Assembly: GCA_030323885.1 (NCBI GenBank)
Contig: CM059193.1
Span: forward strand, 75,027,040-75,091,039
Direction of reading: 5' to 3'
DNA length: 64,000 bases
From: Branchipolynoe longqiensis
Taxonomy: Eukaryota; Annelida; Polychaeta; Phyllodocida; Polynoidae
The position numbers and the translations under genes were made by a program. Of the stretch, positions 1 to 64,000 are shown piece by piece; within the stretch, counting starts at the first letter, position 1, and each line of letters begins with the position of its first letter. Under the pieces are notes generated by a model. It had not been told where the DNA came from. It did no database searches and was given only the letters and a program-made list of their open reading frames with translations.

Positions 1-2180
1 GTCCATATTTAGGATAATCAGATTTGTTATTGAATAACTGTAGTAACACAACTTAATTTTAGCAAACAATATTAGAATGATTAATAAGCTGTGATGCAAT
101 ATATTATTGAGAAAAATATATTATACATGAAATAGGTAAGTATGAATACACATCAATATGGAATTGCTATGAACAAATAAACATCATCATCACTGTTCTT
201 TCATATTCATATATACATCTATACATATAACATAGCATGACATATTAATACAACACAAAATTGCATCAGTCCAACAACACAAGCAATATGTTTAACAATT
301 GCATGGTATTTATTTACATTGCAGAAATCATGTGATGTAAAATTGTTTATGTTACAATAAATTTCCTAATTGTTTGATATGCATACTTGACCTTACCTAA
401 ATTATTTATTCACAAATACATATATGATAGATCCCAGATGGCGTTGTTACATATTGTTGTCTTATTGTTTTCACTGACGATAGAGCCAGCATCATTCAAA
501 GCAAGGTTATTTCAAGAAGATCCTGACCGACGCTATCAAAATGATCAATCAGGCCCGGCGCCGTTACCTCTAATATTTCAGAACTGAATAACATTATGAC
601 AACTGCCAAATTATTCACCAGCGACTATTTTAGGCCCGCAAATCCCGTAAACTTGGCACTTGCTATCCAGACCGCACCTTGTTCACACCTCTCCCTATGT
701 TCTCTCTGCCGGCTTTGCTCCTCTTTGATAATGTCTTAAAAGAGTTCCAGGAGGGGGAGCCCGCCAGCATTTCGCTTTCTACTCGTACTCTGTCCGTGTC
801 TTTGGCTCGCTGGCTGATCACTATAGAGCAAAGAGACACGGTCCTTTGATTCAACTCTCCTCATTTCTCTTTCCCGTATGCTGATGGCGACTGATCACTA
901 ATTCTGCCACCCCACCCGCCCCACGATAGGCAGAATAGAATATAGGTTAAGGATCTCGGGGCCTTGTGTTGATAATACTGCAGACTGTACGAAATGTCAT
1001 TCCTGCTAATAAATCCCAAATATATGCTGTATTGCTTCCTGTCACGTATATATATATATATACATATATGATGCAGCCCGGCAGGATTACATGAAGAAGA
1101 TGGAAATCTGAATATTGGATCCCGCTAGACTGATTGATGTATAATTGGAGGTCACGCTACCGTGACCGTGCACCTGCTATGGGCATTAATTATGCAAACA
1201 AAATGTTTTTGCTGATGCAATTAAGCATCCGCTCAATCTTTAGTTTGTCTTCCTTTTTGTGTGTGTAGATATTTATTCACGAGAGCTTATAGGATAGAGA
1301 CACATGTTATCTACCATTAAAAGCTATACTAAACAGGTCAACATTAAGCCTATGCAGCAACCAATGCTTATTAATATTAAGTGTGCTGGTATCGAAGTTT
1401 GATATGTAAGTCGATTCTAGCTGAATGTTTTGGTTTTGAAAATATGATGCTTTTATCAGAACCGATAAAATTGATGAAGGAACGCTACTTTTCATATACC
1501 CTCTAGCAACCAGCAACCCTAGTCCACAACGTGGGACCTGTCACGCAGAAGGCGGAACTTCCGTACGCGTTTCCGTCTAGAGACAGAGACATGTAGGGCG
1601 TAATCGATTAATTAACTCAGGTCACCCGAGCCACTTTTTGGCGCATTCGCACATCCTACAGACTCGGGTTGAATAAACGAATACGCTTGGGGTGGACAAA
1701 ATTGTGGCTTAATCTAAAACTTAATATTTTTTTTCAATAACCGACAGAAGTACTTCAAAATAGGATTTAAAGTATTTTCTGATTGTACAACCTGAAATCT
1801 GGGTCATTAAAAAAAAAGCATTAAATCAACACCTAGACGTTGTACTGGTAGCTGTTATCCTACAGGTAACAGCACAGATGTGACGTCATCGCTCCTAGCA
1901 AACCCCAGCCAAGAGGTGGGTTACTGGGGTCAGATCATTTTGCACACGGCACGTGTATTTCTCGACTCCACTCGCGGTGCTATGCATCCTCATTATGTAT
2001 GCAGTAGCCACCATCCCCCTGGTACAGATGCGCGCGCATCCTTTTTCAAATGTAAATAAACCTGCCAATGGTTGGCTTGGCAACGTATTTGCCTGGAAAT
2101 TGAATGTTGTTGTGTAGTGTCGGAAAGTATGCTATCGGCGCATGGAAATAGGCATCCGATGCCGAATCTGATGTATATAA
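1..2180. other. Unassigned AT-rich DNA
   Basis: I see no gene, exon signal set or repeat with a second copy here. The only open frames are under 72 codons and have no recognisable domain. A short (TA)n run lies at about 1048-1069. It could be intergenic or deep intronic sequence. Confidence 0.5.
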
Positions 2181-2194
2181 ACTATGAGCATATG

Positions 2195-2280
2195 AAACTG
2201 TCTCAAAAGGTGCTAAGCAATATGGGAGCAACCTTTGTTCATTGTAACGATCAACATACTATCTGCTTATGCATTTGCTC
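2195..2280 (+). repeat. Dispersed repeat, copy 1
   Basis: About 85 bases starting ACTGTCTCAAAAGGTGCTAA and ending GCATTTGCTCA recur in the same orientation at 55400-55484 with few differences. The family is not recognised. The block is too short to show ends or target duplications. Confidence 0.75.
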
Positions 2281-2289
2281 AGGATAAAC

Positions 2290-5200
2290 TGATTTGTTTT
2301 TTACATTGTGTTTCATAATCCCATAGAATACATATATTTAAGCAAATGTCCTTGGTTTCAGGTACCGTTCTGTCTGTTTGTGTCAATCGTACGTGGACAA
2401 AAAAAAGAAGTGTTATCACCTTTGGACAGGCTCAATATGGCATCATGGCTATATATCAGTATCTGAATAAGGCTTTGAGTATAATAAGCCTGGAATATTC
2501 CATCTACTCGCCAGCCTCCTCAGTCTTCGGCTGGTTGAGTCTATTCATTAGGTCATCTACTGATATAACCTCAGCTTTCCACCTACTCGGCCATGCCTCA
2601 GTGACCATTACGCTCACACTTACCGTGAAACATATGGGTGGTTTCTGTAAATGGGCAATGTACTTTCAGCATTAATGTCAAAACAATTATGGAATGAGTA
2701 GAGAGGTATTTCTGATACATTGTATCTTACACTTGGAGAGATATTAGACAAATAAGGCCTAATGTGACATAGTAGAAAAAAGCCAACATTTGTATTAAAA
2801 AAATATTGTGTTTTAAAGTCATGAATTTGTGACATGGAGAATTTGGACTTATCTACAGCCTACTAGACCTCTATTTTGCATAGAATATTAACAGTTACTA
2901 TTGTTGCATGTGTAAGGCTATTTTCTAGTACCATGGCTAGTAATATAATTTGTCTACAAAGCTTTATGAAAAGAAATTGAAGTTGAAGTTCCATATTATT
3001 GTTGGGGCCACCTTCTATTGTGTTACATCCAAAAATCAAAATTGGGAGAAACATAATCATCCTATGCAGATTTCTTTACAGTGCATTTCTATAGTTAGGG
3101 GACCACAATGTAAAAATTAATTGTTTCATGCAATAAATTTGATTAAATAATTGATTTGATTAATAAATCCACACTTCCTGGTTAATAAGTCCACACTTGG
3201 GGCTGGCTACTCAATTAGTTCTTGTTTGTCTGACAAAATGGCAACGTCAACTATATTTTCCTTCACATTACCAGGATATGTATGGATAAGTGTTGGCTGC
3301 TCAGTGAAAGAAATTGGAAAATACACATTATTCATTTTTGACTCCCATGTCTCACTTTGGCCACATGTACCATGAAACGACCCATATATATATATATATA
3401 TATATATGAGTCAGCCTCACGAAAATGGGCCAATAGGTGGTCAATTGAAGATGTCGGCGTCACAATTCTTAAAAGTGTAGTGTATTTCTTTGTTTCATAT
3501 TAAATTATCCTAGAAACAAATAAGGTTGTTGTATTTTCTCGACCTTTACATTCAGGATACATTTAAGGACTTTCCAACACCTCTGTCAATGCTAAATTAT
3601 AAATATACCGATCAACGCCGACATCGATGCTCGAAGCCGACAATTTTCCACAATTGGCCTCTTTTCGTGATCCTGACCCATTATATAATAGTACTTGTCA
3701 TCAGTAACCCTGGAATGTGTTAATCACTGCCATTTGTGAACAATTTTGTCAATGTCCAAACTGGTGTAGTTTTATTTGACTATCCTTATAATGACAGGAC
3801 AGCGGCCATGTCAGGACAACATCGGTGTGGATGCAGAGTTGTCCTTTGAAACGAGGTACTACTGTACAATACATATATCTATATATATACATAAATATAT
3901 AATGATTTTAGTGAGGAAAGAAATGCGATAGATAATTACATTCATCTTAAAAAGAAAATCAATTCCATACGCATCCAATCGACTGCCTATCCCTCGAGGC
4001 ACCGCCCTCTTGATGAAGTCCTGCTTTTGATCATAATGATGTATATTTTAGTAGCCCTGGTTCAAAAGAAGAGAAAATGGCACTTTGATATTGCAATCGA
4101 AAACCAATAAGATCTGTGACGTATCTTAGAAGAATCATGTGAAGATGTGATGAAAGTGACATGCGATATGCCTGCTGACCCTGCCTGAGCCTGAGCTCTT
4201 TTCCAACGACTCTGAAGTTATCAAATTGTGTTTGATTTGGCGTGGAATGACGAGCGAGTCCACCACCTTCCACCTCTCTCCACTGGTCACCTAGCCCACC
4301 ACCTCCTGATTGGCAATCAGATTTCTGACCATTTCACCAATCATAATCCCTCCGCACCTCGCCCCTTCCACTACCTCACTTCCTGGCGAGCTGGCGACCG
4401 GAGCAAACTTTCTTCCCACCCACCTGTCCACAAAGCGTCGTTATAATATGTCTGTTAACTTGGGATTTTACCTTTACATATTTTAATATTTGACCTTGGA
4501 ACTTCTATTGGGTCACACATCATTTCCCTATGACATTTTCTGTTTACTTCCTCCTTGTTCTTTTGCTGAATCTGTATATGTGTATATATGGTTTTGATGC
4601 TCATGCATGTTTAAATATTTAATATGTTGTTTTCTTTAATATATTACCCATAGCCTGATTAGTCCTTTCATATAGGACAAGCTTCAATGCTCCTCATATA
4701 CTTCCAAGCTTGCTCTTGTGAAGGGCAAATTGCGATGACTGCCAGTAAAACATCATATTGAGTTCAAGAGTTCACTAAATGCCTATAAAGCTATTGTAGC
4801 AGATCCAATGTCCACCGTTCCATGGTCTTTCACTCGTCCACGTGCACACAGAAGAATGCTAAGATTTAGAGACAGTACGCTTCCACTGGTTTATTACCAA
4901 ATCTATCCGCTCTCTGTGGCACCAATCATCAAATGACCTGCCCCCTAACTCTCTAGGTCCCACATCGCCTCTATAGGTGGGTGGGGTGTGTGCTAGCCAC
5001 ATGCAGTAGAGGGTAGCCCAGTTGGGGCCCTGCCCGGTGGGTAGCATGCCGCCAACTAGCGCTGTTCAATGTAACTGCATAGGTGTGCGGTGTAGTGTCT
5101 GCCGCCACCGCATGGTAGTGGAGCTCATGTGCAGACTACTACACTATCAATAGTAAAGTAAAAGAATGTTTCAGCAATCTTCTATCCCTGAAACAGAAAT

Positions 5201-5520
5201 CCCGAGCTTAATAATCTGGTCAGATATTATTACATGTCTCTGTCATTAGACAAACATTGAATGGAGATTCTGCCTTCTGTGTGGCATCTCCTACTTTATG
5301 GACTAACGCTAAGATTGCATATATGTGGTATGTGGTATGCAGCATGTGGCATGCAGCATTCGAATGCAAATGTTTACGTGGCATGTGGCATGCCATTCTC
5401 GGTCTTTCTTGCTCCAAATTTGTGAAAGAAAATGTATGTTCCTGTTTGCTCTATGGGAAATAAGGCAGCATTTGCATTCACATTTGCATGGATCGATCTA
5501 TAGAGTGATCCACTTGCTGC
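2290..5520. other. Unassigned DNA
   Basis: No gene recognised. There is a (TA)n run at about 3387-3407. The block 3800-3871 (ending GGTACTACTGTACA) looks like the right part of a pogo-type MITE, but no left end is visible. 4840-5160 is more GC-rich than its surroundings and has no second copy in the window. Confidence 0.45.
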
Positions 5521-5522
5521 CT

Positions 5523-5623
5523 TCGCATTCAAATTCACATTTGCATTTGCATTTTCATTTGCATTCACATTCACATTCACATTCACATTCGCATTCGCAT
5601 TCGCATTCACATTCGCATTCACA
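5523..5623. repeat. Hexamer microsatellite (CATTCA/CATTCG)n
   Basis: Imperfect repeats of CATTCA, CATTCG and CATTTG run through this block, with looser copies out to 5467 and 5700. Any open frame here (His-Ser or Asn-Ala runs) is a by-product of the period of six. Confidence 0.9.
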
Positions 5624-5746
5624 TCCAAACATATGAAAGTACCACTGTGCATTTACATGCTTTTCCATTCACATTGTCACATTCACATTCGCCTTTGCAT
5701 ACCACATACTGCATAAATGGAATTTTAGCTTCAGGTTGTTAAAGGA

Positions 5747-5913
5747 TATACAAAAAAAACATCATTCATTAAATAAGTAAATTTGAATAAGTAACCAATT
5801 TAATCAAATGAACAATAAAAGCGATAAACTATACAAAAAAAACATCATTAATTAAATAAGTCAATTTTAATAAGTAAACAATTTAATCGAATGAACAATA
5901 AAAGCGATAAACT
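5747..5913. repeat. 83-bp tandem duplication
   Basis: The AT-rich unit beginning TATACAAAAAAAACATCATT occurs twice in a row, starting at 5747 and at 5830, with a handful of differences. It contains no gene. Confidence 0.85.
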
Positions 5914-6087
5914 ACAAATATCACAATCAATTTGAGATCATTGTAAGACAAGAGGGTCTTTTGCAAACACACATACCAACACATCCATATATTCGCTTTT
6001 ATTCATATAGATTAATTCACATTGCGCTATTCAAACTCATTGATCGAATGCTTCCATTCACTGTATTTTCCCTTTCTCTGTTTGCAG

Positions 6088-6145
6088 GTGAGTTCGCTTG
6101 TAAATTACCCACCAAAGGCAAGCTGAACACAGCAAGGTACACCAT
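6088..6145 (+). other. Candidate 58-bp internal exon
   Basis: A pyrimidine-rich run ending in TTTGCAG sits directly before position 6088, and a strong donor ATGTAAGT spans the 3' edge (GTAAGT from 6146). Between them one frame is open and reads EFACKLPTKGKLNTARYT, with two bases left over on each side. The peptide is not low-complexity and belongs to no repeat I can see in the window. I cannot assign it to a family. It could be a real exon in very long introns or a chance pairing of splice signals. Confidence 0.35.
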
Positions 6146-6232
6146 GTAAGTACAACCCCCCATCCCCTTTTCTCGCCCCCTCCCCCCCCCCCACAAACAC
6201 TCCTTCCTTTTTCTTCCTCTCTACTCCACTGG

Positions 6233-6651
6233 TAGATAAATGATTCACCCCATACTTCCAGTACAGGGGTGAAAACCAACCCATTAGAAAAATGGGCGAA
6301 GAATGTTGACATGCCGGGGAAATGAATTGAGTGGATAAATTGTTAATTTAAGAAGCAAAATATATCCTCAACCATCATGTTCATATTTACCCGCTACTTC
6401 TGATATGAAAAATATAATAAAGCATGTAATTTAAGGAACTTTATAAATAAAACGGACAGCATTTTATCGCCGCCATTTTGTCTTTTTGCATTCTCGCTCA
6501 TTTCACCATCTCTGCGCCGATATATGTAGCCATTTGATCATGGAACCACAGTTTCTAGTTCCTCTTCCATACTAAAACTATTTTCGCTTGTATTTCGACT
6601 ACGTTCGGGTTCACCCTTGTACTATAAGTATGGGGTGAATCTTGTATCTAC
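6233..6651. mobile_element. hAT-like MITE, copy 1
   Basis: The ends are inverted copies (left TAGATAAATGATTCACCCC, right GGGGTGAATCTTGTATCTAC). Both ends also carry an inner CAGTACAGGGGTGAA-type block. The flanks TCCACTGG (6225-6232) and TCCACCGG (6652-6659) look like an 8-bp target duplication with one change. An 8-bp duplication is typical of hAT elements, but no transposase is present. A related copy in the opposite orientation is at 11868-12285. Confidence 0.7.
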
Positions 6652-6652
6652 T

Positions 6653-6962
6653 CCACCGGGTGATGTAGCCTTATTGGTAGAGCATGGGCCTCATGTGCGG
6701 AAGTTGGGTTCCTGGTCGAGTCAAACCAATGACTTAAAAATTGATACTTGTCGCTTCCTAGCCTGGTGCTTGGCATTAATAGGATATGGCAAGGACTAGT
6801 TAGCTCAGTGGCAGGATAATTGGATCATGGCATCGGCGGCCTGATTTCCCAGTGGGGCAGCACTATAAAGTCACCATGAGTGCGCACTGTCATGAGTTGG
6901 TACCCTCCTGGTATTACCTTAGATGTTGCCATGACGTAAAATGCCAACAAACAAACAACAAT
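6653..6962 (+). mobile_element. SINE family A
   Basis: The head has a tRNA-like A box (TTGGTAGAGCATGGG) but a weak B box. The body and tail (ACCTTAGATGTTGCCATGACG) match the other copies. Part of the GTGACTGAG block is deleted. The hAT-like MITE abuts its head. Confidence 0.85.
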
Positions 6963-7445
6963 CCTGTCAACTACACATGAATAGTCACTTAGCAGATATA
7001 TGTTGCCATAGTAACATGTAAAAGCACCATACTGTGATGACGTTGGTTCGCTCTATGCCGACAACCATCCTGATGCGACCTCAGAAGTTACTAGGAAGTA
7101 AAACCCCAACTCCTTCACTAACTCAACTAAGTGTACGATGGGCTAGCTTTCTATACACCGGATGTGCTGACCAAATTGGTAGAGTGCCGACTTATTGATT
7201 AAATCGAAGACCCTATAACACTAAGACGGCTCACTCAGCCTGTATTGTGTAATCAACATGATCAAACCCACCTCGTGGTTAAACACTTGCTATATTATAT
7301 GCATAAATGTCTATATGAATGTGACAGATGTGTGATGGTGGCGATAATAATACTGATGCTGATGATGATGTGTATTTGTTCATACCAATTCCATATTGAT
7401 GTTTATTCATACTTACCTATATCCCGGGTCTGGGCAGCTCCTTGT
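6963..7445. other. Unassigned DNA
   Basis: No gene or repeat recognised apart from a short TGATGATG run near 7350. Confidence 0.4.
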
Positions 7446-7795
7446 GGCGTTCTCTGTGGCGGATTGGTTAGAGTGTCTGACGTTTTTCTAGGTCAGAATC
7501 CTAATCTGAGGGTCGGCAGTTTGATTCCCCGTGCCCCCAGCTCTGCCAATTTGGATTTCCACCACTGGGTTGCTCTCATACCATGTCTATGTGGTGTGGG
7601 AGGTTAAAAATCCCTTGGGTCGGTAAAAGTATAGGCTCAGGCTTTCTATCGGCCAGCAGTGGAGTGTGGAAGACCAGTCGTCTGTGACTAGGATTTCCCC
7701 TGCTTGGGACAACTAATGTACAACAAAAAAATGAGAGACAAATAAGTGTTCACACTTCCTGTCTACCATTCGCTATATCGCTATATAATATAATT
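7446..7795 (+). mobile_element. SINE family B, tail type B1
   Basis: The tRNA-like head begins TGGCGTTCTCTGTGGCGGA and has a B box TTTGATTCCCC. The head includes a self-complementary stretch around TCTAGGTCAGA. The body ends GATTTCCCCTGCTTGGGAC. The last part, from GAGAGACAAATAAGTGTTC to CGCTATATCGCTATATAA, is the same as the 3' end of the CR1/L2-like LINE at 42904-43107. The block between GGGTTGCTC and the central body is shortened compared with the copy at 18695-19066. Confidence 0.85.
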
Positions 7796-8209
7796 GTATG
7801 TGTTCACATGTAAAACACCAACCAGCAGCCAGGCTGATCGAGCCCACCACAAGGTGGCACTGCGAAATTGACATTACCATGGGAGAGATAGGGAGTGAGC
7901 TGTCTTAGTGTTATAGGGTCTTTAGTTAAATCTAATGCATTGGTGGTTTTCTTAATCATGGTGGATTCAGGGAGTGTATGCTGGCGGGGGGGGGGGAGAC
8001 TGTTGGGGGAGTAATTAACAGCATTGCTGAAATTAAACCAGGTGTCCTCTTCTCAGGCCTTCTGTGGATTGCATGTTCTGTCAGGACTGGCGCCCCCTAA
8101 CGTTGAACTCATTGGAGGACTGCCTGCGTCCATAGCACTCATATAACTAAATACACACATGTATATATAACAAATATTGTATATAATAAATACTATATCT
8201 GTAATAATT
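7796..8209. other. Unassigned DNA with a short G tract
   Basis: A run of about 15 G lies near 7985-8000. Nothing else is recognised. Confidence 0.4.
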
Positions 8210-8332
8210 TGTTTGTTTGTTGTTGTATGTCCTATCAACATTTAAGGTAGTATACGGACGGGTACCGACTTGTCGCAGTGCGGACTCATGGTGACTTTAT
8301 GGTGCTGCCCCACTGGGAGACTAGCCCACCGT
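8210..8332 (-). mobile_element. SINE family A, 3' fragment
   Basis: Only the last third of the element is present, read on the minus strand: tail (TTGTTTGTTTGTTGTTG on plus) and the block around CCGACTTGTCGCAGTGCG. It ends at a (TA)n run. Confidence 0.85.
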
Positions 8333-8887
8333 GATATATATATATATATAGGCATGGCTGATATAGTTATTTCTGTAGATACATTATTCTCAAATCTGAC
8401 CACATGATTTTGCCATGTATGCCTTACATGAATATATTATCTACCTGAATGATTGACTGCTGATGGTGTATTGCTATGTCAGCAGTGAGGGTATTATTTA
8501 CGGTGAAAATCTGGTGGTATCTATTCTGCCAGTCTTGTTAATCATATTCACATGCCTACCTTGAAATATACACAAAACTCAAAAATTGTCACATTTGTTT
8601 CAAATGGAAGCAAACACCACCACCAATGCACATTTTGAAGTGATTAGGCCGGTGTCATCTCAACTGACAGCGAATTCTAACTCACAGAGCAATAGTCCAA
8701 ATTACAGGAGGTAACATAGCCCAGTTAGCCCAAAACTCATTAGTAAAGAAATCGTAAATGCTATTTACATATATATATATATATATATATATTAAACCAA
8801 TGTTGACACAAGGCTATGAAATTTACACATTTAAGCAGCATGTGTGTGAGTGTTCATGGGAACTGCCGCTTAAGGGGTGGTTCTCCC
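8333..8887. other. Unassigned DNA with (TA)n runs
   Basis: (TA)n runs lie at 8335-8350 and 8769-8791. No gene is recognised. Confidence 0.4.
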
Positions 8888-9216
8888 TTGTTGTTTTACA
8901 TCCTAGCAACATCTAAGTTCATATCAGGACGGGTAGCGACTTACGACAGTGCGCACTCATCGCACCTTTATAGTGCTGCCCCACTGGAAGACCAGGCCAC
9001 CAGCACAATGACCTGATATCCCACTCAGTCACATTATCCTGACACTGAGCCAACCAGTCCTTGTCCTATCCTAATAATGCCGAGCGCCAGGCTAGGAAGT
9101 GACAAGTATAATTTTTTAAGTCATTGGTTTGACTCAACCCGTGTTCGAACCCACGACCCCACGATATAACAACACGGAAGACGGATGCTCTAACTCATTC
9201 GGCCACCCCGTCTGGT
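8888..9216 (-). mobile_element. SINE family A, near full length
   Basis: Read on the minus strand it has the complete head (plus-strand CATTCGGCCACCCCGTCTGG is its 5' end), body and tail. It is one of the better preserved copies of the GGTGGCCGAATGAGTTAGAG subtype. Confidence 0.9.
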
Positions 9217-9385
9217 TGAGCACTGTAGAAGTAACTGCTCTCATGAAGATCATGGCGTGCACAAATTGCAATAAGTGGCGGATTTAGGAGTATTGCTCTC
9301 ATAAGTACAATAGAAGTGTATGCATTCCTAAAGATGATCAAAATACTAGTGTTGCAAACAGCACCAGATGTTCACTCGTTTTCCC

Positions 9386-10295
9386 ACCTCTCCTCTCCTC
9401 TCTCCTCTCTCCTCTCTCCTCCCTCCTCTCTCCTCTCCCCTCCCGCCTCCCTCCCCTGTCCTCCCTCCTCTGTCCTCCCTCCTCCGTCCTCCCTCCTCTC
9501 TCCTCCCTCCTCTATCCTCCCTCCTCTCTTCTCTCTCCTCTCTCCCCCTCTCCTCTCTCCTCTCTCCTCTCTCCTCTCTCCTCTCTCCTTCCTCCTCTCT
9601 CCTCTCTCCTCCTCCCTCCTCTCCTCCTCTCTCCTCTCTCCTCCCTCCTGTCTCCTCCCTCCTACCTCCACCTCTTTCCTCTGCTGTCTTCCGCTGTCCT
9701 CCATCCCTCTCCCCTCACCCCATTCTCTGTTCGTCTCTCCTCTCTCCTACTTTCTCACCTCTTTGCTACTCTCCCCTCCTCTCCCCTACGCTCCTCCCGC
9801 CCCGTCCTCTCCTCCCCGTCCTCTCTCCTCATCTCCCCTCTCTCATCCTTTCCCAGCTCTCCCCTACTCTCTCCTCCACTCTCCTCCTCTCTACTCCTCT
9901 CTCCTCCTCCCGCTCCTTTCCCATATTCTCTCCTCCTCTCCCCTCCTTTTTCCATCTCTCCCCATCTCTACCCTCCTCTCCCCTCCTATGTGCTCTTTCC
10001 TCTGTTCCTTTTTCCATCTCTCCCCATCTCTCCCCTCCTCTCCCCTGCACCCTTTCATGTCCCCTCCTCCCTCATTCTCTCCTCTCTTGTCCCTTTTTCT
10101 TCATTCTTCTCCCCTCCTCTCTCCCCCTCTCTCCTCTCTCCTCAATTCCTCACCTCTCCCGTCTTGTCCCTTCTTCTCCCACCCTCTCCTCTCTGCTTTC
10201 CTCCACTGTCCTGCTCTCCCCTCCTCTTTCGTCTCCCTTCCTCTCCTCCTCCTCCTTTCCTCCCTCCCCTCCCCCCCCCCCCCCCACCCTCTCTT
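9386..10295. repeat. Strand-pure CT tract (TCTCCTCTCTCC)n
   Basis: About 900 bases are almost entirely C and T on the plus strand, built from TCTCC, CTCC and TCC units, with very few purines until about 10050. It ends in a run of C near 10270. Long Ser/Leu/Pro or Glu/Arg/Gly frames on the two strands are artefacts. Mirror-symmetric blocks could form triplex (H-DNA). Confidence 0.95.
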
Positions 10296-10887
10296 CCCCA
10301 GCCCTCACGCCTCAACCCCCCCACCTCATCCAGACCTCGATCTTCCCGCCACCTACCACCTCAGGGCTGACTCCACATTATCCCCCCCTTTCCCTCGGTG
10401 CCGCCGAATCCCTCCAAATCTCCCCCACACAAATCGCGGCTACCCCGGAGCATTCATCATTTTGTCCCCCGGCGTCGTGTGTTGAGTTTGTTAGTTAGGC
10501 GCAGATCGGTAAAGCATTGGCCGGGCTGCGGCCCTAAGGCTCCCCGATATATGCAGCCCTGCGCGCCGGTGTCACCCATCATGCACCGCGCCGTCCTCTC
10601 AACCAGTGCGATCCAGCCAGTCACCACCCCCCTGGTGCAGCGACATAATCGCTCTACCGTATTTCTCCCGTTTAGAAGTCCACTTCACGCTAGTTTCCAC
10701 CCTGATAGGCCTACCACCCCATTGTCGCCCTACCGTATTTCCTCGGGTTATAAACCAATTCCTCCCACATGCCCATGTTCCTGCTGCTGGTGTATTTTCA
10801 ATGCACCATCTTTACGCGATTTAGCAATCCAAGTCCCATTTGTCTTGACTCGGCTGCTTCTTTATTAATGTACCGTATTTTTTTTTT
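10296..10887. other. Unassigned DNA with repeated CCGTATTT motif
   Basis: The motif TACCGTATTTCTC/CCTC followed by a GGTTA- or GTTTAGAA-like block occurs at about 10656, 10731 and 10870, and again at 17242. These may be end fragments of an old DNA transposon. No gene is seen. Confidence 0.4.
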
Positions 10888-10936
10888 CAATTTAGCGATT
10901 CCATTCAAATTTCTCAGCATGCTGCTCAATATTGCC

Positions 10937-11262
10937 TGACCTGGCTTGGTGGCCTAATCGGTAGAGCACGGGGCTCATATGCAGAAGGTCGGAGTTTGGT
11001 TCCTGGTCGAGTCAAACCAATGACTTAAAAATTGATACTTGTCGCTTCCTAGCCAGGCGCTCGGGATTATTAGGATAGGGTAAGAACTCCTTGGCTCAGT
11101 GTCAGGATAATGTTACTGAGTGGGATATTAGGTCATGGTGCTGGTGGCCTGGTCTCCCATGGGGGCAGCACTATAAAGTCACCATGAGTGCGCACTGTCA
11201 CAAGTCGGTACCCATCCTGATATTACCTTAGATGTTGCTAGGACGTAAAACAACACCAACAA
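10937..11262 (+). mobile_element. SINE family A (CCTAATCGGTAGAGC head)
   Basis: The head variant reads GGTGGCCTAATCGGTAGAGC. The body has AGTGTCAGGATAATGTTACT and the tail TTAGATGTTGCTAGGACG. It is the first SINE of the tandem pair. Confidence 0.9.
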
Positions 11263-11311
11263 CAATTTAGCAACGCCATTCATATTTGTCACCATGCTGC
11301 TCCATTATTGC

Positions 11312-11642
11312 CTGACCTGGCATGGTGGCCTAATCGGTAGAGTGCGGGGCTCGTATGCGGAGGCTCGGGAGTTTGCTTCCTGGTCGAGTCAAACCAATGA
11401 CTTCAAAATTGATACTTGGTGCTTCCTAACCTGGCACTCAATATTAATAGGATAGGGCAAGGACCAGTTGGCTCAGTGTCAGGATAATGTGACTGAGCGG
11501 GATCTCGGGTCATGGTGCTAGTGGCCTGATTTCCCAGTGGGGCAGAACTATAAAGTTACCATGAGTGCACACTGTTAGTCAGTACTCGTCCTGATATGGC
11601 CTTAGATGTTGCCAGGATGTAAACCTCCAACAAACAAACAAC
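11312..11642 (+). mobile_element. SINE family A, duplicated copy
   Basis: Same head variant as the preceding copy. The tail here is the CTCCAACAAACAAACAAC form. It lies in the second unit of the 375-bp duplication. Confidence 0.9.
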
Positions 11643-11867
11643 AACCATTATTGCCTAGATTCACTAATCGAATCCACCTTTTACTCTTAGCACTTGCTGT
11701 TGCATTATTGGGATAGTATGTTTCCTCGACTTTAGATATCTAATCAATATTAGTTTTAATGCTACTCTAGAGAGTATTGCTCCTTCAAATTTCTTTGATT
11801 CTGACATGCAATTGAGGTCTGTTCCGCATGCTCTGACTGCTTTTGGATATAATAGCACCATTTTACC

Positions 11868-12285
11868 TAGATACAAGATTCACCCTTAATTCCAGTACAG
11901 GGGTGAACGACAATGTTGTGTAAATAAGGGCGAAAATAGCTTTAGTATTGAGCAGGAAGTAGAATGCCTGCCTCCAGTATCAAATGGATACTTATATAGG
12001 CACAGAGTTCGTGAAATGGGAGAGAATGCAAAAAGACAAGATGGTGGCCATAGAACACTGTCGATTTCACTTTTAAATTCCATTCAAGTATATGTTTTAT
12101 TATATTTTCCAACTCAAAAGTAGCAGGTAAATATGAAGACATACATAAAGAATATATTATGGTTCTTATATTAAGAATTTACCAGCTCAGTTAATTTCCC
12201 CAGCATGTCAACATTCTTCGCCAGTTTTTCTAATGGGTTGGTTTTCACCCCTGTCCTGGAAGTATGAGGTGAATCTTTTATCTAC
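11868..12285. mobile_element. hAT-like MITE, copy 2
   Basis: It begins TAGATACAAGATTCACCC and ends GGTGAATCTTTTATCTAC, inverted with respect to each other. The flanks are ATTTTACC on both sides (11860-11867 and 12286-12293), an exact 8-bp target duplication. Interior blocks match the element at 6233-6651 in the opposite orientation and the fragment at 19130-19310. It has no coding capacity. Confidence 0.8.
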
Positions 12286-12536
12286 ATTTTACCTTGATGC
12301 AGAAATGCAATCGAGGTTTGTATCCTAATGAATGCTGCTGCAGTGTTATGCTTATAGATCCACAATATTTCCTTGATTCAAAACCGCAGTTTGGCTTGGT
12401 ATCGACATTCTCACTGCTGCCACTTTATTCCTCCGCCATATTTCCTTGATCGAATAATCTAAATTCAGGTTTATATCCTCGTTCTTTCTGATTCTGCCTT
12501 ATATCACTGCATCAAATCTCCTTGATTCTGTTGCTG

Positions 12537-12890
12537 TAACCAGACCGGGTGGCCAAATGAGGAGACCATCCGTCTCCTATTTTGGGAGATCGGGAGATCC
12601 AAACCTATGAGTTTGTGGGTTCCAAAACTGGTGGAGTCAAACCAATGACTTAAAAATTGATACGCGTCGCTTCCTAGCCTGGCGGTCGGCATTATTAGGA
12701 TATCGCAAGGACTGGTTGGCTCAGTGTCAGGATAATGTGACTGAGTGGGACATCAGGTGATGGTGCTGGTGGCCTCACTTCCCACTCGGGCAGCACTATA
12801 AATTTGCCATGAGTGCGCACTGTCACAAGTCAGTACCCATCCTGATATGATCTTAGATGTTGCTAGGATGTAAAACAACAACAAACAAAC
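12537..12890 (+). mobile_element. SINE family A with target duplication
   Basis: It is full length, with a head variant containing the additional block GAGATCGGGAGATCC. TGTTGCTG flanks it on both sides (12529-12536 and 12891-12898). The tail is AAAACAACAACAAACAAAC. Confidence 0.9.
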
Positions 12891-13140
12891 TGTTGCTGCA
12901 GCATTATAGATCCACCATATTTCACGGATTCAAAAGTGCAATTCGGGTTTGTATCCTCGTTCTTTCTGCTGAAGCCTCAGCACACCACCAAATATGTCCT
13001 TGATTCTGAAATGCAATTTGGGTTGCCATCAATACTGTGATGACTACTACAATAGTACAATACTCTTGCACCAAAAGCACTCCACCATATTTCCTTGATT
13101 CAGAAATAAAATTCAGATATGATTTTCTCCAATGCTCTCG

Positions 13141-13887
13141 GCCTCATCGAATAAATCTCTCTCCAAAGCTGTCTCTAACCCCAATCATAGAGTTTTTTTA
13201 AATCACAGAAATCTGATCATTCATTACTAATTGTGTTTGCTATATCTTAAGTCTGTATCACAATGCCTAAGATACGTTTGTAGAGTTGGTACCCGGATCT
13301 GTGGCTGTGCAAGTAGCCTGTAGGGAAATACGGTAAAGACAAAAAGAAAGAGAAAGTAAGAGTGAAGAGAGTAAGGGAAGGCAAACCTTCTATCTTTATT
13401 TATAGAGTACACAGGTTCCTTGATAGGGTGTCCCACCACCCCTGTCACCCAATAAGAGAACAGCATTTCCAGTCCCAATGGCAGCCGGTAGTCTGCCCAC
13501 CATGAGTGGCTGCCTGGCCACCACCAACATTAATCTGGCTGCTCCTCACAGCCTGATTGTGTTGACCCCTACTGGATTGTGTTGACCCTACTCAGGCAGA
13601 AGGGCCAGGTCCTGAGTGCCACTGCACTCAACCTGCCAGCACTCACTATGTCATCCACATGGAACTCAGCTATAACCCAACCAATACATATATATACATA
13701 TACACACATATACATACAAGCTCACTTGGCTAGGTATACGAATAACACCTCACATAATAGCATCCCCCCCTGTCGGATATCTGAATATTTTTCACCTTGT
13801 TTGTTCACCTCTGCGAGTATTAACACAGTTGAATATTTCGTAGCTGTAGTGATCCTATGAGGAGCAGTGTTTCCAAAGTGTGACACA
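13141..13887. other. Unassigned DNA
   Basis: No gene recognised. A short TA/CA microsatellite lies at about 13684-13716. Confidence 0.4.
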
Positions 13888-14213
13888 TCAACTGGTTGGT
13901 TGGTGGGGTTTACATTTTGGCAACATCTAAGGTCATGTCAGGACAGGTACCAACTTGTGACAGTGCACACTCATGGCAACTTTATTAGCGCTGTCATGTC
14001 ACACTGGGAAATCAGGCCACCAGTACCATGACCCGATATCCCACTCAGTCACATTAACCAGTCATTGTCCTATCCTATTAATGCTGAGCCCCAGGCTAGG
14101 ACATGACAAATATCAATTGTTTAAGTCATTGGTTTGATTCGGACGGGATGCAAACACCCGACCTTCCGCATGGAGGATCCTGCGCTCTACCGATGCGGCC
14201 ACCGCATCCAGGA
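13888..14213 (-). mobile_element. SINE family A
   Basis: Minus-strand copy. The plus-strand 5' end reads CTACCGATGCGGCCACCGCA in reverse orientation, so it has the CGGTAGAGC head subtype and the TCCAACCAACCA-type tail. Confidence 0.9.
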
Positions 14214-14446
14214 TATTTCCAAATAAGACTGGTGCTGCACATAATGAACACCCACCACATTATGACCGCTTCTGACAATATTTTTGTTTGCAAGGGAATT
14301 TTGGTTTTTAGGGCAAGGTTACCCAGAGGTCCGAGCACGCAACTGATTGCAGGTCAGCCCTTATTGTCCAGATTGACCCTGAGAACGGGGACGTTACCCC
14401 CCCCCCCGCCCCCCCCCCCCCCCCCCACCTCCGCACCGCCCCCATT
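14214..14446. repeat. Poly-C tract in unassigned DNA
   Basis: Runs of C separated by single G, A or T occupy about 14396-14430. The remaining bases are unassigned. Confidence 0.7.
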
Positions 14447-14786
14447 AACCAGACGGTATGGCTGAATGAGTTGAGCGTCTGTCTCCTGCTTTGGTAGATC
14501 GTGCCGTTTCGAACCCTGGTCGAGTCAAACCAATGACATACAAATTCAAACTTGTCGCTTTCTAGCAAGGCGCTATGTATTAGTAGCATATGACAAGACT
14601 GGTTGGCTCGGTGTCAGGATAATGTGACTGAGCGGGATATCAGTTCATGGTGCTGGCGGAATGGTCTCCCAGTGGGGGAGCACTATAAAATCGCCATGAG
14701 TGCACACTGTTACAAGTCGGTACCTATCCTGATATGACCTTAGATGTTGCCAGGGCGTAAACATTCCAACCATCAAAACAACCAAC
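14447..14786 (+). mobile_element. SINE family A
   Basis: Full-length copy with head ACCAGACGGTATGGCTGAAT and B box TTTCGAACCCTGG. The body and tail are well kept. It is followed directly by a C run. Confidence 0.9.
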
Positions 14787-15009
14787 GTACCCCCCCCCCC
14801 CCTCACGATTGTATGTGCCTTCCCGTTAGGCGACCAAAAAGAAGCATAAATAGGGCCAGTCTAACGTCAATCAACCAGCGGGCGGTCCAGGGTCCTGGGA
14901 CCAGGGTCAGTCCAAGTCCAGGTCTAGATTGTCCAGCTTCACTCGGACTGTCGGTGGTCCTATTATGTGACCACGTGACTGCAGCCAGCAAAATCTGTGC
15001 GTCCCCACG
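14787..15009. other. Unassigned DNA
   Basis: Normal-composition sequence between a SINE and the C-rich minisatellite. No gene seen. Confidence 0.4.
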
Positions 15010-17035
15010 TCCAACACCCCCCCCCCCCACCCCACACTCTCCCTCCCAACCCAACACCGAGAATAGCCCAGCTTTAGCTGCCGATATTCCGATGGTGGCC
15101 GCGCCCATAAATCAGCAGTGTGTCGCCTTTTCCTGTGTGGAGCCCCTGCCCCCTCACTCCCAGCCACACCCACTCACCCTCACACCACCAATCACCACCC
15201 CCACAGATCCTCCTCAGCCCCACACACCCCAGAACACACACCGACTTCCAAACCCACACCTCCCACCCACCACAAAACCGCACTCACCTCCACCCAACCA
15301 CACACACCCACCAATCCCCACACTCAGACACTCCCACACCCCCACACCCCACCCCCACCCACCACACTCCCACATCCACTCCTCCCACTCCGCCCACTCC
15401 CTCCACTCCGCCCACTCCCCCCCAACTCACCCTCACCCAACCTCCCGCCCCCACTAACCCCAACAATACCCCACGTCCCCACTAACCCCCACCCACCTCC
15501 ACTCAACCCCAATCACACCCACTCAACCCCACCTCCTAATTACCCCAGCATCCCCTTCCCTCCCCAACCCCCACACCCCACTCACTCACCCCCCCCCCTG
15601 CCCCCCTACCTACACATCACCCCTACACCCCACCCCTTCCTTACCAACCCCACACCCTCACTCACCCCCCCTCCCCCTACTTACACATTACCCCTACACC
15701 CTCTTCCTTACCAACCCCCACACCCTCACTCACCCCCACATCCCCCTACTTACACATTACCCCTACACCCCTTCCTTACCAACCCCCACACCCTCACTCA
15801 CCCCCCCACCCCCCTACTTACACATTACCACCTACACCCCTTTCCTTACCAACCCCCACACCCTCACTCACCCCCACATCCCCCTACTTACACATTACCC
15901 CTACACCCCCTTCCTTACCAACCCCCACACCCTCACTCACCCCCACATCCCCCTACTTACACATTACCCCTACACCCCTTCCTTACCAACCCCCACACCC
16001 TCACTCACCCCCACATCCCCCTACTTACACATTACCCCTACACCCCTTCCTTACCAACCCCCACACCCTCACTCACCCCCACATCCCCCTACTTACACAT
16101 TACCCCTACACCCCCTTCCTTACCAACCCCCACACCCTCACTCACCCCCACATCCCCCTACTTACACATTACCACTACACCCCCTTCCTTACCAACCCCC
16201 ACACCCTCACTCACCCCACATCCCCCTACTTACACATTACCCCTACACCCCCTTCCTCACCAACCCCCACACCCCTCACTCACCCCCACATCGCCTACTT
16301 ACACATTACCCCTACACCCCCTTCCTTACCAACCCCCACACCCTCACTCACCCCCACATCCCCCTACTTACACATTACCCCTACACCCCCTTCCTTACCA
16401 ACCCACACCCTCACTCCCCCACATCCGCCTACTTACACATTACCCCTACACCACCTTCCTTACCAACCCCCACACCCTCACTCACCCCCACATCCACCTA
16501 CTTATACACTTACCCTACACCCCCTTCCTTACCACCACCCCTCACCACAACCCCTCACTCACCCCCACACATCCCCCCTACCCTCACCACCCCACTCACT
16601 TACACATTACCACTACACCCCCTTCCTTACCAACCCCCACACCCTCACTCACCTCCACATCCCCCTACTTACACATTACCCCTACATCCCCTTCCTTACC
16701 AACCCCCACACCCTCACTCACCCCCACATCCCCCTACTTACACATAACCCTACACCCCTTCCTTACCAACCCCCACACCATCACTCACCCCCACATCCCC
16801 CTACTTACACATTACCCCTACACCCACTTCCTTACCAACCCCCACACCCTCATTCACCCCCCCCCCCCACACTTACACATTACCCCTACACCACCTTCCT
16901 TACCAACCCCCACAACCTCACTCACCCCCACATCCGCCCAATTAAACCTTACTCCCTACACTCCCTCCCTTCACAACCCCGACACCATCACTCACCCCCA
17001 CGTCCCCCTGCTACATAACCCCTTTCCCCCTACAC
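15010..17035. repeat. G-free C-rich minisatellite, about 68-bp unit
   Basis: The first 600 bases are irregular CCCAC/CACTC-rich sequence. From about 15600 the unit CTTACCAACCCCCACACC, CTCACTCACC, CATCCCCCTACTTACACA and TACCCCTACACC repeats every 68-69 bases, about 20 times. G is almost absent from the plus strand. The minus strand carries repeated G4-6 runs and could form quadruplexes. The 659-codon frame across it is a repeat translation and not a gene. Confidence 0.95.
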
Positions 17036-17379
17036 CCCCTGGCGGCGCGCTGCCTCTATTATGTCCTTTTGTTGTGATGAACTGTACATGTTGCTGAATG
17101 GGGTTGCTATAGAGTGGCGGTGGCAGGGTGAGTTTGGTGTGAATTAACTCAGTCAGACATGTCCCTCCCGCGTCCTGCCTTAATAAATCCTCTCCCTCCC
17201 CAGCAGGAGGTCGCCGGCTTGACATCGCTTGTACCGGGCGTTACCGTATTTCTCAGGTTAGAAACCGCGGCATTATTGGGTTCTTTTGGTGTTTTTTTTT
17301 GTAACGCTTAGTTTTTTTGGTTATCGTTTTGGTTCTTTTCGGGTGCGGTTTTCATTCATTCGCAGCCCGTGCACAGATT
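17036..17379. other. Unassigned DNA
   Basis: It contains one more CCGTATTTCTCAGGTTAGAA motif at 17244 and otherwise nothing recognisable. Confidence 0.4.
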
Positions 17380-17664
17380 GGTTCGTTGCTGGAGTTTTAC
17401 GTCCTGGTAAAATCAGTCATATCAGGATCGGCACCGATTTGTGACAGTGTGCACTCATGGGAAGTTTCTAGTGATGCCGCACTTGGAAATGAAGCTGCTG
17501 GCACTATGACCCTATATCCCACTCTGTCACATTATCCTGACACTGAGCTAACCAGTCCTTGCTCTATCCTATTAATGCAGAACGCCAGGCTAGGAAGTGA
17601 CCAGTATCAATTATATAAGTTATTTGTTTGACTCGGCCGGGAAGCGAACTCCCGATCACCCAGA
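17380..17664 (-). mobile_element. SINE family A, 5' truncated
   Basis: Tail and body on the minus strand. The head stops at the block matching GGGAAGCGAACTCCCGATC and lacks the A box. Confidence 0.85.
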
Positions 17665-17670
17665 CTTAGC

Positions 17671-17989
17671 CCAGATCGGATGGCTGAATGGGTTAAGCAT
17701 CCATCTCCCGCTTTGCTATATCATGGTCGAGTCAAATCAATGATTTAAATATTTATACATGTCGCTTACTAGCCAGGCGCTCAGCATTATTATGATAGGG
17801 CAATGACTGGTTGGTTCAATGTGAGGATAATCTGATTGAGTGGGATATCATGTCATGGTTCTGGCAGGCTGATCTACCAGTGGGGTGGGCAGCACTATAA
17901 AGTTGGCATGAGGGCGCACTGTCACAAGTCGGTGCCTGTCCTGATATTACCTTAGATGTTGCCAGGACGTAAAACTTCAATAACCAACC
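17671..17989 (+). mobile_element. SINE family A
   Basis: Head GATCGGATGGCTGAATGGG, with the B box region deleted. Tail form AAAACTTCAATAACCAACC. It lies head to head with the preceding minus-strand copy. Confidence 0.85.
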
Positions 17990-18230
17990 ATCCTGGAGTT
18001 AAGCTTCCCATAATTATTACAACATTGCGACAGGTTCCAAATTATCTGTCAGTCTACAAGGGACCCTAAAGTGGAAGCTGCAAGCCCACAAATTCTACTT
18101 GGTAATTGGGTGTGGAAGGCTATTCAAAGTAACCGAAGCAGGGTAGTACCGGCGTACGGGCACTCTATTTATAGGCTACAGGGGGAGGGGGTGACAGCGT
18201 TTTTGCGTTGATAGGCAATTAGTTGGGGGT
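17990..18230. other. Unassigned DNA
   Basis: No recognisable feature. Confidence 0.4.
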
Positions 18231-18556
18231 CGGTTTGTTGTTGGAGGTTCACGTCCTGGCAACAGCTAAGGTCACAATAGGACGTGTACCGACTTGTGAC
18301 AGTGTGCGCTCATGGACATTTTATAGTGCTCCCGCACTGGGAGACCAGGCCCCCATGACCTGATATCCCACTCGGTCATGGTACCCTGACACTGAGCCAA
18401 CCGGTCTGTGCCCTATCCTAATAATGCCGAATGCCTGGCTAGGAAGTGAACAGTATCAATTGTTAAGTCATTGGTTTGACTCGATCAGGGTTCGAATCCC
18501 ACGATCTATCTAAATGGGAGACCAACACTCAACTCATTTGGCCACAGTGTCTGGTC
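18231..18556 (-). mobile_element. SINE family A
   Basis: Minus-strand copy with complete head (plus-strand ACTCATTTGGCCACAGTGTC) and B box GGGTTCGAATCCC in inverted form. Confidence 0.9.
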
Positions 18557-18694
18557 ACAAATAGATGTTCCCTCAGTTGTTATTTGGGACAGGTCAGTCA
18601 TTGGTGTTCTGCTCCTTGACAGGGCTATGCGAGGCCTGCCGATGAACAGAAGAATTTACTTCAAAACCGAGAGTGGGGGTGAAGGACAATCATA

Positions 18695-19066
18695 TAGCGA
18701 TATAGCGAAGGGTAGACAGGAAGTGTGAACACTTATTTGTCTCTCTTTCTTTTTTGTTGGTACATTAGTTGTCCCAAGGAGGGGAAATCCAAGTCACAGA
18801 CGACTGGTCTTCCCCACTCCACTGCTGGTCGATAGAAGGCCCGAGCCTACACTTTTACCGACCCAAGGGATTTTTAACCTCCCACACCACATAGACATGT
18901 TATGAGAGCAACCAGCCTTTGATGACGCTGTAAGTTATACACAGTGGTGGAAATCCAAATTGGCAGACCTGGGGGCACGGGGAATCAAACCGCCGACCCT
19001 CAGATTAGGAGTCTGACCTAGAAAAAAGTCAGACACTCTAACCACTCCGCCAGAGAGAACGCCACT
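18695..19066 (-). mobile_element. SINE family B, tail type B1
   Basis: Complete minus-strand copy. It keeps the block GATGACGCTGTAAGTTATAC that is lost from the copy at 7446-7795. Its 3' end (plus-strand AGGAAGTGTGAACACTTATT) matches the LINE tail at 42904-42965. Confidence 0.9.
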
Positions 19067-19129
19067 GTGTCTCAGTCCATTCAAAAGCTGCCTTGATATG
19101 AATCAACTCTTAACAAGCTGTGAAGTAAT

Positions 19130-19310
19130 TAGTTCCAATGCACAATGGTTATCTATATTGGCACAGTGTTGAGGAATTCGGAGAGAATGACAACAAACAA
19201 GATGGCGGCAACAGAATGCTCTCATTATTTTTTTTAATTGATTTATCTACATAATTTAATCAATTCTTCACTGCGAAAGTAGCGGGTTATGCTAGAAAAG
19301 TTGTTGAACC
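19130..19310. mobile_element. hAT-like MITE fragment
   Basis: The stretch with GGCACAGTGTTGAGGAATTC, ACAAACAAGATGGCGGC and AAAGTAGCGGGTTATG matches the interior of the MITE at 11868-12285. Neither terminal repeat is present. Confidence 0.6.
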
Positions 19311-19315
19311 ATATT

Positions 19316-19481
19316 CAGTAAAACCTCTCTTGGGAACGACTTTAAGTGGTCCATTTAGGGAGGTGCTCGGTTAAGGGAGGTAGAATATGGTTACAACGGT
19401 ATTACTGGGACCCACATGAAGCGATCGATATAGGGGAATGGTCGATCTGTGGAGGTGGTCAGTTACAAAGGTCTTATTGTA
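19316..19481. mobile_element. Pogo-like MITE, copy 1
   Basis: It starts CAGTAAAACCTCTCTTGG and ends AAAGGTCTTATTGTA. Interior blocks TTAAGTGGTCCATTTAGGG and GATCGATATAGG match copy 2. The right terminal repeat has decayed. Confidence 0.75.
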
Positions 19482-19499
19482 TTTAGCAAAGTAGATTAC

Positions 19500-20046
19500 A
19501 AATTGATGTGACCAGACGGGATGGCCAAATGAGTTGAGCATCCGTCCCCTGTTCTGGGAGATCGGGGGATCCGAGCCCATGAGTTTGTGTATTTTCAAAC
19601 CCTGGTCAAGTCAAACCACTGACGTAAAAATGTATACTTGTCACTTCGTAGCCATGCATTCGGCATTGTAGTAAAACCTCTCTAAATCGACCGAACTTGG
19701 GACCGACATTAAGTGGTCCATTTAGGGAGGTGGTCGTTTTACGGAGTTAGAATATGGTTACAATGGTATTGTTGGGACAGAAATAAAGCGATCGATATAG
19801 GAGAGTGGTCGATGTGGGGAGGTGGTCGGTTAGGGAGGTTTTACTGTATTAGGATATGGAAAGGACTGGTTTGGTCAGTGTCAGGATAATGTGACTGAGT
19901 GGGATATGAGATCATGGTGCTGGCGGCCTGATTTCCCAGTGGAGCAGCACTATCAAGTTGACATGATTGTGCCCTGTCACAAGTCGGTATCAGTCCTGAT
20001 ATGACCTTAGATGTTGCTAGGAAGTAAAACAGCAACAAACAAATAA
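19500..20046 (+). mobile_element. SINE family A split by a MITE
   Basis: The 5' part (head CCAGACGGGATGGCCAAATG) runs to 19678 and the body and tail resume at 19849. In intact copies the join reads GGCATTATTAGGATA. The split is caused by the pogo-like MITE, so the SINE is older than that MITE insertion. Confidence 0.9.
19679..19848. mobile_element. Pogo-like MITE, copy 2
   Basis: It is bounded by TA on both sides, with ends GTAAAACCTCTCTAAATCG and GGGAGGTTTTACTG that are inverted repeats. A TA target and this CAGTAAAACC-type end are typical of pogo/Tc1-mariner MITEs. It has no transposase. Confidence 0.85.
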
Positions 20047-20265
20047 AACAATCAAATTGATGTGGTTATTTCCATAACCTAGCCTTCCGATGGTTTTTTT
20101 TCTCTAGAATTTGCTAGCAGCCCTGTCATAGAGACAGTGCTAAGGGAGTAACTAGCATGTCAGCTGACAGTGGTGTTATCAGAGTAACTCTGTTCTTCAC
20201 ATGCTGTGAGCTTCCACGAAAACGAGGCTGACACGACCACATATCAGAACGAGGCTCCTCAGCAA
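20047..20265. other. Unassigned DNA
   Basis: No feature recognised. Confidence 0.35.
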
Positions 20266-20625
20266 TGCAATATAGGCAATAGGCGCTTTCCACACACCGA
20301 CCTGTCCTCTGGTGTCAGTGGAAGAAGTGACGTTGCAGCACACTTTGAAGGATGATATGTGGGGAAAAGGTCTAATAGAGGAATTCCACACCCAACCGGC
20401 CTTCTGATGACAGTGGCAAGCACTAATATTGTGGGTATCATCTCAGTTCGCACAATGTTTTGTAGAAAATGTTCTCATAGGGAAATTGCACAATCAACCA
20501 GCCCTCTGGTGACAGTGGCAAGCACTAATGTTGTCGGTAGCAGCTCAATTTGACCATGTTTTGTGGAAAATGTTCTTACTGGGGAATTGCACAATCAACC
20601 TGCCCTCTGATCTCAGTGGCAACAA
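20266..20625. repeat. Tandem repeat, about 101-bp unit
   Basis: Three clear units and one weaker one share the order TTCTxATxGGGGAATTGCACA, ATCAACCTGCCCTCTGATG-like, CAGTGGCAAGCACTAAT and GGTAGCAGCTCAATTTG-like. Unit starts are near 20280, 20384, 20484 and 20586. Not coding. Confidence 0.75.
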
Positions 20626-21640
20626 ATTAATATGGAACCTATGTGTGCAGCTATTTTCTGAACTTCATTGTCTGTCCATAATTGAACCTATTTATGTATT
20701 CAAAAGTGGACCGCTTCGTGTCTTTATATTTTATTGTCAAATAAAATCAATTCAAAATGCATTCATTTGAACCTATTTATGTATTTATACCCTAAGCCTA
20801 TTTGTGTATTTATATCTGACATTGATTTTGTTTTTCAAAGTCTTTAATATATTTCTTCCTTGATATTCCATACTCATTTGCGTATTGATAATCTTAAATA
20901 TGAAAATAAATGATGCGTTTTGAATATAAATATATGTGTATATGTAGGTGTTGGTAATCTCTCATTGTTTGTAATGCTATGGCATCACGGGTAATTGGAC
21001 ACGCAAATGCAGCCAAGCGCTAGTGCCTAAGGCTGCTTGATAAGTCGCCGACTGGCGGCTCCTTGCTGAACTAACCTAACTATACCATTAAGGCCGACTA
21101 GTGGGTTTTCGCCATTTCCGCCATATATCGCCCAGTAAACAAGGCGACTGCGGCTCCACTGGTATCATATTTCTGAACTAAAATTACCCCGTCTTCGGCT
21201 ATAAAAGTAACTGCTAGCTGCACCTATTTCACTTTCGACACGGGAGCCACGCGGACAACAACTGCCTTAAATTGCCATCCCACTCACCCCACAATGAGAA
21301 GGGGATATAGGGTTATAAGTGTGCCTACGCCTCATTGACATCACATAACTACCTAAGGGACTGTACTGCTGACAAGAGCTAAAATTGTAATAAAAAGGCA
21401 TAACTATATTTGCTGTGTTTGTGTTGTTAATTAACCTAGTATTAGTACTAATCCTACTTCCCTGCTGTTTAATTTTGTCTGGAAAATGAGGATGTTAATA
21501 CCTCCAATATAATTGCAATAGCAATAGCAATAGCAATTAAATAAATATTCCTCTTTGATCTTTAATTAAATGCAGTTAACTATCCATTCATCCATTATAA
21601 TTTATATCGGCCTATCTATCTCCAGTTTATCCTAAATGTA
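20626..21640. other. Unassigned DNA
   Basis: AT-rich with short direct repeats (GAACCTATTTATGTATT twice near 20690 and 20770; AATAGC repeats near 21518). No gene or repeat family is recognised. Confidence 0.4.
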
Positions 21641-21642
21641 AT

Positions 21643-21953
21643 TGTTGTTGTTGAAGATTTATATTGCCTATCATGGATAAGTTTGAAAAGACTTGTTTTC
21701 ACCATTAGACAGTTTGTCAATAGAAAGCCTGAGCCTACACTTTTACCGACCCAAGGGATTTTTAACCTCCCACACCACATAGACATGGCATGAGAGCAAC
21801 TGGCCTTTCATGACGCTGTAAGTTATACACAGCGGTGGAAATCCAAATTGGCAGAGCTGGGGGCATGGGGAATCGAACCACCGACCTTCAGATTAGGAGT
21901 GTGACCTAGAAAAAAGTCATACACTCTAACCACTCCGCCACAGAGAACGCCAC
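21643..21953 (-). mobile_element. SINE family B, tail type B2
   Basis: Complete minus-strand copy. The head is the same as in the B1 copies, but the 3' part is CTGTCTAATGGTGAAAACA and GATAGGCAATATAAATCTTC. The tail ends in a CAACAACAAC-like run. Confidence 0.9.
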
Positions 21954-22162
21954 TATAATTATACTTATGTAGGATCTGTGCAACAGCATTGGCTCGCCTT
22001 GGATTCGAATCGATACAGCATGAAGCAAGCCCAAGCGCTATTATAAATGTGCATAATCGCTTGCTGTGTAGCGAGAGTAGATATATATAGGACTTATTTA
22101 ACGTACTAAAGCCTATGGGGTGGTTTTTGTGAAAAAAGCAGCCAATCAGCGTCGAGTATTCT

Positions 22163-22174
22163 GGTCACGTGACC
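22163..22174. promoter_or_regulatory. E-box palindrome in the terminal repeat
   Basis: GGTCACGTGACC is a 12-bp perfect palindrome with a CACGTG core, the known target of USF/Myc-type bHLH factors. It is kept in the right arm as well. Confidence 0.5.
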
Positions 22175-22487
22175 GTCCAGGGTGGGTCTAGGGTGGGAGG
22201 GTGTTTTTGTCTCAGCCAATAGGAAGGCTTGATTTTGCTAATTTATGCTAATTTATGTATCTAGGTCACGCCTATGCCCAAATAAGGCTCGTTGAAACTA
22301 GGTCAAGTTTGGGGGGTTTGACCTAGATAGGGTGTTAAAAAGTTCCATTCGGCGCTTAAGGCTTGAGTCTATGGAATGGTACCCTGTGTTTGCGTGCACT
22401 ATAAGGCCATTTTTCGTGAATTTTAGTAAATTGTGTGTGCGTGTGTGTGCACCCCCACAAAAAGGGGGCGTGGCCTATTTTAGTTTC

Positions 22488-22604
22488 AGCCAATGATCGT
22501 TGAGTATTTGGATGATTGACAGGTACGAATCCCAAAGGGTGGTTGTGCTATTTTCCGTTTCAGCCAATGCTCGTTGAGTATTTGGATGATTGACAGATAC
22601 GAAC
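22488..22604 (+). promoter_or_regulatory. Duplicated CCAAT-containing block
   Basis: Two direct copies of a block of about 36 bases (CAGCCAATG, TCGTTGAG, TATTTGGATGATTGACAG) start 74 bases apart, about 210 and 135 bases upstream of the ATG at 22697. CCAAT is the NF-Y site. The duplicated spacing suggests a promoter or a terminal protein-binding array. Confidence 0.45.
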
Positions 22605-22696
22605 GGGTTTGGTGGTGGATTTTGCGTAATTTAGTAAACATTGGCACGTGCTTTTGGGGGTTGAGGTGGGGTTGATGTAAATATGGGCACGTGCGC

Positions 22697-23284
22697 ATGC
22701 GTTTTGTGAATCAACTATCGCAAGTGCTGACATTGCACAAAAATGCATTACGAACAGCAAAAAACAAAATATATGTTGAAACAAAAGCGATTATACAATA
22801 CGAAAAAGACTTAAAACACTGTGAATTATGTGGTGGAATAAACCCGATACCATTTTACTCGGGTTATCTGCTAAAAAAATATGACAAACGAATTCAGAAG
22901 GAAGTTGCCGCAACAAAGAAAAAAGAAAAAAAGAAGAAGTCAAGTGTGCATTTTGATCAAACTGATTTAGACTCTGATTCTGAAACTAATATCAAAATAT
23001 TTCAGAATTGGTCTAAACAAACTAAAAACATTATGGTTCCAATTGAATTATACAAAGCAGATTTTTATGATCGTGAATTACGTCGCTTTTCAACTGAAAT
23101 AAATGCTGATATCTTACAACAATTGACTAATATATCTACATTAGTAACAAATATGGCAACTTCTTCCGCATATGTAACCACTGCTGCAAATACAATTGCC
23201 AATCGTAAAAAATTACCTACTATGTGTGAATTAAATTGTATTGCAACAAAAGCTGAATCCTCTGATTCTGAGGAATATTGTTAA
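22697..23284 (+). CDS. Single 195-residue protein of the Maverick-like element
   Basis: I do not recognise this protein. The longest frame extends to 22691 only by using a non-ATG codon, so I take the ATG at 22697, which lies in the left terminal repeat. In rough order it has a basic, helical-looking N-terminus, one CxxC-type cysteine pair (CELCGG, about residues 42-47) and a Lys-rich stretch near residue 75 (KKKEKKKKS) that could be a nuclear signal. An acidic Asp/Ser run (DSDSE) follows, then a Ser/Thr/Ala-rich helix with INADILQQLTNIS, and an acidic end SSDSEEYC. There is no membrane segment or signal peptide. Codon use is AT-rich compared with the GC-richer arms, and the frame is free of damage. 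A structural, regulatory or packaging-related role is possible but nothing shows it. Confidence 0.7.
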   Translation: MRFVNQLSQVLTLHKNALRTAKNKIYVETKAIIQYEKDLKHCELCGGINPIPFYSGYLLKKYDKRIQKEVAATKKKEKKKKSSVHFDQTDLDSDSETNIKIFQNWSKQTKNIMVPIELYKADFYDRELRRFSTEINADILQQLTNISTLVTNMATSSAYVTTAANTIANRKKLPTMCELNCIATKAESSDSEEYC

Positions 23285-23309
23285 AAAAAAAAAACTTGTC
23301 ATTTTTTAA

Positions 23310-23315
23310 AATAAA
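23310..23315 (+). terminator. Poly(A) signal after the 195-residue gene
   Basis: AATAAA lies 26 bases after the stop codon, within an A/T-rich stretch. This fits a self-contained transcription unit. Confidence 0.55.
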
Positions 23316-23389
23316 AACAATATTGTGTAATTTTGTTTTCTTGTGTTCTTTTCTTTTAAAAGTCTAAATGACATCAGCAATGGTTTAGG

Positions 23390-23590
23390 TTAGGCATTTC
23401 CGGTTTCAGTTTTGGTTTTGGTTTTGGTTTTGGTATTATGCAAGCACGGCTTAGGTCAGCACCAAATATAACTTAAAAAAAAAAAATTACAAATCAACAC
23501 AACTACCGGATGTTAGGCATTTCCGGTTTCAGTTTCGGGTTTTCGTCGTCTTATGCAAGCACGGCGGTGGCGGCGGCATTGCCGCCAAAA
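23390..23590 (+). repeat. Internal direct repeat near the right arm
   Basis: TTAGGCATTTCCGGTTTCAG occurs at about 23390 and about 23513. Both copies are followed by a TTTTCG/TTTTGG-rich run and by TTATGCAAGCACGGC. The two blocks are about 123 bases apart. (GGTTTT)n lies between 23408 and 23432. Confidence 0.75.
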
Positions 23591-23596
23591 TTCAAA

Positions 23597-24231
23597 ATTC
23601 ACAAAACGCACGCGCACGCGCCCATATTTACATCAACCCCACCTCAACCCCCAAAAGCACGTGCCAATGTTTACTAAATTACGCAAAATCCACCACCAAA
23701 CCCGTTCGTATCTGTCAATCATCCAAATACTCAACGAGCATTGGCTGAAACGGAAAATAGCACAACCACCCTTTGGGATTCGTACCTGTCAATCATCCAA
23801 ATACTCAACGATCATTGGCTGAAACTAAAATAGGCCACGCCCCCTTTTTGTGGGGGTGCACACACACGCACACACAATTTACTAAAATTCACGAAAAATG
23901 GCCTTATAGTGCGCGCAAACACAGGGTACCATTCCATAGACTCAAGCCTTAAGCGCCGAATGGAACTTTTTAACACCCTATCTAGGTCAAACCCCCAAAC
24001 TTGACCTAGTTTCAACGAGCCTTATTTGGGCATAGGCGTGACCTAGATACATAAATTTGCATAAATTAGCAAAATCAAGCCTTCCTATTGGCTGAGACAA
24101 AAACACCCTCCCACCCTAGACCCACCCTGGACGGTCACGTGACCAGAATACTCGACGCTGATTGGCTGCTTTTTTCACAAAAACCACCCCATAGGCTTTA
24201 GTACGTTAAATAAGTCCTATATATATCTACT
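23597..24231 (-). repeat. Right terminal inverted repeat, 635 bp
   Basis: Inverted copy of 22076-22711. Differences are few, for example GCGCGTGCGCGTGCG here against GCACGTGCGCATGCG in the left arm and one fewer G in a G run. It lacks a gene facing inwards. Confidence 0.95.
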
Positions 24232-24427
24232 AGCGAGCTAATCAATATGTCTGCAATCTCTATGCAGTCCACCTATTGCAGTATGGGCTTATTGTATGGA
24301 AAGTGCTCCTCCCCCCCCACCCACCCACTACCCACCCCAGCCCATTCGATAGTTATACTCCCCATCTCTCTGACATTTTCAAACCGTACGTGATGGCCGA
24401 ATCGGCAAGAGCACTGGTTGGCTTCCT

Positions 24428-25279
24428 AGGCCCTGTCACACTACGACGTTTCTCACCAACGCGCTTCAACGCGTGCCGACGGGTTGGGTTTTTGTTCAAC
24501 ACGTCGGTACACGTCCGGCACGTTACTGGCGCGTTGCCGGCACGTTGCCGGCGCGTTACCGGCGCGTCGGTACATAGCAACGTGTGAATGGACGCGTCGG
24601 CGCGCGTCGGGGCGCGTCGGGGCGCGTCGAGGTTTTGTGCATGCACAAAACTTTGGACGCGCGGCGACGCGCGCCAACGGGTTGGAGGGCGCGTTACGGA
24701 CGCGTTAGCAACACGTCGACACGCGTTGGCGGCGCGCCGGCGGTACGCTGGCAGGACGTTGATCAACGTTGGTTAACGTTGGCTTTTTTTCCCCCAAAAT
24801 GGGAGCGTTCCGTCGGCGCGTCGGGAACATCCCATCGACGTGTTGTGGGCATGCCATTGGCGTTGCTCCAGCGTTTCTCGGCGCGTTGGACGTGTTGCCG
24901 GCGCGCCTGGATGCGTTGGCCGCACGCTGTGGACGCGCTGCGGGCGCATCCTAACGTGTTGCTGGCGGGTATGTACGGGTTCACGCAATACTAACACGAT
25001 ACCAACGCGCTGCCTCCACGCCGTAAACGCGCCGACAGCGCGCCAACAGCGCGCCTACAACACGCCAATAACACGCTACTGACACGCTACATACATCCTA
25101 ATAACATGCTACTAACGCGCCAATAACGCGCCAATAACACGCCTCCAACCCGCCACTAACACGCTGCGCCGCGTCAAACTTTCTCCCAAAGCGCCGAAAA
25201 GTTCGACGTTTCTCGACGGGTTGCAAATATTTTGCACATTGCCGGCGCGCCGGTGGAAGCGTCGTAGTGTGACAGGGCC
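24428..25279. mobile_element. CpG-rich fold-back MITE, copy 1
   Basis: It starts AGGCCCTGTCACACTACGAC and ends GTCGTAGTGTGACAGGGCC. The interior is packed with ACGCG, GCGCG and GTTGGCGCG-like units. The left half reads mostly GTTGGCG and the right half mostly CGCCAAC, so the whole forms a long imperfect hairpin around 24640-24800. It has no coding capacity. Target duplication is not clear in this copy. Confidence 0.85.
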
Positions 25280-25527
25280 ATCGGGAGGTTGTAGGTTTGA
25301 ATCCCTCTCTGAGTTAAAGCACTACCTTACTAAATGTATATTTGTCACAACCTAGCCTGGTGCTCAGCATTATTCAGATATTGTAAGGACTGGTTTGTTT
25401 AGTATCAGGATAATATGACTGGGTGGGATATTGGGTCATGTTGCCGGCGGGCCCAGTCTTCTACTGAGACACAACTATAGAATCGCCATGTATGTGCACT
25501 GTCATAATTCGCTGCCTGTCCTTTTCT

Positions 25528-25908
25528 TTTGTTATTGATGAGTGGATTTACCCTACTCATAACGAATAAGTGAGTTAAAGACTTGTTTTCAGTGTTGGGC
25601 AGCACCTAACCAATTTGATTTAAGTTTTGTGAACTTTGCTTTAGGTGTCATTGCTCCTTATTTATGGCTTGTATCTATTTGTAGATTGCAAACAGTCCAA
25701 CATCTAGCTTTTACTTTTCTTTGTGTTAGTCCATTTAAAAATCATGTGTTTTTCTAGGTTACATTATTTTTAAGTAGGTTATTAAACAGTGCTATGTTTT
25801 CTGAATTCTGTGTTGCAGCTGGCAGTTTATTCTAAATATTGGGACTCATGTTTGCTACACTGTCTTCATTTGCATTGAATTTAGATTTTACCATTGCTAG
25901 TAACCTGA
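25528..25908. mobile_element. Unidentified insertion inside the SINE tail
   Basis: About 380 AT-rich bases separate GCCTGTCC from CCTGATATGACC, which are adjacent in every intact SINE. No terminal repeat, frame or second copy is seen, so its class is unknown. Confidence 0.6.
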
Positions 25909-25945
25909 TATGACCTTATATGTTGCTGGCATGTAAAACCCCAAG

Positions 25946-26310
25946 TAATGAAACCAAGCCAACATATTTATAATAATGCTATTCACAACCCGCATACCAG
26001 TCATTACATGCACATTAGGATGTCAGCCCACTAGTCAGTCATTTGGGCAATTAAAGCAAATCATAATGGATTCTCTCAACTTGCGACAGCTGCGAGATCA
26101 GTTGTGTGTGTCATTTGTCATGGTAGTGATGCAAGTATGACACATCAGGGTATTTCCTATGAGTCTATGATTTGAAGTGGTTCCAGCACTTTGGCACCAT
26201 TAATTACCAAATGAGGAACGCGCTATGGATTCCTACTAAATAGCGTCTGATGTCAAGTGACTTTGTCTAAATGAAATAAAATTCCCATCGCAATTCACAG
26301 AATTATCTGA
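25946..26310. other. Unassigned DNA
   Basis: No gene or repeat recognised. Confidence 0.4.
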
Positions 26311-26315
26311 GCAAC

Positions 26316-26332
26316 TGCTATATATATATATG

Positions 26333-26364
<32 letters not shown>

Positions 26365-26523
26365 TGTATATATATGTATATATGTATATATATGTATATA
26401 TATATATATGTATATATATATCTGTATATATATGTATATATATGTATATATATGTATATATGTATATATAGAATATGTATATATATATATGTATATGTAT
26501 ATATATATATGTATATATATTCA
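26316..26523. repeat. TATATATG microsatellite
   Basis: About 200 bases of TATATATG and TATATG units. Tyr/Ile frames here are artefacts. Confidence 0.95.
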
Positions 26524-26859
26524 AACGGATATATAGGCGATAGTGACCAGACGCAGCTCGTATACAGTGCTTAGAGCCCCTCACACTCACAGGTGGCGCC
26601 AGTGTGGCCAATACTGCATTACACAGGGCCAGTTACATAGGATATAGTGTGTATACTTTAATATGGGGAACTGCAAATAGATAGTGTTTATATTCCCGTA
26701 ATAGATTATAGAACACATACATATGCCAATTTCACTTTGTTGCATGTATTTCTTTTGTTCACAGAGAAGAAGCTATGTTGTACTATTTGTTTGGTAAACA
26801 ATCGCTGCTGAGTACTACAGGGGCAACATATTCAGAGCTACACTGGCACTGAACAGGTT

Positions 26860-27115
26860 TTGTTTACAGGTGCACGATTCACTAGTCTAGTCATATACTC
26901 AACTGTATTGACTAATGCACAACTGTCTTCTGGCTACAGAAAGAGAGGGCGCCCCCGTCTCTGGTTCAAAGATACCATCAAGAGAAACCTGAAGCTGAGA
27001 GACATTAAGACCGACTCATGGACGCAACTCTCACAGCAGAGAGCTAAATGGAGAGCGGCAGTCAAGTAATGAAAGCAGTCTTTGTCGCATCGCGACTGAC
27101 AGCATGATGATTGAC
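26860..27115 (+). pseudogene. RTE-like LINE, C-terminal end
   Basis: One frame reads RKRGRPRLWFKDTIKRNLK and then RDIKTDSWTQLSQQRAKWRA before a stop at 27067-27069. A GRPxxRWKDxxKRDLK...W...A.DRxxWR pattern is the known C-terminus of RTE-type LINE reverse transcriptases. The stop is followed by a tail GTCTTTGTCGCATCGCGAC and CAGCATGATGAT. Everything upstream is missing, so this is a 5'-truncated copy. Confidence 0.75.
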
Positions 27116-27329
27116 TAATGCATCTGATATGTGATGTATACAACATTATGCAAGTATAAAGGTGCGGAATCAGATATTATTACTATTCTATTTATTACTG
27201 CTATTTGTTGTATCATTTGGTGTGGAGTACCTCCTTCCCATGTGACCACTGGCGCCACCACCGCCAGCTTTCCTAACTATGGACGCTCATCACCGTCACT
27301 CACGCATGGGTATATATAATATATACATA

Positions 27330-27640
27330 CATAATCAATCATGAGGCTAACCTGGAAGGACAAAGTGACAAATAAGGAAATACTTGAACGGACGGGGCTG
27401 CCCTCTATGGAAGATCTTTGATCAAAAAGAATCTCCGGTGGACTGGACACCTCATTAGGATGTCATCAGACAGGCTACAAAAGCAGATCCTCTATTCTCA
27501 ACCTGAAGCCGAGAGATATTAAGACCAACTCATGGACATCACTCTCACAGCAGAGAGCTAAATGGAGAGTCACAGTCAAGAAATGAAAGCAGTCTTTGTC
27601 ACATCGCGACCAACAGCATGATGATGATGATGACATACAT
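27330..27640 (+). pseudogene. RTE-like LINE, second C-terminal fragment
   Basis: It starts earlier in the protein than the copy at 26860. The frame begins RLTWKDKVTNKEILERTGLP, then has the GRW-type box RWTGHLIRMSSDRLQKQILY with a frameshift before it. The segment that would hold GRPRLWFKD is deleted, and the end is RDIKTNSWTSLSQQRAKWR. The tail ACATCGCGACCAACAGCATG is followed by (ATG)n. Confidence 0.75.
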
Positions 27641-27736
27641 AATAATATAGCAGCATCTGATTCATGAATACAAAACTATGTGTAATGCTGGTAATTGGAT
27701 AAAATTTAGCAATTGAAAATTAAATTTAATACACAA

Positions 27737-27938
27737 GGAATGGACAAATGAGTGAGAGCGTCCGTCTCTCGTGTTGGTAGATCATGGGATCATGGGTTGG
27801 AATGCTGGTCAAATCAAACCAATGACTTGAAAATTGATACTTGTGGCTTCCTAGCTAGGAGCTCGACATTATTAGGATAGGGTAAGGAGCAGTGGAATGA
27901 GGAAGATCAATTGTCCACGATTGAAATTTCCACTGCTT
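27737..27938 (+). mobile_element. Chimeric SINE: family A head with B1-like tail
   Basis: The head and left body are family A (GGACAAATGAGTGAGAGCG, CAATGACTTGAAAATTGATA). After GATAGGGTAAGGA it switches to GCAGTGGAATGAGGAAGA and a block ending AATTTCCACTGCTT, which is family B1 sequence. The same junction is seen at 30985-31204. Confidence 0.75.
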
Positions 27939-28354
27939 AAAAAAAACTACTGTTCCAACAAAAAAAGAAAAAGGGTGATTACAACAATCAATCTAGTATC
28001 TTTATCTCAGAAAATGACAGAAACTCAAGACCATCGGACTATGCAACTTGAATGCGAAATATATTTAACAGAAATTGTGCAGCAGCGTGATGTGTTTGTA
28101 AACTTTGGTCACGCCCACCCGCGAGGTGACGGATGCGGTGGTCAGTGTGGCCCCCTGGCACGGCGTGCAAAGAGGATTTGCAGGGATTTGGCAGGCTGCA
28201 GATCGTGGTGTCCCTGTAAGGCTGTAAGGCACGCGTCGCTGTAGCAAACTCAGATCTAAGGAAGAACCCACAGGGAGTGTAGCTAGCAAAGACATGCTTT
28301 ACATTTTAAGACCATCACTCACAGCACCAAGATGTGTGTGTGTTGTCACAGAGC
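27939..28354. other. Unassigned DNA
   Basis: No gene recognised. An open stretch of 115 codons at 27897-28244 crosses a SINE end and shows no domain. Confidence 0.4.
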
Positions 28355-28935
28355 GCCGGGAAGAATTGTCAGGGGTTGGAGTGTCAGGGGTTGGGGTGTC
28401 AGGGGTTGGGGTGTCAGGGGTTGGGTGTGTCAGGGGTTGGGGTTGGGTTGTAGTTGGGGTAGCTAGTGCGGGAGGGCTGGTGGTGGAGTAGGGGTGGGAA
28501 TGGGGGTGGGGGTTGCAGTGGAGTGGTGGGTGGTGGGTTGTGGGTGTTGGGGTGAGAGTTGTAGTGACGTGGTGGTGGGGGGTGGTGGGGTGGGGGTTGT
28601 AGTGGGGTGGGGGTGTGTGGGTTGTGGGGTAGGAGTGGATGGCGGGGGTAGGAGTGGAGGCGGGGGTTGGGGGGGGGTGGGAGTGGAGGCGGTGTTGGGG
28701 TGGGGATGGGAGTGGAGTGGGGATGGGGTGGGAGATGGGGTGCAGGTGGGAATGGGGGTGTGGTGGGTGGTGGGAGGTGGGGCTTGGGGTGTGGGTGATA
28801 GTGGGGATGACGTTGGGAGGGGGGGTTTAGTGGGGTGGGGATGGGGATGGGACGGGGAGTGGAGGTGGGAGTTGGGGTGGGGGTGGTAGTGGGGATGGGG
28901 GTGGTAGTCGGGGTGCGGTGAGGGTGGGGGCGGAG
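28355..28935. repeat. G-rich minisatellite
   Basis: It opens with GTCAGGGGTTGGGGT repeated about five times and continues as irregular GGGTGGGG and GGAGTGG units for 500 bases. The plus strand is nearly free of C. It could form quadruplexes on the plus strand, in contrast with the C-rich block at 15010-17035. Confidence 0.9.
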
Positions 28936-29527
28936 TCAATGCAAGTGCTCATAGTGCAGTGTTCAATGGTTATGGACAGATTACACCTTCAACTGTAATG
29001 ACTGAGTAGGACTTATAATATAAGATACAACTCAGAATGACAAAGAACCAGCAGCGTTTAAAGCCTCACATAAACCACATACATAATAACAACTCAGTTT
29101 ATGCAACGACCTACCGCCATAGCGCATTATACTGAACTAACACTAGCTGACCCACTAACATAATAACCTCTTTCTTAAACTACTAATATACCCTACCTAA
29201 GTACTTGACTTCTGTGGGTTTGTAAACTTATTACCGTTACCTGCTTCAGAACTGCTGCAATATAGAAAGGCACCAATATATCAGTTCAATCATTGGTTTG
29301 AAAATTAATCTTCTGGTGGGGCGGTTGTAGAAGCTGGGGACATCTTTACAATCAGTCAACTGACGAGTCGTTGGGGCGGCCCAAGCTAAGTACCCGCTGA
29401 TCTAACTATTTACAATGTAAGGTAAATGGCAGGGAGTCCAGTGCCTCAGCAGTAACAACATTATATTCTTATAAATAAACTATTTCCCAAAAAGAAATCA
29501 TGCCTTTAAAAGAAGCCACATGATGTA
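28936..29527. other. Unassigned DNA
   Basis: No gene or repeat recognised. Confidence 0.4.
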
Positions 29528-29543
29528 GGTTGAATGGTATGGT

Positions 29544-29877
29544 TTTGTTTGTTGTTGTTTTACGTCCTAGCAACATCCAAGGTCATATCAGGAAAGGTAC
29601 CGACTTGTGACAGTGCGCACTCATGGCGACTTTATAGTGCTGTCCCACTGGGAAACCAGGCCGCCGGCACCATGACCTGGTATCCCACTCAGTCACATTA
29701 TCCTGACACTGAGCACACCAGTCCTTGCCCTATCCTAATAATGCCGAGCGCCTGGCTAGGAAGCGACAAGTATCAATTTTATAGTCATTGGTTTGACTCG
29801 ACCGGGACTCGAACCCACGACCCCACGATCTACCAGCACGGGAGACGGACGCTCTAACTCATTCGGCCATCCCGTCT
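29544..29877 (-). mobile_element. SINE family A, full length with 16-bp target duplication
   Basis: All parts are present on the minus strand, including an intact B box GGGACTCGAACCC in inverted form. GGTTGAATGGTATGGT occurs at 29528-29543 and again at 29878-29893. This exact duplication and low divergence make it one of the youngest copies and a good reference sequence for the family. Confidence 0.95.
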
Positions 29878-29925
29878 GGTTGAATGGTATGGTAATGTGT
29901 GCTTTATTATTGCATATGGTTAAAG

Positions 29926-30400
29926 GTTAAAGGTCATGGACTTAAGCAGCAGTGTGTTCTCTATTATACATTGAACACATTCTGGAATGTCTGCTCATTC
30001 TGTAGGATAAAGGTTAAATCTATGAACATACTCAACAATGTATCCTCTATTACACATTCAACATACACCCTAATGTTTACTCATTGTGTGGGTTTAGATT
30101 GAGTATTTACTGAACGATGTTTGCTATGTTACTCATTGAACATACTCCCTGATATCTGCTGATTATCCAGCTCAAAGACTAAAGGTTATGTATATCGTCA
30201 ACACATTGTGTTCTATTATGCATTGTACATACTCTCCAATTACTGCTCAGTATGTAGGTCAAAGGTTAAAGGTCATGCAGTTCATCAACAGTTTGCGCTA
30301 TATCACACATTGAACATACTACCCAATGTTTCGTCCTGAGCTAAAGGCTATGTGTTTACCGAACAAGTTGTACTATATTGCACAATGAACATACTACCCA
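29926..30400. repeat. Degenerate tandem repeat, about 86-bp unit
   Basis: About six diverged units contain TAAAGGTTAAAGGTCATG, a TGTTCTATTATGCATTGAAC-like block and ACATACTCCC with CTGCTCA. Not coding. Confidence 0.7.
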
Positions 30401-30410
30401 TTTTCGCATT

Positions 30411-30596
30411 ATAACTTACAGCATCATCAAAGGCCTGCTGCTCTCATACCATGTCTATGTGGTGTGGGAGGTTAAAAATCCCTTTGGTTGGTAAAAGTGT
30501 AGGCACAGGCTTTCTATGGATAAACTGTCTAATGGTGAAAACAAGTCTATTCAGACTTATCTATAAGAGGCAGTATAAATCTTCAAGAAAAAAAAT
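30411..30596 (+). mobile_element. SINE family B, tail type B2, 5' truncated
   Basis: It begins inside the body at ATAACTTACAGCATCATCAA and runs to the AGTATAAATCTTCAAGAAA tail. The tRNA head is missing. Confidence 0.85.
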
Positions 30597-30984
30597 TGCC
30601 TCCGTGACCATTCCAATCCTTTAACATGTGATAGTTGACACCTCATTGCATGAATGCCACATAGAGTCAGTCACTAGCTTATATATGTGTGATCGATCAC
30701 AAACGCCATGCATCACTGCATGGGATCAATACCTCCTAGAATCACTACCTCATATAAGTGATTGATCACACCCTCGATAACCCACCTCATTAACAAAGAT
30801 TAGGATGATGACAGGGCAATGTTGACACAACTAACATGTAGTAGTAACTGTCGCTCATAATTCCACCATGTTGTAGTTCCTTGTTCCTCGGCAATCTCTG
30901 GCCAAGTCAAACTAATGACTTAAACAATTAATCCTAGTCACTACCTAACCTGGGATTTACCATTACAATCAATGTTAAAGAACT
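30597..30984. other. Unassigned DNA with a weak SINE fragment
   Basis: 30899-30983 resembles a decayed family A body (AGTCAAACTAATGACTTAA). The remainder is unassigned. Confidence 0.4.
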
Positions 30985-31204
30985 GGTCAGGCTAGGGATG
31001 GCCAAATGAGTTAGAGCGACCGTCTCCCATGTTGGTAGATCGCGGGATAGCGGCTTCGAATCCTGGTCAATTCAAACCAATGACTTAAAAATTGACACTT
31101 ATCGCTTCCTAGCCAGACGCTCGGCATTACTATGATAGGGCAAGGAGCAGTGGAATGAGGAAGACCAGTAGTCTGCAACTGAAATTTCCCCTGCTTAAAC
31201 AACT
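30985..31204 (+). mobile_element. Chimeric SINE carrying the YR-element insertion
   Basis: A family A head (GGATGGCCAAATGAGTTAGA) with a switch to a B1-like tail after AAGGAGCAGTGG. The tail reads GAAATTTCCCCTGCTTAAAC and then AACTAAT. It continues on the far side of the 4.1-kb insertion at 35320 with GTACCAAACAACAAC, so the insertion site is base-exact. Confidence 0.8.
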
Positions 31205-31207
31205 AAT

Positions 31208-31325
31208 TAAACCAACGCAAGATAAGTACAGTATAAAGTGGCATTTATTCTTACTATTTCGTTGTTACATTTAAGCCATGAGATGTTTGATTTATTAAGA
31301 TTTCGAGGATTTCAGGCACGTAGCC
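31208..31325 (-). repeat. Split direct repeat, B2 copy (118 bp)
   Basis: It matches 31601-31718, from TAAACCAACGCAAG to CAGGCACGTAGCC, with AGATAAG here against AGACAAG in the other copy. A 37-base unique spacer (31326-31362) separates it from the A2 block. Confidence 0.9.
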
Positions 31326-31362
31326 CTATGAATGTCAGTTATAGTTGGGCTGGGTGGGACGG

Positions 31363-31600
31363 CAAATCCAAAGGAGAGAACACGTCCTGCCGATCGAAAG
31401 GCTCTGGTCGAAGTGTCTATAGAGTGTCTATAGAGAAAATGCGCCACATCTCGTTATGCAAATTTACAGAAGATGGCGCCACAGTCGGAGCATTTATTAT
31501 TAAGCAGGACACTATAGATGGCGCCACCAGTCGCCTCAATGTTTAGTATGTACTTTTTCTTGCGGGTTAAATTACCGATGTTGAAATCAACATCCACAAT
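31363..31600 (-). repeat. Split direct repeat, A2 copy (238 bp)
   Basis: It is apparently identical to 35082-35319, starting CAAATCCAAAGGAGAG and ending CATCCACAAT on the plus strand. It holds an internal doublet GTGTCTATAGA. Confidence 0.95.
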
Positions 31601-31718
31601 TAAACCAACGCAAGACAAGTACAGTATAAAGTGGCATTTATTCTTACTATTTCGTTGTTACATTTAAGCCATGAGATGTTTGATTTATTAAGATTTCGAG
31701 GATTTCAGGCACGTAGCC
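31601..31718 (-). repeat. Split direct repeat, B1 copy (118 bp)
   Basis: It directly abuts the A2 block with AAT at the join. Beyond it (31719) the sequence diverges into the element interior. Confidence 0.9.
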
Positions 31719-32334
31719 AAAAAATATATCTTAAGTGCCTGGAAGCTGAGACTGGATGTTGTATGTTGACACAGCAGCAGAGGTCCAATGACCAATTGTC
31801 TTACGTCCTGCCTCGCTGACCTTTGGAGGCAGAACTATGGAGAGTTGAACGCATGGTGTGTAGCGTTATAGCACCGCGTGCTAAGTGGCCCGCCACGGAC
31901 AGGGCTAGTCTTATGATTGAAAGCACCAGGTACTGTGAGGCCCGCCACAGACAGGGCTAGTCTTATGATCGAAAGCACCGTGTGCTGGGAGGCCCGCCAC
32001 AGACAGGGACAATGTCATGATTGAAATTAATCCACGAACATGTGAGTGGTAGCCACATGAGTCAAGAAGACCGGCCGTCGTGCCAAGGTGGTGTCCCAGA
32101 CACGTACTCGCCCCCACGCAGGTGCTGCGCAGAAGGCAACCAGAATTGCTGGAATGCGATGTCTCTAGGAGACGGTGAGTTGATTGGTGTCTGGATGATG
32201 ACACGGACATTGATGCCCAGGAGTGTTAGCCTTAGATCCTCGCGCGACTAAGTGACCAGGAAGGCCACGGATGTCGTGAACAGATTGCTCTGCAGTACCA
32301 TATTGTCCATGTACAGCCGGGAGGCCGGCCGCTA

Positions 32335-32665
32335 TGGGGTGTCGGAGGCACTGGTGTGGTATTTGGATAACCTGGGAAGAGAGGCAAAGAATAAGCAGTC
32401 GAATCCCAGGTTATAATGTGTGGTTGTGAGCGACGGTGGTTTGTGGTTGGGCCCATACACCTTGCAATGTATGGGAGCCACCCGACCTTTGGCGAGATCC
32501 TCCTGTGGTGGATGATGTGTGCTTTGAGTTACAACTCCTCGATGATATGTTGGAGTTAATATAGTATTGTCACTGCGAATGAGGCTACAGTGCATGCCCA
32601 GCAGAGACTGCACCTCAGATGGCCTGAGCATGGCAGCAAGAAAGAGTGAGCCTATTGTTGAAAGT
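32335..32665 (-). pseudogene. Possible tyrosine recombinase remnant
   Basis: A minus-strand frame reads FLAAMLRPSEVQSLL followed by a short turn and HCSLIRSDNTILTPTY. The LRPSE box with preceding small hydrophobics resembles box I (catalytic Arg) of tyrosine recombinases. Further downstream, in a different frame, a VHDIRG-like motif near 32268 recalls the His-x-x-Arg box II. Stops and frameshifts break the gene. The position, close to the B1 repeat, fits the 3'-terminal place of the recombinase in Ngaro-type elements. I rate this as suggestive only. Confidence 0.4.
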
Positions 32666-33640
32666 CATAACGTACCCTTGTCTGAAGGAATTATTTGTAG
32701 CTATGGCTAGTCGCCCGTTGGCGACTGAGTAGTACCAGCCAAGCACGATGATGATATGTTGGAGTTAAGATGTTATTGCAACAGTCTATATGATTGTATC
32801 GAACATCATCATATGGGCGTATGAGACTGTTATGGGTGTAATAGCGATGTGAGCCTATGTGTCAACATGTGATTATGTACCCCTGTATGAGGAATTACTT
32901 GTGGCTATGTCTACTTGCTGTTTTGCGACTGGGTAGGACCAGCCCAAGCACGAGCCCTTTTGATGTGGGGGCCTTGACATTGCTATCAAGACAGGGCACA
33001 AGTACTGAGTTGAGGGCATGGCAGTGTCATTAAAGAGCGTAGCCATGGGTGTAATAGTATGAGTGTAATCGGTGATGTTAAAGCCGTATAGCAAATGTCA
33101 CAAGGAGCCCTGCATGAGTGAGATTTGAGTGGCCATGGCCACCCTCGAAGCATATGTCAGTGTCAGTACAGAGCATATTTTGACGAATGCTGGTAATAAC
33201 AGGCATAACATGCTGAGGTAAAACCATGGCAGTGTTTGGTGGATGATAACCGTTAATAACGCACCCCTGCATGAGCAAGATTATTGTGTCCATGGCCACC
33301 GAATTTATGGAAGCGCGCCATGGTGCATGATATTGGCCTTGATGTGCTGCCTTATTTTTGAGTGTGTGCAATGGGTCGATATTTATCGACCTCGTGTGCA
33401 TGGAGTGGGTCGATTCGTGATGCTTTTGGTCTAATGACTGATCGACTACGCCTGCCTGTGACGTTTTGAACTGCGATAATGCTATATCATCCATATGAGT
33501 TTAATGGCCATGTGAAGCCTGTCTGGCTGATGGTCTTAACGTACCCTTGTATGAGTGGCTTAACGATGGTATTGCTTTAGTGACTGAGTAGGACCATATG
33601 GCAGTGTCAATCATGCAGGCAGTGAAGAATCGTCCTTATG
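32660..33640. repeat. Degenerate internal repeats of the YR element
   Basis: Blocks with ACGTACCCTTGTATGAG, TGTGGCTATG-like and GCGACTGGGTAGGACCAG recur at about 32670, 32875, 33255 and 33540 with poor spacing. They break any long frame here. Confidence 0.55.
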
Positions 33641-34264
33641 GGTGTAATGACGATTTATGATGTCATAGACGGATGAAGAATGCTTTGCGGCTTCATGTCA
33701 GTAATCAGACCCCATGCACTGCCCGACCTCAAGGTCGTGGTGATGGCAGCAGTCCATGAGACTTTGCGTCTAGACAATGTCTAGACGGTCGCTATCACAG
33801 CCGCCAGACAAGATCTGGGTGTAGTTCACATGCACTCTGCATACTGATAACTTTTGTCTGTACGAAATCTGGATATGAACATCATCTGTAGATGAATTCA
33901 GGTTCCGTGTAGGAGGTTGTTATACTCGTGACTTTAGTGTGGCTATGTATACTTAAGCCTGTGTCACTTGGTTCTACGAGTACAAACAACAGCGCATGGG
34001 ACGATTGTTTAGTTGTATCCGCAACAGTCTAACGATTGTAAAGGAGCTATGAGCCTATATCGAAGCATCCTAACGTACCTTTGTTGAAACTATGGTATAA
34101 GGATGGTACGCGATGTCATTGGTGAGATTATGAACATCGTCGTATAGATGTAACACTAAAACACGGTACAAGGAATGCTAAGTTGAATATGGTAGAACAA
34201 AACACAGGAAACGGCAACCGATTGGACCGAAGTGAACGGTAGCACGGCATGTGACCCAGGCATC

Positions 34265-34998
34265 CTGGATGTGAGACCTGAGCATGCTGTCATGGCCGCC
34301 TCCACGTGGCGTGACGTCAGCACTCAATCCTGCAGAATATTATGCCTGGATCGTGGCGTTTGTGAAGGGGATGGCTCCGAGGACTGATCCATGATTGATA
34401 TGTGCATCCGTTTGCAAGGTAGCCAGGCCACGGTTAATCCGACGTCCGTAGCCTCGGTTTCCATATCCGTGCACTAAATGATTGCATGTGAGGGTCTGCC
34501 CGATCCTTTGTTCGAACAGGTGGAGTTATTTTGGCGTAGATTAATCGGTATAGCCACTGACTTTGTCCTAGGTTTAGTTTTAAGAGTGTCCCGGGAACCA
34601 GGTCCATGACGACCGGCGTCAACAAAGGGAGCTGCAGTTAAGGGAAACCGAGGTTGAACGGTAGTGTGTCGTACAACAGACCTCCTCCAAGAATCATCGA
34701 GCAAGGTGTCATGGCCGCCTCCACGTGGTGTGACGTCAGCATTCATTTTCCAGGGCGTAGTAGACCCGAAAAACGACACTCTACGTTTTTTAAAGACGAT
34801 CGATCCAAGGATCGATCCGTCACAGACATCGACCATCCATTTGTTTAGGTAGCCAGTTACGGTTAAGCTGACATTCGTAGCTCGATTTTTGTATCCGTGC
34901 GTTGTGGTTGTCGTGTCCAGGGCTCGCGCCGGTTCTTTGTTCAACCAACACAAGCAGTTATTTTGTTAGATTAATCGGGGTAGCCACTGACTTCGACC
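34265..34998. repeat. 310-bp direct repeat pair in the YR element
   Basis: The order GTCATGGCCGCCTCCACGTG, GTGACGTCAGCA, AAGGTAGCCAG-CACGGTTAA, TTTGTTCGAACA-like and TAATCGG-TAGCCACTGAC is seen twice, from about 34290 and about 34708, roughly 418 bases apart. The copies are diverged. Confidence 0.8.
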
Positions 34999-35081
34999 CA
35001 CCTTATGCTTGTCGGTCCAGAGTTTTTCTCTCGATCCTTAAATCGTGGATTCTTATCGATCGTCATCTTGTTGACTTAAAA

Positions 35082-35319
35082 CAAATCCAAAGGAGAGAAC
35101 ACGTCCTGCCGATCGAAAGGCTCTGGTCGAAGTGTCTATAGAGTGTCTATAGAGAAAATGCGCCACATCTCGTTATGCAAATTTACAGAAGATGGCGCCA
35201 CAGTCGGAGCATTTATTATTAAGCAGGACACTATAGATGGCGCCACCAGTCGCCTCAATGTTTAGTATGTACTTTTTCTTGCGGGTTAAATTACCGATGT
35301 TGAAATCAACATCCACAAT
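35082..35319 (-). repeat. Split direct repeat, A1 copy (238 bp)
   Basis: Outer 5' repeat of the element on the minus strand. It is apparently identical to 31363-31600 and is followed by GTACCAAACAAC of the host SINE tail. Confidence 0.95.
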
Positions 35320-35404
35320 GTACCAAACAACAACAATAAATAATGTGACTTAGTGTGATGTCGGGTCATGGTGCCGGTGATATGGTCTCGCTGTGGGGCA
35401 GCAA
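35320..35404 (+). mobile_element. Host SINE tail and a short family A fragment
   Basis: GTACCAAACAACAACAAT continues the SINE tail split by the YR element. Then comes a short family A body fragment (GTCGGGTCATGGTGCCGGTG to TATTAAGTCACC). Confidence 0.65.
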
Positions 35405-36010
35405 TATTAAGTCACCAATAAGTTCACCAAATTCATTACCTTCAATAACTTCACCAATTTCACTACCTTCAATAATTTCAGCAACTTCACTACCTTCAAA
35501 TACTTCACCAACTTCACGACCTTCAATAACGTCAATAATGTCACTGGCTTCAATACCGTCACCAACTTCATTACCTTCAATGACTTCACCAACTTCACTA
35601 ACTTCAATAAATTGACCAACTTCACTAACTTCAATAAATTGACCAACTTTACTACCTTCAATAACTTCAGCAACTTCATTACCTTCAATAACTTCAGCAA
35701 CGTCATTACATGCAATGACTTCACCAACTTCACTACGTTCAATGACATCAAAATCTTAACTACATTCATAGACTTCAATCATTTGATTACCTTCAATAAA
35801 TCCACCAACTTCATTACCTTCAATAACTCCACCAATTTCATTCCCTTCAATAGATTCACCAAGTACACTACCATGAAGTTTTCAATACCTTCACCAGCTT
35901 CCTTTAACTTCCCTGCCATCACCAACTTCACTAGCTCTATCAACTTCAATAACTTCACTACTTTCATTAGCATTACAGCTAATTGTACCTTACCTACCTT
36001 CGTATATATA
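35405..36010. repeat. ACTTCA-rich minisatellite
   Basis: Units of 15 to 30 bases made of CAATAACTTCACC, AACTTCACTACCTT and variants run for about 560 bases. Thr/Ser/Phe and Leu/Val/Lys frames are artefacts. Confidence 0.9.
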
Positions 36011-36284
36011 TACCTAAGTTCACTTTCACCTACTTCAAACCTAACCTAGTTTTAGGGCTTTTTTTCCTTTTGTTGGGATTTCTTGTATTTCCAACCTCTA
36101 AGGTAATATCAGGACGGAATACTCAACTCCAATAACTGTAAATCTAGCAACACCAACAGGTCTACACTATGCTGCCAACATCAGACAGAACTCGTAAATA
36201 CAATACTCAGCAATTTAAAGATATGGAAACATTATGGTCCTCCCCCCCACTTCCAGGCGAGTGACATAACAAGGCTACCAAACT
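36011..36284. other. Unassigned DNA
   Basis: It includes a short family A-like fragment (CCTCTAAGGTAATATCAGG, about 36098-36118). Otherwise nothing is seen. Confidence 0.4.
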
Positions 36285-36425
36285 ACTAGTAATGATGATA
36301 ATGATAATGATACTACTACTGATATTAATAATAATGATGACGATAATGGTAATGGGAATGAGAATGACAATCGCAATCGCAATGACAATGACACTTATAA
36401 TATTAATAATAAAGAAAAAAGAACA
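36285..36425. repeat. AATGATGATA-type microsatellite
   Basis: Irregular AATGAT, AATAATGATG and AATGGGAATG units run here. Confidence 0.85.
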
Positions 36426-36912
36426 ACAACAAACGAAGGACACTTAAAGACAGGCGGAAGAAATGTCCTGTTCTTTTTTTTGGTTATTTTTAAAGAATGC
36501 AATTGGGATTTTGCTGTGCTATCATTGCAAACAAAAAAAGCAAGCAAGAAAAGAACCCACAACCAATCCCCTGTTATCATGGAGAGCAGCAGCCTCGAAA
36601 TTCAGCTCATGTCAAGTCAGGGCTGACATCATGACATCAGCCGAGGCCAGTCTGAGATTAGATGGCGGTTTTAGGGACAATTTGTCCGCCATCAGAGGCG
36701 GAAGGAGTGTGTGACATGGATGTTCATGCTGATAGCACGGCCAGGGAAATTACTGGCATTAAAGCGACAAGTGCAGTATAAATAGAAGGGGAGACAAACA
36801 TATAGGTATGCCCGCCCGAGATAGTGAGCAGCTCATGGGGTTAGCAAGGAAATCGAGACTATCAGGGTGAGTGAGAAGTGAATATGTCATGGGTAGTGCA
36901 TGTGGTATTGTG
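36426..36912. other. Unassigned DNA
   Basis: No gene recognised. Confidence 0.4.
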
Positions 36913-37247
36913 GTTGGTTGGTTATTGGAGGTTTTACATCCTGGCAATATCTAAGGTCATATCAGGACGGGTACCGACTCGTGACAGTGTACACTCATAG
37001 GAACTTTATAGTGCTGTCCCAGTGGGAAATCAGGATGTTGGCACCATGTGCTGAGATTCCACTCAGTCACATTATCCTGACACTGCGCTAACCAGTCCTT
37101 GCACTCTCCTATTAATGCCGAGCGGCAAGCTAGGAAACAGCAAGTGTCAATTTTATTATCCATTGGTTTGGCTGGACCGGGAACCAAACTCCCGATCTCC
37201 CCCAAGCAAGGCCCACGCTCTACCAATTCGGCCACCGTGCCCGGTTG
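36913..37247 (-). mobile_element. SINE family A
   Basis: Full-length minus-strand copy of the CGGTAGAGC head subtype (plus-strand CTACCAATTCGGCCACCGTG). The left side carries GTATTGTGG and the right side GTATTGTTG, a possible short target duplication. Confidence 0.9.
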
Positions 37248-37861
37248 TATTGTTGTAGTTGTGATGGTGTAACTGACAGATAAACATGTAGATTACTAAT
37301 TTGAAGGTTTTTATTAAAGGAGATATGGCATACCTAGCTTCGTCTTTGGCAAAACTGCGATAGGGCAATGAGTACGAGAACCAGGAAAACCCCCTCTCCC
37401 CTGTGGTAAATAAATTAAATTACATGTGCCTTGTTCATTTATCCATTATGCATTATATAACAGATATATATATATAGCCTATATATATTTATATATGTGC
37501 TATGCATTATGTGATGAGGATTACAAAGCTACTGCCATATATAGCACTACCTATTGAGGAAGTCCTGCAACACTGCCTGGCTTATTTGGATTCGCAAAAT
37601 GGAGTATACACTCCATGTAAATATAATATATATAATATATATATGTGTATATATATATATATATGTATATATGTAAGCTTCCCATTGAGACGGAAATGGA
37701 ATGGAGGATACAATCTTTATTTCCACATTAATCAATCAGTAATCGGTATCTGGCTGAAATTAAAAGTCGCGGCAGTCTGCCATTATGGCAGAGAGAGAGT
37801 GAACAGCCGGCGAGCGGCAACAGATTATATACGAGCGGGTGCCGCTGCTAGTGGAATGACC
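37248..37861. other. Unassigned DNA with (TA)n runs
   Basis: (TA)n runs lie at about 37464-37495 and 37620-37672. No gene recognised. Confidence 0.4.
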
Positions 37862-37912
37862 GCCCCCCCCCCCCCCCACCCGATTCGCCGAACCGGAGGG
37901 GGGGGGGGGGGT
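37862..37912. repeat. Adjacent poly-C and poly-G tracts
   Basis: About 15 C are followed by a 20-base spacer with CGATTCGCCGAACCGG and then about 14 G. The two tracts can pair as a hairpin. Confidence 0.85.
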
Positions 37913-37932
37913 GCGGGCAGCGCCATGCGTTA

Positions 37933-38500
37933 AGGCCCTGTCACACTACGACGCTTCTCGCCGCCGAGAAATATCGAGACACGCTGGCGGCGCGTTATGA
38001 GCATGTTGGTACACGTCGGTACAAGTCGGTACACATCGGTACACTATCCTTGACGTTGACGATCGGCGGAGAAGCCGGTGTGCGTTATTGGTCGCCCAAG
38101 GTTTTAAGCGTGTCAAAAAAAATCCAAAGACCGGCAGCGCGCGCAAATATATGGGTAAGGACGTTAGGCTGACGTCGAGCTCCGTTGGACGCGCCGGAAT
38201 AACGTTATGGGAAAGCTAGGCAGACGGCGCGCGCGGGTCGTCTCCACAAGTTGCGCCAAATCGTTGCTTTCTTGGTTTATGCCCTAGCAACATTTAAGGT
38301 TATATGAAGACGTCATGCCAAACTTCTTTTTTTTCCCCCCAACACATCGACACACATTGGCGCACACATGCTACTCACATGCTGCACCAATGTCCAATTT
38401 CCCCATATTTCCCCTAAATCTTTAACGTTTCTCGACGCTTAAAATTTTATTTTCAATGCTGACGGGTCTCCGGGAGAAGCGTCGTAGTGTGACAGGGCCT
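37933..38500. mobile_element. CpG-rich fold-back MITE, copy 2
   Basis: It has the same ends as 24428-25279 (AGGCCCTGTCACACTACGAC and its inverse). TTA flanks both sides (37930-37932 and 38501-38503). A 3-bp TTA/TAA target duplication is typical of PIF/Harbinger elements. The copy is shorter than the first and carries a SINE A fragment near 38283-38320 (CCTAGCAACATTTAAGG). Confidence 0.85.
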
Positions 38501-38738
38501 TTACTTACATCGGCATATACGTAGTATATACGTCGGTATATTATGTGCGGATTCCAGTGACTCTGGTGTGTATAACATTACATATCAATGACGTCCCTCC
38601 ACTGCCTGCATGTCTGTCTGTTTGTCCCGCCCTACGCTTGACTGCCAACGTGCTATATCAGGCATGAGAGAATTACAGGCGGTAGGAGTGTGTGTGCGCG
38701 TGTGTGTGCGCACGGACACGTGTGTAGAAGGGGTTATC
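38501..38738. other. Unassigned DNA
   Basis: A GTGTGTGCGCG run lies at about 38687-38722. Nothing else seen. Confidence 0.35.
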
Positions 38739-38741
38739 TAA

Positions 38742-39315
38742 AGCCGTGTTCACACGGGCAAGTTTAGGCCGAACTAGATAAGGCGAACTAGATGAGGCAA
38801 ACTAGTGTCGTGTCCACACACGGAGCGGTTTAAGGCGGAAATCGATATCTGCACATGAGCAAATCCAGACTAACCAGCGCCAGTTTCGCTTAGTCGACGT
38901 CGGCACGAGAGAGTGTGGGTTCGACCTAGATCTGTTTTGACTGAATCGTATTGTTTTGGAACGGTCAAAACTTCTGCTGGGCAGTGAAACCCTAAAAATA
39001 AATGATGAACAAAATATATATGCACAGCTAGCAGTTTCATAGAGCAAATTTACCGGAAAGTCAACAAATTCAGGTCTCGACTGTGACGTGCTTAAGCCGC
39101 TTCAAGTAAACCACTTGGGTTCACACGGGCGATATAAGTCGAATCATAAAATTTGGTTCATATAAACCACCTACACAAGTGGTTTATAAAATCCGAATAA
39201 TATGATTCAAATCAGCCCTAAACCGCCTCAGCCGTGCGTTCACATGCCAAATGTGAGCCAAACTAGGCAAGGCGATTTATATGAGTCGACGTAACTGCCC
39301 CGTGTGAACACGGCT
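38742..39315. mobile_element. PIF/Harbinger-like MITE
   Basis: Ends AGCCGTGTTCACACGGGC and CCCCGTGTGAACACGGCT are inverted repeats, and TAA flanks both sides (38739-38741 and 39316-39318). Subterminal repeats of the type GGTTCACACGGGCGATATAA occur inside. It has no frame. Confidence 0.85.
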
Positions 39316-39316
39316 T

Positions 39317-39595
39317 AAGTTGGTTGGTCGTTGGAGCATTATATCCTTAGCTAAATACAAGGTCTCATCTGGACCAATACCAACTTGCGACAGTGCACAT
39401 TTATGGAGACTTTATACTACTGCCCCACTGGGATAGACAAATCCACCAGCATCATGACATCAACATCCCACTCAGTCAGATTATCCTGACACTGAACCAA
39501 CCAGTCCTTGCCCTTTCCTAATAACGCCGAGCGCCTGGCTAGGAAGCGACAAGTATCAATGTTGTGTAAGTCATTGGTTTGACTCGACCTGGGGT
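39317..39595 (-). mobile_element. SINE family A, 5' truncated
   Basis: Tail and body on the minus strand, ending before the head at GACTCGACCTGGGG. It abuts the MITE. Confidence 0.85.
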
Positions 39596-39837
39596 TATGT
39601 AAAGAGATGTGGCTGGTCCCCCAGGTGTTTGAACCGACCAGCGCAAGCTGACCCCCATCACACACTGCGGCCGCAGGGGAGCTGAGGACAGCTCGCCCAA
39701 GGAGCCTGATGCCATCAGTGTAGGAGCTACTCACCGGGTGCCCAGAGGACACGTGACCTGTCATGAGGTTAACCTGCTGCACCAACAGAAGTCCTACCTG
39801 CATTCACTGCTCGACCCCTACCCTTCTCCCATTCCCC
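39596..39837. other. Unassigned DNA
   Basis: No recognised feature. Confidence 0.35.
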
Positions 39838-40165
39838 CTCCACCCTCCACCCTACACCCTCCACCCTCCACCCTCCACCCTCCACCCTCCAACTTCCACC
39901 CTCCACCCTCCACCCTCCACCCTCCACCCTCCACCCTCTAGCTTCCACCCTCCACCCTCCACTCCACTCCACCCTCCACCCTCCACCCTCCACCCTCCAC
40001 CCTCTAGCTTCCACCCTCCATCCACCCTCCACCCTCTCCTCCACCCTCCACCCTCCACCCTCCAGCTTCCACCCTCCACCCTCCACCCTCCACCTCACTC
40101 CACCTCCACCCTCCACCCTCCACCCTCCACCCTCCACCTTCCACCCTCCACCCTCCACCTTCCAT
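39838..40165. repeat. CACCCTC heptamer array
   Basis: About 45 units of CACCCTC with a few CAGCTTC or CACTCCA variants. The units AGCTTCCACCCTCCACCCTC recur as a longer period. Frames on both strands are artefacts. Confidence 0.95.
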
Positions 40166-40174
40166 CTCCACAGC

Positions 40175-40510
40175 GAACCTGGTGGCTGAATCAGTGAGAG
40201 CGCATCTTTCCTGTGTAGAAGGTAGGGAGTTTTAAAAACGCGGCCAAGTGAATCCAAAGACTTACCAAATTTATACCTTTATGCTACCTAGCTTGGTGCT
40301 CGGCATTAGTGGGATATAAGCAAGGACTGGTTACCTCCGTGTGATGATAATCTGACTGAGTTGGAACGTGGCTCATACTGCTGGTGGTCTGGTCTCACAG
40401 TGGGGCAACACTACAAAGTCATCATGAGTGCCCACTGTCATCATTTGGTACTCGTCCTGAGATGACCTTAGATGTTGCCAGAATGTAAAACCCCAACGAA
40501 CAAGCAAACC
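40175..40510 (+). mobile_element. SINE family A, diverged
   Basis: Head AACCTGGTGGCTGAATCAG and tail ATGACCTTAGATGTTGCC. Divergence from the other copies is high. Confidence 0.85.
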
Positions 40511-40621
40511 ACCCTTCCCATCCCCACGGCGCCACTGCCCCCCCCCCCCGCCCCTATGTACCGCACACTTCCCCGGACCGACCCCCTTCCCACTCCAATC
40601 CTACCCCCTCTCCCCCTTCCC

Positions 40622-40962
40622 ACCAGACGGGGTGGCCGAATGAGTTAGAGCGCTCGTCTCCCATGCTGGTAGATCGTGGGGTCGTGGGTTCGAACCATGG
40701 TCGAGTCAAACCAATGACTTAAAAATTGATACTTATCACTTCCTAGCCAGGCGCTCGGCATTAATAGGATAGGGCAGGGACTGGTTGGCTCAGTGTCAGG
40801 ATAATGTGACTGAGTGGGATATCAGGTCATGGTGCCGGTGGCCTGGTTTTCAAGTGGGACAGCACTATAAAGTCGCCATGAGTGCGCACTGTCACAAGTC
40901 GGTACCCGTCCTGATATGACCTTAGATGTTGCTGGGACGTAAAACAACAACAAACAAACCTC
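40622..40962 (+). mobile_element. SINE family A, full length
   Basis: A clean copy with head ACGGGGTGGCCGAATGAG, B box GGGTTCGAACC and tail AAAACAACAACAAACAAAC. With the copy at 29544-29877 it defines the family well. Confidence 0.95.
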
Positions 40963-41341
40963 TCCCACTCCTACCACCCCCCCACCCCTCCACCTCGCCT
41001 TCCATTCTCCACGATGCCGGCTCCCGTTATGTAGGCGGCATATTCTTCAATTAGTAATGCGAGTAGGCCATTAAGAGTAACTTAGGAGCGGTTTGGCCAG
41101 AAAGGTCACACATTAAAAATATGCATTATTAATGAGGATGTAACTATGGAGGCGTGAAACTGAGGCATTATATGAGGTGCGTAGACAAATAATGGCCAGC
41201 AGTAATACTGCCATATATATTCTAGTAGGGTAGATGTGGCTGTGAATGGAGATTAATCGCTGGTACTGAGCTGCTATTTCCTTCTTAGTATTGGCTTAGG
41301 GAATTGAAGGCTTAGGGAATTGAAGGCTTAGGGAATTGAAA
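40963..41341. other. Unassigned DNA ending in an 18-bp triplet repeat
   Basis: GCTTAGGGAATTGAAG occurs three times in a row at about 41294-41341, ending where the LINE fragment begins. Confidence 0.5.
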
Positions 41342-41745
41342 CTTCCTACCCTTTCCTACAGAAGGAAAAGAAGTGACATAATTGAAGTATCTAAAATGTT
41401 GAAAGGTTTTGATCAGATAGATATGAACCAATTTTTCACCTTGAATAAAAGAGAAGGCATTCGGGGGCCATACTCTCAAACTAGTAAAACCCAGAGCCAT
41501 TTCAAAGTTAAGGCATTAGGCAACACAGTTTCTCAAACAGGATCATAAATATACGGAACAGTCTCCAACAAAATGTTATTGATGACAACTCAATAAATTC
41601 ATTCAAGAACAGATTAGAAAAAGCATGGGCTGATGATCCAGGGAAATTTGAGCCCTTATTAACCACATGCTACTAATTATTCCTTGTGTTGCATATTTAC
41701 TTGCACTCAAGCAAAAATGAGAGGCAAATAAGTGTTCACATGTTA
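41342..41745 (+). pseudogene. CR1/L2-like LINE, C-terminal end and 3' tail
   Basis: The first frame reads LPTLSYRRKRSDIIEV and QFFTLNKREGIRG, then a stop. A second frame continues with NSFKNRLEKAWADDPGKF and a stop near 41676. The YRRxRGDMIEVYK...FF.....RG and NSFKNRLDKxW patterns are the known C-terminal ends of CR1/L2-group reverse transcriptases. The 3' tail ends AATGAGAGGCAAATAAGTGT. It is 5'-truncated and frameshifted. Confidence 0.8.
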
Positions 41746-41774
41746 TGGTATGGATAATTCATTATGGTACAGAT

Positions 41775-42160
41775 GCCGGCACGTTCAACTAGGGTCAACT
41801 ACGTTCAACTATGTTAGCCTCCACTAGGTTCACCTACGTCCACTAATGGCTATGTGACCAGGGCTTCCTCCAAGTATGCTAGAGTGTAGCGCACACTAGA
41901 GTATGCTAAAGTATGCTAGAGCACGCTAGAGTATCTTAGCATCACGGACGAAAATTCAGCCTCTAACTTAGGGCTCTTTTGAACATGTCCAAAAATTAAA
42001 TCGGACATCTTGGCTCACCTATGTTATTACCAAGTTAACATCACAGACAAGTATGGATGCCGGTACGTTCAACTACGTTCAACTACGTTCAACTACGTTC
42101 AACTACGTTCAACTACGTTCAACCACGTTCAACTACATTAGCCTCCACTATGTTGAACTA
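41775..42160. repeat. CAACTACGTT decamer array and relatives
   Basis: AACTACGTTC is repeated at least six times at 42067-42125, with a looser copy set at 41786-41840. A separate set of AGTATGCTAGAG units lies at 41873-41945. Confidence 0.85.
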
Positions 42161-42341
42161 CGACCACTGACGTATGTCACCGGGGCATCAAGGATTAGTG
42201 AAGTTTGTAGATTGTAGTGGACAGACGATGTCAGTCAACTAGAGAAGTGTGTGTATTGCTGGCTCACATTGGTTTGTATTGGTGGCTCGCACTGGTAGCT
42301 CACTGAGAACTGATGGGTAAGGTAGGATGCAGGTTATTTCT
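42161..42341. other. Unassigned DNA
   Basis: No feature recognised. Confidence 0.35.
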
Positions 42342-42353
42342 GGCAAAGAAAAA

Positions 42354-42711
42354 GTTGGTTTGTTTGTTGTTGTGTTACCTCCTAGCAACATCTAATGTCA
42401 TATCGTGACGAGTTCCGACTTGTGACAGTTTGCACTCATGGCAACTTTTATAGTGCTGCCCCACTTGGAGACCAGGCTGCCAGCACCAGGACCTGATATC
42501 CCACTCAGTCATATTAACCTGGCATTGAGCCAACCAGTCCTTGCCCTATCCTAATAATGCTGAGCACCAATATAGCAAGCAACAAGTATTCATTCTTATG
42601 TCATAGGTTTGACTGGACCAGGGCTCAAATCCACAAACTCATGGGTTCGGATCACCCGATCTCCCAAAACAGGAGAGGGACGCTCAACTCATTCGGCCAC
42701 CCCGTCTGGTC
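42354..42711 (-). mobile_element. SINE family A with target duplication
   Basis: Full-length minus-strand copy of the subtype with the additional GGAGATCGGG-like block. GGCAAAGAAAAA occurs at 42342-42353 and 42712-42723. Confidence 0.92.
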
Positions 42712-42903
42712 GGCAAAGAAAAAAACTGTGAAAGTTTTCTGACCAATCAGGTGAATGAATAGTGCACTCGTCCGTCCACCCGAGAACGAGTCCAAAGTGT
42801 GACGGGTAAGGAGGCACATTGTTCCCGCCAAATCAAACACAATGCTATCATTGCAACAAATCTTAAATGCCGGATTTACCGATAGGCTTGGCAGGCTGAA
42901 TCT

Positions 42904-43107
42904 TATAGCGAAATAGCGAGTGGTAGACAGGAAGTGTGAACACTTATTTGTCTCTCATTTTTGCTTGAGTGCAAGTAAATATGCAACACAAGGAATAATT
43001 AGTAGCAATGCTAGCATGTGGTGAATAAGGGGTCAAATTTCCCTGGATCATCAGCCCATGCTTTTTCTAATCTGTTCTTGAATGAATTTATGGTGAATAA
43101 TATTTTT
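42904..43107 (-). pseudogene. CR1/L2-like LINE, 3' end
   Basis: Minus-strand frame with NSFKNRLEKAWADDPGKF and a stop, then the tail GTGCAAGTAAATATGCAACA (plus strand) and AAATAAGTGTTCACACTTCC to TCGCTATTTCGCTATAAG. This is the most complete 3' end of the family and shows what SINE B1 borrowed. Confidence 0.85.
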
Positions 43108-43659
43108 GACACCGTCATAGGCGTTTGGGATCGGCCTTTAACGTCGCCATGAGTGCGCAATGTCACAAATCATACCCATCCTGATATGACCTTAGATGTT
43201 TCCAGGACGCACAACTCCAACAACCAACCAAACCAACTCGTTTAATTGTGACAAAACCAGGCCGATCTAGCGGCGTCGGCGTTCCACACCGGTAGCTCCC
43301 CTAATAGCATGCGTGGTCAATAGTGTTCCGTCTGAACGATTGATGCCTTCTGCAGGCATTCTCCATCTGGGCCGTGCCTCGGTGCCAATACTCGCCGACA
43401 GCTCCACTGCCATATTACCGCCATTCATCTCACACCTGGTCGATGCAAGTGATAATAATATTGGCTACAGTTTCGGAGGCGCGGCTTTGCATGGAGTTAT
43501 GTTGCTGTTGCGTTATTCTGTCTCATCACTCTTCCCGCTCATTTACACATGGTTGGCATCAGAACCCGCCGTTGTTGCATTAATAATCCATCAATCAAGT
43601 ACCGTTGCCAAACAATACTGTCCTCTGAATGTTGGTTGGTTGGTTGGTTGATTGGTTGA
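43108..43659 (+). mobile_element. SINE family A 3' fragment, then unassigned DNA
   Basis: 43142-43232 is the last part of a family A element (GTCGCCATGAGTGCGCAATG to AACAACCAACCA). 43240-43625 holds no recognised gene. (TTGGTTGG)n starts at about 43632. Confidence 0.7.
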
Positions 43660-44650
43660 TTGGTTGGTTGGTTGGTTGTTGGAGTTTTACGTCCTGGCAA
43701 TAGCTAAGGTCATATCACGACGGGTACTGACTTGTGATAGTGTGCACTCATGGCGAATTTATAGTACTGCCATATTAGGAAATCAGGGCCCAGCATCATG
43801 ACGCGATATCCCACTCAGTCACATTCTACTTAGACTGACGGACAATGTGGTCCGCCGAAGGTTGGTTGAATGGATTTTGGAGTTTTACGTCCTGGTAATA
43901 GCTAAGGTCATATCACGACGGGTACTGACTTGTGACAGTGTGCACTCATGGCAAATGTATAGTACTGCCATATTAGGAAAGCAGGACCCAGCATCATGAC
44001 GCGATATCCCACTCAGTCACATTCTACTTAGACTGACGGACAATGCTGTCCGCCGAAGGTTGGTTGAATGCATTTTGGAGTTTTACGTCCTGGTAATAGC
44101 TAAGGTCATATCACGACGGGTACTGACTTGTGACAGTGTGCACTCATGGCGAATTTATAGTACTGCCATATTAGGAAATCAGGGCCCAGCATCATGACGC
44201 GATATCCCACTCAGTCACATTCTACTTAGACTGACGGACAATGCTGTCCGCCGAAGGTTGGTTGAATGGATTTTGGAGTTTTACGTCCTGGTAATAGCTA
44301 AGGTCATATCACGACGGGTACTGACTTGTGACAGCGCCCACTCATGGCGAATGTATAGTACTGCAAATATTAGGAAATCAGGGTCTAGCATCATGAGTCG
44401 ATATCCCACTCAGTCACATTATACTTAGACTGACGGACAATGCTGTCCGCTGAAGATTGGTTGGTTGATTGGATTTAGGAGTTTTACGTCCTGGTAATAG
44501 CGAAGGTCATATCACAACAGGTACTGACTTGTGACAGTGCGCACTCATGGTGAATTTATAGTACTGCCATATTAGGAATTCAGGGTCTAGCACCATGACC
44601 CGATATCCCACTCAGTCACATTATACTGAGACTGAGCTAACCCGTCCTTA
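43660..44650 (-). repeat. 198-bp satellite built from the SINE A 3' half
   Basis: GTTTTACGTCCTGG-AATAGC recurs at 43684, 43882, 44080, 44278 and 44481, so the period is 198, 198, 198 and 203. Each unit contains the inverted tail and about half of the family A body up to CCCACTCAGTCACATT. It then carries a unique linker CTTAGACTGACGGACAATG and CTGTCCGCCGAAGG. The linker holds a hairpin CGGACA/TGTCCG. Five units are nearly identical. Confidence 0.95.
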
Positions 44651-45626
44651 TAAGGGAATTGCAGTGCGTAGTGTCACGTACATTTCCAATTGTGTAATAA
44701 CGTATTGATTTTATTTAAATAGTCCGATGATTTTGAGTTTCTCTTGTGTTTTGTTGATGAATATGTCAGGGTGATAATTATGATTATAATTTGAAGGATT
44801 CGCGTGCAAAAAGTAACAAATCCATTTTTGATATTTGCGGTCAAATATAATGTGGTCTTGTGATTTCCAGTTAAAATATATAAATGTCATACTGCATACT
44901 GTATTATATAGGCGATGTGGCACCTTCTGTAAATAAGCATTTTGATTATTGGAATGAAGGCGGCTTCAGCTCAAATGTGGCAGTCATTGTACATGTTATA
45001 ATTAACATGCGTAATTCTCGGCGGAGACTGGACGAAATGATGCCGCCACCTGGAGGAATATAATTTAGTTCCTGACTAACTCAATAGGTAGTGCCATTGA
45101 CCTGAACTCTGCCGGCGAGATATGTATGTTATCTGCCTCACCCGTGCAAGACGCCCAGAACCATCGCAGCTGCCGTCCGCCTAACTTCGACCCGACTTTC
45201 TTGCCCACCCACCCACACCACTAACATAAAGACAATTGATAGGGCTGAGGGCTCGATTCCCGCGGTGCTGGTTCCTGTACATTGACTTCAACTAAACTGT
45301 AACTGTGAAATTCTGAAGATTAAAAAACCCATTATACCAACTTTGTCTCCGTTCTGTGAATTATTTCATTTCAACCCAAAAGGCATCTGTCAAGGTTTTT
45401 TTTCCGCCTGAAGCATTCATTTAATATTAGGTAAGTTGTATTTTCAATGGTTAAATCTGCATAATCCGATTAAAGCATCAACTTCTCTAAACCAAACCAT
45501 TTATCTAGACTGACATCATTATTACAATAGGGACTCCTAGCGGTGAATCCCTGTCATTAACCATTGGGTGCTCTATGGCAAGGATAATAAGTCAATTTAA
45601 TATAACCTGTTGCTTAGTACTCAAAC
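44651..45626. other. Unassigned DNA with a weak repeat C fragment
   Basis: 44720-44830 resembles the repeat called C below (ATAGTCCGATGATTTTGAG). 45080-45290 holds tRNA-like blocks (AACTCAATAGGTAGTG and GGGCTCGATTCCCGC) about 160 bases apart, perhaps a split SINE head. No gene is seen. Confidence 0.4.
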
Positions 45627-45965
45627 TGACCAGAAGGGTTGGCCGGCTAGGTTGAGCGTTCGTCTCCCGTTTTGGTAGATTGTGGGATTCGAACCCATTG
45701 GTCCGGTGGGTTCGAATCCTGGTCGAGACAAACCGATGCCTTAACAATTTGCCCTTCTCGATTCATAGCCAAGCGCTTGGCATTATTAGCATAGGGCAAT
45801 GACTGGTTGGCTCAGAGCCAGGATAATGTGACTGAGTGGGATATCAGGTCATGGTGCTGTTGGCCTGGGCTGCCAGAGGCGCAGCACAATAAAGTCACCA
45901 TGAGTGTGCACTGTCACAAGTCGCTACCTGTATCAGTGCATAATACTCCAACAACCAATCAACCA
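45627..45965 (+). mobile_element. SINE family A
   Basis: Head CCAGAAGGGTTGGCCGGCTA with a duplicated B box block (GGGATTCGAACCC and GGGTTCGAATCC). The tail block is shortened. Confidence 0.88.
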
Positions 45966-45989
45966 ATTATCCAAACCTAACAAGTCAAA

Positions 45990-46148
45990 CATTTGGGACT
46001 TGCCTGCCAAAATTAAAGTTGCATAGTCCGATGCTTTTGGGTTTCTGTTATTTTCTCAGATAAATATAGTAGGGTTGATCATCATGATCTACCTTATTTC
46101 AGTTTGAAGTAACTTTGACTTAAAACAGGATGTTCTTTTTATTCTGCT
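45990..46148 (+). repeat. Dispersed repeat C, left part
   Basis: Starts TGGGACTTGCCTGCCAAAAT, then GTTGCATAGTCCGATGC and TTTGAAGTAACTTTGACT. It is interrupted at 46148 by a LINE and resumes at 46600. A second copy is at 47333-47515, and weaker ones are at 44720-44830 and 63876-63995. Confidence 0.8.
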
Positions 46149-46599
46149 GATTGATTGATTGATTGATTGGTGGTTGCTTTATGCCGTGTCGGCAGCATAG
46201 GCCATATTCATGGTGAGAAATGTTTGTTTTTTGTTCAAACCATCGCTTTTACATGTAAAAGCAGACAATCAATTATGTGCCAATAGACACTCATTAAATT
46301 AGAAAGCTCAAAATCATATATTTGTGGTCAAGGGAAACAAATTCCCATAGAAAAAGAAAAGTTGTATTAATAATTGATAGAATCTATTAAGTAAACTATA
46401 TGACGTGGAACAGTCCAGCTGCCCTCAAAAAGGCTAAAATGTTTTCCTGTTTTACCTTAGTAAAAAGGTCATGCATACTGTCTGCAGTGTAGAACTGTTG
46501 GTGCAGGGCCAACAAATCAACACAACTTAGTAAAATGTGTTTGAGTGTCAGCGGGGACTGACACCCAATACATTCAGGGGGAGGTTCCCCCTGAATGTA
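46149..46599 (-). pseudogene. 5'-truncated LINE (Jockey-like C-terminus)
   Basis: The minus-strand frame reads CIGCQSPLTLKHILLSC, then VDLLALHQQFY and a helical end before stops. CxxC...LTVKHILLxC is the known C-terminal zinc-knuckle-like end of Jockey/I-group LINEs. The 3' end is a (TGAT)n tail on plus at 46149-46165. TTTATTCTGCT flanks both sides (46138-46148 and 46600-46610). A perfect hairpin sits at the 5' truncation point. Confidence 0.85.
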
Positions 46600-46601
46600 T
46601 T
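46567..46601. repeat. 35-base perfect hairpin at the LINE 5' junction
   Basis: AATACATTCAGGGGGA and TCCCCCTGAATGTATT are separated by GGT, a 16-bp stem with a 3-base loop. The right arm (plus strand, left side of the gene on minus) is outside the LINE reading frame; the other arm is LINE sequence. Confidence 0.95.
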
Positions 46602-46721
46602 TATTCTGCTATCATCAGAGGTGATTTTCTTCACTGTTCTTTCAATCCGATATGCACTGTGCCCCTCGAAAGTCCAAAGTTAGTCCAGTTGCTTGATTCC
46701 TTGCATGTTGAAGTTTTACTT
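46600..46721 (+). repeat. Dispersed repeat C, right part
   Basis: Resumes with TTATTCTGCTATCATCAGAG and TTTTCTTCACTG, matching 47492-47515. Beyond about 46640 it is not covered by another copy. Confidence 0.6.
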
Positions 46722-46922
46722 CATACCCCGATATCTCACTCAGGCACATTATCCTGACACCGAACCAACCCTTCCTTTCCCAACCAGTCAATGCGGAGTG
46801 TCTGGCTAGGAAGCATCACATCTCAATTGTGTAAGTTATTGGTTTGACTTGACTGGGATTTGACCTCCCGACCTTCCGTGTGCGCGCCCTGCGCTCTACC
46901 GATTCGGCCATCGCATCCGGTA
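46722..46922 (-). mobile_element. SINE family A, 5' part
   Basis: It has the head (plus-strand CTACCGATTCGGCCATCGCA) and left body but lacks the 3' tail. Confidence 0.85.
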
Positions 46923-47036
46923 AAGTTAGTCAAGAGCGAATCAAGTTTAGTAGATTGTAACGGATACAATGCAGGAAATTCTCACAGAGAATGAAATAAA
47001 ACACATTCATAAGTATACTTTTTCTCTTTTTTTCCC

Positions 47037-47332
47037 TTGAAGATTTATATTGCCTATCATAGATAAGTCTGAATATACTTGTTTTTACCATTAGATAGTT
47101 TTTGATAGAAAGCCCAAGCCTACACTTGTACCGACCCAAGGGATTTCTTAGCATCCCACACCACATAGACATGGTATGAGAGAAACCGGCCTTTGATAAC
47201 GCTGTGAGTTATACACAGCGGTGGACATCCAAATTGGCAGAGGTAAGGGGAATCAAACCACCAACCTTCAGATTAGGAGTCTGACCTAGAAAAAAGTCAG
47301 ACACTCTAACCACTCTGCCACAGAGAACACCA
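47037..47332 (-). mobile_element. SINE family B, tail type B2
   Basis: Near-complete minus-strand copy. The head is GGTGTTCTCTGTGGCAGAG in inverted form. The tail side carries GAAGATTTATATTGCCTATC. Confidence 0.88.
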
Positions 47333-47515
47333 TATGGGACTTGCTTGCCAAAATTAAAGTTGCATAGTCCGATGCTTTTGCGTTTCTGTTATTATCTCAG
47401 ATAAATATAGTAGGTGGATCGTAATGATCCACATTATTTCAGTTTGAAGTAACTTTGACTTAAAACTGGATGTTTCTTTTATTTTGCTATCATCAGAGGT
47501 GGTTTTCTTCACTGC
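47333..47515 (+). repeat. Dispersed repeat C, uninterrupted copy
   Basis: TGGGACTTGCTTGCCAAAAT to GGTTTTCTTCACTGC without the LINE. It shows the empty site of the insertion at 46149-46599. Confidence 0.8.
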
Positions 47516-47554
47516 TTACTTAAGGCAAACATATATATATGCCCGTATAATCCT

Positions 47555-48265
47555 GAACAAATAAATACCCAGAGATATGGTCCAAAATATATTCTCCTAG
47601 AATTCATAGAATGAAATAAAACACAAGTAGATAATTATAAATAATACATATAAGCATGCAAAGGAACGACCAAATATATACCCAAAGACATGGTCCAAAA
47701 TATATCCTCCTAGAATTCATAGATTGAAATAAATAAGTATAAATAATACATATAAGCCTGCATTAGCTTGACCAAATAAATACTGAAAGACATGGTCCAA
47801 AATATATCCTTCTAGAATTCATAGAATGAAATAAAACACACATTAATAAGTATAAATAATACATATATACCTGCATAAGCTCGAACAAATAAAACCCAGA
47901 GACATGGTCCAAAATAATGATATCCTCCTAGAATTCAAAGATTGAAATAAGACACACATTAATAAGTATAAATACAACACATATGCCTGCATAAGCCCAA
48001 CCAAATATATACCGAAAGACATGGTCCAAAATATATCCGCCTAGAATTCATAGAATGAAATAAGACACATAAATAAGTATAAGTAATACATATAGGCCTG
48101 CAAAAGCCCCACTAAATAAGACATGATCCAAAATATATCCTTCTAGTATTCATGAAATTAAATAAGACACATATATCAATAAGTATAAATAATACATATA
48201 GACCTGCATAGGCTCGACCAAATGAATACCCAGAGACATAGTGCAAAATATATTCTCCTAGAATT
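47555..48265. repeat. AT-rich satellite, about 106-bp unit
   Basis: Seven units share ACCAAATAAATACC, GACATGGTCCAAAATATATC, CTAGAATTCATAGAATGAAA and AATACATATAGGCCTGCATA. Unit length varies between about 100 and 115 by small indels. Not coding. Confidence 0.95.
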
Positions 48266-48589
48266 GTGCCGCTCTCACTGCTATGTCTCTGCGCCTAGTC
48301 ACCACAATTGTGCATAGCCGTGGAGAAGATGCCAGTCCTCATCCCGACCTCTGAGATGGTCGAGCCAGGAGTGACATTACGTCTTTCATGGACGCTGACC
48401 CGCCAGAAATGGTCATCAAAATGGCCGACATTAACGACAAAGAAGCAGTAAAAGGTCTTAGTCGAAGTGATGTATTCCTATCTACAGGTGTCCAAGCCCA
48501 AGTCCCCGTTCACCACTTTGTGTCCTCGCAATCCTCTTCTTTCCTCGGGTTTGTTATTGATGTTGTGGGTTGGGAATGGGGGGTGGAGT
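48266..48589. other. Unassigned single-copy-looking DNA
   Basis: Normal composition between the satellite and the TG tract. A frame from 48388 (MDADPPEMVIKMADIND) has no family I recognise. It could be an exon on either strand, but no convincing splice pair is seen. Confidence 0.35.
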
Positions 48590-48892
48590 GTGTGGGTGTG
48601 TGCGTGGGTGTGTGCGTGTGCGTGTGCGTGTGCGTGTGCGTGTGGGTGTGCGTGTGCGTGTGCGTGTGCGTGTGCGTGTGCGTGTGTGAGTGTGTGTGCG
48701 TGTGCGTGTGCGTGTGCATGTGCATGTGTATGTGCATGTGCATGTGCATGTGCATGTGCGTGTGCATGTGCACATGTGTGTGTGCGTGTGCGTGTGCGTG
48801 TGTGCGTGCATGTGTGCATGTGCATGTGTGTGCATGTGCATGTGTGGGTGCATGTGCATGTGCATGCACATGCGCATGTGTGTGTGCGTGTT
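48590..48892. repeat. TGTGCG/TGTGCA microsatellite
   Basis: About 300 bases of alternating purine-pyrimidine GTGTGCGTGTGCATG. Such tracts can adopt Z-DNA. Cys/Val and His/Thr frames are artefacts. Confidence 0.95.
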
Positions 48893-49220
48893 GGGAAGGA
48901 GAGGAAGAGGGGGTGAGGGGGGGTGAGGAGTAATAAGGTTGCCCAAATCCTACTTGTGCACATAAAGTGTGAGTCAGAAGGGAGGTGTGGGGTGGGGGTA
49001 AAGTGGCAAATGGAGGAGGTGGAGGTCGGAGGAATGGGAAGAGGGGGTGGGGGAATGGAGAGCAGTCGGGATTCTTGGCAAATGGGGGTGGGGGAATATT
49101 GGGTGGGGATATAGGAATATGGTGGTGAAAGTATGGAGATAAGGGGAAGCAAGAGGAAGTGGCTGGGGGAATGGAGGAATGGAGGAATGGAGGAATGGAG
49201 GAATGGAGGAATGGGGGAAT
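48893..49220. repeat. G-rich tract and GGAATGGA array
   Basis: 48893-49167 is irregular G-rich sequence. 49168-49215 is GGAATGGA repeated about six times. It meets the truncated end of the DIRS-like element. Confidence 0.85.
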
Positions 49221-49221
49221 G

Positions 49222-50330
49222 GGTCGTGTGTCAGTTTGATGGTTACTACGTGTCTTCTGGTGTTGCATAGGGTGGCTAGGATCCGGTTCATTAACCGTCT
49301 AGCTATGTGTTGGAGATGTCCGACGATGCATTGGAGGGTACTTCTCGTGATGGTGGGGTGGCAGCGGACTTCTTGGCATTTCATGATGATGTCAGAAAGC
49401 TTGGCGTCTGGGATCCGTAACATCATCTGTTGGGTGCAGATTTTGTACCCTATCCATTCGAGGCGGTGGGTCAGAGGGGTGCACTTCATAGGTGAAAGTG
49501 CTAGGTCAAGGCTGGCCGCAATGTCTAGCATGTCAATGTAGGCAGCGTCGGCGGCTTTCTTGGTTGCTGCAGCCTCGACAAAGTTGGCGCAGGCCATTGA
49601 GGAGGTCCTGCACCCGAATGCTATGTTGAAATACACCTTTGAGTCCAGGGTGATTCCCAGGAAGGGGACTGACAGGGCACATGCCCTGATCTGGCGGTAT
49701 GTTCGGGCCAGGTCTGCTGACCAGATGTAGCAGCCCTGGCCGAGCCTTGTGAACTCGCCGCCAGGTCCATGATGCCAGGGAAGGTGTAAGTTGTCGGCCT
49801 TCCTTGGAGGTGGCCCTTCCTGCTGCCCGCATTGGCGCTGGTGCCCCTGGGGTAGCTAAGGTCCACGATGACCCGCCTCTCGTTATTGTTCCTCTTAGGC
49901 CGGGTCATCATGGGGCTGCTCTGGGCCCAGTGGGTGAAAGGCGTCTTGGTGACTGGGCCGAGGAGCGCACCTTGCGCGATGCCATGCTGCTGCATCCACT
50001 GTAGGTGGTCCCGGTCTTCGGCATGGTTGCTGCTGGCGGGAACAGGAGGATGGTCAGCAGTGTAGTCGGCGGGCCATCCGTACTCCAAGAACTCCACCAG
50101 TTGGCCGCTGTGGTATCCTTCGAGGAGCTTGCGCCATGCTGATACATGGTTGGGCAGTCCGGTGGCCCGTACCCTGTTGTATATGGCCAAGTAGTGCTTG
50201 TTGGCCCATGAGGCGGCCACTGCTGTCGGCAAGATGCGGCGTAGGGTCGGTCGGTAGGTGATCGGCGTGTGCGGCGGGTCATAGGGGGGGTGCCGGTGTA
50301 GCAGGAAATCGCAAATCCTGTAAATCGCAA
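49222..50330 (-). pseudogene. DIRS-type reverse transcriptase, broken
   Basis: The N-terminal part has NHVSAWRKLLEGYHSGQLV and QGALLGPVTKTPFTHWAQSS, then PKRNNNERRVIVDLSYPRG, all typical of DIRS/PAT reverse transcriptases. A frameshift near 49758 follows. The next frame has SADLARTYRQ, which holds the first catalytic Asp of motif A. Then ACANFVEAA joins directly to ATKKAADAAY, so the segment that should hold the YxDD box of motif C is deleted. The end, LALSPMKC, LEWIGYKI and LQCIVGHLQHIARR, is the known RT/RNase H connection. The product cannot be active. Expected position in DIRS is after gag, as here. Confidence 0.85.
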
Positions 50331-51080
50331 ACCCCCACTTGTGATTTCCTAGGAAATCGTAAACCCCCATGCCATATATGGGCATGGGGGGTTTGTGATT
50401 TCCTAGGAAATCACATATCCCCCCTAGAGATCACAAACCCCCATGTTAATGAAACAGATAGTTATTCTGGCTTTTCTTATTGATGTAGTCTAGTATCTTT
50501 GAAAACAAATTGACCTGGTCCCCTAGCCTTCTTGTGCTCAGTGAATAATGGCCCTTGCTGTGAGAGGAATGAAATTAAAAATAATCAATTAATCCATCTC
50601 GTGAGGGATCCCCCTTATATGAAAATAAATGTGGCAGCCTATGTATGTGCATTCTATGTATTGCAAAGTGACTGATAGTTTTGTAGGGAATTAGACATTT
50701 GTTAGTTCAAAGTGTTTAAAGAAGTTGTGCTGGTTTTTCTTAATGTTGTAGTTTAGTATCTTTGACAAAAATTGATCTGGTCCCTTATCCTTCTTGTGAG
50801 TGATAAATAGCAGTGAAAAGGGCCTTTGCTGTGACAGCATGACATCAAAACTAATCAATTAATCCATCTTGATCCTCCTTGAATCCATTTTATCCCCCAG
50901 ATCTGGTAGAAGTTCAAAATCAAACATAGGTCTATTGCTGCCCTGTTTGTGGTGATAAATGCTACAAAGCATTGGGGGGGGGGGGTTTGTCATTTCCAGG
51001 GGGGGTTTGTGATTTCCTAGTAAATCGCAAACCCTGGGGTATGCAATTTCCAGGGGTTTGCGATTTACTGCCACACCGGC
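50292..51080. mobile_element. 789-bp inverted-repeat element inside DIRS
   Basis: GCCGGTGTAGCAGGAAATCG at the left and its inverted relative ending CTGCCACACCGGC at the right bound the insertion. Both are followed inwards by alternating AAATCGCAAACCCC and AAATCACAAACCCCC blocks. The interior has a direct duplication (GGTTTTTCTTAATGTTGTAG-like at about 50465 and 50730, about 260 apart, each ending ATCAATTAATCCATCT). The disrupted RT frame resumes beyond it. Target duplication is unclear and the class is unknown. Confidence 0.7.
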
Positions 51081-52200
51081 TCGATATCCGGATGTGAGGT
51101 TGCCTCCTCTATGTCCTCGGAGAGGTGTGCGCGGTGGTCGCTGGTGAGGAGGGCATCCGGGGGTTCCTCTTGTTGGGCCAGTGGGTGGGTGGTGGGGCGG
51201 GGACAGGGCACACTCGCCCTACCCTCCTCCCCACGCCCCCTTACTAGCACTCACAACCTCACTCACTCATGTGCTTCCAGGGCCGTCTTCTGCGGATGCT
51301 GCGGGTGACTTCATGGAATAATGGCTGCCGATAGGTGTGAGGGTATAGGCCTGGTCCTGGCGGCTGGGGTTTTTGGTGTCGGTGTTGGCCGCTGGGGCTG
51401 GGATGTCTGGTGGTGTGGTTGTAGGGGGGTCGCGTGTGGCGTGCTTGACTCCTTTGGTGTCTTGTGTTGAGGTGGTGGCGGCTGTTGGCGAGTCACCGCC
51501 TTTTTGTGCTCGAGGTGGGTAGGGGCTTCTGAGGCGGCGACATCTGAGAGGTTGTTGTCGTGGCCTGCTGGTCGTTTTCGGCCGGTGAGGTGATTAGCGA
51601 TGGTGTGTGTATGGAAGGTCGGGAGCCTGATGCATCGCCGGTTGGAGGTGTTGTTTCAGCACTCCGAAGCCGGTGGGCGTCGTTGTTGCTGCTGGCGTGT
51701 GTTGGCGTGCCGGGGTCGGATGTGTTGGCTCCTGAGGATGGAGTGTAGTCGGGCTGCTGGTTGTTCCTGGGATGATGGTTTTACCGCCAGGTGCGGTGTG
51801 ATGGCTGCGATGAGGCGACAGAGCTTCTGAGAGCCTGGTGTGTCCACCAGGGGGCGGATTACTGGTATCCTGTCTGCCGGCCATGTGATGGTAGCAGTTG
51901 GCGAGAACCACTGGGGCTTCAGGTCTTTTGTTGTGTGCACGACTGTCACTTGGCACATCTTGTTGGGATTTGTGGCCCATCGCCTTTGTGTTTTTTTTTA
52001 TGGTTTTAACGGCCCATTTAACAAAAATCTGACTTTTCGGTGTTGTTTTCTGCAGTGCTGTTCTGGCTTCTTTTGTCTAACTGCCTCTTCTTGATGTTGC
52101 ATTCGTTTTCTTTATGGGGGTTGTATTTGTTGGCGCACGATGCATACACATGGGGGAACCCTTCACCGCCTGACCCAAATGACTTTCCAAATCCACAATC
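51081..52200 (-). other. DIRS-like element, linker region
   Basis: Minus-strand frames are Pro/Gln/Thr/His-rich and broken by stops (for example RTRPIPSHLSAAIIP). I cannot place them in a domain. They lie between gag and RT and probably belong to the element. Confidence 0.5.
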
Positions 52201-53142
52201 CTGGCTCAAATTCCAGCAGTGGCAAGGGCAGCCATCTGTCTTGTGATTAAATTAGGGCCATTTGTACTGCTGGTGTGATGAGGTGCTGGTCTACTCACTT
52301 CTATATTGACCGTCATCGTCCAGGCGCTGTTGTGGTGATCATTGTAGGCGTCTGCCTGACGTGATGCATTTTTGGGCATGATAATTTCTGCTCCCGGTGA
52401 GGCACGTGTCCGATTGGACATCTTTGATGGTTGTTGGGTTTTTCCAGGCTCTGGGAAGCCTCCCATCATCTATCATTTTGAAGATCCATTACAACCACGC
52501 CAGACAGGTTTCCCATTCCCACTCTCCGGCCATCTCAACGATATATTTGACATGCTCGGCTAGTGGCTCGACCCAGCTGCGAGGGACGGTCGAGTTCTTT
52601 GCCATCCTATGGATAGTGGAAATGTATTCATACCAGGTACTCTTGCCCTGGCCTACTTTCCCCTTCTGCTCCCAAGGAATCACAAAGGTATTAGGACGAA
52701 GAGGCTTCCTACCTTTACGAGCTGTGTTGTAGTTGTTGTTTGCATGCATTATATTGTCTATAACCTCCTCGGACGATGGAGAGTGCCTTTTGTTGTGGCT
52801 TCCTTTCGTCCGTCGACGGTCCTTGTCTTCACGCTCCCAGTGAGGCTTGCTGCTATGTGATGTGGAGTTTGGGCGCCAGGCTCGGCTCGATTCTGCGGAG
52901 GAGGATTTTTCCCGGCTCGGCTGCTCCTTGTGACGAGAGCTAGTGTGGCGACGGCTGGATGATGAAAACGATGAGGTGGATGCGGATTGCCGACTGGGGG
53001 AGTGTCTCCTTTTCTTTTTGGTAGCCTCCATGGCCGACATCCTGTCCAACATCACCCTGTTGACTTCGGCATGCTGGGCAATTGTCGGCCAGATACTGCT
53101 GGAGTTGATGGGCGTCATCCGAGGTGTCAGGGTGGGCGGCAT
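52200..53142 (-). pseudogene. DIRS-like gag-like protein
   Basis: A 217-residue minus-strand frame starts MPPTLTPRMTPINSSSIW. A Ser/Arg/Lys-rich middle (about residues 40-120, RRHSPSRQSASTSSFSSSSR) and a compact C-terminal part with NTFVIPWEQKGKVGQG and HVKYIVEMAGEWEWETCLAW follow. A TAA at 52489 interrupts the frame, but the same frame beyond it reads WIFKMIDDGRLPRAW, which looks like natural continuation. Basic, Ser-rich first ORFs with this layout occur in DIRS elements. I see no CCHC zinc knuckle. Confidence 0.65.
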
Positions 53143-53450
53143 CCGTTTATGGTGAAGTCGGCTGCCGGTTGGTGATGGACGGTGGAGCTACCACTGAGCG
53201 AGGCCGACCCTGGGGTGTGGGGCGGCATCTGCTATGGTGGTCTCCGGTACGTTGTGGGAGGTTGCGTGATCGGCAGCATGGTGTTTGCACTTGGCGTCAC
53301 GAGGGGCTGAGGCATCTTGAGGTGTCTGAGGTGGAGCTGAGTAAAGCTGGTTGTGTTGCTGGTCCGACTCCTGGAGCCGTAGTGGTAGAATCAGGATCTG
53401 GCTGGCCGTCGACAACCGGTTGTGACGTCACGAGTCTCGCATGCGAGACC

Positions 53451-53761
53451 TAGTTCACGGGAATTCCGGCAGTGGCATGGCGGTTAATGGGATTGAACCC
53501 AGGTGGCACCACAGCAGTAGCTCCTTGTTTGTGTGCAAATCACCCATGTTGACGAACCAACATGAACAATGGTATGTTAGTGTTAGCATGTGCGGGTTCC
53601 CTTTGTGTCAAGAGGGTGGGCTGGCTGGCTTACTCGATGCTGACTGATCCCGCCACAATTCTTACACAAGAAAACTCCATTTGAAGCAGTGAGAGCGTGA
53701 TGGGATTCACCCATTAGGCCTCTCACATGGCAGGCTGATACGATGCGGAGTCCAGACCTGC
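53451..53761. other. Unassigned DNA beside the DIRS-like element
   Basis: It includes a perfect palindrome TCTCGCATGCGAGA at about 53433-53446 just at its edge. The element terminus may be near here. Confidence 0.4.
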
Positions 53762-53810
53762 CATGACCTTAGATGTTACCAGGACGTAAAACTCCAACAA
53801 AGAAGCAAAA
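53762..53810 (+). mobile_element. SINE family A, tail fragment
   Basis: CATGACCTTAGATGTTACCA and the AAAACTCCAACAAAG tail only. Confidence 0.75.
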
Positions 53811-53877
53811 CATCCAAGCGGAGCGAATCAGACTTGGAAGTGCGGGGAAACAGTTGATTGAATTATGGGTAGACAGC

Positions 53878-54066
53878 CGTGTGTATAACTTACAGCTTCA
53901 TCAAAGGCCAGTTGCTCTCATACCATATCTATGTGGTGTCGGAGGTTAAAAATCCCTTGGGTCGGTAAAAGTGTAGGCTCGGGCTTTCTATCGATAAACT
54001 GTCTAATGGTGAAAACAAGCATATTCAGGCTTATCCATGATAGGCAGTATAAATCTTCAACAACAT
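53878..54066 (+). mobile_element. SINE family B, tail type B2, 5' truncated
   Basis: It starts in the body at GTATAACTTACAGCTTCATC and ends at TATAAATCTTCAACAACA. It is truncated within a few bases of the copy at 30411, which suggests a shared truncation point. Confidence 0.85.
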
Positions 54067-54131
54067 ACACTTTGTAGTATGGGTAGATGAGTGGCTGGGT
54101 TGAACAAAATCAGTGCATTGAACAAAATCAG

Positions 54132-54608
54132 TGGGGTAGGACGCAGTCGCTGAATCGGTACAGCGCAGCCTTCCCGTGAAGTAGATCTGGACTTTGACTC
54201 CCGGTCGGGTAAAACCAATGACCTACAAAATTGATAAATTACAGAATGATTAACTTACAGATCCTTTTCTGGCTAATCTAGGCCCTAATGGGCATCTAAT
54301 GTCAGCTTGTTATGGCAACAAAAAAAAGAAGTTTTTGTTGGCACACATATGTGGGTCAACGGTGACCTGAAGTCATATGATTGTGGCCTTCTAGCCAGAT
54401 GGTTGGCATTATTAGGATATGGTAAGGACTGCTGAGCTCAGTGTCAGGATAATGTGACTTGGTGGGATATCAGGTCATGATGCTGGTGGCCTGGTATCCC
54501 ATTGGGGAAGCACCATCAAGTCACCATGAGTGTCCACTGTCACGAGATGGTACTCATCCTGATATGACCTTAGATGTTGCCAGTACGTAAAGCTTCAAAA
54601 ACCAACCA
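54132..54608 (+). mobile_element. SINE family A with internal insertion
   Basis: Head GACGCAGTCGCTGAATCGG and the AATGACCTACAAAATTGAT block run to about 54235. About 145 unrelated bases follow, then the body resumes at CCTTCTAGCCAGATGG and runs to the tail. The insertion has no visible ends. Confidence 0.8.
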
Positions 54609-55305
54609 ACCAATCAGTGGAGTAGCATTGTGTGTCCATTGCTGGTTTGCCTAGAAGTATCGACAATGACCGCAGGCTGGCTTTAACCTGGAAAATACAA
54701 AAGTGCAAAAGTATGCTGACAAATTGTCCATGTTGATTCGCAATATGGGTAATTGAGCACACAAACCAGCATTCGTTACTATGGACTCTATCACTACTGC
54801 CCGCTACCAACTTAGATTCAAACTAATAATGGCCACCTATCGATGTGCCAACCTGGAGTAACAATTTTAATAATTCCTACCCGAACCGCTTAAAGTTCAC
54901 TTAGGCCAGAGGATTTTGTTTGATCTGATATGTACTTCTCCGGCTCAAAATTCACCACCCAACCTAACTATTAAGATCTAGACTCATGTTAGGATTAAGT
55001 GTCTGTCACCTCAAACTCTTAAATCAAAACACTACGACTCTATACTGTAACAACCCGAAAATACAAAAAAACTACCACTATATATTGATCTCGTCTCGTG
55101 TCGTTCAATTAGCTAGACGGATCAGATCATTGGAGGTCGAGAAAACGCCGTCAAAGTCCCGTGCAGAGCGAGTGGATGGATGGGACCGCTATACCAAGAA
55201 GGACTAAATAGGAGATTTCCACCAGCAATCCCCTTTAAAACTCGATGCATGTAGCTAGTGGATTCACGTGTATTGTCATATAGGGCTATATATTAAATAT
55301 GTGTG
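54609..55305. other. Unassigned DNA
   Basis: No gene or repeat recognised. Confidence 0.4.
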
Positions 55306-55357
55306 TTTTTGTTGTTGTTTTACGTCCGAGCAACATCTAAGGTCATATCAGGACGGT
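55306..55357 (-). mobile_element. SINE family A, 3' tail fragment
   Basis: Plus-strand GTTGTTGTTTTACGTCCGAG to ATATCAGGACGG. Confidence 0.8.
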
Positions 55358-55399
55358 ATTAAATATGTGATTTCTGATTAAAATAAGAAGCTATATCAG

Positions 55400-55484
55400 A
55401 CTGTCTCAAAAGGTGCTAAGCAATATGGGACAACACTTTGTCCATTGTAACGATCAACTTACTATCTGCTTATGCATTTGCTCA
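55400..55484 (+). repeat. Dispersed repeat, copy 2
   Basis: Matches 2195-2280 in the same orientation (GGTGCTAAGCAATATGGGA and CTTATGCATTTGCTCA). Confidence 0.75.
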
Positions 55485-55649
55485 TATATATGCGGTAGTA
55501 AACGAGTAGAAGTGTCATTAATATTCCGGTAAGCTGGTGTGATTACACTACTCTCGGACGGCAGTGGCAAGAACGAGGGATTCAGGGCTAAAGTATTGGA
55601 TAATACCCAAATCAATAAAAACCACCAGAAAAAAACAGGGGGGTGGAAT

Positions 55650-55880
55650 TTGTCACTTCCTAGCATGGCACTCAGCATTACTAGGATAGGGCAAGGACTG
55701 GTTCGCTCAGTATCAGTATAATGTGACTGAGTGGGATATCAGGTCATGGTGCTGACGGCCTGATTTCCCAGTGGGGCTGTACTATAAAGTCGCCTTGAGT
55801 GCGCACTGACATAAGCTGGTGCCGGTCCTGATATGACCGTAGATATTGCTAGGACGTAAAACAACAACAAACAAACACAT
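55650..55880 (+). mobile_element. SINE family A, 5' truncated
   Basis: Begins at TTGTCACTTCCTAGCATGG and runs to an AACAACAACAAACAAAC tail. The head is missing. Confidence 0.88.
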
Positions 55881-56547
55881 TTTAATTCAAATGTAATTCA
55901 GTAAACTGAACCCAGATTTAAGGCGACGGCTGTTTTTGCGAAGACATTACATGATTTATGATATAAGACCAGCATCGAATATCACTCATAAATCAAACCC
56001 TTAATTTCCTATTAGATTAGATAGGTTGAATGGGTTTTACCGTTAGTGATATCTGTACTGAGTTTCCACAACCTGCTCCCGTGCAGCATTCTATACTGTA
56101 TCTGCTTTCTCTCCTAATCACCAATCTGCTTGCGTAATGCCATATCCTCCTCCTGTTTGCCTAAATAGCATGCAAATGGTCCTAGTCTATAAGCTCCATG
56201 AATCATGATGCCAATAATATTCAGACCAAGAGCCATGCATCATATGGGCGTCGCCTATATTTGTTCTCATGAAGAAAAGGAACACAGCAATAGTAAAACA
56301 AACTAATAAAGAAAACCCCACAAATAACATCTAAAAACAAGGCAATCTAGGTGTTCATTTATTTGGCAATCCCCCTGTTATTTGTGGACATACATCAACG
56401 CTTACTGTTTGCTGAAAGCAATAGTGATAATAATATGTTTTAGAATCAACAGTTGTGTTTTTCAAGAACAAAATGTCAGTCAACCTGATGCAATTAATAA
56501 CAATTTAGATAGATTGGAAACAATCCTAATTGCGTTATGTATCGCAC
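55881..56547. other. Unassigned DNA
   Basis: AT-rich. No gene or repeat recognised. Confidence 0.4.
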
Positions 56548-56890
56548 AAGCCTTGTGGTACTGGTTCTTGACAGAACCAAAGGCTAAGGGAGCAAACCCT
56601 GAACAGAAAACCATGTCACTGTGGCAGCATCAAGGGCGGTTGATGTATGGAACTCTCAACATCTCCCGACCAGCCATTGCAGGCACAAATAGTTTTGCGC
56701 CTGTCTGGACATGTTCTTGCCGGTGTGAAACCTATATTTGCTCCCGGAGAGAGTGCCACTGGTAACATGCAAAAGCCAGCAGCACTTCAACACTTTTGCA
56801 GGCAGCGTTCATGAAATGTACAGTGGCAGTCAAGTAATGAATGCAGTCCTTGTCGCACCGCGACCGACAGCATGATGATGATGCTCGCAC
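56548..56890 (+). repeat. Dispersed repeat D with RTE-like tail, copy 1
   Basis: The block from CACAAGCCTTGTGGTACTGG to CTTTTGCAGGCAGC recurs inverted at 61566-61850. Here it continues into AGTGGCAGTCAAGTAATGAA, CTTGTCGCACCGCGACCG and CAGCATGATGATG. That is the 3' end of the RTE-like LINE at 26860-27115. Its own frame (127 codons from 56382) has no recognised domain. It may be a non-autonomous unit mobilised by that LINE. Confidence 0.75.
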
Positions 56891-57017
56891 AAGAATATGT
56901 GTTGAATTACTTTTAAATAGATTAAACAACCTCTGCAGATTTTTAGCAGATTTTCCTATGTTTGTAGCATTTTATTAAGTTGTTGCGATACATATATATG
57001 CATCACTATGCTTCAGA

Positions 57018-57312
57018 GGTTGGTTGATGGAGTTTTACATCCTGGCAACATCTAGCGCCATATCAGGATGGGTACCGACTTGTGAGGGTGCACACACATG
57101 GCAACGTTATAGCGCTGTCCCACAGGGAAACCAGGCCACCAGCACCCTGACCCAATTTTCCACTCAGTTGCATTATCCTTATACTGGCCCTATCCTAGAA
57201 ATGCAGAATGTCAAGCTAGATAGCCACAACAATACATTTTGTAAGTCATTGGTCAAACTCCCGATCTTCCGTATGAGAAGCATGTGCTCTATACATTGGA
57301 CCACCGCGTCCG
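57018..57312 (-). mobile_element. SINE family A
   Basis: Diverged minus-strand copy with head and tail but a deletion in the GACTGAGCC region. Confidence 0.85.
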
Positions 57313-57410
57313 CTCTGCTCCATAGTAGTGAATTCAAAAAGCTATTTCACAATGGGTAATTCTGTCGCAAAGGGCCATCATGCCTCAGTACCCCCTACTT
57401 CGCTTGGCGG

Positions 57411-57690
57411 ATGGTTGGTTGGTTGTTGGAGTTTTACGTCCTGGCAACATCTAGGGTCATATCAGGATCGGTACCACCTTGTGACAGTGCCAAGTCATGT
57501 CAAATTTATAGTCCTGCCGCACTGGGAGACCACACCGCTAGCACAATGACCTGATATCCCACTCAGTCACATTATCTTGACACTGAGCCAATAAGTGCTA
57601 GCCCTATCCTAGTAATGTTGAGCGTCTGGCTACGAAGCAACAATTATAAATGTTGTAAGTCATTAGTTTGACTCAACCAGGAATTTAACT
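57411..57690 (-). mobile_element. SINE family A, 5' truncated
   Basis: Tail GTTTTACGTCCTGGCAACAT and body. It ends before the B box at CAACCAGGAATTTAAC. Confidence 0.85.
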
Positions 57691-57711
57691 TTAATTGAAG
57701 GTCACAACATC

Positions 57712-57942
57712 AAATCCTGGCAGTCTCGAAGCAAAGGCTTCTAAAATTGATATTAATCAGTACCTCACCTGTTGCTCGGGGTTCTTAGGATAGCGCAAGT
57801 GCTGATGTCCTCAATGTCAGGATAACGTAACGAAGTGGGATGGTGGATCATGGTGCCATTGGTGTACTATCTCAATGGGGCAGCACTATCAAGTTGAGAC
57901 TCGTCCTGATATGCATTGGCTGTAAAAACTCCAATGCATTTT
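57712..57942 (+). mobile_element. SINE family A, strongly diverged
   Basis: Body blocks CAATGTCAGGATAACGTAAC and GGGGCAGCACTATCAAGTT are clear, but the tail is eroded. Confidence 0.75.
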
Positions 57943-57995
57943 GATTAGAAAAACACATTCCTGGAATTGTTGGGTACCAACAGAAGGCGTCAAAT

Positions 57996-58236
57996 TGATA
58001 AACCTAAACATTGATACTCGCTTCCTAGCCAGGTGCTCAACATGTTTAGGATAGGGCAATCACTGTTTGGCTCAGTGTCAGGATAATGTGACCGAGTGGG
58101 ATATCATGTCATGGTTCCGGCAGTCTGGTCTCCAAGTGGGGCATTACTATAAAGTCACCATGAGTGTGCACTGTCACGAGTCAGTATCCGGCCTGATATG
58201 GCCTTAGATGATGCCAGGATGTGAAACCCCAAAACA
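57996..58236 (+). mobile_element. SINE family A, 5' truncated
   Basis: Begins near AACATTGATACTCGCTTCC and ends GATGTGAAACCCC. It lies in tandem with the previous diverged copy. Confidence 0.85.
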
Positions 58237-58369
58237 TCGGATTATACTACTTTAATATGGCACACTGGTAAATTACACACAACACACACTAGAATATTTG
58301 TGGTTTCAATATAGAGTTCCTTTCCATATGTCTGCCACTATTTCCAACCTCCTTTGTCCTCCCCCCAAG

Positions 58370-58696
58370 GCCCTCATCCCCTAAAGCCATTCTCCCAACA
58401 GGATGTTGGGAGAATGCCTTTTGAGGGCAGCTGGACTGTACCACCTCATATTGTTTACTAAATAGATTCTATCAATTATTAATACAAACTTTTCTTTTTC
58501 TATGGGAATTTGTTTCCCTTGACCACAAATACATGATTCTGAGCTTTCTAATTTAATGAGTGTCTATTGGTACATAATTGATTGTCTGCTTTTACATGTA
58601 AAAGCGATGGTTTGAACAAAAAACAAACATTTCTCGCCATGAATATCGCCTATGCTGCCGACCCGGCGTGAAGCAACCACCAATCAATCAATCAAA
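58370..58696 (+). pseudogene. 5'-truncated LINE, same family as 46149-46599
   Basis: Inverted relative to the other copy. It shares TTTGAGGGCAGCTGGACTG, TTTTACATGTAAAAGCGATG and the 3' end CAACCACCAATCAATCAATC. CCCAAG flanks it on both sides (58364-58369 and 58697-58702). A fold-back hairpin lies at its 5' end (58388-58416). Confidence 0.75.
58388..58416. repeat. Perfect hairpin at a second LINE 5' junction
   Basis: CATTCTCCCAACA and TGTTGGGAGAATG are separated by GGA, a 13-bp stem with a 3-base loop. The pairing continues imperfectly outwards (GCCCTCA...AAAG against CTTTTGAGGGC). Confidence 0.95.
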
Positions 58697-58854
58697 CCCA
58701 AGAGGATGTAGACAAAATGTGATGTGCCCTGACAATTTCCCGCTCTCATGTGCGCATTCGCTGGTTTGCCTTCCTTAATATTGATAGTGTTTCACGACGG
58801 TTGTGCCCACTCAAGCTGATCTAATATATGTGATATATAAGGATGTATGCGAGT

Positions 58855-58865
58855 ATATATACATA

Positions 58866-58903
<38 letters not shown>

Positions 58904-58915
58904 AATATATATATA
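58855..58915. repeat. (TA)n microsatellite
   Basis: TATATA with a few CATA and AATA interruptions. Confidence 0.9.
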
Positions 58916-59473
58916 TGAGGAGTTCAGGCGCAAAATCTTCTAAACACCAATCCAACAATTGAGATAAACATTGGAGTGAAACCTTCAAAAGGTTAATTGT
59001 TTACATTCCTATTTCATTCTTCATCGCTTTGTAACCATTTCATTACAAGAAACATGGAATTAATTAGAATTAATTTTATTTTTTTTTTTTTGAATATTTA
59101 TACTGCCTATCATGGATAAGTCTGAATAGACTTGTTTTCACCATTAGACAGTTTGTCGATAGAAAGTCCGAGCCTACACTTTTACCGACCCAAGGGATTT
59201 TTAACTTCCCACACCACATAGACATGGTATGAGAGCAACCGGCCTTTGATGACGCTGTAAGTTATACACAGCAGTGGAAATCCAAATTCGCAGAGGTAGG
59301 GAAGCATGGGGAATCAAACCACCAACCTTCAGATTAGGAGTCCAACCTAGAAAAAAGTCAGACACTCTAACCACTCCGCCACAGAGAACGCCATATTACA
59401 CTCAAGTAAAAATCTGCCATTTTAATTCAATTTTTAGAGCGGTGTTTACAGGGTTTTGTGCCTGAACTCTTCA
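58916..59473. mobile_element. Inverted-repeat element with nested SINE
   Basis: GAGGAGTTCAGGCGCAAAAT at the left and GTTTTGTGCCTGAACTCTTC at the right are inverted, with a second matching block TAAACACC/GGTGTTTA. A SINE B2 lies inside at 59092-59393. Target duplication is not evident. Confidence 0.6.
59092..59393 (-). mobile_element. SINE family B, tail type B2, full length
   Basis: Minus-strand copy with complete head and tail. It is nested in an inverted-repeat element, so it is the younger of the two. Confidence 0.9.
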
Positions 59474-59496
59474 CATATGTATCAGAAGGGAAGCGA

Positions 59497-59760
59497 ATAG
59501 GCTGGCCTAAGTGGCAAGAGGCCTGGCTGAACTCTTGGTTGGGAAGATGCCAGTTCAGACCACGACAAAATTAAGCCAATGACTTACACAATTGATTAAT
59601 GTCACTGCCTAATACCTCAAGTCATACTATGGTCGCAACTACTTTGCGACCACTAATAACAAACATTTGGGCGTAAAATAGTCACATGTGGTCACAGAAT
59701 GGTCAGAAGTTTGTCAGAAACTGATCGCAGCTGTCGCAAAATGGTCGCGATGTGGACATC
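59497..59760. other. Weak SINE A head and GGTCGC-rich block
   Basis: 59497-59633 resembles a decayed family A head (GGCCTAAGTGGCAAGAGG, AGCCAATGACTTACACAAT). 59634-59760 has inverted GTCGCAA/TTGCGAC blocks and may be another MITE fragment. Confidence 0.4.
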
Positions 59761-59823
59761 AGTGGTCTGCTTCCAGTTTGTCATCATTGGAAATAGCCAG
59801 GCTTAATCTATGATGTAACATAA

Positions 59824-60150
59824 AGCTTGTTTTATTTAACGACACCTCCAGAGCACTTTGATTTTTGTATCATCGGCTATTGGACATAACATATATGGTC
59901 ATTCTGACATATTTCTTTGGAGGAAAACCCGCTGCCGCCACATAGGCTACTCTTTCAGGTGAGCAGCAAGGGTTCTTTTATATGCACTTTCACACAGACG
60001 GGACAGCACATACCACAGCCTTTGATGAACCAGTTGTGGACCACTGGTTGAAACGGCAAATAACCCAAATTATAAATGGGTCCATCGCAGGATGGATCGG
60101 ATGACTCACACCTTCACAGGTGGACACTCTACCACCTGAGCTCCGTCCCA
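59824..60150 (-). mobile_element. Meta-type SINE (mollusc-like)
   Basis: On the minus strand it has a tRNA-like head GGGACGGAGCTCAGGTGGTA, a central block GTGCATATAAAAGAACCC, CGGCAGCGGGTTTTCC and CCAATAGCCGATGATAC, and a tail GTGTCGTTAAATAAAACAAG. From known families, this central block and tail are those of MetaSINEs, very common in molluscs. It is a single diverged copy in this window. Confidence 0.8.
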
Positions 60151-61565
60151 CTCCCAAAATCTACTCTATTGGTATTGGATGGAGAAAGGCATACCCTGTA
60201 ATCTAGCGATTGTAGTAGTCATTGACGCTTCTAATCTGTTGGCGAAAGACTGCCTATTAAGTAATGTTGGTACTAGTCATTGTTACTTCTAATATGTTGT
60301 GGTTTGAAGTAGAAGTCATTAGATTATAACATAATGAGTTCTAATATGCTATGATTAGAGGAAAACCCGCATAGAAACTACGAAAGCAAAATAAAAGGCT
60401 TCCTTCCGGTCTACTGTCGTTTGCAGAAGAGTAGGCCTAAAAAGGCCTGGCATATTAAGGAGTCAGACTTCCTGGATTCCTGGCCACTCCCATGACGTCC
60501 TTGATCCCATAGACTTGATACCGATTGATAGCAGCAATATCGCGCCAGAGGCAATGCAGTGTGTGCCGCAGGGGGATGTATGCAACAATGTTCTGAGGAG
60601 GACAGCTTAGGTGTGTGGGTCGGGGGGGGGTAGATGGGGGGGGGGGGCGGGGGGCTGGCGTCTGAGGGCACAGCTGCGATGCGCGTCCAGGTTACTCCCG
60701 CTTGTGCCACAATGTGCACTGCGACCAACGTCAATAGGTTGCTTCACAAGGATCGCTGGCAAATGGAATTTGATAAAAGATTCCTGAATTAGATTTAAAG
60801 TGGCAAAGTATGGTGTTTTCATGAGCTTGTACCATATTTCTTTATATATTAGTGTATTACATTGATCGTTGTAGTATATCAAACTACTTTCGCTTTGAAA
60901 TCAGTTTGGAAACTTGCACAGTGAAGTTTGTGTGTGTGGAGACGGAAATGATTGAGGCCAAAGGCTTCAATTAATAGCAGGTTTCTATTATTCGATATTG
61001 ACTTAGCATTCGCGGCTATGCAGAAAAATAGAGGTATACACCAGTATCTAAGTTGGAAATATAGTAGCAAATCTAGGTCACTGGTTATGCTTAAGTGGAT
61101 GTCACACATCACCGGATTGGGGGACACGGATAGAAAACAAACAATGTCTGGTTTGTGTCAGTACAAGTTTTGAACATGCACAAAACTAGGAACAGATGCA
61201 GCCGGACTGACATCTATGGTTCTTGTCCGGTTTGATTTTGTTTCATCCATTGGTTATCCGTTCATGTCTGTTTCCTGTCCGTTTTCTATCCGTTTCATAT
61301 CCATTTCATGTCCGTTCGTCCAGCGACCATTTACCCAATAGCCCAATATTTTGACACATTTTAATACATTTTGATACTTATCACCACCGGACTAGACAAT
61401 TCTGTCCATAGCTTAGTATGACGGGAACTTTAGAAAATGCTGCGCTTACTCCGGACTATGCAGCTTTAAGATCAGGCACAAATAGACCTTTTCCACGGAG
61501 CATGCGCAGTGAACTGCGACCCACTGCACCAATATAAATGATTACACCCTATTTGATCTACACTC
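60151..61565. other. Unassigned DNA with G runs and short repeats
   Basis: TTCTAATCTGTTG-like blocks recur near 60228, 60288 and 60342. G runs lie at 60618-60652. CCGTTTCATATCC-like repeats lie at 61220-61320. No gene recognised. Confidence 0.4.
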
Positions 61566-61850
61566 ATCATGATTCTGTCGGTCGCGATGAAAGCTGCCTG
61601 CAAAAGTGTTGAAGTGCTGCTGGCTTTTGCAAGTTACCAGCGGCACTCTCTCGGGGAGCAAATAGAGGTTTCACACCGGCAAGAACATGTCAAGACAAAC
61701 GGAAAACTATTTGTCCCTGCAATGGCTGGTTGGGAGATGTTGGGAGTTCCATAAGTCAACCGCCCTTAATGCTGCCACAGTGACATGGTTTTCTGTTTAG
61801 GGTTTGCTCCCTTAGCCTTCAGTTCTGTCAAGAACCTGTACCACAAGGCA
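61566..61850 (-). repeat. Dispersed repeat D, copy 2
   Basis: Inverted copy of 56560-56822 starting GTCGGTCGCGATGAAAGC on plus and ending CTGTACCACAAGGC. The RTE-like tail is shortened. Copy 1 and copy 2 agree well, including CGGGAGAGAGTGCCACTGG-like blocks. Confidence 0.8.
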
Positions 61851-63444
61851 GTGGCTTACAACTCTGCAGGACAGGGGCTTCAAATACCCTGAGGTATTGC
61901 AATACCTGCAATACCTGCATATGTTTGATGTACACTACATGCTGTTATATTGTAGCTATCATACCATGTGAGGGGTTGACAGAGTAAGACATCATTGTTA
62001 ACCCCTATAATTGGAAGCTGCTGATCTGGTCACACTTTAGGATGAAGCAGATTTTGAATACGTGATTAGTTATAGCAAGAAGCATACAGGCTATGATTAT
62101 TGCAATGAATACAATTTTGCACATTTCTACTTGCAGCTGAAAAGGCAATATATGTGTTAAGAAAATCCTATCATGTAACACATACCATTATGAGTTATTC
62201 ATATATCCATATGCATTTTAAAACTATTGCAACATAGGCTTCTCCAGTAATAAGTTATATTAACTTGACACTGTATTATTCCCTTCTATTTGCCAATATA
62301 TGCTTAATTAGTGCATCAATATCTAGGTTGGATATGTAGAATAAAGTATAGATAATTTCCTCTGGTATGACTGACACTGGTCAACATCCGGGGGAGGTGA
62401 GGCTGGCAGATATGGCGCCATTGTTACAGTGTTGTATTTTGCAGAGTATAACAATAATAATAATAAGAAAATATTATGGATAGGGTGATCGGCTAACCTA
62501 GATACCCTAACGGTTACGATGTTAGCCCCATAATGGCAAGATGTGTGGGATTGAATCCTGGCAACACACTTCCCATTTGGATCAGCCTCTATAACACTGT
62601 GTAAAATATTCCGATATTAAAGCATTGGTGGGGGAATGCAGGTATACATGACCAGGTACATATATGTGTTCATGAAGGTGCTGGTGGTGCTTGATCGATA
62701 GGTAAATAGACATTGTGGTGCTGGCAGGACTGTGTGTAAGGGGCATTCAGAGCCCTACACACTACCCCTCCCCCCTCTGCTAGTCAGGATCACCACACTC
62801 AGGCTCAAGGCAGGTGGTGGCCAGGGGAGCCACACAGCTTGGTGGTGGTGGGCAGATCACTGGTAACCAAGGAGACCAGGAATGCTGGATCCCTATTGGT
62901 AGAACTAGAAATGCTTGTTTCTCATTGGGAGAATGGGGTGGGGGTGATACTATATACTGAATCCATGTACCGTATAAATAATAAACCAGGGGGCTCAACT
63001 CTCTCTCTTCTTTCAAACATTATACTCTTCCTTTCTCTTTGCCTGCATTGATTTCACTATAGGCTGCCTACACAACCACAGATTCGAGCAGTAGACTTTA
63101 CATACTGGTGACCATGACAAGTGGTAAAACTATTAGTTGGAGGAAGGATTCAACTTTACTATATAGAGTCCTAGTCTTTACAACTGGGTGTCGTGACCAT
63201 GACCCTGTACAACCTACACGGTACATGCTTGTTGAACCTACCCTGTGTATGGATCTATAAACTTAGATAAATCCATTGCCTGTGTGTCTGGAATTGTGAG
63301 CATTAAACAACTTATGGATGTAAGCCAATTGAAATACTTATGATTCCAGGAGGATATGTGTAGTAGTCTTCATTGATCTCTCAGGCAAGGAGGTGCATAG
63401 ATAGTCAAAAGATAGTAGGTATGGATAGGGTGATTGCATCAGGG
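61851..63444. other. Unassigned DNA with a tRNA-like block
   Basis: 62478-62570 (GGGTGATCGGCTAACCTAG to GGGATTGAATCCTGGC) resembles a SINE head without a body. The remainder has no gene I can support. Confidence 0.4.
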
Positions 63445-63838
63445 ATCCTAGGTGGTATAATGGTTATAATACTAGCCCCAGCACTAGGCGGCATCGTCCC
63501 CCCGGATAATAACATACATTCTATGGCAATATCTATTGGGGTCCTTTCCTACCTACCAGGTAGGTCGAGAGTTTGAACCCCATGTCAAATCAAAGTAAAG
63601 ACTTACACAATTAAATCTTGACGCTACCTATCCTGGCACTTGGCATTATTGGGAGAGGGCAAGGATTGGTTAGATTCACTGTCAGGATAATGTGACTGAG
63701 TGGGAAATGAGGTCATGGTGCCGGCAGCATGGTATCCCAGTGGAACAGAATTATAAAGTTAACATGAGTGCACAGTGTCAGCAGTCAGTACTCTTCCTAA
63801 TATGACCTTAGATGTTGATTGCACGTAAAACGCCAAGA
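63445..63838 (+). mobile_element. SINE family A with a different tRNA-like head
   Basis: The head contains CCTAGGTGGTATAATGGTTA, which is unlike the GGCCGAATGAG head, and an inserted block before GAGAGTTTGAACCCC. The body and tail (TGACCTTAGATGTTGATTG) are family A. Confidence 0.75.
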
Positions 63839-63875
63839 CACACCAAATACACATCAAAACTGAGTTTCTTTAAAT

Positions 63876-63995
63876 AGCATAGTCCGATGGTTTGGGTTCT
63901 GTCATCTTTCGGAAATAAATATATTAAATTGATGATTATAATCTACCGTTTTTAATTTGAAGTAACCTTTCTTTTCAATGGCTAAGTTTTAAGAT
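63876..63995 (+). repeat. Dispersed repeat C, diverged copy
   Basis: CATAGTCCGATGGTTTGGG and TTTGAAGTAACCTTTC match 46018-46130 and 47357-47460. It runs to the window end. Confidence 0.65.
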
Positions 63996-64000
63996 AGTTG

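Follow-up and report, generated by a model that had tools for sequence, protein, structure and literature searches.

The locus described here raises the question of whether a short DNA element with Maverick/Polinton-like ends and a single open gene is a miniature element in its own right or what is left of a much larger one. It lies in a window of 64,000 nucleotides (the whole stretch of DNA that was analyzed), which is part of contig C8 (97 Mb) of the 1.85-Gb genome of Branchipolynoe longqiensis. An initial annotation of this DNA had described a 2,156-bp element with 636-bp near-identical arms, AG..CT ends and an exact AGCGAG duplication, and arm alignment and inspection of the sequence bear out each of these points. 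The element spans 22076-24231 and terminates in AGTAGA and TCTACT; its inverted arms (22076-22711 and 23597-24231) differ by four substitutions and one gap over 636 aligned columns (99.2% identity), and AGCGAG is repeated exactly on both sides. A 7-bp duplication, TAGCGAG, is a possible alternative, but the element ends would then be unsymmetrical. No further copies of the arms were found in the window besides the element's own two. The features of the locus, as read from the sequence and from comparison with longer relatives elsewhere in the genome, are as follows.

22070..22075, no strand: target-site duplication AGCGAG, left copy (sequence)
22076..22711, plus strand: left terminal inverted repeat, inner side apparently cut (636 of about 700-725 bp; arm alignment, long copies)
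22710..22712, plus strand: putative deletion junction at which the left repeat meets the terminal gene in its 5' part, the two sharing 2 bp, AT (long-copy comparison)
22697..23284, plus strand: terminal accessory gene, apparently 5'-truncated, 195-residue frame (open reading frame, genome copies)
23285..23507, no strand: non-coding stretch from the gene to the right repeat, with AATAAA at 23310 (sequence, long copies)
23508..24231, minus strand: right terminal inverted repeat, complete (about 724 bp), of which 23597-24231 pairs with the left arm (arm alignment, long copies)
24232..24237, no strand: target-site duplication AGCGAG, right copy (sequence)

Several smaller features were seen within the element. 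Each arm contains three diverged copies of a CAGCCAAT...GAGTATT unit (22131-22190, 22478-22535 and 22552-22609, mirrored in the right arm), together with a fourth CCAAT and CACGTG palindromes; these motifs may be promoter or replication-protein sites. A segment starting with GTTAGGCATTTCCGG is partly duplicated in tandem at 23389-23570, between the gene and the right repeat, and the duplication spans the inner end of that repeat. Rfam and tRNA scans returned nothing.

The arms are by no means confined to this locus. A genome search gave 269 candidate places, and all 40 that were scored, two of them being the window's own arms, matched over the whole length with 95-100% identity. Other arms begin with AGTAGA in 26 of 28 cases and with AGTAGT in the remaining two. 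Long elements bounded by the same arms are present as well: we examined seven arm pairs spaced 12.8-25.3 kb apart, and six of them (12,847, 19,428, 19,391, 25,264, 18,955 and 19,645 bp) are flanked by perfect 6-bp duplications. The seventh (C4:45837481-45856947; 19,467 bp) has full-length spacing and unmatched flanks, AACGCA versus AAGTTC, and appears from its sequence to be a rearranged or recombinant copy. Across six long copies the matching stretch of the two repeats measures about 690-740 bp, in most cases 700-725 bp, which indicates that the left arm in the window is truncated and that only the right arm (about 23508-24231) is complete.

The gene content of these long elements identifies the family. 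One piece was taken from each of three different long copies; of the 30 frames in these pieces that reach 100 residues, 21 were scanned against Pfam. In the C4 copy with unmatched flanks, the piece adjoining the terminal gene gave matches above the cut-off to an rve integrase (E 7.6e-13) together with a chromodomain (E 8.4e-7), and to an adenovirus-type protease (E 4.8e-6). The middle piece of a C8 copy with a perfect duplication matched the Pox_A32 ATPase (E 1.7e-4) and DNA_pol_B_2 (E 2.7e-5), both just below the cut-off. A genome-wide search with PF03175, in which 32 candidates were scored, gave one match just above the cut-off at a place other than the examined copies, so that the polymerase assignment for the long copies comes down to one short match below the cut-off. 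No capsid model matched in the scanned frames, the nearest being MCPVI at E 0.056. As a side observation, in one long copy a frame with a Vsr-like endonuclease match (L062:1463-3046; PHROG E 2.4e-6, PDB Vsr only E 0.08-0.12) lies directly upstream of, and in frame with, the polymerase-matching piece at 3050-3379, and a stop codon parts the two. The view that the ends at the window locus are those of a Maverick/Polinton is thus upheld by the 6-bp duplications and by the Maverick genes inside long elements with the same arms.

None of these core genes is present in the window element itself: polymerase B, integrase, ATPase, protease and capsid genes were all absent, and its 2,156 bp hold a single frame of more than 100 residues, without a Pfam family. 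This frame is open from 22676 to 23284 (202 codons), and the ATG at 22697 gives a protein of 195 residues. When 5,000 random sequences of 1,121 nt were drawn from a first-order Markov model of the same composition and read in six frames, two had an open run of equal or greater length. A search of the genome with the 195-residue protein, in which all 150 candidates were scored, gave 135 match rows, some loci contributing more than one, and as for the proposed count of copies with and without it, the gene proved to be a regular part of the long elements. An arm lies beyond the 3' end of the gene and faces it at 27 of 29 other gene loci, as in the window, at a distance of about 0.3 kb in close copies and a more variable one in distant copies; the other two loci showed no arm within reach.

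On the opposite side of the gene the window copy differs from the 29 others. All of these have the region upstream of the gene, which the window copy lacks; the coverage is at least 381 of 400 bases at 27 loci and about 87 bases at L033 and L054. At these last two loci the upstream similarity stops about 87 bases before the fifth codon, near the likely start codon, and they appear to have a different upstream neighbor. In the five copies that were read, the frame extends about 29 residues further upstream to what is likely the start, and this stretch resembles by eye the N-terminus of P0001, a relative from outside this genome (see below). The window gene is without about 29 N-terminal codons, and the left repeat supplies its start codon and first five codons; this repeat stops at its position 636, where it passes directly into the gene, the two overlapping by 2 bp. 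The arms differ at the first base of this ATG, which accounts for one of their five differences, but the variant is also found in 3 of 28 other arms; it thus looks like a standing variant and not like an adaptation. The initial annotation had called the gene intact. Its frame is indeed open, yet its 5' part is missing compared with the other copies in the genome, which makes it, in our reading, a 5'-truncated version of the gene that stands at the end of the long elements.

The junction between repeat and gene was found at none of the 29 other gene loci. In addition, the window row is the only one to start at residue 1 of the protein, and because the other 134 rows all begin at residue 4 or beyond, the junction looks single-copy. 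Several copies of the short structure at different sites were thus not seen, either among the 135 match rows or at the 29 other gene loci, and with a single copy in evidence there is no sign that the short form has spread, although further short copies may exist, 40 of the 269 arm candidates having been scored. Two earlier suggestions lose their footing here, namely that the element is not a random internal remnant and that it is a satellite-like passenger of a full Maverick: what it carries is a 5'-truncated terminal gene behind a junction that, among the gene loci compared, was seen only here.

Taken together, the element is almost certainly an internal-deletion derivative of a resident, multi-copy Maverick/Polinton family, with which it shares its ends and the layout from gene to repeat (a colinear terminal gene), and it is recent in relative terms and probably non-autonomous. 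The parent would have been about 19 kb long and bounded by repeats of about 700-725 bp, its terminal gene being read outward in the direction of one of them. It would have lost roughly 17 kb when position 636 of the repeat was joined to the terminal gene within its 5' part, with a 2-bp overlap, presumably in a single event such as a template switch or end joining. This deletion may have taken place before integration or in place afterwards. The retained ends might serve as substrates for the integrase and the protein-primed polymerase of a helper, and since the remnant encodes neither of the two, it would depend on their supply in trans. That the frame is open might be explained by the youth of this copy of a constrained parental gene, together with a repeat variant that by chance provides an in-frame ATG. 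The element thus resembles an ordinary relic more than a novel one-gene unit.

Both selection and very recent origin had been proposed as reasons for the undamaged frame, and the two fared differently. For pN/pS we used 16 of the 30 gene loci (L031-L060), those with unbroken frames, leaving out 13 loci with an internal stop and L052 (a partial match), an omission that favors constraint; the pairs are not independent. The ratio was 0.33 between two gene lineages (48 pairs), 0.31 within the second lineage (6 pairs) and 0.55 within the first (66 pairs). For the window gene against 11 other copies of its own lineage it was 0.78, with 15 synonymous and 45 non-synonymous differences summed over the pairs, and the single codon change private to the window gene is non-synonymous. 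This pattern indicates that the protein is constrained in the long-element family, and nothing shows constraint on the window copy. On neutral decay the outcome is mixed: constraint shows in the comparison between lineages, but little or none is visible when the window gene is set against its closest copies, from which it has few differences, and the purifying signal belongs to the long elements. Recent origin is better supported, in relative terms: the arms of the window element differ by four substitutions, compared with 5, 11, 20, 29, 33 and 42 in six long copies, and the identity of its gene with other copies reaches 99.65%. The insertion thus appears to be one of the youngest in the set, although repeats may also become homogenized. 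At 0.90, the CpG ratio of the element is higher than in 91% of 310 stretches of the same size from the window, as would fit a young insertion; the ratio of an adjoining GC-rich repeat is higher still.

The protein itself has few relatives. Among 5.8 billion proteins two were found outside this genome, P0001 (213 aa, 71% identity, E 1.1e-77) and P0002 (163 aa, 62% identity, E 7.9e-53), the latter on a contig whose size of 17.6 kb might point to a full-length Maverick. A profile search of the protein database, with 7,992 candidates scored, returned only these two again, and searches of phages and viral contigs gave no relative. Pfam and PHROGs assigned no family (the best Pfam hit, with E 0.0063, scored 15.8 bits, the cut-off being 30.4), the best hit in a PDB sequence search had an E of 0.14, and AlphaFold2, run on a three-row alignment, gave a mean pLDDT of 39 and no confident fold.

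Other explanations of the locus have to be weighed against deletion from a resident Maverick as such. The deletion might have occurred in a replicating Maverick, the resulting 2.2-kb form with both ends, a defective-interfering-like genome, then being integrated in trans by a full-length helper. Both outer ends and a perfect duplication were kept, the arms are nearly identical and the genome holds many long relatives, all of which would be expected in such a case; however, an in-place deletion within an integrated long copy leaves the same duplication and the same ends, and only one copy of the junction was seen among the gene-match rows and the 29 other gene loci. We consider this course of events possible but rather unlikely. 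The same doubt attaches to the prediction that goes with it, of a defective-interfering-like Maverick that perhaps still makes a shortened accessory protein from the start codon supplied by the repeat.

It is very improbable that the element belongs to a stable satellite lineage in which the 195-residue gene is kept as an aid to movement. The open frame, the in-frame ATG and the AATAAA would suit such a lineage, as would the constraint on the protein family between lineages, but the gene is 5'-truncated, its junction was seen once, its ATG is a variant also present in other arms, and its pN/pS against the closest copies is 0.78. Moreover, no facing arm was found within 1.4 kb at any of 28 other arm loci, five of which are partly masked. 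Membership in another superfamily with 6-bp duplications, such as IS3EU or GingerRoot, of which the element would be a non-autonomous member, can be practically dismissed, for although the length of the duplication agrees, the AG..CT termini and the virus-like protease, ATPase and polymerase matches in the long partners speak against it. As published, IS3EU ends are TA..TA, and those of GingerRoot are mostly TA..TA and occasionally TG..CA (PMC10045372).

The surroundings of the element contain other repeats. A repeat of about 180-320 bp that looks SINE-like is dispersed over the window; one copy lies at 21642-21956, with its right end about 115 bp to the left of the insertion, and others are near 18828, 30410, 47020, 53880 and 59081. 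Ten other frames in the window gave no Pfam family above the cut-off, and two frames on the minus strand (48974-50430 and 52489-53187), likewise without such a match, resemble what we take to be pieces of DIRS-type retroelements.

Derivatives that arose by internal deletion from other DNA transposons, like the defective-interfering genomes of viruses, typically keep their ends and lose their interior, with a short overlap at the junction. The window element differs from them in that spread of the short form is not in evidence, its junction having been seen once. A one-gene or internally deleted Maverick was not found in the open literature that was searched. According to a vertebrate survey, AGTAGT is the commonest end motif of vertebrate Mavericks and their repeats measure 46-1,447 bp (PMC8097293). 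The family described here agrees with that set in its 6-bp duplications, AGT-type ends and repeat length, and its long copies also in their size and in their integrase, protease, ATPase-like and polymerase-like matches, whereas the window element is 2.2 kb long, without any of the core genes and with a left repeat that is cut short. In the Hessian fly, degraded Mavericks have been described with consensuses of 600-4,500 bp and copies with accumulated deletions (PMC8504770). Short remnants produced by deletion are thus common to both cases, but the Hessian fly copies retain parts of the polymerase or integrase, in contrast to the window element, which retains both ends, a perfect duplication and the terminal accessory gene only.

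The locus itself is a relic. Its significance is that it points to a Maverick family present in many copies in this genome, some of them with perfect duplications and nearly identical repeats, and to a terminal accessory gene that belongs to no Pfam family, has two relatives outside the genome and is constrained between two lineages.
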